Virus record (IMG/VR): IMGVR_UViG_3300028394_000001
Location: 1 to 64,000 of that record
DNA from: a virus
Direction: 5' to 3' (one strand)
Length of the DNA: 64,000 nt
A program made the translations under genes and the position numbers. The notes under the pieces were generated by a model, which searched no databases, was not told where the DNA came from, and worked only from the letters and a program-made list of their open reading frames with translations. Shown here piece by piece: positions 1-64,000 of the stretch (positions within the stretch are counted from its first letter, which is position 1; each line of letters starts with the position of its first letter).

Positions 1-1010
1 CAGTTTCAATCAGTTCTTATGCTAATGGTGCTTTTGATATAGCTAATTCAGCTAGTTCATATGCTAATGGTGCATTCACTATAGCTAATACAGCCAGTTC
101 TAATACAGTTTCAATCAGTTCCTATGCTAATGGTGCTTTTGCTGCTGCTAATACAAGTTCTGGTGGTGCAGGGTCTGCCAGTTCTTATGCTAATTCTGCT
201 TTTGCTGTAGCTAATACAGCCAGTTCTAATACAGTTTCAATCAGTTCTTATGCTAATGGTGCTTTTGGTATAGCTAATTCAGCTAGTTCTTATGCCAATG
301 GCGCATTCGCTGTAGCTAATACAGCCAGTTCTAATACAGTTTCAATCAGTTCTTATGCTAATGGTGCTTTTGATATAGCTAATTCAGCTAGTTCATATGC
401 TAATGGTGCATTCACTATAGCTAATACAGCCAGTTCTAATACAGTTTCAATCAGTTCCTATGCCAACTCTGCTTTTGGCATTTCTAACTCAGCCAGTTCT
501 TATGCTAATGGTGCTTTTGGCATTGCTAACTCAGCCAGTTCTTATGCTAATGGTGCATTCGCTGTAGCTAATACAGCCAGTTCCAATACAGTTTCAATTA
601 GTTCCTATGCCAACTCTGCATTCGATGTAGCTAATACAGCCAGTTCCAATACAGTTTCAATCAGTTCTTATGCTAATTCTGCTTTTGCTGTAGCTAATAC
701 AGCCAGTTCCAATACAGTTTCAATCAGTTCTTATGCTAATTCTGCTTTTGCTGCTGCTAATACTGGTTCTGCTGTAACAGCAGCCGGTTCCTATGCCAAC
801 TCTGCATTCACACAAGCTAATACAGCAATACCAGCAGGTTCTTATGCTAATGGTGCTTTTGCTGGTGCTAATACAGCCAGTTCATATGCTAATAGTGCTT
901 TTGCGGCCGCTAATACTGGTTCAGGTGGTGCATCAGGTTTTTATGCTAACAGTGCTTACCTACAAGCAAATGCCGCGTTTGCTGCAGCTAATACTGCTTC
1001 TGGTGGTAGT
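1..1010 (+). repeat. tandem in-frame coding repeats (YANGAF type)
   Basis: Roughly 15-20 imperfect copies of a unit with core tcttatgctaatggtgc, about 45-100 bases apart, encode SSYANGAF and SSYANSAF blocks. Spacing stays a multiple of three, and substitutions are mostly conservative (ANG/ANS). The array is therefore a protein repeat, not a regulatory or CRISPR repeat. Long near-identical stretches suggest recent unequal recombination. Confidence 0.85.
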
Positions 1011-1376
1011 ACATCTATTCCTTTGGTTCTCAATGATATTTCGTCACAATTTGATGGCATAAAACAGGTGTTTAGTTTAAAGGTTGACCAAGCAAATGTA
1101 AGCAATACATCTATAACACAATCAAAAAATTTAGAAGTTATAGTAAACGGCCGAAGACTTGCGCCATATATTCAAGAACTCCGTTATCCTTGGTTAACCC
1201 CATACGATTCTTATAAAGGTTTTCGTGTAGTTGCAACCTCCAATTCGGCTGATTTAATACTATATAATACAGCAGACTCAGGAGACCAAGCTATTTTAAC
1301 TATCATAAATACTATATCAACAGTCCAAACAAGGAAATATCCATTTTCCGTGGCCACAATAGCTCTAGGAGATTAA
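1..1376 (+). CDS. C-terminal part of repeat-rich tail-fibre/virion protein
   Basis: The gene enters from the left edge; the frame is open from base 3 to the stop at 1376 and no start is visible. About 335 residues are degenerate repeats built on SSYANGAFxxANTA, with a longer variant carrying SSNTVSI. A non-repetitive tail of about 115 residues follows (from about base 1010). The Y-A-N-(G/S)-A-F repeat is typical of elongated phage fibre or whisker-like proteins, and a short version recurs in the gene at 4281. It lies upstream of other virion genes with a 6-bp gap to the next start. The function is inferred from composition and position; the exact virion location is unknown. Confidence 0.75.
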   Translation, partial: VSISSYANGAFDIANSASSYANGAFTIANTASSNTVSISSYANGAFAAANTSSGGAGSASSYANSAFAVANTASSNTVSISSYANGAFGIANSASSYANGAFAVANTASSNTVSISSYANGAFDIANSASSYANGAFTIANTASSNTVSISSYANSAFGISNSASSYANGAFGIANSASSYANGAFAVANTASSNTVSISSYANSAFDVANTASSNTVSISSYANSAFAVANTASSNTVSISSYANSAFAAANTGSAVTAAGSYANSAFTQANTAIPAGSYANGAFAGANTASSYANSAFAAANTGSGGASGFYANSAYLQANAAFAAANTASGGSTSIPLVLNDISSQFDGIKQVFSLKVDQANVSNTSITQSKNLEVIVNGRRLAPYIQELRYPWLTPYDSYKGFRVVATSNSADLILYNTADSGDQAILTIINTISTVQTRKYPFSVATIALGD

Positions 1377-1382
1377 TTCAAA

Positions 1383-4262
1383 ATGTCAAAACATGTAATA
1401 TTAGAAGCGTATTCTTTTAACAAAGATACAAAAACAATTACTATAACTGGTAAAAATATCCGTAGGGAACAACTATTGTTGATTACAAATACCACAACAG
1501 GTACAGTGATATATAATTTTTCTGATCCATCGTTGCAAGCCACAAGTTACACCAACTCTGTCGATACAACAGGTCTAGAAACAACTACAATTATTCTCAA
1601 TTATAATACAGCGGCGATGGCCAATTCTGATAAGTTAGCAATTCTAACAGAAGAAACTTATCAAGAAATGACTCCTTCGGAAACAATGCGTGATCCAGTG
1701 GATAAAATGCGTGTTAGTACTCCTCAAGCATTGATTGACACCGACTTCGAATACGGTATGCAACCCACAAAATGGGAAAGTTTGACTTTGACCAATAATA
1801 GACCTTGTGCTTTCTATGATTTTACTCAAGGTATTACCTCGGTTGCAAGTAATGCATCATTCGTCGGTGGTGGTGGAACAGCATCTAGTGGTAGTTACAC
1901 GATTACCGGCATGACTGCTGCTTCTAAAGTGGTTACAGTTACAATTGCTAATACCACAGGTCTTACTGTAGGTACTCCAATTTTCGTTCAAGGTACATTA
2001 GATGATGCCAATGTGAGCGGATGGTGGTTAATTGAAGGTGTTACTGGGTCCACTAGTTTTACTTTTAGTGTAACCAATACTCCAGCTGCATCATTATTCG
2101 ATACCAACAAAACTACTTTTTTTGTGGGTTATTTCTATACTGGGGCTGCTATTCCAGTCAGTGCATCTTCGAGTGCTGCATTTGTTAATACTGGTACCAC
2201 AGTAACCGGAACAACTACTAATGACCACGGTCTTCGTGTAGGTGATGCAATTTATGTTATTGGTACGACCGCCACTTCCAATCCTCCTAACGGAAGTTGG
2301 GTAGTTGCAACAACTCCAACAAACACAACATTCACCTTTATAGTAAATAATGCACCTACAGGTTCTAATATCACAGGTGCGGGTGGTGCCAATGCTACAC
2401 TATATGCACGTCCATTAGGATATATTGCACACAGACCTTTCGACGGTGGCGTGGGTTTTGGTAATTTACTTCCTTATCATGGTTATCAAGTTATTCGTCA
2501 AACAAGACGCCAGTTCCGTTATCAAAGTGGTAAAGGTATACAGTTCTCTACCGGTACTGTTTTAAAACCACAATTAAATGCAGACAATTTAACTAGTAGT
2601 GGTGCTACAGTAACAGTGACCACAAAATATCCACACGGTCTATTTGCTGGAGCTAATGTCCAGGTCAGTGGTTGTACTCAAACAGCTTATAATGGTACAT
2701 TTGCGGTGGCCTCAACGCCAACTCCAATAACATTTACCTATACAGCATTAAGCACACCAAGTGCAACACCTGCAACAGGAACTCCAATTGTTAGTCCAAG
2801 TAGTTGGTACGGTGCTAGTAACCGTGTTGGTATGTTTGATTCTCAAAACGGATTTTATTTTGAATTTGATGGCCAGACAATTTATACTGTTCGTCGTTCT
2901 AGCACTTTTCAAATTAGCGGTGTAGCAGCAACCACCAACGGAAGTCAAAGTGTTGTTGGTACAAATACCAAATTTAGTAGTCAATTAACACCTGGTGATT
3001 TTATTGTTATTCGTGGACAAAGTTATTTAGTTCAACAAATTACCACTGATACACAGATGTATATCTACCCCGAATATCGCGGTGTAACTTCTAGTAATTC
3101 TCAAATTAGTAAAACGATTAACACACGTTATGCTCAAAGTAGTTGGAATATTGACAAGATGGATGGAACTGGTGCAAGTTTAATGACATTAGACCTATCT
3201 AAAATGCAAATGTTATACATCGACTATAGTTGGTATGGTGCAGGTGCTATACGTTTTGGATTTAAAAATAATCGTGGTGAAGTTGTATACTGCCACAGAA
3301 TTTCAAACAACAATTTAAATAATGAAGCATATATGCGTAGTGGTAATTTGGTAGCTAGATATGAAGTCAATCATCTACCTAACTATACATATTTAACCTC
3401 AACCCTATCAAGCGCAGCTACAACTGGTGCTACAATTTCTGTTAATGATACTACAGGTTGGCCAACCAGTGGAACAGTTGTGTTGACTAGTGCTGCAGCA
3501 ACTGGTGCAATAATCGAATATATTACATATAGTGCTAAAACTACAAATACTTTAACAATCAGTGCTCGTGGTGCAACTGGCGGCAGTGGTGCAACTACAT
3601 TCACATACTCAGCAACAGCTCCAATTAAGGCAGAACTCTATAGTCCACAAGCGGCTAGTCAGATAAGTCACTGGGGTTCTAGTGTTATCATGGACGGACG
3701 TTACGATGATGATAAAAGTTTGGTGTTTAACGTGGGTAGTAATTCTGCGTTATCCAATTTGGCGCAAGGTACTCGTCAACCTCTTTTGAGTTTGCGTATT
3801 GCTCCTAGTGTTGATAATGGTTTAACCGGTTTACTTGGCGTAAAAGAAATTATCAACCGTATGCAACTAACCCTGCGTCAGATGGACGTTTTTGCCGTCG
3901 GTACCGCTTTTCGTATTGAAGTGTTTTTAAATTCGCGCCTAAGTGGTGGTACTTGGGCACCCATAGGTGGTTCAAGTTTAGCTCAATATATTTTTCATAC
4001 TGGCGGCCAAACTATTACTGGTGGTGAAAACATTTTTGGATTCTTTACTTCTAGAGACGGTACAGTATCACAAGAATTAACACAAGTTAGAGACATTGGT
4101 AATAGTATTTTAGGTGGCGGCACATCAACATCCGCTAGTACGAATCCTGCAAATATTTACCCAGATGGTCCAGATATAATTACAGTTTGTTGTACAAATA
4201 TTACTTCAAATACTACAAACACAATTAATAGTCGTTTAAGTTGGACAGAAGCTCAAGCTTAA
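1383..4262 (+). CDS. Large virion structural protein with repeated small beta domains
   Basis: The 959-aa protein has no signal peptide or catalytic motif that I recognise. It contains at least three copies of a module of about 45 residues, of the form T-V-x(4-10)-H/T-GL-x-x-G-x-x-(V/I)-x-V-x-G, near residues 180-225, 275-330 and 405-450. These look like small beta-sandwich repeats. A further part (residues about 520-580) resembles a beta-strand platform (GDFIVIRGQSYLV). It lies between two genes with YANSAF repeats and just before the adhesin gene, so a baseplate or fibre-associated role is likely. Start chosen at ATG 1383, the first codon after the upstream stop. The family is not identified with certainty. 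Confidence 0.7.
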   Translation: MSKHVILEAYSFNKDTKTITITGKNIRREQLLLITNTTTGTVIYNFSDPSLQATSYTNSVDTTGLETTTIILNYNTAAMANSDKLAILTEETYQEMTPSETMRDPVDKMRVSTPQALIDTDFEYGMQPTKWESLTLTNNRPCAFYDFTQGITSVASNASFVGGGGTASSGSYTITGMTAASKVVTVTIANTTGLTVGTPIFVQGTLDDANVSGWWLIEGVTGSTSFTFSVTNTPAASLFDTNKTTFFVGYFYTGAAIPVSASSSAAFVNTGTTVTGTTTNDHGLRVGDAIYVIGTTATSNPPNGSWVVATTPTNTTFTFIVNNAPTGSNITGAGGANATLYARPLGYIAHRPFDGGVGFGNLLPYHGYQVIRQTRRQFRYQSGKGIQFSTGTVLKPQLNADNLTSSGATVTVTTKYPHGLFAGANVQVSGCTQTAYNGTFAVASTPTPITFTYTALSTPSATPATGTPIVSPSSWYGASNRVGMFDSQNGFYFEFDGQTIYTVRRSSTFQISGVAATTNGSQSVVGTNTKFSSQLTPGDFIVIRGQSYLVQQITTDTQMYIYPEYRGVTSSNSQISKTINTRYAQSSWNIDKMDGTGASLMTLDLSKMQMLYIDYSWYGAGAIRFGFKNNRGEVVYCHRISNNNLNNEAYMRSGNLVARYEVNHLPNYTYLTSTLSSAATTGATISVNDTTGWPTSGTVVLTSAAATGAIIEYITYSAKTTNTLTISARGATGGSGATTFTYSATAPIKAELYSPQAASQISHWGSSVIMDGRYDDDKSLVFNVGSNSALSNLAQGTRQPLLSLRIAPSVDNGLTGLLGVKEIINRMQLTLRQMDVFAVGTAFRIEVFLNSRLSGGTWAPIGGSSLAQYIFHTGGQTITGGENIFGFFTSRDGTVSQELTQVRDIGNSILGGGTSTSASTNPANIYPDGPDIITVCCTNITSNTTNTINSRLSWTEAQA

Positions 4263-4280
4263 TTAATATTAGGAATTTAA

Positions 4281-4931
4281 ATGTCATCTAGAGACTATAT
4301 AAAACACCTAGTCGCTAACACATCTTCATTACCGGGAGGAAAAAATCTTGGCGATGAAGTTTTTGATCCGGCTTTAAATAAGTTATACAAAAATATAGCG
4401 GTTAACGGTACGACCGTTACTCCTGTAGAGCTTGTTACTACAATTTCAAATAATGTTGCTAACTCAGCCAGTTTCTATGCAAATGGTGCATTTGGTGCTG
4501 CTAATTCTTCTGGTTCTTATGCTAACTCAGCATTTGCTATTGCTAACACAGCAACACCAGCTGGATCATATGCTAACTCAGCATTTGCTAAAGCTAATTC
4601 AAGAGTAACATTAATAACTGATGGAACTACATTGCCTATCAATACAGATACTACAGATATAGCTTATCAAATAAATACACAAGCAGCTGGAACACTTACA
4701 ATAAGTGTTTCTGGAACTCCCGTAAATGGCCAAAAACTCATAATTAGGATTAAATCGACAAATGCACAAACATTTGCTTTTTCTAGTTCCTGGGCAGCTG
4801 GTTCCACAGATTTGACATTACCAACTGTATCATCAGGACTAGCAGGAGTAGCCAAAACGGACTACATGGGATTTATATATAACACGACAGAAACAAAATG
4901 GCATATAATAGCTAAGAATTTTGGTTTCTAA
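4281..4931 (+). CDS. Short fibre-like protein with YANSAF repeats
   Basis: The 216-aa protein has an N-terminal head (residues 1-50), three YAN(G/S)AF repeats (about 60-110) and a C-terminal beta-rich domain (about 115-216). The repeats match those of the partial gene at the left edge, so the two are probably paralogous or form one fibre system. The C-terminal domain, with phrases such as KLIIRIKSTNAQTFAFSS, looks like a compact beta-sandwich common at the tips of phage fibres. AGGAA lies upstream of the ATG. Role in host attachment is inferred. Confidence 0.6.
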   Translation: MSSRDYIKHLVANTSSLPGGKNLGDEVFDPALNKLYKNIAVNGTTVTPVELVTTISNNVANSASFYANGAFGAANSSGSYANSAFAIANTATPAGSYANSAFAKANSRVTLITDGTTLPINTDTTDIAYQINTQAAGTLTISVSGTPVNGQKLIIRIKSTNAQTFAFSSSWAAGSTDLTLPTVSSGLAGVAKTDYMGFIYNTTETKWHIIAKNFGF

Positions 4932-4952
4932 TCATTAGTTAAGGAAAATAAA

Positions 4953-5159
4953 ATGGAAGATATTATAAATCAAATTGATGGAAAAGTTCAAGTAATCTTT
5001 GAAAAGTCTGATGGAGATAGGACGTACAGAGATGCTCTATGGTTCTCTCAAGAAGAATATGATGCATTGACACCTGAACAAATTTCGACAATGCAACAAG
5101 AAAGATTTGATAATTGGTTGGCTATCATTAATGCATTACCAACTGAACCTACCGAGTAA
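4953..5159 (+). CDS. Small acidic protein, possible fibre-assembly or hypothetical
   Basis: A 68-aa acidic protein with no recognised domain. AAGGAAA precedes its ATG by 7 bases. It sits between two fibre-type genes with gaps of 21 and 6 bases, so it is co-transcribed with them. The predicted structure is mostly helical (EEYDALTPEQISTMQQERFDN region). Small helical proteins next to phage fibre genes are sometimes fibre chaperones, but nothing here proves that. Confidence 0.55.
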   Translation: MEDIINQIDGKVQVIFEKSDGDRTYRDALWFSQEEYDALTPEQISTMQQERFDNWLAIINALPTEPTE

Positions 5160-5165
5160 TAACTA

Positions 5166-8100
5166 ATGGCCAGCAGATTTTGGGTAGGTGGCACAGGAAC
5201 TTGGGATTCTACTACAACAACCAACTGGGCTGCTTTATCTGGTGGCACCGGCGGGCAGACAGCTCCCACTAATGCAGACACTGTTACTTTTGATTCGCTT
5301 TCAGGTACTGGTACAGTTACGGTCGCAGCATCTGCTGTTTCATTAAACACTACACACAATGCCGCAAATATTAATTTATCGTTGTCCGGTAGCCCTACAT
5401 TGTGTACTGTTGCCGGTACCTTCACCCTTACATTAGGTACAATCACCCTAAACAATAATAATTTAACTACCGGTAAATTCAGTTCCACAGGTACCGGCGT
5501 TCGTTCAATTGCATTTGGGACATCAGGTTCTATAACAGTTAATGCTGCAGGTGGAACTCTTTGGACAACACAAGTAACAACAAACATGACAAACACTGGT
5601 ACACCAGTTGTTAATGTTTCTTATGCCGGTGCTCTAGCTACAACTGTGTTGGCTGGAACTTTTTCTGAAGCAAATTCAATAAGTTATAATTTTACAGCAG
5701 GAACATATGCATTAACATTCTTGAATGGTTCTGGTTATACAGCAAAGAGTGTTGATTTTACCGGATGGACAGGTTCATGGCAGTCAATCTCAACAGTTAC
5801 ATTTTATGGAGGTTTTAAACTTGTAGGTGGATCATTCACAAACAGTTCATTAGGATGGACATTTGGTGCAACAAGTGGAACCTATACGATTGATACAAAT
5901 CAAGGTGTACCTAAATTAATTTTTAATGGTGCCGGTGGAACTTGGAATTTAGCTAGAGGTATTGGTAGTACAAATTCTGCAATACAAGTGTTAGCTGGGA
6001 CATTTAATACAAATAATTTTGCATTGTCCATTCTTCAATTAGATAGTGCTACCAATACAAGCGTTAGAGCTATTAATTTAGGCAGTTCAAATGTAAGTTT
6101 ATCTAGTACAACTTTACCAGTGACATTAGATTCAACCAATTTAACATTTACTCATACCGGTGGTACTATTACTTGTACCTCAGCAATTACTGGCTCGACA
6201 TTTGCTGGCGGAGGAGTAACTTTTTATAATGTAACTATTACTGAGCTTAGCCCAACTATAACAGGTACGAATACTTTTAATAATTTAACATTCACCGCAG
6301 CAAGCGCCGGCTTACAATATTATATTTCGTTTAGTAATAATCAAACAATAAATGGAACTTTAACGGCGGCGGGATTCTCGGCCACTAATCGTAGAAATTT
6401 TAGAGCTACTAACGTCGGAACACAAGTAACTATAACAGCAGCAGCAGTGTCATTAAGTAATCTTAATTTTAAGGATATTAATGCTGGTGGAAGTACTTGG
6501 TCAGGAACATCATTAGGTAATCTAGGCAATAATAATAATATAACATTTCCGGCCGCAAAAACAGTTTATTTAAGTTCAACTGTCAATGGTGCTGCTGGAC
6601 TTAATTGGACTGACAATATTTGGGCAACATCTCAAGCAGGTACACCTAGTGCTGCCAATTTTCCATTACCGCAAGATACAGCTTTTATAACTAATTCTGG
6701 TTGGAATAGTAGTCTTTCTGCAAACACTCTGCAAACGTCTTCTTACGATACACTTTGCAATTTAGATTTGTCAGGTAGAACACTTGCAATGATATTTCTT
6801 ATAAACTCTGTTAATGCGGCTGGAAGTATTACATTTGGTTCAGGCCAGACTTTTCCAGGATCAGGAACAATAACATTACTTGGAAATTCACAAACACTTA
6901 ATTTTGCAGGCAAGACTCTTCCAAACTCTTTAACTATGGATACCGGAACAGGAACGGTAACATTAGCTGCAGCTACAACACTCAATCAAACATCTTTTTC
7001 TCATTCTAGTGGCACTTTAAATTTAAATGGTTTCACTTTAACTGTAGGATCATATGTATCAGGTACGACAAGAAGTAGACAGGTTCAATTTGGTACTAAT
7101 AACATCGTGATGAGCGGCTCAGGTTTTTTAAATGTACTTGATGCTACAAACTGGAGTTTTACGGGAACTGGTGGTTTTACAAGCACACAATTTAGCTCAG
7201 CACAATCAATCACTTTTGGTTCTACAGCTGGCGGTACATCTTCAAATGCACCTAATTTTTCGTTATTACCTGCTGCGTCGATGACCACATCCCTGACTAT
7301 TACAACAGGTTCTTGGTTTAATAATTTAAGTTTTGGTTTAAATTATAATGGAAGTACGAACGCAACTACAGTAAATGTTGCTGGTGATTTAACTTTAACT
7401 GGTGGAACACACACTAATGTAACTGTAAATATGCAAGATACTGGTGCAATTATTGCATCTTCAAAAATATTAGCTAATGTATTTGTTTTGGGTGGAACAA
7501 CGACAATAAGTGGTACAGCAAACACCGCAGATCCTTCAGGTGTTTTTACAGTCAATGGTGGCACGTTTACACACCCTGCAGGCGCGACACTTAATGCAAA
7601 CACAATTGCATTAACCTCAGGTACAGTAAATTTTAATGGTGGTACAGTACCCAAAACAAATACATTTAACCACACTTCCGGTACAGTCAATGTAACAGTG
7701 AACACATCCTTGCGAACAACGCCGCCAGCAACATCTGGTACTTACACATTTACAGCCGGTACAATATCCATTTCTGACGGTGTTACATTCGAGGTAGGGC
7801 AATTCAGTTCAAATAATACCAATACTCGTTCAATTGCATTTGGTGTTACCACTGCTGGATTTTTATACCTGGGCCAGCAAGGCAATGGTCAAACTGTTTT
7901 AGATATGGCTACCGCAACTGGATTTACTTGGACAGGTCCAGGTGCATTTACGACAACCAATTTATACACTAGAACAATAGCTTTTGGTAGTACAGCAGGT
8001 GGATCAGTTGCAAATGCGCCTAATTTTACTTTTCTTTCTACTCTTTCTTCTGTTACAACCATTGTAAGCGGCAGTTGGTTTAATATACTTGATTATGGTC

Positions 8101-10535
8101 TTAGTACTTTTAACAACCCAAGCACAACTGTTATAAATGTAAGGTCTGTCATTTTTAACCGCGGCAATTTTGGCGGTTACGGAGGATGTCAATTTTTTAT
8201 GCAGGCTACTGGTGTCATTGACGGTGGTGCATCAGCGTTTCCAACAACAGCGGGCCCCACCGGAACGGGTTCAGTAACTTGTGTTGCAGGAACAACTACA
8301 CTAATTACTAGACTAACATCACCTATACTTACTGTAAATGGTGGAACATTCATACAACCCTCAGGCGCGTCACTCAACGTAGCCACAATTACAGTAACTA
8401 CAGGTACATTGAATCTGGCTGGTGGTGCTGGCACGATGGCGGCTGTGACGACCTTTAATCATACTTCCGGCACAGTCAATGTAACAAATACCGTGGCCAC
8501 GGCAGCGGCTCCATATACATTTACAGCCGGTACATTATCTATTTCTGACGGTGTTACATTCACAGTTGGTAGATTTATTTCAAATAATACCAATACTCGT
8601 TCAATTGCATTTGGTGTTACCACTGCTGGATATATTGATCTAAGTCCTGGAGTTAGTGGAGTGACTAGATTAGATATGGCCGATGTGACTGGTTTTACCT
8701 ACACTGGTTCCGGTGGTTTTACCAGTTCTATGGGGGCCACAGCAACATTTACTTTTGGTACAACAAGTGGTTCTATTACAAATTCAGTAAGAATGTATAT
8801 TAACGGAGGCACCGCGGTCCCAAGTTTCAGTACGGGCAGTTGGTTTAGGTTATTAGATTTCACTGGCAACTCATCAACTCCAGCAGCAACAGTATTGAAT
8901 TTAACTGCATTAACACTTACAGTAGGCGATTATACTGCTTTAGGTGCAACAATGGTTGACACAGGTACCATCACAACCAATAGTAAAACTATTGCAGCAT
9001 TCACCGTTAATCATTCAGGCACTACCACATTGGCTGGTTCATTGGGTGTGACCACATACACGCAAACATCAGGAACTATGAATTTTGCCACATTCAATTT
9101 AAGTTGTTCAGGTGCAGTAAATTATACAGGTGGTACATTAAATAATTTTGGGATTATTGCATGTACAACATTCACAATCAATGGTCCTGCATTTACGTTC
9201 TCTAGTGGTACAATTTCTCCAACAATTGGTTTTTTTCTGACATCAGGTTCATTCACATATGGTGGTACTGCTACATTGAGTCCCGCTCTTGGATTTACTA
9301 CATTTAATCATACTGCTGGTACTGTTACTTTTAATAAAAATTGGAGCATGACCTTTATCGCGGGCGCTGGGACTTACACGCTTACTAGTGGATCATTAAT
9401 ACTGGCTGATGGAGTTACACTGACTGTTGGTGCATTTAGTTCTTCTGGTACAGGTACACGTTCTATTGCATTTGGTAACACAACTGCGGGTAACATCAGG
9501 TTAAGCCATGAAACTGCTGGAACTACAGTATTGAATATGAGTGACATTACTGGATTTACATTTAGCGGTCTTGGAGGATTTACTGTTACTACAATGCCCA
9601 ATACAAGAACATTCACTTGTGGTACCGGTGGGGGAAGTCTGAGTAATGCACCAAATTTAACATTTGGTTCAGGTTCTAGTACTGCAACAATAACGAGTGG
9701 TAGTTTCTTTAAAAATTTAGATTTTGGAACAACATCATTTACTCTCCCAACATCGACCATATACTTATACGGTAATTTGACATTATCAAGTACTGGCACA
9801 TACACCGGATTGACCGCAAGAGCGTCTGGTATCAGCCATACAATTACCAGCAACGGCAAAACAATAACAGAATTAGGTGTTAATATCACAGGTACTGCAA
9901 CCTTGGCTGACGCACTGAGTGCAACCACACTCAGATTAAACGGCGGTATACTGAGTTGTTCAACATTCTCTGTGACAAGCAGTACATTCGTTAGTACCTT
10001 ATCCAACACCAGGTCCATGACCGGATCCGGCACATACACTATAACTGGATCAGGTGCTACAGCATTCTCAAATGCATTAACCGGTTTAACAATAAGCGGA
10101 TTGACTATCAGCATGACTTCCGCCTCAGCAAAAACATTTGCCGGTGGCGGCGGTACTTATCCAGTGTTAAATCAAGGCGGTGCTGGTGCATTGGAAATAT
10201 CGGGCGATAATTCATTTAGTGACCTAACATCAACCACATTACCCAGCACAATTAGTTTTTGGTCATTGTCCACGCAGACATTTGCCGCATTTACTCTTTC
10301 AGGCACATCTGGCAATTTAGTCACAATCAACAGCACTGTTGCAGGAATCCAAGCCACATTGAGTAAAGCATCAGGCACGGTGAGTGTTGGATTTTTAAGC
10401 ATACGAGATTCCAATGCCACAGGTGGCGCAGCATGGTATGCAGGCACAACATCAACCAATGTGAGCAACAATACAGGTTGGATATTTACTGCGCCGGGCA
10501 GCGCGTATAAAGGAAACTTTTTTGCTTTCTTTTAA
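5166..10535 (+). CDS. Giant beta-rich repeat adhesin / tail fibre
   Basis: The 1789-aa protein is dominated by G, S, T, N and hydrophobic beta residues with almost no Lys or Glu. The N-terminus (SRFWVGGTGTWD, then a DTVTFD segment) is a type seen at the start of many phage adhesins. The middle is made of repeats such as NGGTFTxPxGAxLN, FNHTSGTVNV, SISDGVTFxVG and NTNTRSIAFG, consistent with stacked beta-solenoid turns. Two blocks about 770 bases apart share a 52-base identical stretch (7809-7860 and 8579-8630), which shows internal duplication. The C-terminus ends in a hydrophobic aromatic stretch (GNFFAFF). Receptor binding is inferred. Confidence 0.75.
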   Translation: MASRFWVGGTGTWDSTTTTNWAALSGGTGGQTAPTNADTVTFDSLSGTGTVTVAASAVSLNTTHNAANINLSLSGSPTLCTVAGTFTLTLGTITLNNNNLTTGKFSSTGTGVRSIAFGTSGSITVNAAGGTLWTTQVTTNMTNTGTPVVNVSYAGALATTVLAGTFSEANSISYNFTAGTYALTFLNGSGYTAKSVDFTGWTGSWQSISTVTFYGGFKLVGGSFTNSSLGWTFGATSGTYTIDTNQGVPKLIFNGAGGTWNLARGIGSTNSAIQVLAGTFNTNNFALSILQLDSATNTSVRAINLGSSNVSLSSTTLPVTLDSTNLTFTHTGGTITCTSAITGSTFAGGGVTFYNVTITELSPTITGTNTFNNLTFTAASAGLQYYISFSNNQTINGTLTAAGFSATNRRNFRATNVGTQVTITAAAVSLSNLNFKDINAGGSTWSGTSLGNLGNNNNITFPAAKTVYLSSTVNGAAGLNWTDNIWATSQAGTPSAANFPLPQDTAFITNSGWNSSLSANTLQTSSYDTLCNLDLSGRTLAMIFLINSVNAAGSITFGSGQTFPGSGTITLLGNSQTLNFAGKTLPNSLTMDTGTGTVTLAAATTLNQTSFSHSSGTLNLNGFTLTVGSYVSGTTRSRQVQFGTNNIVMSGSGFLNVLDATNWSFTGTGGFTSTQFSSAQSITFGSTAGGTSSNAPNFSLLPAASMTTSLTITTGSWFNNLSFGLNYNGSTNATTVNVAGDLTLTGGTHTNVTVNMQDTGAIIASSKILANVFVLGGTTTISGTANTADPSGVFTVNGGTFTHPAGATLNANTIALTSGTVNFNGGTVPKTNTFNHTSGTVNVTVNTSLRTTPPATSGTYTFTAGTISISDGVTFEVGQFSSNNTNTRSIAFGVTTAGFLYLGQQGNGQTVLDMATATGFTWTGPGAFTTTNLYTRTIAFGSTAGGSVANAPNFTFLSTLSSVTTIVSGSWFNILDYGLSTFNNPSTTVINVRSVIFNRGNFGGYGGCQFFMQATGVIDGGASAFPTTAGPTGTGSVTCVAGTTTLITRLTSPILTVNGGTFIQPSGASLNVATITVTTGTLNLAGGAGTMAAVTTFNHTSGTVNVTNTVATAAAPYTFTAGTLSISDGVTFTVGRFISNNTNTRSIAFGVTTAGYIDLSPGVSGVTRLDMADVTGFTYTGSGGFTSSMGATATFTFGTTSGSITNSVRMYINGGTAVPSFSTGSWFRLLDFTGNSSTPAATVLNLTALTLTVGDYTALGATMVDTGTITTNSKTIAAFTVNHSGTTTLAGSLGVTTYTQTSGTMNFATFNLSCSGAVNYTGGTLNNFGIIACTTFTINGPAFTFSSGTISPTIGFFLTSGSFTYGGTATLSPALGFTTFNHTAGTVTFNKNWSMTFIAGAGTYTLTSGSLILADGVTLTVGAFSSSGTGTRSIAFGNTTAGNIRLSHETAGTTVLNMSDITGFTFSGLGGFTVTTMPNTRTFTCGTGGGSLSNAPNLTFGSGSSTATITSGSFFKNLDFGTTSFTLPTSTIYLYGNLTLSSTGTYTGLTARASGISHTITSNGKTITELGVNITGTATLADALSATTLRLNGGILSCSTFSVTSSTFVSTLSNTRSMTGSGTYTITGSGATAFSNALTGLTISGLTISMTSASAKTFAGGGGTYPVLNQGGAGALEISGDNSFSDLTSTTLPSTISFWSLSTQTFAAFTLSGTSGNLVTINSTVAGIQATLSKASGTVSVGFLSIRDSNATGGAAWYAGTTSTNVSNNTGWIFTAPGSAYKGNFFAFF
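7809..8630 (+). repeat. internal direct duplication in adhesin gene
   Basis: Bases 7809-7860 and 8579-8630 are identical over 52 bases, and flanking blocks (about 7747-7790 and 8518-8562) match with few changes. The repeat unit is about 770 bases, or about 257 residues. Confidence 0.85.
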
Positions 10536-10552
10536 TGATACTTTTTATGTTA

Positions 10553-10560
10553 GATAAATA
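10553..10560 (+). promoter_or_regulatory. late promoter, gp13 operon
   Basis: GATAAATA matches the T4 late box TATAAATA at 7 of 8 positions, 20 bases before the gp13 start. It is at the junction between the fibre genes and the neck module. Confidence 0.5.
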
Positions 10561-10580
10561 AGACATAATAGGAGTTTTTC

Positions 10581-11351
10581 ATGGCAACAATTAACAATAG
10601 ACAAGATTTCAAAGAGTACTGCCTTCGTAGGTTGGGTGCGCCTGTCATTGACATTAACATGGATGACGACCAAATTGAAGATAGAATTGATGATGCAATT
10701 CAATACTGGCAAGATTATCATTTTGACGGCACTCAAAAATTCTATTGGATTCGCACTTTAGGACCAAATGACGCCAATAACAGTTACATATCTACAGCCG
10801 GAATTACAGATGAGAGTAATAATGCAATAGAAATTCTTGGCGTTACTAAAGTATTTCCAATGTCAGATAGTCAATCTGGAACTAACATGTTTGACCTAAG
10901 ATACCAACTTCGTCTAAATGAACTTTATGATTTTACATCAGCTTCCTATGTTAATTATATTTTAACACACCAACATCTTCGTTCTTTAGAATTAATGTTT
11001 ACTGGGTCTGTTCCTATTCGTTTCAACAGAGCAACACAAAGATTACATATTGATATGAGTAAAACAATTGCTGATAACCAGGCCATGGCAATTGTTGCTG
11101 AATGTTATGGTAGTATTAATCCATCTTCTTATCCAAAAATTTGGGAGGATCGTTGGTTAAAACTTTACGCAACGGCTCTAATTAAGAAAAATTGGGGTGA
11201 AAATATGAAAAAATTTGGAGGTATCCAATTACCAGGTGGAATAACATTAAACGGCAAAGAAGTTTTTGACGAAGCTGTCGAGGAAATAAATCAACTTCAT
11301 TCAGAAATGGAAACAAATTACGGCGGCCCTCTAGAATTTATGATGAACTAA
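10581..11351 (+). CDS. gp13: Neck protein gp13
   Basis: The 256-aa protein is the T4 gp13 homologue, one of two proteins that close the filled head and accept the tail. The N-terminus is typical of this family in T4-like phages: KEYCLRRLGAP, then an acidic DDDQIEDRIDDAIQYWQDYH helix. Identification rests on this pattern and on the invariant order 13-14-15-16-17 that follows. TAGGAG precedes the ATG by 7 bases. A single base separates it from gp14. Confidence 0.85.
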   Translation: MATINNRQDFKEYCLRRLGAPVIDINMDDDQIEDRIDDAIQYWQDYHFDGTQKFYWIRTLGPNDANNSYISTAGITDESNNAIEILGVTKVFPMSDSQSGTNMFDLRYQLRLNELYDFTSASYVNYILTHQHLRSLELMFTGSVPIRFNRATQRLHIDMSKTIADNQAMAIVAECYGSINPSSYPKIWEDRWLKLYATALIKKNWGENMKKFGGIQLPGGITLNGKEVFDEAVEEINQLHSEMETNYGGPLEFMMN

Positions 11352-11352
11352 T

Positions 11353-12258
11353 ATGGCAACCAGTATTTATTTCAATAACTATAAAGCCAAATACAACGAA
11401 CAGAGGCTCGTTGATGATTTAATTTCCGAATCAATTAAGATTCAAGGCTTTGATGCTTATTATATTCCTAATGATAATGCAATTGCTCGAGACTTATTGT
11501 ATGGTGAAGATCCTGTAAAGAAATTCGTTTCGGCTTTTCCGGTTGAAATGTATTTGTCTAGTGTTATGGGTTCTGAAGGTCAAAAAGATTTCTTTTCTAA
11601 ATTTGGATTAGAGATTCGGAATCAAGTTCATGTTCTAGTTTCACGCAAAGCTTTCAATCAAAGAACACCACAAACAACATATCTAAGACCATTAGAAGGA
11701 GACTTAGTATATGTTCCATTCTTAAATGGTGGTGGAGAATTATATGAAATTAAATATGTTGACCAAAACAAAGATGGTTTTACACTTGGACGAAAAAGTC
11801 CATACTACTATGAGTTGGAAATGGAAAAATTCAAATACTCACAAGAAATTATTTCTACAGGTATGGCAGATATAGATATTGCAGCTTCAGATTCGGCTTA
11901 TCTATTGAATTTACATTTCGATCCAGATATACCGGGAGATCCATATTTGTTAAGAGAACAAGTATTTCAGTCGGTGGACAATCAGATTGGAAATGCAAAT
12001 GCTACAGGAATAGTACAAGGTTACGTTGAAGCAACCGGAATATTGTCAATATCCAATGTTTCAGGAGAATTCTTAATAAGTGCTAATAGTTTACCTGTAA
12101 TTGGTTTAACTAGTGGCGCAGTACATTATTTTGCAGGCGCTGCAATAGATCCTCTTGAAAATCCAAGCCATCTAGAACCATATGCAAACAAATTAATTGA
12201 AACTGGTGCAGATACTTATGTTAATACTACAGAAATTAATCCAATGGGAGGATTATAA
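11353..12258 (+). CDS. gp14: Neck protein gp14
   Basis: The 301-aa protein is the gp14 partner of gp13 at the head-tail junction. Early segments YYIPND and the FFSKFGLEIRNQV region fit this family. It is somewhat longer than the T4 protein; residues about 205-270 look like an inserted loop (TGIVQGYVEATGILSISNV). Its stop overlaps the start of gp15 by one base, which suggests translational coupling. Confidence 0.85.
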   Translation: MATSIYFNNYKAKYNEQRLVDDLISESIKIQGFDAYYIPNDNAIARDLLYGEDPVKKFVSAFPVEMYLSSVMGSEGQKDFFSKFGLEIRNQVHVLVSRKAFNQRTPQTTYLRPLEGDLVYVPFLNGGGELYEIKYVDQNKDGFTLGRKSPYYYELEMEKFKYSQEIISTGMADIDIAASDSAYLLNLHFDPDIPGDPYLLREQVFQSVDNQIGNANATGIVQGYVEATGILSISNVSGEFLISANSLPVIGLTSGAVHYFAGAAIDPLENPSHLEPYANKLIETGADTYVNTTEINPMGGL

Positions 12259-13244
12259 TGGCTAGTATTTTTTACAACAGGATGATAAGAAAAATAACAG
12301 TTGCTTTCGGTGACCTTTTTAATAACATAACACTTATTCGTTATAATTCCAATGAAACCGAACAAGAGCGTTTTGTTGTTCCTATTGATTATGCAACTAA
12401 GGAACTTTATGTAATGCGTATTCAGGGTGACCCAAACCTTGACAAAAAGGTTATGATGACTTTACCTAGAATGTCATATGAGATGACTGGTTTGGAATAT
12501 GATTCAACCAGAAAACAAATGACAAACATCAAACATTTTAAACAAAATGGTGATGTAGTAAATGCACAATATGTTCCTGTTCCATATAATTTTGATTTTT
12601 CTTTATATCTCTATGTGAGGAACATTGAAGATGGTAATCAAATTATAGAACATATTTTGCCATATTTTACACCAGACTACACAATTAAAGTTAATATGAT
12701 TCCAGAAATGGGAATCATAAAAGAAGTTCCTGTTATATTAAAAGATACAAAATATGAAGTAACCTATGAGGGCGATTACACATCAGATACAAGAGCTGTT
12801 ATTTGGACATTAAATTTCACTGTCAAAGGTTTTATATTTGGTGCAACAACAACGGCAGGATTAATACAAACTTCTATCACAAATATACTGAACAATATTC
12901 CGGCAGACCAAGATATTATTTTTAATGTTAACTCTGGTGGAAATGGTAGTTATAAAACTAAAGAACTAGTTTATCAAGGCACCAATCCTTCTTTGTCAAC
13001 GGCATCAGGTAAAGTTGTGAAATGGTTACCTGCAAACAATCAATTAACACTAACAGACATTACTGGAAATTTTGTATCAAATAGTTCACCACTTATTGGT
13101 CAAACTTCTAACGCAAAATGGGTTTTTAATTCCTACAATATTGTTCAGAGAGATTATGCAACAATAACAATAACACCAAAACCAACAACCGCAAATGCAA
13201 ATTCAAAATATACATATACGACGGTTATACAGGAAGGTTTATAA
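12258..13244 (+). CDS. gp15: Tail sheath stabiliser / tail completion protein gp15
   Basis: The 328-aa protein is gp15, the terminator that forms a ring on the finished tail and joins it to the neck. The segment PRMSYEMTGLEYDSTRKQ (about residues 73-90) is the family signature. A C-terminal extension (about 215-328) resembles the inserted beta region of gp14, so both neck proteins may carry related decorations. It overlaps gp14 and gp16 by one base at each end. Confidence 0.88.
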   Translation: MASIFYNRMIRKITVAFGDLFNNITLIRYNSNETEQERFVVPIDYATKELYVMRIQGDPNLDKKVMMTLPRMSYEMTGLEYDSTRKQMTNIKHFKQNGDVVNAQYVPVPYNFDFSLYLYVRNIEDGNQIIEHILPYFTPDYTIKVNMIPEMGIIKEVPVILKDTKYEVTYEGDYTSDTRAVIWTLNFTVKGFIFGATTTAGLIQTSITNILNNIPADQDIIFNVNSGGNGSYKTKELVYQGTNPSLSTASGKVVKWLPANNQLTLTDITGNFVSNSSPLIGQTSNAKWVFNSYNIVQRDYATITITPKPTTANANSKYTYTTVIQEGL

Positions 13245-13663
13245 TGAATACATTTGAAAAAAACATGGAGCAAATATTTGATATTGCTCCAAAACCAGAA
13301 ACACCTATTGTTCCAAAAAAAGAAACACCAATCTCAATTTTGGATTCAAATTTAGAAGAAGATTTAACGGATGCTTATGAGCAGACTAAGACCAATCTTC
13401 AAGACCTAATTGACCAAGGCAAAGATGCAATGGAAGAAATTTTAAACATTGCAAAAGCGGGTCAACACCCAAGAGCATTTGAAGTGTACGGCGTCCTACT
13501 CAAAAATGTCGTAGATGCAAACAAAGAACTTCTTGCAGTACAGAAACAGATGCGAGAAATGAATAAACAAAATCAACCATCAGGTGCAACTCATATAGAT
13601 AAAGCCATATTTGTTGGTTCAACTTCCGAACTCAACAAGTTAATTAAGGGTAAGAATGATTAA
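13244..13663 (+). CDS. gp16: Terminase small subunit gp16
   Basis: The 139-aa protein is highly charged and helical, with a central coiled-coil region (about 45-110), as expected of the ring-forming DNA-recognition subunit of the packaging motor. The segment AKAGQHPRAFEVYGVLLKN is typical of T4-like gp16. Identification depends partly on position: it is directly upstream of gp17 with an 8-base overlap. Confidence 0.85.
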   Translation: MNTFEKNMEQIFDIAPKPETPIVPKKETPISILDSNLEEDLTDAYEQTKTNLQDLIDQGKDAMEEILNIAKAGQHPRAFEVYGVLLKNVVDANKELLAVQKQMREMNKQNQPSGATHIDKAIFVGSTSELNKLIKGKND

Positions 13664-15335
13664 TAAAGATTCATATCGTGACAATCCTCTGCTGAAAAAA
13701 GCAGGGGTGCAAATGAAGTTCTCTAAAGAACAGGTAGAAGAATATATGAAGTGTGCAAAGGATCCAGTATACTTTGCAGAAAAATACATCAAGATTGTCA
13801 ACGTCGACCAAGGTCTGATGCCATTCAATATGTGGCCGTTCCAGAAAGACATGATTCGTTTATACCATGAGAATCGTTTTGCCATCACAAAATGTCCTCG
13901 ACAGGTTGGCAAGACAACAACCTCGGTAGCATATCTTCTCTGGTTGACACTGTTTACAGACTCACAGAACATTGCAGTCCTGGCGAACAAGGGATCACTT
14001 GCAAGAGACATTCTGGCTAAGTATCAGTTGGCTTATGAGAATCTTCCAATGTGGTTGCAACAGGGCATCATTACCTGGAATAAAGGTAATGTTGAATTAG
14101 AAAATGGTTCTAAGATTATTGCCGCATCTACTTCATCATCCGCAGTTCGTGGAGGTTCTTTTAACGTAGTATTCTTGGATGAATTTGCTTTCGTTCCTGC
14201 AAACATTGCAAATGAATTCTTTAACTCAGTTTATCCTGTTATCTCATCTGGTAAATCTACTAAGATTATCATTGTGTCTACACCAAACGGCATGAATCTG
14301 TTCTACAAATTGTGGATGGATGCAATTGCTAAGAAAAATGGATATAAGACTTTCTCTATTCATTGGTCTATGGTACCAGGTCGTGATGAAAAGTGGAAAG
14401 AAGAAACAATTAAGAACACCTCACTCGAACAGTTTAGGCAAGAATTTGAATGTGAGTTCTTAGGTTCTACAAATACTTTGATTTCAGGTGAGAAACTGCA
14501 ACAATTGGCATACATGGATGCCATCTATGAACACGACAAGGTTAAAATATACGAACAACCTATCAAAGAGTCTGACGGTGATAACCAAAAAGACCATTTG
14601 TATGCAATGACGGTTGACGTTTCTGAAGGTAGAAACATGGACTGTTCAGCCTTCAATGTTATTGATATTTCACATACACCATATAAACAAGTTGCAACAT
14701 ACCACAGTTCATCTATATCACCAGTATTATTTCCAACTGTAATCTATAACACTGCAAAATTGTATAACGATGCCTATGTCCTAGTTGAAATTAATAATAC
14801 ACCGCAGGTGGCTGAAACTTTACACAACGATTTGGAATATGAGAATCTTTGGAAAGTATTTACAGGTAACAAGAAACCACAACAACTATCGGCAGGATTT
14901 GCAAGAGGCATTCAGATGGGTCTGAAAATGTCACCTCAAGTCAAACGAATTGGTTGTTCAAATCTTAAAATGCTAATTGAGGGTGATAAACTTTTAATCA
15001 ACGATTTTGATACTATTTCTGAATTTACCACTTTTGTTGCAGAGAAAAACTCTTTTCAAGCTGAAGAAGGTGCAAATGATGATTTAGTTATGTCTTTGGT
15101 AATTTTTGCATGGTTGACCACTCAAACTTACTTCAAAGAAATTGTAAGCCACGACATTCGTAAACAAATTCAATTGGAAAGAATGAATCAGGTTGACGAT
15201 GAAGGATTACCAGAAATGATAATGGATGACGGTAGACAAACGGAACTTGAATTGATAGGTGGTGATTTATGGGACTCTAGTGTTGGCGGAGATACCTATG
15301 GTTCTTTCACGCGAGACATGCTCAGAAATATGTAA
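13656..15335 (+). CDS. gp17: Terminase large subunit gp17 (packaging ATPase-nuclease)
   Basis: The 559-aa motor protein packages DNA into the prohead and cuts concatemers. Walker A is RQVGKTTT at residues 82-89 and Walker B is VVFLDE at 171-176. A STPNG coupling motif follows near 208-212. The C-terminal RNase H-fold nuclease begins with the acidic strand TVDVSEGRNMD (D321), with later acidic residues near the NDDLVMSLVIF segment. All expected active-site elements are present. ATG 13656 overlaps the end of gp16; an in-frame ATG 35 codons in could also serve, but the first gives full family length. Confidence 0.97.
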   Translation: MINKDSYRDNPLLKKAGVQMKFSKEQVEEYMKCAKDPVYFAEKYIKIVNVDQGLMPFNMWPFQKDMIRLYHENRFAITKCPRQVGKTTTSVAYLLWLTLFTDSQNIAVLANKGSLARDILAKYQLAYENLPMWLQQGIITWNKGNVELENGSKIIAASTSSSAVRGGSFNVVFLDEFAFVPANIANEFFNSVYPVISSGKSTKIIIVSTPNGMNLFYKLWMDAIAKKNGYKTFSIHWSMVPGRDEKWKEETIKNTSLEQFRQEFECEFLGSTNTLISGEKLQQLAYMDAIYEHDKVKIYEQPIKESDGDNQKDHLYAMTVDVSEGRNMDCSAFNVIDISHTPYKQVATYHSSSISPVLFPTVIYNTAKLYNDAYVLVEINNTPQVAETLHNDLEYENLWKVFTGNKKPQQLSAGFARGIQMGLKMSPQVKRIGCSNLKMLIEGDKLLINDFDTISEFTTFVAEKNSFQAEEGANDDLVMSLVIFAWLTTQTYFKEIVSHDIRKQIQLERMNQVDDEGLPEMIMDDGRQTELELIGGDLWDSSVGGDTYGSFTRDMLRNM

Positions 15336-15346
15336 AAATTATGTTT

Positions 15347-15354
15347 CATAAATA
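15347..15354 (+). promoter_or_regulatory. late promoter, tail sheath gene
   Basis: CATAAATA matches TATAAATA at 7 of 8 positions and lies 54 bases before the gp18 start, giving the sheath gene its own late transcript. Confidence 0.5.
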
Positions 15355-15407
15355 ATTCATTGGTATAAACTGCCAAACATCAGAACAATATTAAGGAGAA
15401 GACACAA

Positions 15408-17174
15408 ATGGCGCAAATAGCTCAATTATCTCCAGGCGTAATTACAACCGAAACCAACTTAACAACAGTTGTTCCTTCAGTTTTAACTACAGCCGGTGCG
15501 TATGCTGGAGCCTTCAAATGGGGACCAGGAAAAACAATTACAACAGTTGACAGTGAAAAAACACTTGTTGACATTTTCGATGAACCTGATTCCAACACAG
15601 CATCTTCTTGGCATACCGCTGCAGCTTTCTTAGCTTACGGTAACAATCTTCAAGTTGTTCGTGCAGTTAATGCTGGAACCTTAAATGCAGTTTCCATCAC
15701 ACCAGCGGTTCAAGTTCCCAATAAAGAAGCATTTCAATATACATTATTGAATGGCCTTAATGGAAATGCTTATGGTCCATTTATGGCAAGATATCCAGGC
15801 GCTCTTGGTAATTCATTGACAGTTTCTGTTGCTGACGCTGGCGCATCCGCAGGTGCATATGCTTCTTGGAATATTGCATTATATAATGCAGCTGGAACAA
15901 ATTATTCAAATGTTGCATTGTCAGGTTATTTCAATAGTGCTCCCACCACAGGTTATAATACTTCAATAGTTGGTGGCGCTAATGACCAGATTCACATTGC
16001 TGTCATTGATACTGGTGGTTTAATTTCTGGCACAAAAGGTACAGTCTTAGAAACCTTCTCTTATCTTTCTAAAGCAGCTGATTCTTTAGATTCATCAGGA
16101 CAATCAAACTACTACAAAAAAGCAATTTTTAATAGTTCAAAATATATTTACGCAGTTGACCCAGTAACTTTTATCAATACGAACGGAACATGGGGAAGAA
16201 ATGCAGCAAATACGAATTTTGACACTGTTGGAATAGTAACGTCAACTTTAGCTGGTGGAATTGATACACCTGTAACTGACTCTGATGTTATTGTTGCAAT
16301 GGCGAATTTCACAGACGTTGCACAAACATCTATTTCATTAATAGTAACAGGTCCATATACAAATACAGCAGTTCAAACAGCAGCTATTAACATGGCTGCA
16401 ACTCGTAAAGATTGTGTTGCATTTGTTTCTCCGCCGTATGCTGCAGTTGTTAATAATTCAGGAAGTGAACAAACTTCTGTTGCAACTTGGATGTCAGGCC
16501 TTTCTTCATTAGCAGGCGGACCAGTTGGTTCTTATGCATTTGCAGATTCTGGATGGAAATACACATTTGATCGTTATAATAACAACTATATTTGGGTTCC
16601 ATTAAATGGCGACATTGCAGGATTGTGTGTAAACACGGATCAAGCAGCAAGTCCATGGTTCTCGCCAGCTGGTTATTCTCGCGGTGTTATCAAGAATGTT
16701 ATTAAATTAGCATGGAATCCAACACAAACAAGTAGAGATTATCTATATCGAAGTGCTGTCAATCCAGTTGTTTCATTCCCAGGATCAGGTACAGTATTGT
16801 TTGGTGATAAAACCATGCAGACTCAACCTTCCGCATTTGACCGTATCAATGTTCGTAGGCTCTTTATTGTTCTTGAACAAGCAATTGCACGAGCAGCTCA
16901 ATTCTCACTATTTGAATTTAACGATGCGTTTACACAAGCACAATTTGTTTCGTTGATAACACCTTATCTTCGTGATGTTCAAGCGCAAAGAGGTATCACT
17001 TCATTTCAAGTTGTTTGTGATTCAACAAATAACACCCCTTCTGTTATTAATAATAATCAGTTTGTTGGTGATGTTTACATTCAACCTGCTCGTTCTATTA
17101 ACTATATTCAGTTGAATTTTGTTGCAGTTGGTACTGGTGTTAATTTCACAACAATTACTAACACCACAGCGTAA
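15408..17174 (+). CDS. gp18: Tail sheath protein gp18
   Basis: The 588-aa contractile sheath protein. The N-terminus (LSPGVITTETNLTTVVPSV) and the following GAYAGAFKWGPG segment are hallmarks of T4-like sheaths. The C-terminal third (IARAAQFSLFEFNDAFTQ, then a conserved CDSTNN segment) forms the core that locks around the tube. The length is near the family norm. Strong RBS AAGGAGAAG lies 8 bases upstream. Confidence 0.97.
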   Translation: MAQIAQLSPGVITTETNLTTVVPSVLTTAGAYAGAFKWGPGKTITTVDSEKTLVDIFDEPDSNTASSWHTAAAFLAYGNNLQVVRAVNAGTLNAVSITPAVQVPNKEAFQYTLLNGLNGNAYGPFMARYPGALGNSLTVSVADAGASAGAYASWNIALYNAAGTNYSNVALSGYFNSAPTTGYNTSIVGGANDQIHIAVIDTGGLISGTKGTVLETFSYLSKAADSLDSSGQSNYYKKAIFNSSKYIYAVDPVTFINTNGTWGRNAANTNFDTVGIVTSTLAGGIDTPVTDSDVIVAMANFTDVAQTSISLIVTGPYTNTAVQTAAINMAATRKDCVAFVSPPYAAVVNNSGSEQTSVATWMSGLSSLAGGPVGSYAFADSGWKYTFDRYNNNYIWVPLNGDIAGLCVNTDQAASPWFSPAGYSRGVIKNVIKLAWNPTQTSRDYLYRSAVNPVVSFPGSGTVLFGDKTMQTQPSAFDRINVRRLFIVLEQAIARAAQFSLFEFNDAFTQAQFVSLITPYLRDVQAQRGITSFQVVCDSTNNTPSVINNNQFVGDVYIQPARSINYIQLNFVAVGTGVNFTTITNTTA

Positions 17175-17180
17175 TAAATA
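17173..17180 (+). promoter_or_regulatory. late promoter, tail tube gene
   Basis: AATAAATA overlaps the stop of gp18 and lies 25 bases before the gp19 start; 7 of 8 matches to the late box. Confidence 0.45.
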
Positions 17181-17204
17181 AACTAACAAATAGAGGAGAA
17201 AAAA

Positions 17205-17792
17205 ATGACGTTTGCAATTAGTAACTTCACATCAAAATTAGCGGGGGATGGAGCTCGTCCAAATTTATTTCAAGTTGTTATGGAAGGATTACCTGATGAC
17301 GTAGGATCTGCAGCATCAGGTCCTTTTTCGTTCATGGTTAAATCAGCGCAATTACCTGGATCAACTTTAGGTATAGTACCAATATTCTATCAAGGCCGCG
17401 AAATAAAATTTGCAGGCAATAGAACTTTTGCGGACTGGACAGTAACAGTTATAAATGATGAAGATTTTAGAATCAGAAATTCTATTGAAAAATGGATGAA
17501 TAGTATTAATTCCCATGAAGCGAACATTAGAAATGTTGCGTCTGCGGGATTAAAAGGTGCTGTTGCTAATAACCAAAAATACACACTCGAGGCTAAAGTT
17601 AACCAATATGGTAAAGATGGCAACATTAGCAAACCAATAAAAACATATAACTTTGTTGGTATGTTTCCTGTTGATTTGTCACCAATTGATTTAGATTGGG
17701 GAACAAATGATACAATTGAAGAATTTACTGTTACTTTTGCATATCAATACTGGAGTACTGCCACGGCAGCCGGCGTTGCTATAACAACCTAA
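17205..17792 (+). CDS. gp19: Tail tube protein gp19
   Basis: The 195-aa tube protein stacks as hexamers inside the sheath. The conserved early segment SAQLPGSTLG and the middle RTFADWTVTVINDEDF segment identify the gp19 family. The C-terminal TVTFAYQYW strand closes the barrel. It follows gp18 with its own late box and is followed by a strong terminator, so it can be expressed as a short abundant message. AGAGGAG precedes the ATG. Confidence 0.95.
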   Translation: MTFAISNFTSKLAGDGARPNLFQVVMEGLPDDVGSAASGPFSFMVKSAQLPGSTLGIVPIFYQGREIKFAGNRTFADWTVTVINDEDFRIRNSIEKWMNSINSHEANIRNVASAGLKGAVANNQKYTLEAKVNQYGKDGNISKPIKTYNFVGMFPVDLSPIDLDWGTNDTIEEFTVTFAYQYWSTATAAGVAITT

Positions 17793-17806
17793 TTTGGTCT
17801 ACTATA

Positions 17807-17831
17807 TAAAGAGGACTTCGGTCCTCTTTTA
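17807..17831 (+). terminator. intrinsic terminator after gp19
   Basis: A 9-bp perfect stem AAAGAGGAC/GTCCTCTTT closed by a TTCG tetraloop and followed by T residues. It separates the abundant tail proteins from the portal gene. Confidence 0.85.
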
Positions 17832-17858
17832 ATGATTTTTTGAACGGACTTAAAATAA

Positions 17859-19529
17859 ATGGCAAATAAATTTTCACTTTTTGGTTTCACAATATCTCGT
17901 CAAGAGAATGAAAACAAACAAGATTCACAACAATCATTCTCACCTCCGAGTAATGATGATGGTGCATTAACAATTACATCTGCCGCATATTATGGAACTT
18001 ATGTTGATTTAGATGGAACAGCAAAAAATGAAGTTGAATTAATTTCTCGGTATCGTGAAATGGCAATGCAACCAGAAATTGAATCTGCTATTGACGATAT
18101 TGTAAATGAAGCAATATGCCAAGATGATGATGGCAAAAATATTCAGATTATTTTAGACGACCTAGAACAACCTGATAAAATTAAGAAGGCCATCAAAGAC
18201 GAATTTAGTACTATTTTGCGTATGTTAAATTATACGAAAATGGCACAAGACATATTTCGTAGATACTACATTGATGGTAAACTCTTTTATCATATCATTA
18301 TTGACCGTGAAGAACCAACTAAGGGTATTAGAGAGTTAAGATATATTGACCCACGAAAAATGCGTAAGGTTCGTGAAGTCAAAAAACAAAAAGATGAGCG
18401 CACTGGCGTAGAAGTTATGAATGTTGTGAATGAGTATTACATTTATAACGATAAAGTAACTACAGGGAGCTCGACAAACTATGGTCCAGTTGGTACAAGA
18501 ATTACTACAGATTCCGTGGTTTCTGTGGTTTCTGGTCTTATGGATTCTCGTAGGGCTGTTGTCTTATCTTATTTACATAAAGCAATCAAACCGTTAAATC
18601 AACTGCGTATGATTGAAGATGCAACAGTCATCTATCGTATATCTAGAGCACCTGAACGCCGTATTTTCTATATTGATGTGGGCAATTTACCTAAGTTGAA
18701 AGCAGAACAATATCTGCGGGACATTATGGTCAAGTATAAGAACAAATTGGTGTATGATGCCAACACGGGCGAAATTCGTGATGACCGTAAATTTCTTTCT
18801 ATGATGGAAGACTTTTGGTTACCTCGCAGAGAAGGTGGTAAAGGTACAGAGATTACTACACTTCCAGGTGGTCAAAACCTAGGTGAGCTAGAAGACGTTA
18901 AGTATTTTGAAAAGAAACTATATAAGTCATTGAATGTTCCTGTGTCCAGGTTAGATCCTAATCAATCTGGGTTCTCTTTAGGCCGTGTTGGCGAGATTAC
19001 CCGTGATGAATTAAAGTTTGCTAAGTTTGTTGGACGCATGAGAGGTAGATTCTCAGATTTGTTTGACCAATGCCTAAGAGTGCAATGTGTACTTAAAGGT
19101 ATCTGTACAGATGATGAATGGAAAATGTTCAGAGAACATATTCATTACAATTTCATCAAAGATAATAACTTCACTGAGCTTAAAGAAGCTGAGTTGATGA
19201 AAGAAAGATTATCATTGTTAGGTGAAGTTGATCCATATACTGGTAGATACTTCTCTCAGGCTTGGATTCAAAGAAACGTATTGCGCTTGGATGACGATGA
19301 AATCAAAGTCATGCAAGGCGAAATGGAAAAAGAAAAAGAAGCAGGATTTGGATTGCCAGTCGGAGTTACTACAGATGTTGCACAACAACAAATGTTAGGA
19401 CAACTAGATATGGAGAAGAATGCTCACCAGGCGGACCTAGATAAGAGTGTCAACCAGGCAAAAGAGAAAAATCCAAAAAATGAAGATTATAAACCGGTTT
19501 TAGAAGTAGTTAAAAGAACACTAAGTTAA
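17859..19529 (+). CDS. gp20: Portal protein gp20
   Basis: The 556-aa dodecameric portal through which DNA enters and leaves the head. Characteristic segments include EIESAIDDIVNEAIC near residues 75-90, the RYIDPRKMRKVREV strand near 165-180 and the FSLGRVGEITRDELKF region near 370-385. The length is close to T4 gp20. The last 60 residues are charged and repetitive (EKEKEA, NAHQADLDKSVNQAKEKN). It begins a run that matches T4 order 20-67/68-21-22-23. Confidence 0.97.
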   Translation: MANKFSLFGFTISRQENENKQDSQQSFSPPSNDDGALTITSAAYYGTYVDLDGTAKNEVELISRYREMAMQPEIESAIDDIVNEAICQDDDGKNIQIILDDLEQPDKIKKAIKDEFSTILRMLNYTKMAQDIFRRYYIDGKLFYHIIIDREEPTKGIRELRYIDPRKMRKVREVKKQKDERTGVEVMNVVNEYYIYNDKVTTGSSTNYGPVGTRITTDSVVSVVSGLMDSRRAVVLSYLHKAIKPLNQLRMIEDATVIYRISRAPERRIFYIDVGNLPKLKAEQYLRDIMVKYKNKLVYDANTGEIRDDRKFLSMMEDFWLPRREGGKGTEITTLPGGQNLGELEDVKYFEKKLYKSLNVPVSRLDPNQSGFSLGRVGEITRDELKFAKFVGRMRGRFSDLFDQCLRVQCVLKGICTDDEWKMFREHIHYNFIKDNNFTELKEAELMKERLSLLGEVDPYTGRYFSQAWIQRNVLRLDDDEIKVMQGEMEKEKEAGFGLPVGVTTDVAQQQMLGQLDMEKNAHQADLDKSVNQAKEKNPKNEDYKPVLEVVKRTLS

Positions 19530-19541
19530 TAGGAGATAAAA

Positions 19542-20306
19542 ATGGACGCAACAAGAAATTTAATCGATTACGCAATGGATAGCAACGGTGTGGAATTTCG
19601 TAACGAACTTTACGCTTCTATTCATGATAGAGTGACTGCTGCTATTGAAGCAAAGAAACAAGAGATTGCTGGCAATTTAGTCAGACAGGAAGCTAAAGAA
19701 GAAAAAGAAGAAGGTGCGGGCCACGAAAAATCTGAAAAGAAGATGATGAAATCTTTGGATAAAAACGGCGACGGTAAGCACACTAAGGCTGACCACCAAA
19801 TGGAATCAGTGGAACCTTTAGATGAAGGCAAAATGGAAAAAATGACACTTTCCGGCCTATGGCACAAACACGGTAACGAATCTTACCATGCAGACCAAGG
19901 TTATGGTATTGGTGCAGGAAGTATGAAAAATAGTAGTCATGCTGCAACAGCTATTGAAAACCATGTTCGTAAACATTATGGAAATAAAGTTGCTGATGAT
20001 ATGGTATCACACTCCGACCACAGCGTTGCTCATGCAGAATATGCTGGTCCAGGTGAATCAGAACATCACGAAAAAGAAGCTGAAAAATTAAGAAAGAAAC
20101 ATGGAATTGGCGGTTCACTTCACGGTGAATCATACGTTAGAGAAGAATCTAATGATGAAAAAGATGAAAAGAAAGAAGAACCAAAGAAACCTAATGCTTT
20201 CACAATGAAGAGCAAAGGTCCTTCTGAGTTTGCAAAATCTTCTTCTGGTGGTAAAACAAAAGAAACAAAAACTGGACGCACACATAGCAGCGGCGACAGA
20301 TACTAA
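19542..20306 (+). CDS. Charged prohead-core-like protein with an EF-hand-like loop
   Basis: The 254-aa protein is rich in Lys, Glu, His and Ser and occupies the position of the T4 prohead core genes 67/68, between portal and protease. Residues about 71-82 read DKNGDGKHTKAD, which matches the calcium-binding EF-hand loop pattern DxNxDGxxxxxD with Asp instead of Glu at position 12. The middle is His-rich (HADQGYG, HSDHSVAHAEY), and the tail is low-complexity basic/acidic. An internal core role is inferred from position and composition; calcium binding is only suggested. TAGGAGA precedes the ATG. Confidence 0.65.
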   Translation: MDATRNLIDYAMDSNGVEFRNELYASIHDRVTAAIEAKKQEIAGNLVRQEAKEEKEEGAGHEKSEKKMMKSLDKNGDGKHTKADHQMESVEPLDEGKMEKMTLSGLWHKHGNESYHADQGYGIGAGSMKNSSHAATAIENHVRKHYGNKVADDMVSHSDHSVAHAEYAGPGESEHHEKEAEKLRKKHGIGGSLHGESYVREESNDEKDEKKEEPKKPNAFTMKSKGPSEFAKSSSGGKTKETKTGRTHSSGDRY

Positions 20307-20320
20307 AATTGGATTAAAAA

Positions 20321-20875
20321 ATGGCAAATGCTTATACATATCAAGTCTTAAAAGACGACACTCAACATGCTGTTATTAAATTAACAGCTAAATTTGATGG
20401 TACTGGCCAAGAGTCTAATACTGTAAGAATACAAGCAAACACACTTTCTGGTGCTTTGGCAACCAATGGTTATCCTGTTGCAAACACACAAGGTGGTTCA
20501 GCAAATACAACACTACCATATTATGGACTTTCTTTGTATCGTTTATGGTATGATTGTGCAAGTTCAACTACAGCTGATGTTGAATTATTTTGGCAAGCAA
20601 CCACACCACAAACAATATTCTTTTTGAATGGTAATGGTGAATATGACGGCAACGGCAATTGGATTACTATTCCAAATAACACACAAGGAACAACTAATGC
20701 AAATGGAAATATTGGCATTGTAACTCGCGGAATGTTAGCAAATGATTCATATACAATTATCATGGAACTACGCAAACACAATGAATTTTATTCACGCGGA
20801 CAGTTCAGAGATCCTGCAGCGTTTAACTATACGCCTTATGGTCTAACACCTGGCGGCAACAACGGAATAGGTTAA
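20321..20875 (+). CDS. Putative virion-associated protein in prohead cluster
   Basis: The 184-aa protein has a beta-rich sequence with few charged residues (LSLYRLWYDCASSTTADVELFWQ, about residues 66-90). It is encoded between the core-like gene and the protease gene, 1 base before the latter. This pattern is seen in capsid-associated or decoration proteins of T4-like marine and freshwater phages, but I cannot assign a family. A head-related role is inferred from operon position only. Confidence 0.6.
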   Translation: MANAYTYQVLKDDTQHAVIKLTAKFDGTGQESNTVRIQANTLSGALATNGYPVANTQGGSANTTLPYYGLSLYRLWYDCASSTTADVELFWQATTPQTIFFLNGNGEYDGNGNWITIPNNTQGTTNANGNIGIVTRGMLANDSYTIIMELRKHNEFYSRGQFRDPAAFNYTPYGLTPGGNNGIG

Positions 20876-20876
20876 T

Positions 20877-21521
20877 ATGAAATTAATTAAAGAAATCCAA
20901 GAAACAGTTAATTATATTACCGAAGGTAAAGACGGTGAAAAAGAACTGTACATAGAAGGACCTTTTCTTGTTTCCGAAAAGAAAAATAAGAATGGGCGCC
21001 TGTACGAATTCAATACAATGAAAAAAGAAGTGTATCGTTATACCACAGAATACATCAACAAAAATCGTGCATTTGGTGAACTGGGACATCCAGATTCACC
21101 TACAATTAATTTAGACCGTGTATCACACATGATTGTTGGATTGCGTGAAGACGGTACTCAATGGATCGGTAAAGCAAAAATTATGGCAACTCCTATGGGG
21201 AATATCGCTCGTCAATTAATTGAGGGTGGTGCTTCACTAGGTGTTTCATCAAGAGGCATGGGATCACTGAAGAATGTTAACGGTGTTAATGTTGTTCAAT
21301 CCGATTTTTATCTGGCCACAGCGGCGGATATTGTAGCAGACCCTTCTGCACCTGGAGCTTTCGTTCAAGGTATCATGGAAGGAAAAGAATGGATGTTGGT
21401 TGATGGTGTTTGGACTGAAGTAGACCACGCAGAAGCAGTAAGAGAAATCAGAAAAGCTTCTTCAGCGGAAATCGAGGCAGTAAGTCTTCGCATATTTGAA
21501 AACTTCGTCAAAAAACTTTAA
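20877..21521 (+). CDS. gp21: Prohead core protease gp21
   Basis: The 214-aa serine protease matures the prohead by cutting scaffold and capsid proteins. Catalytic His is in FGELGHP (H71) and the catalytic Ser in the LGVSSRG motif (S124/S125), as in the gp21 / herpesvirus assemblin-like family. The length equals T4 gp21. The gene lies directly upstream of scaffold and capsid genes, its substrates. Confidence 0.95.
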   Translation: MKLIKEIQETVNYITEGKDGEKELYIEGPFLVSEKKNKNGRLYEFNTMKKEVYRYTTEYINKNRAFGELGHPDSPTINLDRVSHMIVGLREDGTQWIGKAKIMATPMGNIARQLIEGGASLGVSSRGMGSLKNVNGVNVVQSDFYLATAADIVADPSAPGAFVQGIMEGKEWMLVDGVWTEVDHAEAVREIRKASSAEIEAVSLRIFENFVKKL

Positions 21522-21523
21522 TC

Positions 21524-21531
21524 TATAAATA
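21524..21531 (+). promoter_or_regulatory. late promoter, scaffold gene
   Basis: Exact TATAAATA 27 bases before the gp22 start. Matches the T4 late consensus recognised by gp55 with the sliding clamp. Confidence 0.75.
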
Positions 21532-21558
21532 AATAATCAAAATCAAGGAGATTTTTAA

Positions 21559-22725
21559 ATGACAAACAGATTTAAACTGTCAGAAGCCGCTACTGCTATT
21601 CTAGAAGGTGCTAAAGAAACTTTCGATTCAAATATTGCAGCAAAGCGTGGACCAGGAGACAAAGGTGGAAAATTATCAGCATCTGTTGCTTATGGCACAC
21701 ATGATGCGGGTATTGTTGGCCAAGATGTTGACAAAATGGACGATGAATTGCCAGATTACCTAAAAGGTACTCCTTCAGCAACTCCTCCAGGTGCAACACC
21801 ACCCGTTAGTGCTGAAAAAGGTTCTAAACTAAAAGGACAACCACAAGAAACAATGGGTCGGAAAGACGTTATGCATCCAGCACAAGCTGATGCCAATAAC
21901 CGTGATGCAATCCGTGACCGTGTCGCTTCACCAAAAGCAAAACAAACAATGCAAGCAAATCCAGGCGCAACATTCCAATCATATGCAGAAGATTTGGATA
22001 TGTCTGATGATGTTAATGCTTTAATGGAAGGTGAAAACCTTTCGGAAGAATTCAAACAAAAGGCAACTACAATTTTCGAAGCAGCAGTTATGTCCCGCAT
22101 CGAAGTTATTGCTGAAGAAGTTGAAAAACAATTAGTTGAACAATTTGAATCTGCTGTTGAAGAAATTAAAGAAGAACTAGCAGGCAAAGTTGATGAGTAT
22201 CTAAACTATATGGTTAATGAGTGGATGGAACAAAATGAATTGGCTATTGAAAATGGCCTACGTTCCGAAATTGCAGAAGACTTCATTGGTGGTCTACGCA
22301 ACCTATTCATCGAACACTATATTGATATTCCAGAAGATAAAGTTGACGTTGTTTCAGAAATGGCACAAAAAGTTGCAGAACTTGAAGATGCTCTTAATGA
22401 ACAAATCACAAAAGGTATCGATTTAACTAAAAAGTTAAACGAGCAAAAGAAAGTCGAAGCCGTTTATGAAGCGTGCGAAGGCTTAACACAGACTCAAGTA
22501 GAAAAATTAAAATCACTCACAGAGGGTGTGGAATTTACTACGGAAGATGAATTCGCAAGCAAACTAGAAACTTTGAAGTCATCATATTTCAAAGAAGACT
22601 ATACAGTTGCAGATAATTCAGCTTTAGATGAAGAAGTTATAATCGAAGAAGAAAAGAAGACACCGCGTTCATCTGATCCTTCAATCGACCAATATGTCGC
22701 CGGTATTTCTAAATCACTAAAGTAA
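21559..22725 (+). CDS. gp22: Prohead scaffolding protein gp22
   Basis: The 388-aa protein is acidic and mostly alpha-helical, with long predicted coiled coils (about 150-340), as expected of the T4 scaffold core. It is longer than T4 gp22 because of a disordered N-terminal part rich in Pro, Gly and Thr (about 25-140). The position between protease and major capsid gene is conserved in the group. AAGGAG lies 8 bases upstream of the ATG. Confidence 0.9.
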   Translation: MTNRFKLSEAATAILEGAKETFDSNIAAKRGPGDKGGKLSASVAYGTHDAGIVGQDVDKMDDELPDYLKGTPSATPPGATPPVSAEKGSKLKGQPQETMGRKDVMHPAQADANNRDAIRDRVASPKAKQTMQANPGATFQSYAEDLDMSDDVNALMEGENLSEEFKQKATTIFEAAVMSRIEVIAEEVEKQLVEQFESAVEEIKEELAGKVDEYLNYMVNEWMEQNELAIENGLRSEIAEDFIGGLRNLFIEHYIDIPEDKVDVVSEMAQKVAELEDALNEQITKGIDLTKKLNEQKKVEAVYEACEGLTQTQVEKLKSLTEGVEFTTEDEFASKLETLKSSYFKEDYTVADNSALDEEVIIEEEKKTPRSSDPSIDQYVAGISKSLK

Positions 22726-22731
22726 TAAATA
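22724..22731 (+). promoter_or_regulatory. late promoter, major capsid gene
   Basis: AATAAATA overlaps the gp22 stop, 33 bases before the gp23 start; 7 of 8 matches to the late box. Confidence 0.5.
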
Positions 22732-22764
22732 AAAAATCAATTTCACACTAAGGAGAAAACCCTC

Positions 22765-24111
22765 ATGTATATGACAGAAGAACTACAAAAAAAATGGGCC
22801 CCAGTTTTGGAACATCCAGAATTAGCATCCATTACCGACCCATACAAGAAAGCAGTTACTGCACTTGTTTTGGAAAACCAACACCAAGCAATGCGTCAAG
22901 ACCGTCAAGCACTTAATGAAACATTAACAGACAATGGTCCTACAAATGTTACAGGTGCTGGTGTTGCAAATTTCGATCCAATCTTAATCAGTTTGGTTCG
23001 TCGTTCATTGCCTAATCTAATTGCGTATGACGTTGCTGGTGTTCAACCAATGACTGGTCCTACAGGATTGATTTTTGCAATGCGTGCTCGTTATTCTCCA
23101 GCTGGAAATATGTCTGGTGCAGAAGCGTTCTACAACGAAGCAAACACAATCTTCTCTGGTAGCAATTCTACTGCAAACCCATACGGTTTCACAGGTACAA
23201 ATGCAACAGACGTTTCAACCAGTTTCCAAAACAATGCAAACACTGCAGCGGCTAATACCACTTCAGGTATTGCAATACCAACAGCTAGCGCAGAATTGTT
23301 AGGTTCAGAAGCAGGTGCAGCATTCCAACAAATGGCATTCTCTATCGAGAAAGTTACTGTTACTGCTCAAAGCCGTGCGTTGAAAGCTGAATACTCACTA
23401 GAACTTGCACAAGACTTGAAAGCTATCCACGGTTTGGATGCTGAAACAGAATTGAGCAACATTCTTTCTACTGAGATTCTTGCTGAAATCAACCGTGAAG
23501 TTATCCGTACAATCTACAACGTAGCAAAAATTGGTGCTCAATACGGTACAACTACTGCTGGATTTTTCGACCTTGACACTGACTCAAACGGCCGTTGGTC
23601 TGTTGAGCGTTTCAAAGGTTTGATTTTCCAAGTTGAACGTGATGCAAATGTAATTGCAAAACAAACTCGTCGTGGTAAAGGTAACGTAATGATCGTTTCT
23701 TCAGATGTTGCTTCCGCAATGGCAATGGCTGGCGTTCTTTCTTACACACCTGCTCTACAAACTGATTTACAAGTTGATGACACTGGTAACACCTTCGCAG
23801 GTTTGTTACACGGTCGTATCAAAGTGTACATTGATCCATACTATGGTGGTTACACATCTAACCAAGAATTGGTTACTATCGGTTATAAGGGTTCTTCTCC
23901 TTATGACGCTGGTATATTCTACTGCCCTTACGTTCCTCTACAAATGGTTCGTGCAGTTGACCAATTCACATTCCAACCAAAAATTGGATTCAAGACTCGT
24001 TACGGAATGGTTGCAAACCCATTCGCAGAAGGTCTAACAGCTGGTAACGGTAAATTAAATTCACAAGCAAATGTGTATTACCGTCTATTCGCAGTTAAGA
24101 ACTTGATGTAA
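22765..24111 (+). CDS. gp23: Major capsid protein gp23
   Basis: The 448-aa HK97-fold capsid protein. Diagnostic segments are LIAYDVAGVQPMTGPTGLIF (about 92-111), SRALKAEYSLELAQDLKAIHG (about 210-230) and the KFxxRYGMVANPF tail. The N-terminal helix is probably removed by gp21; L50-N51-E52 fits the (L/I)xE cleavage rule of T4. Codon choice here is more biased than in neighbours, as usual for the most abundant protein. AAGGAGAA precedes the start. Confidence 0.97.
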   Translation: MYMTEELQKKWAPVLEHPELASITDPYKKAVTALVLENQHQAMRQDRQALNETLTDNGPTNVTGAGVANFDPILISLVRRSLPNLIAYDVAGVQPMTGPTGLIFAMRARYSPAGNMSGAEAFYNEANTIFSGSNSTANPYGFTGTNATDVSTSFQNNANTAAANTTSGIAIPTASAELLGSEAGAAFQQMAFSIEKVTVTAQSRALKAEYSLELAQDLKAIHGLDAETELSNILSTEILAEINREVIRTIYNVAKIGAQYGTTTAGFFDLDTDSNGRWSVERFKGLIFQVERDANVIAKQTRRGKGNVMIVSSDVASAMAMAGVLSYTPALQTDLQVDDTGNTFAGLLHGRIKVYIDPYYGGYTSNQELVTIGYKGSSPYDAGIFYCPYVPLQMVRAVDQFTFQPKIGFKTRYGMVANPFAEGLTAGNGKLNSQANVYYRLFAVKNLM

Positions 24112-24140
24112 TCAGGGAACCTCCACAGAGAGGTATTTAA

Positions 24141-24168
24141 AAGGGAACTTTCGAGTTCCCTTTTTTTT
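24141..24168 (+). terminator. intrinsic terminator after gp23
   Basis: Stem GGGAACT/AGTTCCC with a TTCG loop, followed by eight T. It ends the capsid transcript. A weaker hairpin (ACCTC/GAGGT) precedes it. Confidence 0.9.
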
Positions 24169-24172
24169 GGCG

Positions 24173-24180
24173 CCTAAATA
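24173..24180 (+). promoter_or_regulatory. possible late promoter after capsid terminator
   Basis: CCTAAATA matches the late box at 6 of 8 positions, directly after the terminator and 31 bases before the next start. Confidence 0.3.
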
Positions 24181-24210
24181 GGTGTATGTTAACTTATAAA
24201 GGAAATAATC

Positions 24211-24399
24211 ATGATTAAATTCATTAAATCTTTCTTCGGAAAAAGAGAATCAAAATTTGAACATCCATTGGATGCTGTTACAACCTCTAATGTGCCTGTA
24301 CCTGCTGATACTCCACCAATTGTTGAGACGGTTGTTGAAACACCTGTTGCAGAACCAACACAAAAGAAAAAACGCAATTACAACAAAAAGACTAAGTAA
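24211..24399 (+). CDS. Small hypothetical protein, basic C-terminus
   Basis: The 62-aa protein has an amphipathic N-terminus (MIKFIKSFFGKRE), a Pro/Val/Glu-rich middle and a Lys/Asn-rich tail. It has no recognised domain. AAAGGAA precedes the ATG, and the stop overlaps the next gene's ATG by one base. Its place between capsid and tail genes suggests late expression. The function is unknown. Confidence 0.6.
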   Translation: MIKFIKSFFGKRESKFEHPLDAVTTSNVPVPADTPPIVETVVETPVAEPTQKKKRNYNKKTK

Positions 24400-24926
24400 T
24401 GTCAGCTTTAACAAGAACACCAGAGAATACTAATCCGTTACAATCATCCAAATTTATTTTGGCGTTTAATAGATTGCCTACTGTACAGTATTTTTGCCAA
24501 GAAGCAAATTTACCTGGTGTTACTTTAGGTGTTATTGAATATGCAACACCCTTGCGTGATGTACCTATTGCGGGAAACAAACTATCTTACAATGAATTCG
24601 ACATAACTTTTATTGTGGATGAACAACTACAATCTTGGAATGAATTGTATAAATGGTTGTTGTCAATAGGGTCACCAAAAAGTTTAGAAGAAAGAAATAG
24701 ATTTAATCAGTTACAAAATCAATATACTAATAAAGATGAATATTATTCAGAAGCAACTTTAACTATTATGTCTTCTTTAAATAATCCATTATTGAGAGTA
24801 AATTACCATAGAATGTTTCCTATTTCAATTTCAGACATTAAGTTTGATACACAATTAGACGCAGACACAATTATAACGGCAACAGCATCATTTCAATATG
24901 AGTATTTTGATATAACACCAGCTTAA
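24399..24926 (+). CDS. Tail tube-fold protein, probable tail terminator gp3-like
   Basis: The 175-aa protein contains the tube-protein signature FCQEANLPGVTLG near residues 31-43 and a FQYEYF closing strand at the C-terminus, as in the gp19 family. True gp19 is encoded at 17205, so this is a second tube-fold protein. In related T4-like phages the gene between 23 and uvsY encodes gp3 (tail completion, about 176 aa), which fits the length and position. A baseplate tube initiator of gp54 type is less likely because it is normally larger. Confidence 0.7.
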   Translation: MSALTRTPENTNPLQSSKFILAFNRLPTVQYFCQEANLPGVTLGVIEYATPLRDVPIAGNKLSYNEFDITFIVDEQLQSWNELYKWLLSIGSPKSLEERNRFNQLQNQYTNKDEYYSEATLTIMSSLNNPLLRVNYHRMFPISISDIKFDTQLDADTIITATASFQYEYFDITPA

Positions 24927-24945
24927 CTTTTTTTTATTTTATATT

Positions 24946-25380
24946 ATGGAAAACCTTGAACAAATTTTAGAATACTGGACAGCCGATTCAGAAATAGACC
25001 AGACAGAACCCGGCAAAGAACTTCTAAAAATACCTAAACTACACAACAAGTATTTGTCTATACTTACGAAACACAAAATTGCATTCAAACGGATTCATTT
25101 TGATTACACCCGTATGCGTAAAATTAAATATGAATATTATTCAGGAAAAATGGACAAAGACGAACTTGAAAAATATGGTTGGCAACAGTTTGGGTATACT
25201 CTTAAATCTGATATGCCCACCTACTTAGAATCTGATAATGATTTAATCAAATTGCTTGAGAAAAAAATGTATCATGAGGAGGTAGTATCGGTGGTTGAAT
25301 CCATAATGGGTGAATTAAAACAACGCACATGGCAACTAAGAGAATATATCGCATGGGAGAGATTCATTGGAGGACAATAA
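24946..25380 (+). CDS. uvsY: Recombination mediator UvsY
   Basis: The 144-aa protein loads the UvsX recombinase on gp32-coated single-stranded DNA. The segments ILTKHKIAFKRIHFDYTRMR (about 39-58) and LREYIAWERFIGG at the C-terminus are characteristic. The length matches T4 UvsY. Its 3' end overlaps the start of UvsW by 14 bases. Confidence 0.92.
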   Translation: MENLEQILEYWTADSEIDQTEPGKELLKIPKLHNKYLSILTKHKIAFKRIHFDYTRMRKIKYEYYSGKMDKDELEKYGWQQFGYTLKSDMPTYLESDNDLIKLLEKKMYHEEVVSVVESIMGELKQRTWQLREYIAWERFIGGQ

Positions 25381-26881
25381 TCATATATTTATCTCTAAGG
25401 TCAATGAAGTATACTTGAAGATAAAATGTGAGAAACATATATCTCAAGAAATCTCAGAGTTTTTTACCTTCTTTGTTCCAGGTTATCAATTTGTTCCAGC
25501 TTATCGTAATAGAATATGGGATGGCAAAATCCGCCTGTTGGACCTGAGAACTAATCACCTATACATTGGATTAATAAAATATCTACAAGAGTTCTGTGAA
25601 TCTAGAGATTATACGATTGGTTACAGTAATGATTCGGATCATTTAGATATTGAAGATGAGTTTTCAGTTTATCATGCTAAAAAGTTTGCAGATAGTTTGC
25701 AACTTACATCAAGAGGCAAGAAGATTGAAATAAGAGACCATCAGGTTGATGCATTTTGCCATGCAATGCAAACTCGTAGAGCTCTATTGTTATCTCCTAC
25801 AGCATCAGGTAAATCACTAATCATATATTTGATTGTTCGACAATTAATCGACTATCAGAAATTAAAAGGACTGATTATTGTTCCAACAACTTCTTTGGTT
25901 GAACAATTATATTCAGATTTTGGTGATTATGCAGCTGAAACAGATTTTAAAAATGACAAACACATCCACAGAATTTATCAGGGTAAAGAAAAAGATACAG
26001 ACAAAGATGTAACTATTTCTACATGGCAATCGTTATATAAAATGCCTAAAGAGTATTTTGAACAATTTGACTATGTTATTGGTGATGAAGCGCATTTATT
26101 CAAGGCTCAATCACTTACAAGCATTTTAACTGCATGTACCAACGCAAAGTATCGAATAGGACTCACTGGAACGCTTGACGGCACTAAGACGCACAAGTTA
26201 GTATTGGAAGGGCTCTTCGGTTCAACCAAGCGCGTTATAACGACAAAAGAACTAATTGACAAGAATGAACTATCAAAATTTGAAATAAAGTGTCTTATTT
26301 TGAAACATCCAGATGAAATTTGCTTGGAAATGAAAAGCAAAGACTATCAGGAAGAAATACAATATCTTATTGCGAACGAACAAAGAAATAAGTTCATTAA
26401 GAATCTTGCGGTTAGTTTAGGTAATAATACACTTATATTATATCAAATGGTTGCCAAGCATGGACAAATCCTCTATGATATGATTAAGAACACCGAGAAA
26501 ATTGGTGAACGAAAGGTCTTTTTCATTTCAGGTAAAACAGAAACAGACGATAGAGAAAGTATTAGGAAAATTATGGAGACAGAAAATGACGCTATTGTTG
26601 TGGCTTCTTTTGGTACCTTTAGTACTGGTATTAATATTAGGAACTTGCATAATATTATTTTTGCATCACCTTCTAAAAGTAGAGTCAGGAATCTACAGTC
26701 TATTGGCCGAGGATTAAGGCAAAATGAAGGAAAAGAAATTGCAACTCTCTATGATATTGCGGATGATTTACGTTATAAAAAACATATGAATTTTACATTA
26801 AAACATTTCGTTGAAAGAGTGAAGATATATACTGATGAGAAGTTCCCATTTAAAACCTATAAGATAGGACTAAAGAAATGA
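25367..26881 (+). CDS. uvsW: Recombination helicase UvsW (SF2)
   Basis: The 504-aa ATP-dependent helicase unwinds R-loops and Holliday junctions and drives the switch from origin- to recombination-dependent replication. Walker A is SPTASGKS (143-150), the Walker B box is GDEAH (239-243), and motif VI reads QSIGRGLRQNEG near 445-456. The start is a TTG codon with GGGAGAG 5 bases upstream inside uvsY; no nearby ATG gives the full N-terminal domain. It is translationally coupled to uvsY. Confidence 0.95.
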   Translation: MEDNNHIFISKVNEVYLKIKCEKHISQEISEFFTFFVPGYQFVPAYRNRIWDGKIRLLDLRTNHLYIGLIKYLQEFCESRDYTIGYSNDSDHLDIEDEFSVYHAKKFADSLQLTSRGKKIEIRDHQVDAFCHAMQTRRALLLSPTASGKSLIIYLIVRQLIDYQKLKGLIIVPTTSLVEQLYSDFGDYAAETDFKNDKHIHRIYQGKEKDTDKDVTISTWQSLYKMPKEYFEQFDYVIGDEAHLFKAQSLTSILTACTNAKYRIGLTGTLDGTKTHKLVLEGLFGSTKRVITTKELIDKNELSKFEIKCLILKHPDEICLEMKSKDYQEEIQYLIANEQRNKFIKNLAVSLGNNTLILYQMVAKHGQILYDMIKNTEKIGERKVFFISGKTETDDRESIRKIMETENDAIVVASFGTFSTGINIRNLHNIIFASPSKSRVRNLQSIGRGLRQNEGKEIATLYDIADDLRYKKHMNFTLKHFVERVKIYTDEKFPFKTYKIGLKK

Positions 26882-27249
26882 ATAACATCAAAGTAGTCAG
26901 ATTATTAGATGGCACAGACGTTGTATCTGTGATTGATGAAATTAAAACTGGAGTATTTCTTCTAATTAATCCTATGGAATTTCAAGTTCAAGTTCGCGGG
27001 CAAGCATCTCATATTACTTTAGCTCCGTACTTACCCTTTCAATTTGTTGAAAAGAATGAAGTTGTTATTTACGCAAAAGATGTTGTTTTTTCGACAACAC
27101 CAAAAGAAGAATTTGCCGAGTATTATGAAACCTCTGTAGAACAACTCCTCGAAAATGCAAATGAAGAAGAACCTATACCTGAGAGAATTAAAGACCTAAT
27201 GATTAAGGCATTTATTGCTCTTGATCCAGAAGAAAAGGTATTACATTAA
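26878..27249 (+). CDS. Sm/LSm-like small protein, copy 1
   Basis: The 123-aa protein begins with VVRLLDGTDVVSVIDEI and continues with a short beta-rich domain (about 1-75), then an acidic helical tail. It shares the pattern (V/L)-x-L-x-(D/T)-G-(T/E)-D-V-x-x-x-(I/V) and the FxPY/FxPF segment with the protein at 49852. Such proteins in T4-like phages are described as Sm-like, but RNA binding is not shown here. The start overlaps the uvsW stop by 4 bases. Confidence 0.6.
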   Translation: MNNIKVVRLLDGTDVVSVIDEIKTGVFLLINPMEFQVQVRGQASHITLAPYLPFQFVEKNEVVIYAKDVVFSTTPKEEFAEYYETSVEQLLENANEEEPIPERIKDLMIKAFIALDPEEKVLH

Positions 27250-27292
27250 TTTAAATGGTCAACACCGGGAGACTAACATTAGTCAAGCCCTT

Positions 27293-27318
27293 TTGTCAAC
27301 ACATATTTTGGTATACTT
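27293..27318. promoter_or_regulatory. conserved intergenic element (minus orientation)
   Basis: Read on the minus strand this is AAGTATACCA, then AAATATGTG, then TTGACAAA. The same element occurs on the + strand at 33749 and 49769, where its TTGACA serves as the -35 box of a strong promoter. Here it points away from gp55, and I see no good -10 box downstream on the minus strand. Confidence 0.4.
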
Positions 27319-27320
27319 GA

Positions 27321-27920
27321 ATGAGCTCTAAACATTACATTAATAACGCAACCTTCCTACAAGAACTTCTGGCATACAAAGAACGCAAGTCTAAGAATCC
27401 AAAAGAACCAATACCAAATTATATTGGTGAATGCTGGATGAAAATTGCCGAAGGCCTATCACACAAACCAAACTTCATTAGTTATTCCTACAGAGATGAA
27501 ATGATTTCTGATGGTATTGAAAACTGTTTGATGTACTTTGAGAACTTCAATCCAGCTAAGTCTTCCAATCCATTTGCATACTTCACACAGATTATATACT
27601 TTGCATTCCTTAGACGTATCCAAAAAGAAAAGAAACAAACTTATATCAAGTACAAGTCTACAGCTCAGATGGGCATCCTAAGTGAATATGAGATGCAGGA
27701 CTTAGATTCAGGAGGCACTAAGCAGTTTGAATTGTATGATAACATTGCCGATTTCATTGAAGTCTATGAGTTGGGGCAATCCAAGAAAAAGGCGGAGAAA
27801 AAGAATGCCAAAAAACCAAAGGGCATTGAGGCATTCTTGGAACCTGAAGGTGAAATGGCATTAATACTTGCAGAAAAGGCATTCTTGAACGATAAAGAAG
27901 AAAATTTCTTGACAAGATGA
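27321..27920 (+). CDS. gp55: Late-transcription sigma factor gp55
   Basis: The 199-aa highly diverged sigma factor directs host RNA polymerase to TATAAATA late promoters. The segment SSNPFAYFTQIIYFAFLRRIQKE (about 92-114) is the region 2-like core conserved in all gp55 proteins. The C-terminus (EENFLTR) is hydrophobic-acidic, as expected for the sliding-clamp contact. The presence of exact late boxes elsewhere in the window supports the role. It overlaps the next gene by 4 bases (ATGA). Confidence 0.93.
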   Translation: MSSKHYINNATFLQELLAYKERKSKNPKEPIPNYIGECWMKIAEGLSHKPNFISYSYRDEMISDGIENCLMYFENFNPAKSSNPFAYFTQIIYFAFLRRIQKEKKQTYIKYKSTAQMGILSEYEMQDLDSGGTKQFELYDNIADFIEVYELGQSKKKAEKKNAKKPKGIEAFLEPEGEMALILAEKAFLNDKEENFLTR

Positions 27921-28345
27921 ACCTTTTAGATTATAATGAGAAAAACCTTGGTATAATTTCTGGATTAATCCTTAAAAATTTAACCCATGACCTGTTACCT
28001 AGGAAATGGTGGGGTAAAAACTCCACCAATCCATTATTTGGTCATTGCCATAACGCTACTGGTTGTTTATATAAGATTTTTGGATACAAAGCAATGCACA
28101 CCTATAAAGCTCTAGACTATGAAGATGTTTGGCATTGGTGGGCCATTGATAAAGAAAACAAGATTATAGACTTGACCGCTGGACAATATACAAGTAGAGG
28201 AAAGAATCCTCCTTATGCGGAAGGTAACAAGGCAAGTTTGTTAGGGTTTGAATACCGCAAAAGAATTTTAAGACTTACAGATAGGGTAATGTGTGAATAT
28301 GAAAGTAGCAATAATCACGGATCAACATTTTGGAGCCAGGAATGA
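27917..28345 (+). CDS. YunG-like hypothetical protein
   Basis: The 142-aa protein contains HCHNATGCLYKIFGYKAMHT (about 44-63), a WHWWAID strand and IIDLTAGQY (about 90-98). This HC...FG...W...DLT(A/S)xQ pattern resembles the small YunG-like family found in bacteria and phages, whose function is unknown. It overlaps gp55 by 4 bases and gp47 by about 45 bases. It may simply ride with the late-sigma/nuclease operon. Confidence 0.65.
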   Translation: MNLLDYNEKNLGIISGLILKNLTHDLLPRKWWGKNSTNPLFGHCHNATGCLYKIFGYKAMHTYKALDYEDVWHWWAIDKENKIIDLTAGQYTSRGKNPPYAEGNKASLLGFEYRKRILRLTDRVMCEYESSNNHGSTFWSQE

Positions 28346-29369
28346 CTCCGTTCACTTTTTGGATTACTATGAAAAATTTTATGATGAAACATTTTTTCCT
28401 GCTATCACAAGTGCCAACATTAATACTGTCCTTATTCTTGGTGACACGTTTGATAGGCGCAAATATGTAAACTTCTACTCACTCAAAAGAACAAAAGAAA
28501 TGTTCTTTGATAAGTTGGCCGAACTAGGTATTGAAGTACATATGCTGGCAGGTAACCACGATACATATTTCAAGAATACGAATGATGTTAACTCCGTAGA
28601 TTTATTATTGAGAGAGTATGGCAATATAAATGTGATTGACCATCCAGTAAACATATATGTTGGTCCTCATAAAGTTTGTATGATGCCTTGGATTTGTCCA
28701 GAAAACTATGAAGATAGTATGGAGACATTGAAAGAAACCGATGCAGAGATATGCATGGGACATTTTGAAATTGCAGGTTTTGCCATGCATCGTGGCATGC
28801 CATCTGAAGAAGGATTGAATCGTGGATTATTTAGGAAGTTTACACATACTTTTAGTGGTCATTATCACCATAAATCTAGTGCTAACGATATACATTATCT
28901 CGGGAACCCGTATGAGCTTACTTGGCAAGACTATGGCGATGATAGGGGCTTTCACATCTTTGATTTTGGAAGCAAAGAACTTACTTTCATAAAGAATCCA
29001 AATGTGATGTTTCACCGAATTGTCTATGATGACAAAACTGAAACAATCCAAGAAGTTATGGCAAAAGACCTGAGTAAGTTTGCCGGTTCGTATGTGAAAG
29101 TGGTCGCAGTCAATAAGACCAATCCATACTTGTTCGACCAGTTTATGAACAAACTCTATATGGTAAATCCACTCGATATTACCATTATTGAAGACGCTTT
29201 AGACTTGACAGAAGGTGTAGAAGATGATAAGATAGATGAAGCAGAGGATACAATAACCATCATTAACAAATACGTTGATGCATTGGAAAACTCCGGTATC
29301 GATAACACAAAACTAAAGACTATGTTAAAAGAACTTTATGTTGAGGCATTGAACTTAGAACAAGCATGA
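28299..29369 (+). CDS. gp47: Recombination nuclease subunit gp47 (Mre11/SbcD-like)
   Basis: The 356-aa metallophosphatase subunit of the gp46-gp47 DNA end-processing complex. Metal-binding motifs are ITDQHFG near the N-terminus (DxH), LGDTFDRR, GNHD and the late GHxHH-type segment (FSGHYHH). ATG 28299 (MKVAIITDQ) is preferred. A GTG at 28293 with TAGGG 6 bases upstream is an alternative that adds two residues. Overlap with gp46 is 4 bases. Confidence 0.95.
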   Translation: MKVAIITDQHFGARNDSVHFLDYYEKFYDETFFPAITSANINTVLILGDTFDRRKYVNFYSLKRTKEMFFDKLAELGIEVHMLAGNHDTYFKNTNDVNSVDLLLREYGNINVIDHPVNIYVGPHKVCMMPWICPENYEDSMETLKETDAEICMGHFEIAGFAMHRGMPSEEGLNRGLFRKFTHTFSGHYHHKSSANDIHYLGNPYELTWQDYGDDRGFHIFDFGSKELTFIKNPNVMFHRIVYDDKTETIQEVMAKDLSKFAGSYVKVVAVNKTNPYLFDQFMNKLYMVNPLDITIIEDALDLTEGVEDDKIDEAEDTITIINKYVDALENSGIDNTKLKTMLKELYVEALNLEQA

Positions 29370-31081
29370 TTATTTTTCAGACGATTAGATGGAAGAACCT
29401 ATTGTCCACAGGCAATACGTTTACTGAAATCAAATTAAACAAGTCAACAAACACATTGATTATTGGCAACAATGGTGCAGGCAAGAGTACGATTCTTGAT
29501 GCATTGTGTTTTGGCCTGTTTGGTAAGCCGTTTCGTAAGATAAACAAACCAAATCTTGTAAACTCAATTAACAACTCCGATACTGTGGTCGAAGTTGAAT
29601 TCACAATTGGTAAAAAAGAATATAAGATTGTTCGTGGAATTAAACCAAATTTGTTCGAAATTTACTGCAATTCTATTCTGGTAAATCAGGATGCCAGGGC
29701 GAAAGATTATCAAGATTTCCTAGAAAAATCAATTTTGAAGTTTAATTTCAAATCTTTTACTCAAATCGTTATTCTTGGATCGGCAGCATTCGTACCATTT
29801 ATGCAATTGTCACCAGCTGACCGGCGTACTATCATCGAAGAATTATTGGATATTCAAATCTTTACTTCAATGAATGGTCTAATCAAAGAAAGAATGGCGA
29901 CAATCAAAGAGTCCACAACAAAAACAAAGTATGCACTTGAATTGGTGAGTGAAAAGATACTGTTGCAGGAACACAACATTGAAGAACACAAGAAAAACAA
30001 TGATGAAGAAATTGCCAAAAAGAAACAAGAAATTGCAGACAATGAGTTAATTAACTCAAAGTTAACAAAAAATATTTTACTGATTAACAAACACATTGAA
30101 AAACTATCTACCAAAATCACTGACAAATTGGATGTTGAAAAACGATACAAAAAGTTTGTACAAGTTGAAGCTAAAATGTCATCCACTTATTTGAAAGTGG
30201 AGAAGGACATTCAATTCTATGAACACAATGATGATTGTCCTACATGCAAACAAGTAATTACAACAGAGTGGAAAAGTTCTCAGGTAGAAGAAAAGCAAAA
30301 CAAGAAAACAGAAATAGAAGGTGCTTTGGAAACCATCATAGATGAAATGTCAAAACTCACCACCAGAACCAATGAAATAATTGCCATCAACAAACATATC
30401 ACAGAACATAACAATGAGGTCGTCAAACACAATTCTACAATCACTGCCGTCAATAACTATATCGTTAAATTGAATAGAGAAATTAAAGAATTGGGTGAAC
30501 GCAAGGACAACCTAACAGATGTAAATGCGAAGTTAAAAGAACTCAGGTTAGAGTTGGCCAATTTGGAGAAAGAACAGGAAGACCTGTCTGTTGATAAACA
30601 CTATCATGAATATGCAGCTTCTCTGCTGAAAGATAATGGCATCAAGACTAAGATTATCAAACAGTATTTGCCAATCATAAACAAGTTTGTCAACAAGTAC
30701 CTGAAGGCTATGGACTTCTTTGTTAATTTTAATTTGAATGAGAATTTTGAAGAAACAATCAAATCTAGGCACCGTGATGAGTTTAGTTATTCCAACTTCT
30801 CTGAAGGTGAAAAGATGCGTATTGATTTGGCTTTATTGTTCACATGGAGACAGATTGCAAAACTAAAAAATTCAACGAACACAAACCTATTGATACTAGA
30901 TGAGGTGTTTGATTCTAGCCTAGATACAGTAGGTACAGATGAATTTTTGAAACTGATACATGAGATGGGACAAGATACAAACATATTTGTTATCTCCCAC
31001 AAAGGCGACCAACTCTTTGACAAGTTTAGGTCTATCGTAAAATTTGAAAAGAAGAATAACTTCTCACAGGTAGTAAAATGA
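29366..31081 (+). CDS. gp46: Recombination nuclease ATPase gp46 (Rad50/SbcC-like)
   Basis: The 571-aa SMC-like ATPase partner of gp47. Walker A is GNNGAGKST (34-42). Long coiled coils (about 175-275 and 300-400) flank a zinc hook CPTC (C291, C294). The C-terminal lobe carries the FSEGEKMRIDLAL signature and Walker B with LLILDEVFDSSLD. The complex provides 3' single-stranded ends for UvsX/UvsY recombination. Length agrees with T4 gp46. Confidence 0.96.
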   Translation: MIIFQTIRWKNLLSTGNTFTEIKLNKSTNTLIIGNNGAGKSTILDALCFGLFGKPFRKINKPNLVNSINNSDTVVEVEFTIGKKEYKIVRGIKPNLFEIYCNSILVNQDARAKDYQDFLEKSILKFNFKSFTQIVILGSAAFVPFMQLSPADRRTIIEELLDIQIFTSMNGLIKERMATIKESTTKTKYALELVSEKILLQEHNIEEHKKNNDEEIAKKKQEIADNELINSKLTKNILLINKHIEKLSTKITDKLDVEKRYKKFVQVEAKMSSTYLKVEKDIQFYEHNDDCPTCKQVITTEWKSSQVEEKQNKKTEIEGALETIIDEMSKLTTRTNEIIAINKHITEHNNEVVKHNSTITAVNNYIVKLNREIKELGERKDNLTDVNAKLKELRLELANLEKEQEDLSVDKHYHEYAASLLKDNGIKTKIIKQYLPIINKFVNKYLKAMDFFVNFNLNENFEETIKSRHRDEFSYSNFSEGEKMRIDLALLFTWRQIAKLKNSTNTNLLILDEVFDSSLDTVGTDEFLKLIHEMGQDTNIFVISHKGDQLFDKFRSIVKFEKKNNFSQVVK

Positions 31082-31857
31082 ATTTTCGTGAATATTTAAT
31101 GCACCATAAACAAGTGGTTGATGCTGAAGTTGAGGGATGGTTTTATCCTATTGATATTGTTATTCTTTATGGAATTTTTAATGAAATCCAAAAAGATTTA
31201 ACTGGCGACTTGTGTGAAATTGGTGTTGCTTATGGTAAGAGCGCAATAACTGTTTCCAATTTTAAACAACCAAAAGATAATTTGTATCTGTATGATATAT
31301 TTTCTGAAGATATAAAAAACAAAGCTTATGAAAATATTAAAAAATTTGGCAAAGATAAAAACATAATTTGGAGAATACAAGATACCACTGATTTAAGATT
31401 TGAGAATTTAGATTTTGAAAACAATCTCAAATTCCTGCACGTTGATGGTTGCCACGAACACTCTGTTGTTTTGAATGACTTGACGGTGTTCTCAGCTAAG
31501 ATGAAAGAATGGGGTATCATTTGTGTGGATGATTTCAATGACTATGAATATCCTGGTGTCAATAGTGCGGTCTGTCAATTTATATTTTCAAAACATAACT
31601 ACAATAATTGGAAAATATTTGCAATAGGACATAACAAAGCTTTTCTATGTCAACAAAAATACCATAAAGACTATCAAGTATCACTTTTGAATTATATGGA
31701 AAAATCAAAAATGGAAATGAATATTCCTGAAGAAATTGAAGTTGCTTATGGGGTTAGAGAAATATATGATACAAATGTATTGTTATTCAATTCCAGAATG
31801 AAATGGTCAATCGATGAGGCTTATGGTAATCTTTTTAAAAAACCTAAGGTGGTGTAA
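31078..31857 (+). CDS. Class I SAM-dependent methyltransferase-like protein
   Basis: The 259-aa protein has a Rossmann glycine motif GDLCEIGVAYGKS (about 42-54), a strand-2 acidic residue in LYLYDIF and the LHVDGCHEHSVVLNDL segment (about 120-135). These fit the Methyltransf_24-type fold often linked to sugar or small-molecule O-methylation. It overlaps gp46 by 4 bases, so it is in the recombination operon. The substrate is unknown. A second protein of similar fold is at 62420. Confidence 0.7.
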   Translation: MNFREYLMHHKQVVDAEVEGWFYPIDIVILYGIFNEIQKDLTGDLCEIGVAYGKSAITVSNFKQPKDNLYLYDIFSEDIKNKAYENIKKFGKDKNIIWRIQDTTDLRFENLDFENNLKFLHVDGCHEHSVVLNDLTVFSAKMKEWGIICVDDFNDYEYPGVNSAVCQFIFSKHNYNNWKIFAIGHNKAFLCQQKYHKDYQVSLLNYMEKSKMEMNIPEEIEVAYGVREIYDTNVLLFNSRMKWSIDEAYGNLFKKPKVV

Positions 31858-31859
31858 AA

Positions 31860-32498
31860 ATGAGTGAAGAATTTAAATATAGTACAGAAGAAGTTGTAAA
31901 ACAACGTGCAACGGCAACAAAACAAGAACCTAAAATTTTTGATTTGGTTGCAGAAGATGCAGAAATCCTTAGGCAAAAAATGCCGGAATTTAATTTTGAA
32001 AATCCACCCGTGAATGCCAACGAATTTGCATCCACTTTGGTGGAAACTTGTAAAAAGAATGGAGGCCTAGGATTATCCGCAAATCAGTGTGGGTTTCCTT
32101 ATCGTATATTTGTCATGGGTGCCAATGATGAATATGTGGCATTTGTTAATCCTAAAGTTGTTTCATCTGAAGGTGAAGCACACATGATTGAAGGATGTCT
32201 ATCTTTTCCACTTCTAGGACTTAGAATTACGAGACCGCAGGATATTGTGGTAGAATACCAAGATTTTCTAGGTGCAAAACATACCACAAGACTTAATGGT
32301 ATATCTGCAAGGTGTTTTCTCCACGAGCTTGACCATATGGATGGAATAGTATATACTGACCGTGCAAAGCCTTTGGCGCTTAAATCTGGCCAAGATAAAC
32401 GTCAGAAAACTATTAGAAATATTTCTAAAGCACAAGCTAATTATATGAACATGATGAAGAAAATTGAGAAACAAGATAATGGCAAAAAAACCAATTGA
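31860..32498 (+). CDS. def: Peptide deformylase
   Basis: The 212-aa metalloenzyme removes formyl groups from nascent protein N-termini. All three family motifs are present: GLGLSANQ (69-76), EGCLS (111-115) and HELDH (155-159), which supply the catalytic Gln, Cys, Glu and two His. It has a charged N-terminal extension of about 30 residues. Phage deformylases are known from marine T4-like phages, where they are thought to support rapid protein maturation. AGGTGG lies upstream of the ATG. Confidence 0.95.
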   Translation: MSEEFKYSTEEVVKQRATATKQEPKIFDLVAEDAEILRQKMPEFNFENPPVNANEFASTLVETCKKNGGLGLSANQCGFPYRIFVMGANDEYVAFVNPKVVSSEGEAHMIEGCLSFPLLGLRITRPQDIVVEYQDFLGAKHTTRLNGISARCFLHELDHMDGIVYTDRAKPLALKSGQDKRQKTIRNISKAQANYMNMMKKIEKQDNGKKTN

Positions 32499-33744
32499 AC
32501 CTTTAGACAAACAATGGGAGCGGTGGCAAGCAAAAAATCCACCAACCAAAAATATTAATGTTGATTTACTGAAGCAAACTTTGATTGATGATTTGACCCG
32601 TGCATCACAGATGGATGTAAAAGAATATACACTCTTTCAGAAATGGACTGAAGTTAAAGAACGATATCCAGGTAAAGCAACACACAATCTTTTTGGTGAA
32701 CCTGATATTGATTGGGGTGATGATAAACAAGCTGCTATTATCAATAAAGTAAAAAATAATATTTGGGTACCAAAAAACGCAGACGACTATGAAAAATTAG
32801 AACCTCAAATGTATTTGGCCAATTCAAAACGAGTTGATGAGTGGAACGCAATTAGAACTTTTTCATCCACAATGAAAAACAATTCTAATATTGGCAGAAA
32901 TTTATACTATATCGTTAGAGACCTTGTGACTGAAAAGTATCTTGGCGTTGTTTGTATTTCTTCTGATTTTCTGGACCTTACACCTAGAGATTCTGCAATT
33001 GGATGGCCTAGAGACATTAAGACACAACAAAAAATGATTAATCATACAGCAATTGGTTCTACTATTGTTCCATTGCAACCTCTTGGTTATAATTATATGG
33101 GTGGCAAGTTGTTAGCTATTCTTTGTTTGTCAGATACTGTACAGAAAGATTGGAAAGAAAAATATGGAGACACTCTTGTTGGTGTTACTACAACGTCACT
33201 ATATGGAAAAACAAAAGCCAACGGGCTTTCTCAGTATGATGGTTTGGAACATTGGCAGAAAATGGGATTTTCTTCTGGATCAGTTGCGTTTGAGCCTTCA
33301 CGTTCTACTCGTAATATGGTATATCAATGGGTTAAAGAAACCGATCCAAGAAAATATTTCGAATGGTGGGAAGCAAAACAAGGAAAAGGACTTCCATTAA
33401 AACGTGACCACAAAAACCGTTCATTGAATTATGCGTATTCAAAATTGAATATTCCAAAAAATATGATTCGAACGGAACACCAACGTGGAATTTATTTTTC
33501 TCCTCTTTATGATAATACAAATGAATTCCTAAGAAAAGAAATTGATGATAATGACTTGATTAAATCCTTCGACACAAGTGTAAAAACTTTGACGGATATT
33601 TGGAAAACAAAGTATGCAAAAGGCCGTATTAGGCAACTACAGAAACAAAACAAGGTTTCATATGAAAGTCTTTTCTATGATGACCTAATCTATTTGACTT
33701 GGGAAGAAACCAAGGCAAAGTATCTGCCACAAGTTGGCAGGTAA
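32479..33744 (+). CDS. DUF4338/DruA-like protein, copy 1
   Basis: The 421-aa protein contains, in order, a GRNLYYIVRD segment (about 140-149), EKYLGVVCISSDF, TPRDSAIGW (about 172-180), then IVPLQPLGYNYMGGKLLA and a YGD-VGVTTTSLYGK segment, followed by SQYDGL. This order (RD, IGW, LP-hydrophobic, YG-ET-like) resembles the DUF4338 family that includes DruA of the Druantia defence system. The biochemical activity of that family is not established to my knowledge. The gene at 55583 is a paralogue with the same motifs. ATG 32479 is used; an upstream TTG (32464) is less likely. It overlaps def by 20 bases. Confidence 0.6.
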   Translation: MAKKPIEPLDKQWERWQAKNPPTKNINVDLLKQTLIDDLTRASQMDVKEYTLFQKWTEVKERYPGKATHNLFGEPDIDWGDDKQAAIINKVKNNIWVPKNADDYEKLEPQMYLANSKRVDEWNAIRTFSSTMKNNSNIGRNLYYIVRDLVTEKYLGVVCISSDFLDLTPRDSAIGWPRDIKTQQKMINHTAIGSTIVPLQPLGYNYMGGKLLAILCLSDTVQKDWKEKYGDTLVGVTTTSLYGKTKANGLSQYDGLEHWQKMGFSSGSVAFEPSRSTRNMVYQWVKETDPRKYFEWWEAKQGKGLPLKRDHKNRSLNYAYSKLNIPKNMIRTEHQRGIYFSPLYDNTNEFLRKEIDDNDLIKSFDTSVKTLTDIWKTKYAKGRIRQLQKQNKVSYESLFYDDLIYLTWEETKAKYLPQVGR

Positions 33745-33766
33745 ATCAAGTATACCACAAATATGC

Positions 33767-33795
33767 TTGACAAACATCATATATAAATGTATGAT
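33767..33795 (+). promoter_or_regulatory. strong sigma70-type promoter
   Basis: TTGACA (33767-33772), 17-base spacer, TATGAT (33790-33795). It drives the small winged-helix gene. The -35 box lies in a conserved element that starts AAGTATACCA at 33749. Confidence 0.8.
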
Positions 33796-33844
33796 GGTGA
33801 CACTCACGCAATGTGAGGTATTTTTTAATTATTGGAGTTATATT

Positions 33845-34114
33845 ATGGAAAAAGTTTCCGCAAAACAAAAAATCTTGACCGCACTTAAACAAACTGAGGG
33901 TTACAACACCTTTACTGTTAAGGCTGCACAACGCCGTTTCGGTATCAAGAATGTTTCCGCACGGATCGAAGAGCTTCGCAAAGAAGGTCATGTTATTTAC
34001 ACTAACACACGTTACACAGAAAGTGGCGAAAAAATCAGTTTCTATCGTCTTGGTTCACCAACCAAATCAATGGTTAGAGCTGCAATGAGCGCAGGTTACT
34101 CACTAACTGCTTAA
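33845..34114 (+). CDS. Small winged-helix DNA-binding protein
   Basis: The 89-aa protein has a helix-turn-helix core: FTVKAAQRRFGIKNVSARIEELRKEG (about 22-47), then a wing (HVIYTNTRYTESGEKISFYRL). This fits a winged helix that binds DNA or acts as a regulator. GGAG lies 9 bases before ATG 33845; a longer frame open from 33734 has no RBS and covers the promoter. The gene has its own strong promoter and its own terminator, so it is a monocistronic, probably early and abundant product. Confidence 0.75.
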   Translation: MEKVSAKQKILTALKQTEGYNTFTVKAAQRRFGIKNVSARIEELRKEGHVIYTNTRYTESGEKISFYRLGSPTKSMVRAAMSAGYSLTA

Positions 34115-34126
34115 TAAGCAAATCAT

Positions 34127-34155
34127 AAACCACTTCTCTGCGGAAGTGGTTTTCC
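34127..34155 (+). terminator. intrinsic terminator after winged-helix gene
   Basis: Stem AAACCACTTC/GAAGTGGTTT, 6-base loop, then T-rich. Isolates the winged-helix transcript. Confidence 0.8.
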
Positions 34156-34174
34156 CTATTTTAATGGAGTTTAC

Positions 34175-34972
34175 ATGGAAATAAATATTAAAACTGAAGA
34201 GCTTCGCAAACTTAGCCTTTTTATAGCTACACCTATGTATGGTGGTATGAACCATGGTTTGTACATGAAGGCTTGTTTAGATTTACAAGGCCTCTGTATG
34301 CAATATGGAATTCAAGTAAAGTTCTCTTTCTTGTTCAATGAATCTTTGATTACAAGGGCAAGAAATTATTTGGTGGATGAATTTTTGAATCGGTCAGAAT
34401 GCACACACATGCTGTTTATTGATTCTGATATTAATTTTAATCCCCAAGATGTTATCGCATTGTTAGCACTCGACAAAGATGTTATTGGTGGTCCTTATCC
34501 TAAGAAAGCCATCAAATGGAGAGCAGTCAAGAAAGCTCTTGAACGAAACCCAACACTTGAACCACAAGAACTGGAAAAAGTTGCAGGTGATTTCGTTTTC
34601 AATCCTGTTAAAGGAACTCAGCAATTCTCTGTACATGAACCTCTAGAAGTATTGGAAATTGGTACAGGTTTTATGATGATTAAACGTGAAGTATTTCCCA
34701 AATTCGCTGCACAGTATCCACAACTCAAATACAAACCTGACCATGTAGGCCAGGCAAACTTTGATGGTTCACGATACATTCATGCATATTTTGATACCGT
34801 AATCGACAAAGATTCTGAGCGTTATCTGTCGGAAGATTATATGTTCTGTCAGTGGTGGAGAAACATGGGCGGTTCAATTTGGTTGTGTCCTTGGATGCGT
34901 ACACAACACATCGGCACTTATCATTTTCATGGAGATATGCCAGCTGTTGCTAATTATGTTGGAGAAATGTAA
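34175..34972 (+). CDS. Glycosyltransferase-like protein (GT-A fold)
   Basis: The 265-aa protein starts with FIATPMYGGMNHGLYMKACLD and contains the acidic motif MLFIDSDINFNPQDV (about 83-97), which resembles the nucleotide-sugar binding DxD of GT-A enzymes. The region YIHAYFDTVI...SEDYMFCQWW near 205-230 fits the acceptor half seen in phage-encoded members. The modified acceptor is unknown; DNA or virion glycosylation are possible. TGGAG precedes the ATG. It overlaps the next gene by one base. Confidence 0.65.
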   Translation: MEINIKTEELRKLSLFIATPMYGGMNHGLYMKACLDLQGLCMQYGIQVKFSFLFNESLITRARNYLVDEFLNRSECTHMLFIDSDINFNPQDVIALLALDKDVIGGPYPKKAIKWRAVKKALERNPTLEPQELEKVAGDFVFNPVKGTQQFSVHEPLEVLEIGTGFMMIKREVFPKFAAQYPQLKYKPDHVGQANFDGSRYIHAYFDTVIDKDSERYLSEDYMFCQWWRNMGGSIWLCPWMRTQHIGTYHFHGDMPAVANYVGEM

Positions 34973-35316
34973 TGCCTAAATTAGTTTACGAAATTGGTCG
35001 TAAATATGATGCTGAAAAATTAGAATACGGTTTACTGCCGCCTTTAGCATTAGAAGAAACTGTTAGAGTTTTAACATTTGGTGCTAAAAAATATGAGCGT
35101 GATAATTGGAAAAAAGTACCTGATTCAAAACGCAGGTACTTTGATGCACTAGAAAGACATGTGTGGGCATGGAAGAAGGGTGAAATTATGGACCCTGAAT
35201 CTGGCATACATCACTTGGCACATGCAATGTGCTGCTTGATGTTTCTATATGAACATGATATAATGTATTCTAATGAAAATTTTGTAATGGAGAAAAAAGA
35301 TGAAACTATCAAATGA
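34972..35316 (+). CDS. dATP/dGTP diphosphohydrolase-like protein (DUF5664)
   Basis: The 114-aa protein shows the compact all-helical pattern GRKYDAEK, YGLLPPLALEETVRVLTFGAKKY, NWKKV and ALERHVWAWKKGE-xDPESGxHHLAHAMCCLMFL. This is the MazG-like family described as dATP/dGTP diphosphohydrolases in phages. It would adjust nucleotide pools and fits with the dCMP deaminase at 41883. A promoter for the sliding clamp lies inside its 3' part. Confidence 0.8.
   Translation: MPKLVYEIGRKYDAEKLEYGLLPPLALEETVRVLTFGAKKYERDNWKKVPDSKRRYFDALERHVWAWKKGEIMDPESGIHHLAHAMCCLMFLYEHDIMYSNENFVMEKKDETIK
35236..35264 (+). promoter_or_regulatory. sigma70-type promoter for sliding clamp
   Basis: TTGATG, 17-base spacer, TATAAT (perfect -10), inside the 3' end of the preceding gene and 36 bases before the clamp start. 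Confidence 0.65.
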
Positions 35317-35965
35317 AACCCTAAATGTATTGAAGAATTTCTCATCAATCAATCAGGGTATTGAATTTAAAAAAGGTAATAAACTTACCACAATTTCCGC
35401 AGGTAAATCTATACTTGCACAAGCAACTTTGAAAGATGATATTCCAGAAGATTTCTGTGTATATGATTTGAATCAATTTTTATCTGCATATTCTTTGTTT
35501 AAAGACACAGAATTAAAATTTGATTCCGCAAATGTTATTTTTGATGGAGGCCGCCGTAAGACTAAGTTTCGTAAAGCTGCAAAGGAAATGATTGTCACTC
35601 CTCCTAATAAAGAAATTAAATTAGATGAAGTTGATTGCTCGTTCACTCTAACCTCTGATGATTATGCTGATATCCTGAAAACAGCTTCTGTGTTATCTTC
35701 TCCAAATGTTACCTTGCAATCAGACGGAGAGTCGGTTGAATTGGTTGCTTTTGATGCAAAAGACGATTCACAACATAACAGTTCTATTAGTGTTGGTGCC
35801 GGCAACGGTAAATCATACAGGATTGTTTTTAAAGTTGAAAACTTAAAAATGGTTCCTGGTGAATACGAAGTGCAAATCTCTTTCAAAGGATTCGCACATT
35901 TTAAAAATACAAAAGAAGACATTCAATACTGGGTCGCTTTTGAAAAGAATGAAAGTGTGATGTAA
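35300..35965 (+). CDS. gp45: Sliding clamp gp45
   Basis: The 221-aa protein is the trimeric processivity clamp of the T4 replisome. It is also the mobile activator of late transcription with gp55. Typical segments are an N-terminal LKNFSSINQGIEF, IPEDFCVYDLNQFL (about 49-62) and a C-terminal FAHFKNTKEDIQYWVAFEK. The length matches T4 gp45. The gene starts inside the 3' end of the previous one and is followed by clamp-loader genes. Confidence 0.95.
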   Translation: MKLSNETLNVLKNFSSINQGIEFKKGNKLTTISAGKSILAQATLKDDIPEDFCVYDLNQFLSAYSLFKDTELKFDSANVIFDGGRRKTKFRKAAKEMIVTPPNKEIKLDEVDCSFTLTSDDYADILKTASVLSSPNVTLQSDGESVELVAFDAKDDSQHNSSISVGAGNGKSYRIVFKVENLKMVPGEYEVQISFKGFAHFKNTKEDIQYWVAFEKNESVM

Positions 35966-36156
35966 TGTTAATTCCATTTCTAGATGCTGAAACAGAAGGC
36001 ACAATTTTTGTAAATCCAAAACAAATTTCTGTTGTATTTGAAGGTAAAAATCCTGAAGGTATCCAATTAACTATGATTAATCTTTTGAACGGTAATGTTG
36101 CAACAAGAGAACCTTTGTTGGACGTTGTTGGTAAACTACAAGCGGAGCTAAAATGA
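35965..36156 (+). CDS. Small hypothetical beta-rich protein
   Basis: The 63-aa protein has alternating beta strands: a TIFVNPKQISVVFEG segment, then QLTMINLLNGNVA. A loose FlbD-like look (N-P-x-x-I-x-x-(V/I)) is present, but the match is too weak to name. It overlaps gp45 by one base and the next gene by 4 bases, so it is part of the clamp operon. Confidence 0.6.
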   Translation: MLIPFLDAETEGTIFVNPKQISVVFEGKNPEGIQLTMINLLNGNVATREPLLDVVGKLQAELK

Positions 36157-36428
36157 CTACAGTAAATACACTATTTGGTACATTCGATGAGAAACAACTA
36201 AAGAGCCTGAGGGGTTATATTGAGGAGATTGTTACATGTATGAACAGAACAAGATCCAATAATGAATCTATTTCCGACATGATTGATTTGGCTCACGATG
36301 AACTTAATCTTCCAAAAAAGATTATTCGTAAAATTGCCGTATACGAATTCAAACAGTCACTATCAACCGACTTTGCCGAATTCAAAGAAGTTGAGGCTCT
36401 AATTGAAGGTATCAAGGAAGCTAAATGA
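36153..36428 (+). CDS. dsbA: DsbA-like dsDNA-binding protein
   Basis: The 91-aa helical protein resembles T4 DsbA, a small double-stranded DNA-binding protein that enhances late transcription. Shared features are the length, the middle LAHDELNLPKKIIRKIAVYEF stretch (in T4 a similar DELG-x-F-x-LL-ALYHK stretch) and an acidic C-terminal helix. A gp33-type coactivator is a possible alternative, but I see no clear clamp-binding tail. Overlaps of 4 bases on both sides show tight coupling in the clamp operon. Confidence 0.5.
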   Translation: MTTVNTLFGTFDEKQLKSLRGYIEEIVTCMNRTRSNNESISDMIDLAHDELNLPKKIIRKIAVYEFKQSLSTDFAEFKEVEALIEGIKEAK

Positions 36429-36760
36429 CACCTACCGGTCGTAGAAGTTTTGCAAAATCATTAGGCCTTTTAGGCCTTTTTGCGGTTGGTGTAGAAGGAT
36501 ATAACCAAGTGACGGAACGAATTGTCTACAAAGATGACAAGATTGCTTCTGATGAAATGTCCAAAAAACTTGACGATGGTTATCATCTTTCTTTTACCGC
36601 CAAATACGGTGAAGTTGATAATAATCTATACTCACGTTATTCTCTTTATACTGGTACAAAATATGTTCCTGGGACAGAAAAAGATGTTACTATACATTTG
36701 AAACCTGGACCAGATGGTAAACTTTACGTCAAGGAGGGTGACATTTGGCGTAAAGTGTGA
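36425..36760 (+). CDS. Small protein with twin-arginine-like N-terminus
   Basis: The 111-aa protein begins GRRSFAKSLGLLGLFAVG, which fits the twin-arginine pattern (R-R-x-F followed by a hydrophobic stretch). The rest (about 30-111) is a polar beta-rich domain ending DIWRKV. If exported, it would act in the envelope. That is odd for a gene inside the clamp/clamp-loader operon, with a 4-base overlap to the previous gene. No known domain is recognised. The -35 box of the next promoter lies in its last codons. Confidence 0.55.
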   Translation: MTPTGRRSFAKSLGLLGLFAVGVEGYNQVTERIVYKDDKIASDEMSKKLDDGYHLSFTAKYGEVDNNLYSRYSLYTGTKYVPGTEKDVTIHLKPGPDGKLYVKEGDIWRKV

Positions 36761-36766
36761 TACAAT
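36738..36766 (+). promoter_or_regulatory. sigma70-type promoter for clamp loader
   Basis: GTGACA (5 of 6), 17-base spacer, TACAAT (5 of 6), 28 bases before the gp44 start. Confidence 0.6.
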
Positions 36767-36793
36767 GAATTTTTTATATTATGGAGTCTTTGA

Positions 36794-37726
36794 ATGACTG
36801 AACACATGTTATGGGTTGAGAAGTATCGCCCAAAAACTATTGGAGATTGTATTCTCCCGGAATCACTGAAAGCGACATTTCAGGAATTCGTGAATCGTAA
36901 AGAGATACCTAATCTCTTATTGTCTGGCACCGCCGGTGTCGGTAAAACTACTGTTGCTCGAGCGTTATGTTTGGAAGTTGGTTGTGATTATATCATAATT
37001 AACGGTTCTGATGAAAATGGCGTTGATACTATCCGCGTTAAGATTAAAAATTATGCTTCTTCTGTGTCACTTATGGGTGGCAGAAAAGTAATCATTATAG
37101 ATGAATCGGACTATCTTACACCGAATGCACAAGCAATCCTTCGTGCATCCATTGAAGAATTTGCATCTAATTGTTCTTTCATCTTCACTTGTAACTTTAA
37201 GAATAGGATTATTGATCCAATTCATTCTCGTTGCACATGTATTGACTTCAAGTTGAATGGTTCTAAAGCCACTATGGCTTCTAGGTTCTTCAAACGGGTT
37301 GAGAGCATTCTTTTACTTGAACATGTAAAATATGATAAAGAAGTTGTTGCTGCACTAATCACAAAACATTTTCCAGATAATCGTCGGATTCTAAATGAAT
37401 TACAGAGATTTTCTGTTTCTGGTGTTATCGATAAAGGTGTTTTAGGTTCAGTTGCTGATATTGAAATTACTGGTCTAATCAAATCACTCAAATCAAAAGA
37501 TTTTGCAGGAGCACGAAAGTGGGTTACACAAAATATAGACAATGATGCAACAAAAATATATCGAAAACTTTATGATAGTCTGTATGAGCTGTTGCAACCA
37601 AATTCTGTTCCACAATTGGTTCTACATCTAGCTAAGTACCAGTACCAGGCTGCTTTCGTTGCAGACCATGAAATTAATATGATTGCCTGCCTGACTGAAA
37701 TTATGGTTGACTGTGAGTTTAAATGA
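36794..37726 (+). CDS. gp44: Clamp loader large-ring subunit gp44 (AAA+)
   Basis: The 310-aa AAA+ ATPase loads gp45 on DNA. The N-terminus WVEKYRPK is typical; Walker A is GTAGVGKTT (45-53) and Walker B IIDESD (101-106). The arginine-finger SRC motif is seen as HSRC near 146-149. The length agrees with T4 gp44. TGGAG precedes the ATG. It overlaps the next gene by 4 bases. Confidence 0.96.
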   Translation: MTEHMLWVEKYRPKTIGDCILPESLKATFQEFVNRKEIPNLLLSGTAGVGKTTVARALCLEVGCDYIIINGSDENGVDTIRVKIKNYASSVSLMGGRKVIIIDESDYLTPNAQAILRASIEEFASNCSFIFTCNFKNRIIDPIHSRCTCIDFKLNGSKATMASRFFKRVESILLLEHVKYDKEVVAALITKHFPDNRRILNELQRFSVSGVIDKGVLGSVADIEITGLIKSLKSKDFAGARKWVTQNIDNDATKIYRKLYDSLYELLQPNSVPQLVLHLAKYQYQAAFVADHEINMIACLTEIMVDCEFK

Positions 37727-38325
37727 TTTACACTAATGAAAATATGAAACTCTTTTGGACAACAAAAGACAATGTTTACAACCTTACAAAAGGACTTACT
37801 AGTGTTGTTTATGCTTTTTGCTGGGCAAATTCAGTTCCAACGGAACATGAATGGCCTTTTATGTTAAAAGAAACTTTCTATTTTGGTATGGCTGGTGGGT
37901 TAAGAGATAATTATATTGGAGATAGAAAAGAACCACATAGAGTACCTGTATTGACTACTGCACCGCATCAACGGATGAAAACTCATTTGTCTAAGTTTAA
38001 TGATAAGTATGGTAATTTTGGCCAAGAAAAGAGAAAGTATGAATTGTATCATAATTTATTTTCGGAAGATTTTATCAGCAAAAAGACTTTATGCATTGCT
38101 CTCTTGGTACCAAAATCACATGTGGCATCTATTGGCATGAGAAATTTATTGTCTTTGGTGGAAAGTGAACAGATATATCAATATCAAAAAATGTTTGGCC
38201 AACTTCCAGCATTGAATCTCGCAGAAGCTGATAATCTAAGTGATTCTAGAAAAGATGAAAAATCCATTTCTCAAACCTTCGTACAGAATCTGAAGAAACA
38301 AGATTTAACTCAGTGGATGAATTGA
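37723..38325 (+). CDS. Possible GIY-YIG-like nuclease in clamp-loader operon
   Basis: The 200-aa protein sits between gp44 and gp62, where T4 has no gene. It shows VVYAFCW (about 29-35), FYFGMAGG (about 53-60), a basic PHQRMKTHLSKF segment (about 83-94) and a later ESEQIYQYQKMFGQLPALNLAEADN stretch. The order Y-x-F / Y-F-G / R-x-x-x-H / E-x-x-I-x-x-Y ... LN is reminiscent of GIY-YIG nucleases. The match is weak and the glycines differ, so it may be a homing-derived or unrelated protein. Confidence 0.5.
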   Translation: MIYTNENMKLFWTTKDNVYNLTKGLTSVVYAFCWANSVPTEHEWPFMLKETFYFGMAGGLRDNYIGDRKEPHRVPVLTTAPHQRMKTHLSKFNDKYGNFGQEKRKYELYHNLFSEDFISKKTLCIALLVPKSHVASIGMRNLLSLVESEQIYQYQKMFGQLPALNLAEADNLSDSRKDEKSISQTFVQNLKKQDLTQWMN

Positions 38326-38326
38326 T

Positions 38327-38734
38327 ATGCCAGATTTATTTAAAGAGATTATACCGTCTATTCTCCAAACAAAAAAGAATGTTTTTGAAGGTGAATATTA
38401 TGAAGATTACAAACCTTTTCTTATTAACCGCTCTCTGTCCTATCACATGGACTGTGTACTGTATGCCAATGAAATGAACATCAATTCCAGTATTGATAAA
38501 GACATGCAATACCAGTATCTTCTAAATACTATTAGACCCATGAAACGGAAATTTCAACCGTGGCAAAAAACAGAGGTTTTGAAAGATTTGGAATGCGTGA
38601 AAATACATTTTGGTTATTCAAATGAAAAGGCCAAAGAAGCCCTCCGCATACTTAATGAAGACCAAATCGCTGAAATAAGAGCAAAAACAAATAAAGGCGG
38701 AATTAATAATGATAGGAATACAGGACTTAGTTGA
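38327..38734 (+). CDS. gp62: Clamp loader small subunit gp62
   Basis: The 135-aa protein is shorter than T4 gp62. It contains the YKPFLINRSLSYHMDCVLYANEMN segment (about 27-50), the strongest mark of this family, and MKRKFQPWQK (about 72-81). It pairs with four gp44 subunits to open the clamp. Its 3' end overlaps regA by 26 bases, matching the known 62-regA order. Confidence 0.88.
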   Translation: MPDLFKEIIPSILQTKKNVFEGEYYEDYKPFLINRSLSYHMDCVLYANEMNINSSIDKDMQYQYLLNTIRPMKRKFQPWQKTEVLKDLECVKIHFGYSNEKAKEALRILNEDQIAEIRAKTNKGGINNDRNTGLS

Positions 38735-39113
38735 AGTAACTTTAACACAACCAGACGATTTTCTAAAAGTAAGAGAGACATTGACCAGAATTGGTGTTGC
38801 TTCGAAGAAGGACAAAACTTTATTCCAGTCTTGCCATATCTTACATAAACAAGGCAAATACTATATTGTACACTTTAAAGAATTGTTTGCACTTGACGGG
38901 AAACCGACAGATTTATCTGAAAATGATTTATCCCGTAGGAACGCCATTGCACTCCTATTAGAAGATTGGGGTTTAGTCAAGATTGTTAATGAAGCACAAG
39001 TACAACAACCTGAACCAATTTTTATTTCGCAAATCAAAATATTGTCACACAAAGAGAAGAATGAATGGCAATTAACACCTAAGTATAACATAGGCACTAA
39101 AAAGAAAATATAA
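38709..39113 (+). CDS. regA: Translational repressor RegA
   Basis: The 134-aa RNA-binding protein blocks translation of early mRNAs in T4. The segment LFQSCHILHKQGKYYIVHFKELFALDG (about 38-64) is diagnostic. Start ATG 38709 is inside gp62, so translation is likely coupled. Stop overlaps the iscU start by one base. Its likely targets are start regions of the surrounding early replication genes. Confidence 0.94.
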   Translation: MIGIQDLVEVTLTQPDDFLKVRETLTRIGVASKKDKTLFQSCHILHKQGKYYIVHFKELFALDGKPTDLSENDLSRRNAIALLLEDWGLVKIVNEAQVQQPEPIFISQIKILSHKEKNEWQLTPKYNIGTKKKI

Positions 39114-39505
39114 TGTCATATTCAAGCAAGGTTATAGACCATTACGAAAATCCAAGAAATGTTGGAAAATTTGTAGTTGATGATTCCATAGGAACAGGAA
39201 TGGTAGGCGCTCCTGCGTGTGGAGATGTGATGAAACTACAAATAAAAGTGGAAGATGGAATAATTACCGATGCTAAATTTAAAACATATGGATGCGGATC
39301 GGCGATTGCAAGCAGTAGTCTCGTCACTGAGATGGTTAAGGGACTCACTCTGGCACAAGCCGGAGAAATCAAAAATAATAGAATTGCGGCTGAGCTCGCC
39401 CTCCCTCCTGTCAAAATTCATTGCTCTATCCTTGCAGAAGATGCGGTCAGAGCAGCCATTAACGACTATCAAGGAAAACATGATAAACTTAACTGCCAGT
39501 GCTAA
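39113..39505 (+). CDS. iscU: Fe-S cluster scaffold IscU
   Basis: The 130-aa protein is an IscU-type scaffold on which iron-sulfur clusters are assembled. The N-terminal HYENPRNVG motif and the three cluster-ligand cysteines are present: C36 in PACGD, C61 in YGCGS and C104 in KIHCS, plus Asp38. An extra CQC lies at the C-terminus. A full-length functional scaffold next to an A-type carrier suggests the phage supports Fe-S supply during infection. The start overlaps the regA stop. Confidence 0.94.
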   Translation: MSYSSKVIDHYENPRNVGKFVVDDSIGTGMVGAPACGDVMKLQIKVEDGIITDAKFKTYGCGSAIASSSLVTEMVKGLTLAQAGEIKNNRIAAELALPPVKIHCSILAEDAVRAAINDYQGKHDKLNCQC

Positions 39506-39791
39506 AGAACAAATAACAGAAATTCTTATGGATGAAGATGCTTCTTATGTGAGAGCTTTCATTTCAGGTGGTGGTTGTTCTGGTTTCAATTACGGTTTTA
39601 CTTTAGAAAGCCAAAAAGAAGAAGATGATATTTTGGTTGAAGACAATTTTATAATTGATGCACTAAGCATGCAACATTTTCTTGGTGCCACAATAGATTA
39701 TACAAGAGACAAATTAAAAGGTTCACAATTTGTTATAAAAAATCCAAATGCGAAAACAACTTGTGGTTGTGGAAGTAGTTTCAGCGTATAA
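39480..39791 (+). CDS. iscA: A-type Fe-S carrier (IscA/ErpA family)
   Basis: The 103-aa protein has the conserved cysteines of A-type carriers: C33 in GGGCSGF and C95/C97 in TCGCGSSF. ATG 39480 was chosen because it gives a normal family length; the frame is open upstream but that part is the out-of-frame iscU coding region. It overlaps iscU by 26 bases, so the two are coupled. IscA-like genes are known in marine T4-like phages; pairing with a complete iscU is less common. Confidence 0.94.
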   Translation: MINLTASAKEQITEILMDEDASYVRAFISGGGCSGFNYGFTLESQKEEDDILVEDNFIIDALSMQHFLGATIDYTRDKLKGSQFVIKNPNAKTTCGCGSSFSV

Positions 39792-39794
39792 ATA
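39787..39794 (+). promoter_or_regulatory. late promoter, exact TATAAATA
   Basis: The box overlaps the iscA stop. Transcripts from it would carry a leader of about 150 bases before the phasin-like and Hsp20 genes. Confidence 0.7.
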
Positions 39795-39799
39795 TAACA

Positions 39800-39940
39800 C
39801 AGGCCCACCTTAGGGCTGTTTGATGCTACGGTAAAAGGCGTCCGGGCAATTGCACTGTCACCCGTTAGTTGGCCCTGTATTAAGTAAGCAGGATTATCGT
39901 TACGCCTTCGGGGTAACAAATTATTAACTCGCTTTTAAAG
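39800..39940 (+). ncRNA. structured leader RNA upstream of phasin-like/hsp20 genes
   Basis: The stretch has no ORF. It contains ACAGG/CCTGT near its ends (about 39798 and 39884), a CGGG/CCCG hairpin near 39852-39866 and a TTAC-CC/GG-GTAA hairpin with TTCG loop at about 39900-39916. An RBS and start codon follow. It may be a 5' UTR regulatory structure; no known riboswitch class is recognised. Confidence 0.4.
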
Positions 39941-39949
39941 GAGCAAAAA

Positions 39950-40153
39950 ATGCTATCATATGCAAATATGGCTATTGACGCCATTCAATCCGGTAAATCT
40001 TCTTGGGTCAACACATTCATTAAAAACGAAAGTGTCAGCAAACCTATGCAAGAATTCATTACAGCACAATCCGCATACACCAAACAAGTCTGTAAGACTC
40101 TTTGGGAATTATCTGGTTCAGTTGCTGGTGATGTTTTTAAATCTAAGAAGTAA
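39950..40153 (+). CDS. Small phasin-like protein
   Basis: The 67-aa helical protein contains SKPMQEFITAQSAYTKQVCKT (about 30-50), which resembles the D/E-A-Q-x-x-Y-T-K pattern of phasin family proteins. It lacks the full domain. AAAGGAG lies 8 bases before the ATG. It lies directly upstream of Hsp20 in the same transcript; phasins and small heat-shock proteins both coat surfaces and prevent aggregation, so a chaperone-type role is possible. Confidence 0.55.
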   Translation: MLSYANMAIDAIQSGKSSWVNTFIKNESVSKPMQEFITAQSAYTKQVCKTLWELSGSVAGDVFKSKK

Positions 40154-40163
40154 GGAGAATATT

Positions 40164-40613
40164 ATGACATATATTAAAGATGTATTTGGTAATGACCTTT
40201 TTGGTAAACTTCAACCTTTCACAATCGGCTTTGACGAAACAATGGATATGTTGCGTAAAACTGCCGAACAAACACAAAAGGCTGTTGGTTATCCGCCATA
40301 TAACATCAAGCAAGTAAAAGAAAACAAGTACGTCATTGAAATGGCAGTTGCTGGTTTTGCTAAAACTGACCTTGAGATTACTATGGACGGAAACAAGCTT
40401 CTAGTCAAAGGTTCAACCAAAGATGAAGAAGGTGAACAATTCCTATACAAAGGTATTGCAAACCGTGGATTTGAACGTGCTTTTACTTTGAATGACAAAG
40501 TTGAAATCAAAGATGCAGAACTGGTAAACGGTATGCTTAAAATTTGGTTGGAAAACATCGTCAAGGCTCAAGATGCCATTAAGAAAATTGGCATCAAGGA
40601 CAAATCAGAATGA
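40164..40613 (+). CDS. hsp20: Small heat-shock protein Hsp20
   Basis: The 149-aa protein has an alpha-crystallin domain (about 45-140): YVIEMAVAGFAKTDLEITMDG, then KGIANRGFERAFTLND and the terminal GMLKIWLEN strand. It acts as an ATP-independent holdase. ATG 40164 has AAGGAGA 7 bases upstream; a frame open further upstream overlaps the phasin-like gene and is not used. Hsp20 genes are a regular feature of marine T4-like phages. It overlaps the next gene by 4 bases. Confidence 0.93.
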   Translation: MTYIKDVFGNDLFGKLQPFTIGFDETMDMLRKTAEQTQKAVGYPPYNIKQVKENKYVIEMAVAGFAKTDLEITMDGNKLLVKGSTKDEEGEQFLYKGIANRGFERAFTLNDKVEIKDAELVNGMLKIWLENIVKAQDAIKKIGIKDKSE

Positions 40614-40780
40614 AAACCATTTTCAAATTTATCCAAGAAAAAATCCAAGAACTAAACCATTTACAAAATTATGGAAATGCTCTAGAGCAATACATTCTTG
40701 CAAATAATCCAACAAGTATCCACGATGTGGAAAAGTTGGAAAGACAATTTGACAAGAGAAATTCCATAAAAAATTGGTAA
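40610..40780 (+). CDS. Small DUF3563-like protein
   Basis: A 56-aa gene that starts at the ATGA overlap with the hsp20 stop. It is helical, with LEQYILANNPTSIHDVEKLERQ in the middle, resembling the YLxxAxDxxDLExR pattern of short DUF3563-type proteins. The overlap, good coding appearance and immediate downstream terminator support it as real. The function is unknown. Confidence 0.65.
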   Translation: MKTIFKFIQEKIQELNHLQNYGNALEQYILANNPTSIHDVEKLERQFDKRNSIKNW

Positions 40781-40788
40781 TCTAGGAC

Positions 40789-40811
40789 GGGGGGCTTGAC
40801 AAAGCCCCCTC
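40789..40811 (+). terminator. terminator-like hairpin overlapping a promoter
   Basis: An 8-bp GC-rich stem GGGGGCTT/AAGCCCCC with loop GACA, followed by TCTTT. It ends the hsp20 operon. The -35 box of the next promoter (TTGACA) is formed by the loop and stem edge. Confidence 0.75.
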
Positions 40812-40824
40812 TTTATGTTATACT
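40796..40824 (+). promoter_or_regulatory. strong sigma70-type promoter embedded in terminator
   Basis: TTGACA (40796-40801), 17-base spacer, TATACT (40819-40824), 9 bases before the next ATG, so the mRNA leader is nearly absent. Confidence 0.8.
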
Positions 40825-40833
40825 GCGTTCATT

Positions 40834-41037
40834 ATGAAAAATCTTGAACAAAAACCAATCAAATTGCGTAATAAATTGAACCCGACGGAGTTCTATTGGA
40901 CATACTCGACCTGGGGTGTTGAACAGATTGACGGGGTAGATTTTTTACCTGTAACCAAATTCGAACCTTCGGATAAAAGAAATCATCAATTATATCGGAT
41001 TCGTAAAGATTCCTTGGAGAAAGTGAAAAATGGCTGA
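40834..41037 (+). CDS. Small hypothetical early protein
   Basis: The 67-aa basic protein has a WTYSTWGVEQIDGVDFLPV segment (about 23-41) and ends in charged residues. No domain is recognised. The start follows the -10 box by 9 bases, so the message would be leaderless or have a very short leader. Overlap with the next gene is 8 bases. Confidence 0.6.
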   Translation: MKNLEQKPIKLRNKLNPTEFYWTYSTWGVEQIDGVDFLPVTKFEPSDKRNHQLYRIRKDSLEKVKNG

Positions 41038-41371
41038 TAAGAAACTCTATATTGTCGAAACTATTTCTATGTTTCGTATGCGTTATGTCGTGGAAGCTAA
41101 TGAATCTGAACATGCAGCAGATGAAGTTGTGTTTGGACTAGGTAATAGTGAATTGAAAGAATTCTCACAACACCATGTGGATGAGGTAATCACAAGCACC
41201 CGTGAAATCTCGCAAGAAGAATATGTGAAATTGTTTGATGTAGATAATGATTATTTGAAAGAATGGACTGTTGTACAAAAACTTGACTTTGTAAACAAAA
41301 TTGATTACGATAAAAACGACCGCAACGAGATTGGTGATCCACTCTTTGAACCGTTTGGTTCAACATCGTAA
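41030..41371 (+). CDS. Hypothetical protein, common in T4-like phages
   Basis: The 113-aa acidic protein has an N-terminal beta strand set (KKLYIVETISMFRMRYVVEA) followed by helices containing SEHAADEVV, then a TSTREISQEEY segment and a C-terminal acidic tail. I do not assign a known domain. It lies in the early transcript that leads into the first two tRNA genes. Confidence 0.6.
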   Translation: MADKKLYIVETISMFRMRYVVEANESEHAADEVVFGLGNSELKEFSQHHVDEVITSTREISQEEYVKLFDVDNDYLKEWTVVQKLDFVNKIDYDKNDRNEIGDPLFEPFGSTS

Positions 41372-41383
41372 TAAATAAAACTC

Positions 41384-41458
41384 CTGGCGGTAGTTCAATG
41401 GACAGAACAGTAGCCTTCTAAGCTATCAATCCAGGTTCGATTCCTGGTCGCCGGACCA
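41384..41458 (+). tRNA. tRNA-Arg(TCT)
   Basis: 75 bases including encoded CCA. D-stem GTTC/GAAC, anticodon loop CTTCTAA, T-arm CCAGG TTCGATT CCTGG, acceptor paired with two G-T wobbles. Confidence 0.9.
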
Positions 41459-41464
41459 GATAAA

Positions 41465-41539
41465 GCGCCAATAGCTTAATGGTAAAGCGTTCGACTCATA
41501 ATCGACTGAGTGTAGGTTCAATTCCTACTTGGCGCACCA
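41465..41539 (+). tRNA. tRNA with CAT anticodon (Met elongator or Ile2)
   Basis: 75 bases with CCA. Perfect acceptor GCGCCAA/TTGGCGC, loop CTCATAA, T-arm GTAGG TTCAATT CCTAC. Paired 1-72, so not an initiator; Met or lysidine-type Ile cannot be separated by eye. Confidence 0.9.
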
Positions 41540-41557
41540 ACCTATCAAGGAGATAGC

Positions 41558-41878
41558 ATGAAGAAGATGGTAACGGGACTTTTATTATGTGTGACTGTTG
41601 CCATTAGTCATGGCCAAGATGCTGGTTTGGATAATATCAAATTTATAGATGCAAAGAAACCAATTAAATGTGCAGAAACAAAAGCACTTTTAATGGGACT
41701 AGAAAAAATATACGGAGAGAAAATACTTCGGGTTGCACCAAACGATTTGGCAATAGATGGGAAACCTACACAGATAGCGTTTCTAGAAAATGTAAAAACA
41801 AAATCATGGACAGTAATAGAATATGATGCAAAATATGCATGTGTCCTAGGTTCAGGAGAATACCCGGAAGTATATTAA
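41558..41878 (+). CDS. Secreted small hypothetical protein
   Basis: The 106-aa protein starts with a clear signal peptide (MKKMVTGLLLCVTVAISHGQ, cleavage likely after residue 19 or 20). The mature part is about 85 residues with two cysteines (in KCAETK and ACVLG) that may form a disulfide in the periplasm. No family is recognised. AAGGAG precedes the ATG by 7 bases. It lies between tRNA genes and dCMP deaminase. Confidence 0.65.
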   Translation: MKKMVTGLLLCVTVAISHGQDAGLDNIKFIDAKKPIKCAETKALLMGLEKIYGEKILRVAPNDLAIDGKPTQIAFLENVKTKSWTVIEYDAKYACVLGSGEYPEVY

Positions 41879-41882
41879 TAAG

Positions 41883-42320
41883 ATGAGACAAAAATTTATT
41901 GATGCGTACATGGATGTAGCAAGAAGGTTTGCACAACTATCGTCCGCAAAACGCCTACAGGTGGGTGCCATTGTTGTGAAAGATGACCGAATCATTTCTA
42001 TTGGATATAATGGAATGCCATCTGGATGGACAAATGAATGTGAAACCGTATTCTATGATGAAAATGGTGATGAAAGATTAAAAACCAAAGATGAAGTTAT
42101 CCATGCGGAAGCGAATGCGATTGCCAAATTGGCTAAGTCTTCAGAATCTGGAGATGGTGCCACAATGTTCCTAACGCACGCTCCATGTATTCATTGTGCT
42201 AAACAGATATACACAGCAGGTATCAAGAAAGTTTACTTTGGAGAACCTTACCGTGATGAATCTGGTGTTGCCTTTTTGATGAAATGTGGAGTTAGTGTTT
42301 GGTCAGATAATAATAAATAA
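41883..42320 (+). CDS. cd: dCMP deaminase
   Basis: The 145-aa zinc enzyme converts dCMP to dUMP for thymidylate synthesis. The zinc and proton-transfer residues are in HAEANA (H74, E76) and PCIHC (C102, C105). An N-terminal GYNGMPSGW substrate loop is present. Length and motifs fit phage and bacterial dCMP deaminases. Together with the dATP/dGTP diphosphohydrolase-like gene it indicates control of the nucleotide pool. Confidence 0.94.
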   Translation: MRQKFIDAYMDVARRFAQLSSAKRLQVGAIVVKDDRIISIGYNGMPSGWTNECETVFYDENGDERLKTKDEVIHAEANAIAKLAKSSESGDGATMFLTHAPCIHCAKQIYTAGIKKVYFGEPYRDESGVAFLMKCGVSVWSDNNK

Positions 42321-42340
42321 TATGAACAAATGGGGTGCCT

Positions 42341-42859
42341 ATGTATTTGAAGATTGTTGGTTGTCCTGATGAGAACTTCAAACCTTATCTAAAAAAGGCC
42401 GCCCACTTCTTCGCTAAAAATTTGTTCTCACCGCAATTATCTCCACACATTTACGTTCTGGTTAAGTTTGATAAAACATTAGATAGTCATGGAAGTTGTG
42501 AAGTTGCTGATTATGAAACAAGTAGAAAACCTAGAGAGTTTCTAATCAACATGAAACCAGGAATTGGTGCACCAGCTTTGTTTAGAACACTGGCTCATGA
42601 AATGGTCCATGTGAAACAATTTGCATATCAACATACGAATGCTTCTTTGAGTGTTTGGCATAAGAAAGAAATTGATTCGGATAATTTAGATTACTGGTTT
42701 CATCCGTGGGAGATAGAAGCATATGGTTTGGAAACAAGCCTTGTAACAAAATTTTCAGTTGAAGAAAAGTTGTGGGAAATCTTTGAAGAATTTAAAAATC
42801 CAGAAGAACCTGCAAAATATGAAGAAATAAAGTGGAAAACTTTAGAAACCACTAAATAA
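42341..42859 (+). CDS. SprT-like zinc metalloprotease
   Basis: The 172-aa protein has a zinc-binding helix LAHEMVHVKQ (HExxH at 86-90) and a downstream HPWEIEAYG segment (about 126-134) that can supply the third ligand and structural residues. This fits SprT/WSS1-type proteases that act on DNA-protein crosslinks or unfolded proteins; the target is unknown. ATG 42341 has GGGG 6 bases upstream. A GTG at 42335 adds two residues. Confidence 0.75.
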   Translation: MYLKIVGCPDENFKPYLKKAAHFFAKNLFSPQLSPHIYVLVKFDKTLDSHGSCEVADYETSRKPREFLINMKPGIGAPALFRTLAHEMVHVKQFAYQHTNASLSVWHKKEIDSDNLDYWFHPWEIEAYGLETSLVTKFSVEEKLWEIFEEFKNPEEPAKYEEIKWKTLETTK

Positions 42860-42902
42860 GTTGTATATATAGAGTTATAGTTAAATCTTTTTTGGAGTTA
42901 TA

Positions 42903-43010
42903 GTGTCTCAGTTTCTCAAGTCCTTATCGTCAGCCTGTGAGTATCGCACACCGTTTATTGGTAGCGATAATCAACCATGGGCGCATCTAGGGGGTTGTGG
43001 AGGACGATAA
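42903..43010 (+). CDS. Candidate 35-aa small protein
   Basis: A short frame starts at GTG 42903 with TTTTTGGAG 6 bases upstream and ends at 43010. It encodes a peptide with a polar N-terminal half (SQFLKSLSSACEYR) and an end rich in Gly and Cys (GGCGGR). A terminator follows at 43041. The good RBS and the terminator spacing support translation, but there is no comparative evidence. Confidence 0.4.
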   Translation: MSQFLKSLSSACEYRTPFIGSDNQPWAHLGGCGGR

Positions 43011-43040
43011 TAGAGTAAGAAAACTAAATCAGAATTCACA

Positions 43041-43069
43041 AACCTCACCCTAAAAAAGTGGGGTTTTTT
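43041..43069 (+). terminator. intrinsic terminator before tRNA cluster
   Basis: Stem AACCTCAC/GTGGGGTT (one wobble), loop CCTAAAAAA, followed by six T. Confidence 0.75.
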
Positions 43070-43092
43070 GTTGTTCCAATACAACAAATGTG

Positions 43093-43121
43093 TTGACAGA
43101 AGCATCGACTTCTGTTACACT
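43093..43121 (+). promoter_or_regulatory. strong sigma70-type promoter of tRNA cluster (P1)
   Basis: TTGACA, 17-base spacer, TACACT. The leader ends with TAAGTGTAATTTGT (43162-43175), directly against the tRNA-Gln 5' end; the same leader recurs before tRNA-Glu. Confidence 0.75.
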
Positions 43122-43175
43122 AGGTTCTTCGGTTGAGAAATCAATCATGTTCTTTAAAAAGTAAGTGTAATTTGT

Positions 43176-43249
43176 TGGGGCATTGTGTAGTGATAGCACA
43201 GGAGACTTTGAATCTCTTAGTCTAGGTTTGATTCCTAGTGCCCCTGCCA
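43176..43249 (+). tRNA. tRNA-Gln(TTG)
   Basis: 74 bases with CCA. Anticodon loop CTTTGAA, T-arm CTAGG TTTGATT CCTAG, unpaired 1-72 as is usual for Gln tRNAs. The D-loop is short and lacks a clear GG. Confidence 0.8.
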
Positions 43250-43387
43250 TATTGAAACATATTTTAAAATCCAGTAACTTTCTAGCACGTCCGGCCGGCA
43301 ATCTAGAAAGCAACCCGTAGAGGGGTAAGAGTCGAAAGAGTGATGGATAATCGGCGGTGAGAATCCGCAGAAAGTGTGTTTCAATAT
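43249..43387 (+). ncRNA. closed-stem structured RNA of about 139 nt
   Basis: An 11-bp perfect closing helix ATATTGAAACA/TGTTTCAATAT joins the ends. Inside are a perfect 8-bp hairpin CTTTCTAG/CTAGAAAG (43278-43285 with 43303-43310) whose loop contains the palindrome CCGGCCGG, an ACC/GGT mini-stem and GCGG/CCGC at about 43353-43368. There is no ORF. No known RNA family is recognised. Confidence 0.6.
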
Positions 43388-43438
43388 GGTAATGTTATCT
43401 GCAGGTAGCATCCATACTGGGGAGTAATTGCCCTCAGG

Positions 43439-43513
43439 AACTCGTAGTCTTCTAGTGGTAAGAAGCCCCATTAAAGGGGTGAACACAGGTTCGATTCCTG
43501 TCTACAATGAGTT
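43439..43513 (+). ncRNA. tRNA-mimic RNA 1 (non-decoding)
   Basis: It has a D-arm (CTTC, loop TAGTGGTAA, GAAG) and a T-arm (ACAGG TTCGATT CCTGT), but the middle hairpin CCCC-ATTAAA-GGGG has a 6-base loop and no valid anticodon frame. The ends form AACTC-GTAG/CTAC-AAT-GAGTT with a 3-base bulge and no CCA. This is unlike a charged tRNA and resembles the tRNA-like module of bacterial Y RNAs; a decayed tRNA is the alternative. Confidence 0.5.
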
Positions 43514-43523
43514 TGCTATATAA

Positions 43524-43606
43524 GAACACATTGCATGCCTGACCGAAAAAGTCGTGGTAAACTACAAGAGAAAGAGGTTCGAATCCTCGGGACTGGTAGT
43601 GTGTTC
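43524..43606 (+). ncRNA. tRNA-mimic RNA 2 (no anticodon arm)
   Basis: A 7-bp terminal helix GAACACA/TGTGTTC encloses a D-arm-like AGT-CGTGGTAA-ACT and a T-arm GAGG TTCGAAT CCTC, separated by only about 10 bases with no anticodon stem. A second helix TGCC/GGTA follows the terminal one. D-loop GGTAA and T-loop TTCGAAT are intact, as in YrlA-type Y RNAs. No CCA. Confidence 0.5.
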
Positions 43607-43623
43607 CTATATGGTAAAATTTA

Positions 43624-43715
43624 GGAAGATGATGCAGCTGGGATGGTCCGGCGACTAGCCTTGAAAACTAGGTTCTCAGAAATGGGATGGGGTTCGACTC
43701 CTCCGTCTTCCGCCA
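43624..43715 (+). tRNA. tRNA-Ser(TGA)
   Basis: 92 bases with CCA and a long variable arm (TCTC/GGGA). Acceptor GGAAGAT/GTCTTCC; loop CTTGAAA. Confidence 0.85.
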
Positions 43716-43721
43716 AAAATT

Positions 43722-43808
43722 GGAGAGTGGGCTGGATGGTAAGGCACCGGATTGCTAATCCGACGCTCCGAAAGGGGCGAGTGGGTTCGACTCCCACACT
43801 CTCCGCCA
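43722..43808 (+). tRNA. tRNA-Ser(GCT)
   Basis: 87 bases with CCA, long variable arm with GCTCC-GAAA-GGGGC, T-arm GTGGG TTCGACT CCCAC. Confidence 0.92.
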
Positions 43809-43813
43809 AATTT

Positions 43814-43891
43814 GTACAGATGGCCGAGCGGTCCAAGGCAACAGTCTGCAAAACTGTAAAACCGTGGGTTCAAATCCCACTCTGTACTCCA
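43814..43891 (+). tRNA. tRNA-Cys(GCA)
   Basis: 78 bases with CCA. Acceptor GTACAGA/TCTGTAC perfect; anticodon arm ACAGT CTGCAAA ACTGT. Confidence 0.92.
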
Positions 43892-43927
43892 GTATGTTGT
43901 TTTTTTACAACAATGTACCGAAAAGTG

Positions 43928-43955
43928 TTGACAAAGTGTGTGGTTGTGTTATACT
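43928..43955 (+). promoter_or_regulatory. sigma70-type promoter inside tRNA cluster (P2)
   Basis: TTGACA, 16-base spacer, TATACT. Followed by an 8-bp hairpin GTTGAGAA/TTCTCAAC and the leader TAAGTGTAATTTGT shared with P1. Confidence 0.7.
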
Positions 43956-44005
43956 CCATGCATGAGTTGAGAAAGTCATCGAACTTCTCAACAAGGCTCA
44001 TTAAA

Positions 44006-44023
44006 AAAATAAGTGTAATTTGT
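44006..44023 (+). repeat. 18-bp inverted repeat, left copy
   Basis: AAAATAAGTGTAATTTGT here is exactly reverse-complementary to 46960-46977, which lies in the promoter of the Ro-like gene. The copies enclose about 2.9 kb of RNA genes. Confidence 0.85.
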
Positions 44024-44098
44024 GCTCCCGTCGTCTACTGGCTAGGACGCTGCCCTTTCAAGGCGGAGAAGACGGATCGAAACCGTTCGGGAGTACCA
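44024..44098 (+). tRNA. tRNA-Glu(TTC)
   Basis: 75 bases with CCA. Loop CTTTCAA; acceptor GCTCCCG/CGGGAGT; T-loop ATCGAAA is slightly atypical. Confidence 0.88.
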
Positions 44099-44174
44099 TA
44101 GATAAACGCATTACCTCATAAGCCTGTCGGTGAAAACTGCTGTTACGCTTTTTGAGACTGGTGTGTTTTTCTAT
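44098..44174 (+). ncRNA. closed-stem RNA after tRNA-Glu
   Basis: ATAGA/TCTAT and AAACGCAT/GTGTGTTT form a long terminal helix with one internal mismatch pair; inside is CTCA/TGAG. The 5' edge shares the last A of the tRNA CCA. No ORF and no tRNA-like loops are seen. Confidence 0.45.
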
Positions 44175-44187
44175 GGTAGTGTTATTT

Positions 44188-44262
44188 GGGGGTATAACTT
44201 AACGGCTAAAGTAGTAGGCTTTTAACCTATTAATCAGAGTTCGATTCTCTGTGCCCCTACCA
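44188..44262 (+). tRNA. tRNA-Lys(TTT)
   Basis: 75 bases with CCA. Loop CTTTTAA; T-arm CAGAG TTCGATT CTCTG. Confidence 0.92.
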
Positions 44263-44270
44263 AGAATTTT

Positions 44271-44347
44271 GCCCTGGTGATGGAATTGGTATACATACTG
44301 GTCTTAGAAACCAGGTTCTGGGAGTTCAAGTCTCCCCTAGGGCACCA
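44271..44347 (+). tRNA. tRNA-Leu(TAG)
   Basis: 77 bases with CCA. Loop CTTAGAA; acceptor GCCCTGG/CTAGGGC. The variable loop is unusually short for Leu. Confidence 0.85.
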
Positions 44348-44353
44348 AATTTA

Positions 44354-44428
44354 GGCTCGTTCATATAATGGCTATTATCGCGGATTGTCTATCCGTAGAT
44401 GGGAGTTCGATTCTCCCACGAGTCGCCA
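44354..44428 (+). tRNA. tRNA-Asp(GTC)
   Basis: 75 bases with CCA. Acceptor GGCTCGT/ACGAGTC; anticodon GTC in loop TTGTCTA. Confidence 0.92.
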
Positions 44429-44437
44429 AGTTAGTAT

Positions 44438-49851: not shown

Positions 49852-50160
49852 ATGGACATAATTGTTTTAAAACTAATCACAGGTGAAGATGTTCTTGGAG
49901 AAGTGCAATCATCCACAGAAACAGAATGGATTATAGAGAATCCAGTTGGTATTGCAGTTGTTCGCGGCCAAAATGGACAACCTAATGTTGGATTTGCACC
50001 ATTCCCTATTCATGCACCACAAGTAAAAGGAAGTATCATTTCTTTACATAAAAAACATGTAGTATATCACTACACTCCGGCTGAAGATTTCATCACCAAC
50101 TACAACCAAATCTTTGGTTCAGGTATCGTTCTTCCACCAACAAAACAACTAATCGTTTAA
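49852..50160 (+). CDS. Sm/LSm-like small protein, copy 2
   Basis: The 102-aa protein begins DIIVLKLITGEDVLGEVQ and has FAPFPIHAPQV (about 57-67), the same pattern as the protein at 26878. It is a compact beta-rich protein of the Sm-like type described in T4-like phages. It is the first gene after a strong early promoter and overlaps the DNA polymerase start by one base, so it may bind RNA near the polymerase message. Function not shown. Confidence 0.65.
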   Translation: MDIIVLKLITGEDVLGEVQSSTETEWIIENPVGIAVVRGQNGQPNVGFAPFPIHAPQVKGSIISLHKKHVVYHYTPAEDFITNYNQIFGSGIVLPPTKQLIV

Positions 50161-52703
50161 TGAGATTTTATACAAATGTACAATGCTTCGGTAACAGTAT
50201 TCTGTACCGAGGCGTTATTGATGGCAAAAGAGTTAAACAAAGAGTTGACTATTCACCATCACTCTATATTAGAAGTAAATCTGGCAAGTATAAAACACTT
50301 GATGGTAAAACTTTAGACCGCAAGCGTTTCGATGATATTAATGAAGCTCGTGAATATATCAGGGGTTTCAAAGATGTTGCCGGTGCGCCAAAAATCTATG
50401 GAAACAATCGTTATGAGTATGCCTTTATCGGTGAACAACATCCAGGCATGGTCGATTGGGAACAAGATAAGGTCGTTATTGGTGTGGTCGATATTGAAGT
50501 CGGTTCCGAAAATGGTTTCCCTGATCCTTACCTTGCGAATGAACCTATTACAGCAATCTGTTTGAAATATATCAATGGACTTACATTAGTGTTCGGTTGC
50601 GGTGACTATGTTGTGCAAGGCAATGAAGTATACGTTAAATGTAAAGATGAATGGACTTTGTGTAAAAGATTCTTAAAACATTGGACCAATAACTGTCCTG
50701 ATGTTTTGACTGGCTGGAATACAAAGTTTTTCGATATTCCATATTTGATTAATCGTTTCCGCAAAATTGTTGGCGAAGAAGAAACTAAACTACTGTCGCC
50801 ATGGAAATACATTGGTGAACGCAAGACTATTATCAATGGCCGTCCTATGACCGCATACGATATTATGGGTGTTTCTTCACTCGACTATATTGAACTATAT
50901 AAATGGTATGCTCCTGATGGTAAATCACAGGAGTCTTATCGTTTGGACGCAATTGCTTCAGCTGAGATTGGTGAAACTAAACTATCTTATGACGAGTATG
51001 ATAACCTGCATGAATTGTATCGATTGAACTATCAAAAGTTTATTGAGTACAACATCAAAGACGTTGAACTGATTATCAGGCTCGAAGAAAAGTTAAAATT
51101 GTTGGAATTGGGACTAACTCTTGCATATGATACAAAATGCAATTATGAGGACATCTTTGCACAGACTCGCATGTGGGATGCACTCACTTATAATAGGTTG
51201 ATGCAAGACAACATTATTGTTCCACCAAAAGAATCACATGAAAAAGATGGAATGTTTGCCGGTGCATATGTTAAAGAAGTTCAAGTTGGTGCTCACGATT
51301 GGGTTGCATCATTTGACTTGAATTCTCTGTATCCACACTTGATGATGCAGTACAATATTTCACCAGAAACTTTGATTGAACCAGAAGATTACACAGACGA
51401 TATGCGTCAGGTTCTTTCTCAAGGTGTTGATGTTGAAAAGATGTTGCATCGTAAAGTTAATTTATCTAAATTGTCTGGTGTAACTATCACACCAAATGGT
51501 CAATTCTTTCGTACAGACATTCAAGGTTTCTTGCCTAAGATGATGGATGAAATGTATCAAGACCGCAAGAAATTCAAGAAGATGATGTTGAACGCCAAAC
51601 AGGATTATGAAAATGAAAAAGATGATTCCAAAAAATATGAAATCGAAAAACGAATTGCACGATTTAATAATCTACAATTGGCGAAAAAGGTTTCTCTTAA
51701 TTCTGCTTATGGTGCTCTCGGTTCTCAGTATTTTAGGTTTTACGACCTACGAATGGCTTTGGGTGTTACTACCGCTGGTCAGTTATCGATTCGATGGATT
51801 GAAAACAAAATTAATCAATACATGAACAAGATTCTGTCAACGGAAGATAAAGATTATGTCATTGCATCCGACACAGATTCGATTTACTTGAAACTTGGTC
51901 CATTGGTCAATAAAGTCTATGGTGTTGATGGCGTAGTTTCTATGCCTAAGACCAAAGTTATTGATTTTATGGACAAAGTTTGTAAAGATAAGATTGAACC
52001 ACACATCGATAAATCATTCAATGAATTGGCGGACTATGTACATGGATATGCACAGAAGATGCAGATGAAACGTGAAGCTCTTGCAGACAAAGGTATCTGG
52101 ACTGCTAAGAAGCGTTACATTATGAATGTGTATGACAATGAAGGTGTTCGTTACAATGAACCTGACTTGAAAGTTATGGGTCTTGAAATGATTAAGTCTT
52201 CCACGCCTGCGGCCGTTCGGTCAAAGATGCGAGAGTCTATTCAAATTATGATTTCTGGCACAGAGTTGGACATGCATAAATTTATTGCAGACTTTAAAAA
52301 ATACTTTACTGGACTGCCACCTGAAGACATTTCATTCCCTCGCGGTTTAAATGGCCTAAGTAAATACTCCGATAGTAATAGTTTGTACAAATCTGGTACA
52401 CCAATTCATGTCAAGGGTGCAATTCTTTACAATCATTATCTCAGAGAAATGAAGTTGACAAAGAAGTATCCTTTGATTCAAGAAGGTGAGAAGATTAAGT
52501 TTTCATATTTGATTATGCCAAATCCATTCAAAGATACGGTTATCTCCTATCCAACAAGATTGCCAAAAGAATTTGACATTTCAAAATATATTGATTACAA
52601 TACACAATTCGAAAAGACATTTTTGGAACCAATTAAGATTATCTTGGATTGCATGGGATGGTCAACAGAGAAACAAACGACACTAGATGACTTTTTTAAT
52701 TAA
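50160..52703 (+). CDS. gp43: DNA polymerase gp43 (family B)
   Basis: The 847-aa replicative polymerase with proofreading. The exonuclease half has GVVDIEVGS (D111, E113) and TGWNTKFFDIPYL. The polymerase half has FDLNSLYPHLMM (motif A), KVSLNSAYGALGS (motif B) and SDTDSIY (motif C). The C-terminal STEKQTTLDDFF tail is the clamp-binding peptide for gp45. The size is close to T4 gp43 and no intein or split is present. AATG overlaps with the preceding Sm-like gene. Confidence 0.98.
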   Translation: MRFYTNVQCFGNSILYRGVIDGKRVKQRVDYSPSLYIRSKSGKYKTLDGKTLDRKRFDDINEAREYIRGFKDVAGAPKIYGNNRYEYAFIGEQHPGMVDWEQDKVVIGVVDIEVGSENGFPDPYLANEPITAICLKYINGLTLVFGCGDYVVQGNEVYVKCKDEWTLCKRFLKHWTNNCPDVLTGWNTKFFDIPYLINRFRKIVGEEETKLLSPWKYIGERKTIINGRPMTAYDIMGVSSLDYIELYKWYAPDGKSQESYRLDAIASAEIGETKLSYDEYDNLHELYRLNYQKFIEYNIKDVELIIRLEEKLKLLELGLTLAYDTKCNYEDIFAQTRMWDALTYNRLMQDNIIVPPKESHEKDGMFAGAYVKEVQVGAHDWVASFDLNSLYPHLMMQYNISPETLIEPEDYTDDMRQVLSQGVDVEKMLHRKVNLSKLSGVTITPNGQFFRTDIQGFLPKMMDEMYQDRKKFKKMMLNAKQDYENEKDDSKKYEIEKRIARFNNLQLAKKVSLNSAYGALGSQYFRFYDLRMALGVTTAGQLSIRWIENKINQYMNKILSTEDKDYVIASDTDSIYLKLGPLVNKVYGVDGVVSMPKTKVIDFMDKVCKDKIEPHIDKSFNELADYVHGYAQKMQMKREALADKGIWTAKKRYIMNVYDNEGVRYNEPDLKVMGLEMIKSSTPAAVRSKMRESIQIMISGTELDMHKFIADFKKYFTGLPPEDISFPRGLNGLSKYSDSNSLYKSGTPIHVKGAILYNHYLREMKLTKKYPLIQEGEKIKFSYLIMPNPFKDTVISYPTRLPKEFDISKYIDYNTQFEKTFLEPIKIILDCMGWSTEKQTTLDDFFN

Positions 52704-52711
52704 GGAACAAT

Positions 52712-53746
52712 ATGAGTATATTAGATAAAATCAAAAAGAATAGCAGCATCAAAGATTCTGCAATTCTATCAAAATCAAAATTCTTTCTAAACAAAGATAT
52801 GATTTCAACTGCGGTGCCAATTATCAATGTTGCACTATCAGGAAAACTCGACGGAGGTTTAACTCCCGGTCTTACAATGTGGGCAGGTCCATCAAAACAT
52901 TTTAAGACAGCATTTAGTTTATTGATGGCAAAATCTTATATGGACAAATATGAAGATGCAGCTTTACTATTCTATGATTCGGAGTTTGGTACTCCGCAGT
53001 CTTATTTTGATTCTTTTGGTATTGACACAGACCGGGTGCTCCATACTCCTCTTACGGATATTGAGCAACTCAAATTCGACATAATGAAACAACTGACTGA
53101 TTTGGAACGTGGTGAACACCTCATCATCGTTATCGATTCGATTGGTAATCTTGCTTCCAAGAAAGAAGTTGAAGATGCATTGGATGGAAAATCTGTGGCC
53201 GATATGAGTCGTGCTAAACAAGTTAAATCTTTGTTTCGTATGGTAACTCCACATCTGTCGTTGAAAGATATTCCAATGGTCGTAGTCAATCACACTTACA
53301 AAGAAATTGGAATGTTTCCTAAAGATATTGTAGGTGGCGGTACAGGTTCTTATTATTCTGCCGATAATATTTTCATTCTTGGTCGCCAACAAGAAAAAGA
53401 AGGCACTGAGATTGTCGGTTACAATTTTATTATCAATGTAGAAAAATCACGTTATGTTAAAGAAAAATCTAAAATACCTGTTTCTGTATCTTTTGATGGT
53501 GGCATCAGTAAGTGGTCTGGCTTACTTGACATTGCCCTTGAATCAAAACATGTTGTAAAACCTACTAATGGTTGGTACGCTAAAGTTAATGTTGAAACTG
53601 GTGAGATTGAAGATAAAAAATACCGGATCAAAGATACTGATACGAAAGATTTTTGGACTTCTATTTTAGAAGATCCAACATTTATGAAATTTGTTGAGGA
53701 GAAGTATAGTGTTACTTCAGGTGACATTATGCAAGAATCAGAATGA
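52712..53746 (+). CDS. uvsX: Recombinase UvsX (RecA-like)
   Basis: The 344-aa strand-exchange protein. Walker A reads GPSKHFKT (59-66), the UvsX form of the motif, and the ATPase core continues with FYDSEFGTP (about 90-98) and VVVNHTY. It works with UvsY (24946) and UvsW (25367). AAGGAAC precedes the ATG. A 4-base overlap joins it to the next gene. Confidence 0.97.
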   Translation: MSILDKIKKNSSIKDSAILSKSKFFLNKDMISTAVPIINVALSGKLDGGLTPGLTMWAGPSKHFKTAFSLLMAKSYMDKYEDAALLFYDSEFGTPQSYFDSFGIDTDRVLHTPLTDIEQLKFDIMKQLTDLERGEHLIIVIDSIGNLASKKEVEDALDGKSVADMSRAKQVKSLFRMVTPHLSLKDIPMVVVNHTYKEIGMFPKDIVGGGTGSYYSADNIFILGRQQEKEGTEIVGYNFIINVEKSRYVKEKSKIPVSVSFDGGISKWSGLLDIALESKHVVKPTNGWYAKVNVETGEIEDKKYRIKDTDTKDFWTSILEDPTFMKFVEEKYSVTSGDIMQESE

Positions 53747-54078
53747 TAGAAGGAATAGACTACTGTTTCATTTATCCTAAGGATGATAAAGAAACGGCAC
53801 ACATCAAAATTCTAAGTGGTGACTACAAGGATACCCTATTCAAATATGGTAAGGTATCTTTCAAGGAGTATACCGACGGGCCCCATTTACTTTTTGCTTA
53901 TTATGTGTTAGAATGTCCTGTGATGAAGCCGAAACTCTTGGAGAAAGACTCGGCTTTCAAACAATATGCAGGCGATTTGTTGGTTGAACTAATGTCTGCC
54001 AATATAGATGAGGAAATAATTGATGAAACTAGAGACAACGATTCTGAAACACCTGATTTACTCGGACGATTACCTTAG
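53743..54078 (+). CDS. Small protein between uvsX and gp41
   Basis: The 111-aa protein is acidic with a beta-rich N-terminal part (DYCFIYPKDDKETAHIKILSGDY, about 6-28) and an acidic helical end (about 85-111). A gene of similar size sits here in other T4-like phages of the cyanophage group. It overlaps uvsX by 4 bases and gp41 by 56 bases in another frame. It may couple recombinase and helicase functions, but nothing in the sequence proves this. Confidence 0.65.
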   Translation: MIEGIDYCFIYPKDDKETAHIKILSGDYKDTLFKYGKVSFKEYTDGPHLLFAYYVLECPVMKPKLLEKDSAFKQYAGDLLVELMSANIDEEIIDETRDNDSETPDLLGRLP

Positions 54079-55414
54079 GAAGGTTCTTCCGTTTTTAAAA
54101 GAAGAATACTTTTCAGACAGAACAGAAAAAGCAATTTACAATGAAATTACATCGTTCACAAACAGTTACAATACTACACCATCGATTGAAGCTCTTGGTT
54201 TGGCCATCAAAGACCTACGAAATATCACAGATGCTGAAGTGGAGAAGTGCGAAGAATATCTTAAAGAAATTGAGAAAACTAAGTCAGAACAATCGCAGAT
54301 TCAATGGCTTGTTGACAAAACCGAAAAATTCTGCCAAGAAAAAGCCATATACAACGCAGTATTGGGGTCGATTTCTATACTCGATGGAAAGGACAAAACG
54401 CACGACAAGGGTCAGATTCCCAAGATACTATCGGACGCCTTGGGAGTAACCTTTGATACATCTGTTGGACACGATTATCTGGAGAACTCCGAAGAACGAT
54501 ATGAATTCTATCACCGAAAGGAAGAAAGAATTCCTTTTGACCTCGACTACTTCAACAAAATCACAAAAGGTGGACTCCCAGCAAAAACCCTTAATATTGC
54601 TTTGGCTGGTACTGGTGTCGGTAAGTCTTTGTTTATGTGTCATGTTGCCGCTGGTGCTATGTCACAAGGCCGCAACGTATTGTATATCACGATGGAGATG
54701 GCCGAAGAAAAGATAGCAGAACGTATTGATGCTAATTTATTGAATGTATCGTTGGATGATTTGACTGATTTATCTAAGGAAATGTATGATAAGAAAGTTG
54801 CAAAAGTTAAATCTAAAACAACTGGTAAACTAATCATCAAAGAGTATCCGACTGCATCAGCATCTGCAACACATTTTAGGACATTACTAAATGAACTTAA
54901 TCTTAAAAAGTCTTTTGTACCTCATATCATCTTTGTCGATTATCTTAATATTTGTTGTTCTTCACGCATTAAGGCTGGTTCTAATATTAATTCCTATACC
55001 TATGTCAAATCGATTGCGGAAGAACTTAGAGGACTTGCTGTGGAATATAATGTTCCCATTGTGAGTGCAACACAAACAACTCGTAGTGGTTTCACATCAT
55101 CTGATCCAGGTCTTGAAGACACCAGTGAATCTTTCGGTCTACCTGCAACTGCCGACTTGATGTTTGCACTGATTACTTCCGAAGAACTGGAAGAACTTGG
55201 TCAGATTATGGTCAAACAATTAAAGAACCGTTACAATGATCCTACATATTACAAGAGGTTTACCGTTGGTGTTGACAGAAGTAAAATGCGTCTGTATGAC
55301 GTAGAGCAATCCGGTCAAGATGGACTGGCCGATGCAGGTCAAAATAAACCAATTAATACTTTTGGTGACCGTGAATTGAAAGCCAAGAAATCATTTGATG
55401 GATTTAAAATATGA
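54023..55414 (+). CDS. gp41: Replicative helicase gp41 (DnaB-like)
   Basis: The 463-aa hexameric 5'-3' helicase. Walker A is AGTGVGKS (195-202), followed by ITMEMAEEKIAERIDAN, and Walker B FVDYLNICCS near 300-310. A SATQTTRSG segment follows. The N-terminal domain (about 1-130) is the primase/loader-binding part. ATG 54023 is used; a TTG one codon upstream is possible. It overlaps the previous gene by 56 bases. Confidence 0.96.
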   Translation: MKLETTILKHLIYSDDYLRKVLPFLKEEYFSDRTEKAIYNEITSFTNSYNTTPSIEALGLAIKDLRNITDAEVEKCEEYLKEIEKTKSEQSQIQWLVDKTEKFCQEKAIYNAVLGSISILDGKDKTHDKGQIPKILSDALGVTFDTSVGHDYLENSEERYEFYHRKEERIPFDLDYFNKITKGGLPAKTLNIALAGTGVGKSLFMCHVAAGAMSQGRNVLYITMEMAEEKIAERIDANLLNVSLDDLTDLSKEMYDKKVAKVKSKTTGKLIIKEYPTASASATHFRTLLNELNLKKSFVPHIIFVDYLNICCSSRIKAGSNINSYTYVKSIAEELRGLAVEYNVPIVSATQTTRSGFTSSDPGLEDTSESFGLPATADLMFALITSEELEELGQIMVKQLKNRYNDPTYYKRFTVGVDRSKMRLYDVEQSGQDGLADAGQNKPINTFGDRELKAKKSFDGFKI

Positions 55415-55596
55415 TGGAAACAAAAACAAGGACCCTCGTTAGGACATTAAGTTATAGAGCACTAGCATTACTGATAACAGCAATTTGGACAGGTTTATCT
55501 GACGCTGTTGTTATACATATCGTACTAGCTTCAGTTCATTATGTAACCGAAAGAATATGGCTGAGAATTAGATGGGGTAAATATGATGTTGTCTAA
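55411..55596 (+). CDS. DUF2061 membrane protein
   Basis: The 61-aa protein has the RTLVRTLSYRALALLITAIW helix (about 7-26) and a C-terminal HYVTERIWLRIRWG motif (about 43-56), which define DUF2061. Two transmembrane helices are predicted. Its role is unknown. It overlaps gp41 by 4 bases and the next gene by 14 bases. Confidence 0.85.
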   Translation: MMETKTRTLVRTLSYRALALLITAIWTGLSDAVVIHIVLASVHYVTERIWLRIRWGKYDVV

Positions 55597-56689
55597 AGAA
55601 GATGCAATTCACTGTGCTAAAGTATTTGAAGATTACTTTGGTAATTTTGAACGCATAGATGAATACATGCGAGACCAAAAACTCAATTCTTTGGCTGAAC
55701 TAGGTTCTTTCTTATTTCCACCAGAAGATGATTTATTCTCTGATTTCTCCATGCATCCAAATGATATGGAAATTGAGGTGTGTGAAATCTCAACAGAAAT
55801 CTGGGAAACACTACTTGCAATTACCTCGTCACATGTTAACATTAGACCAGTAGGTCGTAGTATACACCTGGCTGTCAGAGAAAACAAAACGGGAAAGTAT
55901 CTAGGATTCATTCGTTTAGCCTCACCAGTAATCAACTGCAAACCTAGGAATGAAATGCTAGGACAAGTGTTTACACAAGATCCTAAGTGGGGTAAAAGAT
56001 TCAATGATTCCGCTATGATGGGTTTTGTGATTGTTCCAAGTCAACCTTTTGGTTTTAATTATCTTGGTGGTAAACTCTTAGCTGCAATTTGTACTTCACA
56101 TACGGTCCGCGAGATTGTAAACAAGAAGTATGGAATGAATTTGTGCCTGTTTGAAACAACAAGTTTGTATGGTTCTTCTAAACAAGTATCACAATATGAT
56201 GGCATGAAACCTTTTATTCGTTACAAAGGATTGACAGATTCAGATTTCTTGCCTATGATGCATGGCAAACCATATTCTAATTTGAGAGATTTTGTTCAAG
56301 ATAGAGTTGGTGATTTAGTTGAAGATGATGCTTCTAGTAAGAAACTGAAAATCTCAATGAAAATTATTGCTTTGACTAAAGCGGCACTCAAAGGAACATC
56401 TGAAGGTGAAGCATTCAATACAACGATTACAAATGCTAAGAAATTGACGGAACAGAAAAGATATTACATAAGTAACTATGGATATAGCAACTATATAGAT
56501 TATATCTGTTGTAAAACTGACACGCTTATCAAAGATAAAGAAAATTATCATAAGTTTGAGCTAGAAAATGTTATACAATGGTGGAAGCAAAAGGCAACCA
56601 ATCGTTATGAAACATTAAAGACTGAAGGTCGTTTGCGAACAGAACTTGAAGTTTGGACTTCAGGTAAGGAGATACAAATTATCCGATAA
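55583..56689 (+). CDS. DUF4338/DruA-like protein, copy 2
   Basis: The 368-aa paralogue of the protein at 32479. Shared blocks are VGRSIHLAVRE then KYLGFIRLAS (about 93-115), the VIVPSQPFGFNYLGGKLLAAI segment (about 150-170), FETTSLYGSS (about 191-200) and VSQYDGMKPF. The RDxxIGW block is changed to RNEMLGQ, so one of the two copies has lost or altered a potentially important site. Motif order resembles DUF4338, the family of the Druantia component DruA; the biochemical role is unknown. Confidence 0.6.
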   Translation: MMLSKEDAIHCAKVFEDYFGNFERIDEYMRDQKLNSLAELGSFLFPPEDDLFSDFSMHPNDMEIEVCEISTEIWETLLAITSSHVNIRPVGRSIHLAVRENKTGKYLGFIRLASPVINCKPRNEMLGQVFTQDPKWGKRFNDSAMMGFVIVPSQPFGFNYLGGKLLAAICTSHTVREIVNKKYGMNLCLFETTSLYGSSKQVSQYDGMKPFIRYKGLTDSDFLPMMHGKPYSNLRDFVQDRVGDLVEDDASSKKLKISMKIIALTKAALKGTSEGEAFNTTITNAKKLTEQKRYYISNYGYSNYIDYICCKTDTLIKDKENYHKFELENVIQWWKQKATNRYETLKTEGRLRTELEVWTSGKEIQIIR

Positions 56690-56699
56690 AGGAAATAAC

Positions 56700-57770
56700 A
56701 TGGCTTCAGGTGCAGGTTCCGAAATTACAGCTTTAGCTGAAAGTTTACAAGCATATGCTTGTGCTACAAGACAGTATCTTGGCAAAGATTTAACAAGTGT
56801 TACTGATATAAGCGATAAAACTATAAAAGACGCTGATTGTGATAGAACATTGGATCAATGTATTGATGGTCTAAATGCACAATGGTTTCACAGTGTTGTT
56901 GTTACCTCCAACAAAATAGCCAAAGATTTTAGAATTAACAAATCATCAAATTACATATACTATCGTGGTGGTGATTTAGTTGCTTCAATATATTCTGAAT
57001 TTTCCAATTTTAGAAAACAGAGTGGTATTGTTGGTGATGACAAATGGAATCCAGCTGATATTTGGATGGCAAAAAAAGGATTCAAATTTAAAAGTGATTG
57101 GCCTTCTTTAGAAGATTATAATAGATACATTTATGACAACTACCATGATAAAGAACTTATAGGTATTTCATTGAAATTAGTTCCAAAAGGTGATGCAACT
57201 TCCAAGGTGTATAACGATGGTATGCCAATTACTGCAAAATATGAAAACATTAAAATCAATCCTATTCCAATCGAATCAAAAGATGTATACATCCAATTCA
57301 AAACGGATGGAAACAAAACAGGTGAAATTCAATTGAGAAATTTTTCTAGTCGGCCAGTTCCATCTTCATGGCAAGGTGAAATTAAAGGTAAAACTGCTGC
57401 TGGTGGAAAAATTGGTGGAGGCCTTTTAATCAAAGCTGCACAAGAAAGTGGTGTTCCAAATAGTAAACTAACACCACCTTCAAGCTTTTCTTCTAGCATT
57501 GACAAACCTTCAGAACAATTAATAAAAGATTTTGTCGATATGTTTTGTTCACTTGCAAAAATTACAAATGCAGCCGAGAAAAAAAGAATTATGCAATTGG
57601 TTAAGATAAAGCAAAAAGAAGATAAAACTTGGTGGTTATCCAAGTATTTGGGTGTTGCATATTGTTATGCTATTCTCAATTCAGGCAAAGTTGATGATGT
57701 TACCAAATGGTTATATGGTTATGGTTCATCAGCAACAAAAAATAGTAGCATATTCATTAAATATAGTTAA
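56700..57770 (+). CDS. Hypothetical protein of T4-like phages
   Basis: The 356-aa protein begins ASGAGSEITALAESLQAYACATRQYLG, then has DKWNPADIWMAKKGF (about 114-128), a LIGISLKLVPKGD strand (about 152-164) and a later KTAAGGKIGGG loop (about 223-233). Strand-turn elements with Lys and Asp/Glu around 110-165 are vaguely like PD-(D/E)xK nuclease cores, but I would not assign this. ATG 56700 with AAAGGAA is preferred over an upstream in-frame start inside the previous gene. Confidence 0.6.
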   Translation: MASGAGSEITALAESLQAYACATRQYLGKDLTSVTDISDKTIKDADCDRTLDQCIDGLNAQWFHSVVVTSNKIAKDFRINKSSNYIYYRGGDLVASIYSEFSNFRKQSGIVGDDKWNPADIWMAKKGFKFKSDWPSLEDYNRYIYDNYHDKELIGISLKLVPKGDATSKVYNDGMPITAKYENIKINPIPIESKDVYIQFKTDGNKTGEIQLRNFSSRPVPSSWQGEIKGKTAAGGKIGGGLLIKAAQESGVPNSKLTPPSSFSSSIDKPSEQLIKDFVDMFCSLAKITNAAEKKRIMQLVKIKQKEDKTWWLSKYLGVAYCYAILNSGKVDDVTKWLYGYGSSATKNSSIFIKYS

Positions 57771-57787
57771 AAAGGCATTTTTATATT

Positions 57788-58495
57788 ATGACAGCAACAG
57801 TGATTATACCAACAACAGGTGCACCTGAACTCCGCAAAGCAGTTGAAAGTGTTTTAAATCAAACATACGACACACAATGTTATGTTGTTGGTGATGGTGA
57901 ACAATATAATGGCCCTGCAAAGGTTATTTTGGATGAATTTGCCGGTAACAAGAATTTAAGAGTTGCATATCTTCCAATTAATGTCGGCGCCAATGGATTC
58001 TACGGTCATAGAGTTTATGCGGCCTTCACTCACCTAATCAATACAGATTATGTACTGTATCTTGACCAAGATTGTTGGTTTGAACCGAATCATGTACAAT
58101 CATGTATAGATAAGATTGAAAAAGACAAACTTGATTGGTCTTATTCCTTGAGATTAATTACAGACAAAAATGGTAACTACATATGTGAAGATAATTGTGA
58201 ATCTTTAGGTAAGTGGCAAACATATCATGGAATTAATCATATAGATACTAATAACTATTGCATTCCTACTAAAACTGCGATAAGATTAGCTTCTGTTTGG
58301 CATGGCGGATGGGGACAAGATAGAGTATGGTTTCAAACATTGGCAACACACTTTAAAAACTTTGATTGCACTGGTGAATATACAGTCAATTATCGTGTAG
58401 ATGGTAATGCTGGTTCCGTGAATGCTGATTTCTTTAAGAACGGTAATAACATAATGAATGAAAAATACAAAGGTGTTTTTCCTTGGAAAAAATGA
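57788..58495 (+). CDS. Family 2-type glycosyltransferase
   Basis: The 235-aa GT-A enzyme. It starts ATVIIPTTGAPELRKAVESVL and contains YVVGDGEQY (nucleotide-sugar loop) and the metal-binding LYLDQDCWFEPNHV (DxD-type DQD, about 92-105), then a WGQDRVW acceptor loop near 175. First gene of a cassette of sugar-related proteins that ends at 63603. The acceptor is unknown; virion glycosylation or altered host surface glycan are both possible. Confidence 0.85.
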   Translation: MTATVIIPTTGAPELRKAVESVLNQTYDTQCYVVGDGEQYNGPAKVILDEFAGNKNLRVAYLPINVGANGFYGHRVYAAFTHLINTDYVLYLDQDCWFEPNHVQSCIDKIEKDKLDWSYSLRLITDKNGNYICEDNCESLGKWQTYHGINHIDTNNYCIPTKTAIRLASVWHGGWGQDRVWFQTLATHFKNFDCTGEYTVNYRVDGNAGSVNADFFKNGNNIMNEKYKGVFPWKK

Positions 58496-58505
58496 TAGGA
58501 GTATT

Positions 58506-59360
58506 ATGAAAAATTTGATTATTGGTGGTTGTACAAACTACGGAATTAACCAGTTGAAACCTTGGGTTCTTTCTATTAAAGAAACGATGCCTGATGCAGA
58601 CAAAGTGATGTGTGTTGGTAATGCATCAACTACAACTAGAGAATGGCTTGTTGAAAATGGATTCAAGTTGGTTAATATGCCAACAATGAATGTTCCAATC
58701 CATGTTCTCCGTTTTCTTTCAATCTATGAATATTTGAGAGAACACTGGCAAGAATATGAATATGTTATCACAACTGATGTTAAAGATGTTTATTTTCAAA
58801 AAAATCCATTTGTTTGGTTGCGTCAAAGACTTGAAATGAGTTCGACAAAAATGGTTGCAGGTTCAGAAGGTATGTTGTATAAAGATGAACCTTGGGGCAA
58901 TGACAATCTTATGCAAGCATATGGTGCATATGTACATGAACTATTTAAAAACAATGAAATTTATAATGTTGGAACAATTGGTGGCAAATCCGAATATGTT
59001 AAAGATTTAGTGTTCAATATTTTTACGAATGCAATTCACAGACCAATTTCTATTTGTGACCAAGCCGTATATAATGTATTGTTACAAACACAACCTTATA
59101 AGGCATGTACCTTTTTTGCTAGTCAACTTGATGGTTGGGCTTGTCAGGCTGGTACAACTGTTGATCCGTCCAAGATTGAACAATTTAGGCCATTTTTAAC
59201 CGAAAAAGAACCTATATTTGTCGATGGATTAGTTAAGACTTGTATGGGTGACATTTTTAATATTGTACATCAATATGATAGAGTACCGGAATGGAAAAAG
59301 TTTGTGCAGGAAAAGTATGAACAAGAAGATGAATCAAAATATTTTACTTATAGAACATAA
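58506..59360 (+). CDS. Glycosyltransferase-like protein (GT-A type)
   Basis: The 284-aa protein has an N-terminal LIIGGCTNYGINQLKPWV strand-loop and the central YVITTDVKDVYFQKNPF (about 95-111), in which TDVKDV looks like a DxD region. Later NVGTIGGKSEYV and SICDQAVYNVLL fit the acceptor-binding half of small galactosyl- or fucosyltransferase-like proteins. ATG 58506 with TAGGAG is preferred to the longer frame from 58458. Confidence 0.7.
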   Translation: MKNLIIGGCTNYGINQLKPWVLSIKETMPDADKVMCVGNASTTTREWLVENGFKLVNMPTMNVPIHVLRFLSIYEYLREHWQEYEYVITTDVKDVYFQKNPFVWLRQRLEMSSTKMVAGSEGMLYKDEPWGNDNLMQAYGAYVHELFKNNEIYNVGTIGGKSEYVKDLVFNIFTNAIHRPISICDQAVYNVLLQTQPYKACTFFASQLDGWACQAGTTVDPSKIEQFRPFLTEKEPIFVDGLVKTCMGDIFNIVHQYDRVPEWKKFVQEKYEQEDESKYFTYRT

Positions 59361-59369
59361 GGTTTTGAA

Positions 59370-64000: not shown

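What the first reader, a model, noticed from the sequence alone, without database searches (positions are those of the whole stretch)
43439..43606. Two adjacent tRNA mimics without a usable anticodon arm
Both have canonical D-loop (GGTAA) and T-loop (TTCGATT or TTCGAAT) sequences. The first has a 6-base middle loop and a bulged terminal helix; the second has no anticodon stem. Neither has CCA, in an array where the true tRNA genes all have it. This is the design of YrlA-type Y RNAs and fits the Ro-like gene 3.7 kb downstream.
Basis: partly seen in the sequence, partly recalled or inferred. Interest (0 to 1): 0.78.

Follow-up and report, generated by a model that had tools for sequence, protein, structure and literature searches.

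The report
Non-decoding tRNA mimics in phage tRNA array
A freshwater bacteriophage hides two conserved RNAs among its tRNA genes that look like tRNAs but cannot decode or carry an amino acid, and one of them is a swappable insert in a newly seen RNA scaffold that hundreds of phage elements fill with different structured RNAs, probably to bait proteins that act on tRNAs.

Summary
In detail: the two elements are real, structured and without CCA, in an array where all 30 tRNA genes have it. They are not decayed tRNAs, and they are two unrelated RNAs. m1 (43393-43517) is a conserved unit of about 125 nt: two hairpins plus a tRNA-like domain whose acceptor is broken by an AAU bulge and whose anticodon loop varies from 3 to 7 nt among six relatives; 16 of 33 pairs show two-sided covariation. 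m2 (43512-43618) is the tRNA-elbow-like insert of a scaffold I call family B, a 17-bp helix found as 315 distinct elements (about 206 insert clusters) in phage tRNA arrays. Unrelated inserts, or none, occupy the same site in relatives, and the helix usually starts on the CCA of the upstream tRNA. Neither m1 nor m2 has YrlA topology (T arm, sealed acceptor, D arm), and m2 also occurs in phages without a Ro gene, so the YrlA/Ro reading fails for these two. Genuine Y-RNA-like RNAs do sit beside the Ro-like gene (family A), many carrying free anticodon stem-loops. Best mechanism: decoys for tRNA-binding proteins (inferred). No expression data exist.

The parts
43393..43517 (+). m1 unit: conserved ~125-nt RNA, two hairpins plus tRNA-like domain
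   Evidence: CM R1: homologues L021 160 bits, L159 93, L099 92, L145 85, L101 76; ordinary tRNAs below 48; 16/33 pairs with two-sided covariation
43393..43410 (+). m1 leading hairpin
   Evidence: TGTTA/TAGCA; four of its five pairs change on both sides in relatives
43417..43437 (+). m1 second hairpin CTGGGG/CCCTCAG
   Evidence: 6 of 6 pairs kept in all relatives, four with two-sided changes
43440..43512 (+). m1 tRNA-like domain: split acceptor with AAT bulge, D arm, anticodon stem with 6-nt loop, T arm, no CCA
43512..43618 (+). m2 unit: family B scaffold element carrying the tRNA-elbow-like insert
   Evidence: 23-position inverted repeat; 12 distinct homologues, 11/26 pairs with two-sided changes
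43535..43595 (+). m2 insert: GAC/GTC hairpin, invariant GGTAAACTA, T arm GAGG-TTCGAAT-CCTC
   Evidence: alignment A1
43245..43391 (+). family B element upstream of m1; its helix includes the CCA of tRNA-Gln
   Evidence: 21-position arms; sequence check
44092..44180 (+). family B element whose helix includes the CCA of tRNA-Glu
   Evidence: 22-position arms
48675..48710 (+). family B element without insert (4-nt loop) downstream of the Ro-like gene
   Evidence: relatives carry varied inserts at this site
45113..45176 (+). family A RNA (Y-RNA-like) with Lys-type anticodon stem-loop TTGAA-CTTTTAA-TTCAA
45264..45325 (+). family A RNA
47007..47136 (+). long family A RNA with two T-loop-like hairpins
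   Evidence: sequence
47144..47200 (+). family A RNA in the leader of the Ro-like gene
47219..48649 (+). Ro-like protein gene (DUF2828 + DUF7788, phrog_850)
   Evidence: Foldseek to Ro/TROVE structures

Best explanation
m1 and m2 are two unrelated, conserved, non-decoding tRNA mimics made from a phage tRNA array. m1 is a stand-alone RNA: two hairpins plus a tRNA-like body that has lost its CCA, a continuous acceptor and a usable anticodon loop. m2 is one of many interchangeable inserts shown on a constant ~17-20 bp helix (family B) that lies between tRNA genes and usually begins on the CCA of the tRNA before it. Most likely both are co-transcribed with the tRNAs, freed by tRNA processing, and act as decoys: they present the tRNA elbow (D- and T-loop surface) without an anticodon or a chargeable end, so they can occupy a host protein that grips tRNAs, such as a tRNA-cleaving defence nuclease or a tRNA-modifying or -degrading enzyme, without serving as a substrate for decoding. 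Shown here: structure, covariation, absence of CCA, variable anticodon loop, insert swapping, CCA overlap, same strand as the tRNAs. Inferred: expression, release and decoy action.
For: Covariation in m2 (11/26 pairs two-sided, slid controls 2-4) and m1 (16/33, slid controls 0-4). m1 anticodon loops of 3 to 7 nt in relatives with no common anticodon. No CCA while 30/30 tRNAs have it. m2 D-like and T loops invariant in 12 phages while stems vary. m1 lies between family B elements on both sides in the window, L021 and L159. Family B: 315 distinct elements, about 206 insert clusters, 153 singletons; same-site exchange of unrelated inserts; first three helix bases are the upstream tRNA's CCA in 136 of 194, and 266 versus 34 on the strand of the nearest tRNA. 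Variable modules on constant scaffolds resemble bait libraries, and the neighbouring family A displays free anticodon stem-loops (75 of 123 versus 0.7% in shuffles). [quoted passage not shown]
Against: No expression, processing or binding data. No target is known for m1, m2 or any family B insert. Family B inserts are mostly not tRNA-like, so 'tRNA decoy' cannot be the general rule for the scaffold. The D-loop/T-loop contact in m2 is inferred from sequence. All m1 and m2 relatives come from metagenomic contigs; no cultured phage in the collection matched.
Confidence: 0.5

Rival explanations
1. m1 and m2 are Y RNAs of the YrlA type that bind the Ro-like protein and gate or tether it.
For: A true Ro-fold gene lies 3.6 kb downstream; phage Y RNAs are reported (Chen 2014, as cited in PMC12282133); family A RNAs with YrlA topology lie next to Ro genes in relatives and isolates.
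Against: m1 and m2 are not permuted and have no sealed acceptor; RF02553 matches neither; they lack the CAGCAA...TGTT motif of the Ro-adjacent RNAs; m2 and its scaffold occur in long records without Ro.
Confidence: 0.13
2. The family B helices and what they enclose are tRNA-processing devices: the helix starts on the CCA, marks the tRNA 3' end for cleavage, and the insert is incidental or tunes folding.
For: CCA shared with the helix in 136/194; theta ribozymes show that phages place RNA devices exactly at tRNA 3' ends (PMC10879173).
Against: Inserts are large, structured and individually conserved (m2 in 12 phages; a second insert family); the scaffold also occurs without an adjacent tRNA (48675-48710); m2 itself follows m1, not a tRNA.
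Confidence: 0.2
3. They are decaying tRNA pseudogenes.
For: No CCA, abnormal arms, single tRNA-like copies.
Against: Strong compensatory change and invariant loops; the same odd features (AAU bulge, lost anticodon) kept in all six m1 sequences.
Confidence: 0.02
4. The family B helix is a DNA-level cassette or mobile element with inverted ends; the insert is cargo.
For: Unrelated inserts at one site; inverted arms; frequent TA outside both arms.
Against: G-U at position 16 in 66% and in several others points to an RNA helix, and 266 versus 34 elements lie on the tRNA strand; no protein inside.
Confidence: 0.12

Closest known systems
YrlA / bacterial Y RNAs (RF02553)
   Same: tRNA-like module without decoding function; constant stem plus variable module; encoded in the same array as a Ro-like gene
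   Different: YrlA is T arm - sealed acceptor - D arm; m1 and m2 are unpermuted with open ends, m2 occurs without Ro, and neither matches the model. Family A in the same array does have this topology in relatives (up to 40 bits, below the 69-bit cut-off).
tRNA (RF00005)
   Same: T arm, D-loop GG, cloverleaf-like fold in m1
   Different: No CCA, interrupted acceptor, anticodon loop of 3-7 nt without fixed anticodon (m1); no anticodon arm and a ~20-bp terminal helix (m2)
Theta (HDV-like) ribozymes at phage tRNA 3' ends (PMC10879173)
   Same: Phage RNA element placed exactly at the tRNA 3' end
   Different: Family B has no ribozyme core, starts on the CCA itself, and its interior varies without limit; no Rfam ribozyme match in five element-rich loci
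Phage tRNAs with altered anticodon loops that evade anticodon nucleases (PMC10264068)
   Same: Phage answer to tRNA-targeting defence by changed tRNA-like molecules (the proposed role)
   Different: Those are decoding tRNAs; m1 and m2 cannot decode
ToxI and other type III antitoxin RNAs
   Same: Small structured RNA that would work by binding a nuclease
   Different: No toxin gene, no repeat array, different fold (compared from general knowledge only)

Membership tests
YrlA (RF02553) | T arm - sealed acceptor - D arm order | tested here: not met
   Model structure; m1 and m2 have D before T and open ends
YrlA (RF02553) | Score above the gathering cut-off of 69 bits | tested here: not met
   No match at m1/m2; best in relatives 40.7 bits, in other elements
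YrlA (RF02553) | Linked to a Ro gene | tested here: not met
   m2 in two records over 100 kb without Ro-like gene; records may be fragments
YrlA (RF02553) | Binds Ro protein | not testable with these tools
   Needs pull-down
tRNA | Seven-nt anticodon loop with a fixed anticodon | tested here: not met
   Loops of 3-7 nt in m1 relatives, none in m2
tRNA | Encoded CCA, as in all tRNAs of this array | tested here: not met
   post-transcriptional addition not excluded
tRNA pseudogene | Loss of constraint | tested here: not met
   Two-sided covariation 11/26 and 16/33 pairs
Ro/TROVE protein (gene 47219-48649) | HEAT-like ring plus vWA domain fold | tested here: met
   The six hits at E<1e-3 are all Ro/TROVE structures; MIDAS-like DVSGSM in the alignment
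Ro/TROVE protein (gene 47219-48649) | Pfam TROVE PF05731 match | tested here: not met
   No match in G001/G002, which carry the 100% and 95% identical gene
Theta ribozyme | Conserved HDV-like core | tested here: not met
   No Rfam ribozyme in element-rich loci or in the window array; inserts unrelated to each other

The most novel reading that the evidence does not exclude
Phage tRNA arrays carry a modular RNA display system. A constant helix that opens on the CCA of a tRNA presents interchangeable structured RNAs, of which the elbow mimic m2 is the commonest found here. Together with m1 and the anticodon-stem-loop RNAs of family A it would form an evolving set of baits against host RNA-binding or tRNA-cleaving proteins, that is, RNA-based anti-defence by exchangeable modules.
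Probability: 0.35. Interest if true: 0.92.

Novelty: new variant of a known kind. Interest (0 to 1): 0.72.

Why it matters
Why large phages keep long tRNA arrays is an open question. Here the arrays hold more than tRNAs: conserved tRNA mimics, free anticodon stem-loops in a Y-RNA-like frame, and hundreds of different structured RNAs on one shared helix that starts on the tRNA's CCA. If these are baits, they would be an RNA arm of the phage-host conflict over tRNA and a ready set of natural ligands for tRNA-binding proteins. Even if not, standard annotation misses them completely, and some Y-RNA-like members lie in cultured phages where they can be tested.

Tried and rejected
Pseudogene reading: rejected on covariation. 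YrlA membership of m1/m2: rejected on topology, CM score and Ro linkage. Pseudoknot in family A (CAGCA with TGTTG): proposed, but that helix does not covary and several copies break it, so it is not claimed; only the closing helix is supported. Ro as general partner of family B: rejected, most records lack it. Family B as ribozymes or known Rfam RNAs: no matches. Family B in bacterial genomes: no exact pattern match in the GTDB set. m1 or m2 in cultured phages by blastn: none. A suppressor or special anticodon for m1 (loop ATTAAA): rejected because the loop changes length among relatives. The blastn search with the 8001-base array failed on length and was repeated. The pattern scan for family A drew many chance coding hits (only 45 of 114 loci held a paired copy), so counts rest on copies with the closing helix and CTGTT.

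Full report
WHAT IS THERE. The window is part of a 170,520-base virus record with a family B DNA polymerase and about 30 tRNA genes between 41.4 and 49.0 kb. The two elements of the finding are present. m1's tRNA-like domain (43440-43512) has a standard D arm and T arm, an anticodon stem with a 6-nt loop and an acceptor broken by an AAT bulge. m2 has the D-loop-like GGTAAAC and a T arm with TTCGAAT, but no anticodon arm. All 30 tRNA genes end in CCA; m1 and m2 do not. ARAGORN calls neither. The Rfam tRNA model gives m1 36.0 bits, below every true tRNA of the array, and m2 nothing.

M2 AND ITS SCAFFOLD. m2 is longer than reported: a 23-position inverted repeat closes it at 43512-43618. A pattern scan of viral contigs found it in 16 stretches. 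On 12 distinct sequences 96.8% of pair cells are standard pairs, 11 of 26 pairs change on both sides, against 2 to 4 when partners are slid. GGTAAAC and TTCGAAT never change. The closing helix is shared with many other elements. Searching for the 3' arm AGTGTRTT with at least 15 of 17 pairs gave 315 distinct elements in the loci held, falling into about 206 insert clusters with 153 singletons; 72 of them were picked up in both orientations, so the number of independent elements is somewhat lower. The helix reads CCATATAAAAACACATT / AGTGTGTTTCTATATGG, with an A-C mismatch or a G-C pair at position 8. Position 16 is G-U in 66%, which argues for RNA. Of 118 contigs found by a family B pattern, 117 hold tRNA genes; 266 elements lie on the strand of the nearest tRNA, 34 on the other; and in 136 of 194 elements with a tRNA upstream the first three bases of the helix are that tRNA's CCA. 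In the window this holds for tRNA-Gln and tRNA-Glu.

INSERTS ARE EXCHANGED. Downstream of the Ro-like gene 27 loci carry the helix. Ten share one insert family; others hold at least seven further, unrelated inserts; and seven records, the window (48675-48710) and its near-identical L001 among them, have only a 4-nt loop. So the scaffold stays and the interior is replaced or lost. A second insert family also has stems kept through compensating changes. No insert in five element-rich loci matches an Rfam family other than tRNA-like ones.

M1. m1 is the 3' part of a larger conserved RNA. A covariance model from two sequences (R1) separates six family members (76-160 bits) from ordinary tRNAs (below 48 bits). 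Sixteen of 33 pairs change on both sides, 97.9% of cells pair, slid controls give 0 to 4; this alignment was fitted to the model, so the counts lean somewhat towards it. All keep the split acceptor with AAT. The anticodon loop ranges from 3 to 7 nt with no shared anticodon, so it cannot be a decoding tRNA. In the window, L021 and L159 the unit lies directly between two family B elements.

THE YRLA / RO READING. The gene at 47219-48649 is Ro-like: DUF2828 + DUF7788, PHROG 'RNA-binding protein', and its model (mean pLDDT 70) matches only Ro/TROVE structures below E = 1e-3. But YrlA is a permuted tRNA, T arm - sealed acceptor - D arm (model shown). m1 and m2 are not. m2 occurs in a 192-kb and a 114-kb record with no Ro-like gene. 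Of 23 family B records 18 lack DUF7788 and 22 lack TROVE. Records may be fragments, so absence is not proof, but linkage is plainly not required in these data.

WHERE Y-RNA-LIKE RNAS DO SIT. A third set, family A, fits the Ro gene better: a closing helix, then [AT]CAGCAA, an insert, the closing strand, then TGTT. Many of the Ro-like genes in the loci have one just upstream. RF02553 reaches 40 bits inside such copies, below its cut-off of 69. Sealed permuted tRNAs occur near the Ro-like gene in cultured phages of Enterococcus (EFDG1), Klebsiella, E. coli (Felixounavirus), Mycobacterium and Cronobacter; family A copies also in Aeromonas APT65 and Synechococcus BUCT-ZZ01. In 17 isolate regions the descriptor gives 11 hits on the Ro strand, 0 on the other, 0.8 in shuffles; a few of these 11 are long and probably chance. 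Of 123 short copies 75 hold a perfect anticodon stem-loop (5 or more pairs, 7-nt loop, U33, purine 37) against 0.7% of mononucleotide shuffles, with anticodons for Thr, Lys, Ser, Asn, Arg, Tyr, Cys, Phe, Pro, Asp and others. I do not claim the pseudoknot I first suspected, since its second helix does not covary.

MECHANISM. Shown: two real, conserved, non-decoding tRNA mimics; one is a module on a shared, exchangeable scaffold that starts on tRNA CCA ends. Inferred: they are transcribed with the tRNAs, released by processing, and work by occupying proteins that bind tRNAs. The decoy idea is strengthened by the free anticodon stem-loops next door and by the published suggestion that YrlA may inhibit an anticodon nuclease (PMC7790460). 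It is weakened by the lack of any target and by the many family B inserts that do not look like tRNA. A processing role for the helix is the main rival, because of its place on the CCA; theta ribozymes at phage tRNA 3' ends are a precedent (PMC10879173).

NOVELTY. m1, m2 and family B match no Rfam family, and I found no description in the open-access library; most subscription papers are not held, so this is not proof. tRNA mimicry and Y RNAs are known kinds, so I rate the finding as a new variant. The exchangeable-insert scaffold would be categorically new if its function were shown.

Noticed in passing
45113-45176, 45264-45325, 47007-47136, 47144-47200; L001-L080: Family A RNAs, many holding isolated anticodon stem-loops of many tRNA types (75 of 123 short copies), often one in the leader of the Ro-like gene.
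   Followed up: partly
48675-48710 and the same site in 26 other loci: Same genomic site holds unrelated inserts or none within the family B helix.
   Followed up: yes
about 46679-46771: tRNA-like gene with CCA that ARAGORN and Rfam do not call, conserved in dozens of relatives; odd anticodon region and long variable arm.
   Followed up: no
44604-44797: Untranslated ~194-nt stretch 83-98% conserved in many relatives; probably another structured RNA.
   Followed up: no
44953-45031: 79-nt conserved element with acceptor-like GCAGAC/GTCTGC ends and a terminal CCA but no normal T or D arm.
   Followed up: no
46296-46395: tRNA-His whose acceptor helix is extended to 21 pairs by flanking sequence, including its own CCA.
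   Followed up: no
L337:10895-11137 (Cronobacter phage S13), L082:7891-8125 (Citrobacter phage Ci1): tRNA genes with a ~40-nt insert between D arm and anticodon arm; the two S13 copies and one Ci1 copy share ACGCAAACTGA-AAGTTTGTATTCAGCA; annotated as tRNA-OTHER or pseudo.
   Followed up: no
L083:3737-4137 (Synechococcus phage BUCT-ZZ01), L105:13913-14302: Phage-encoded two-piece (permuted) tmRNA genes above Rfam cut-offs.
   Followed up: no
L163:6439-6638: Group I intron in a phage tRNA array.
   Followed up: no
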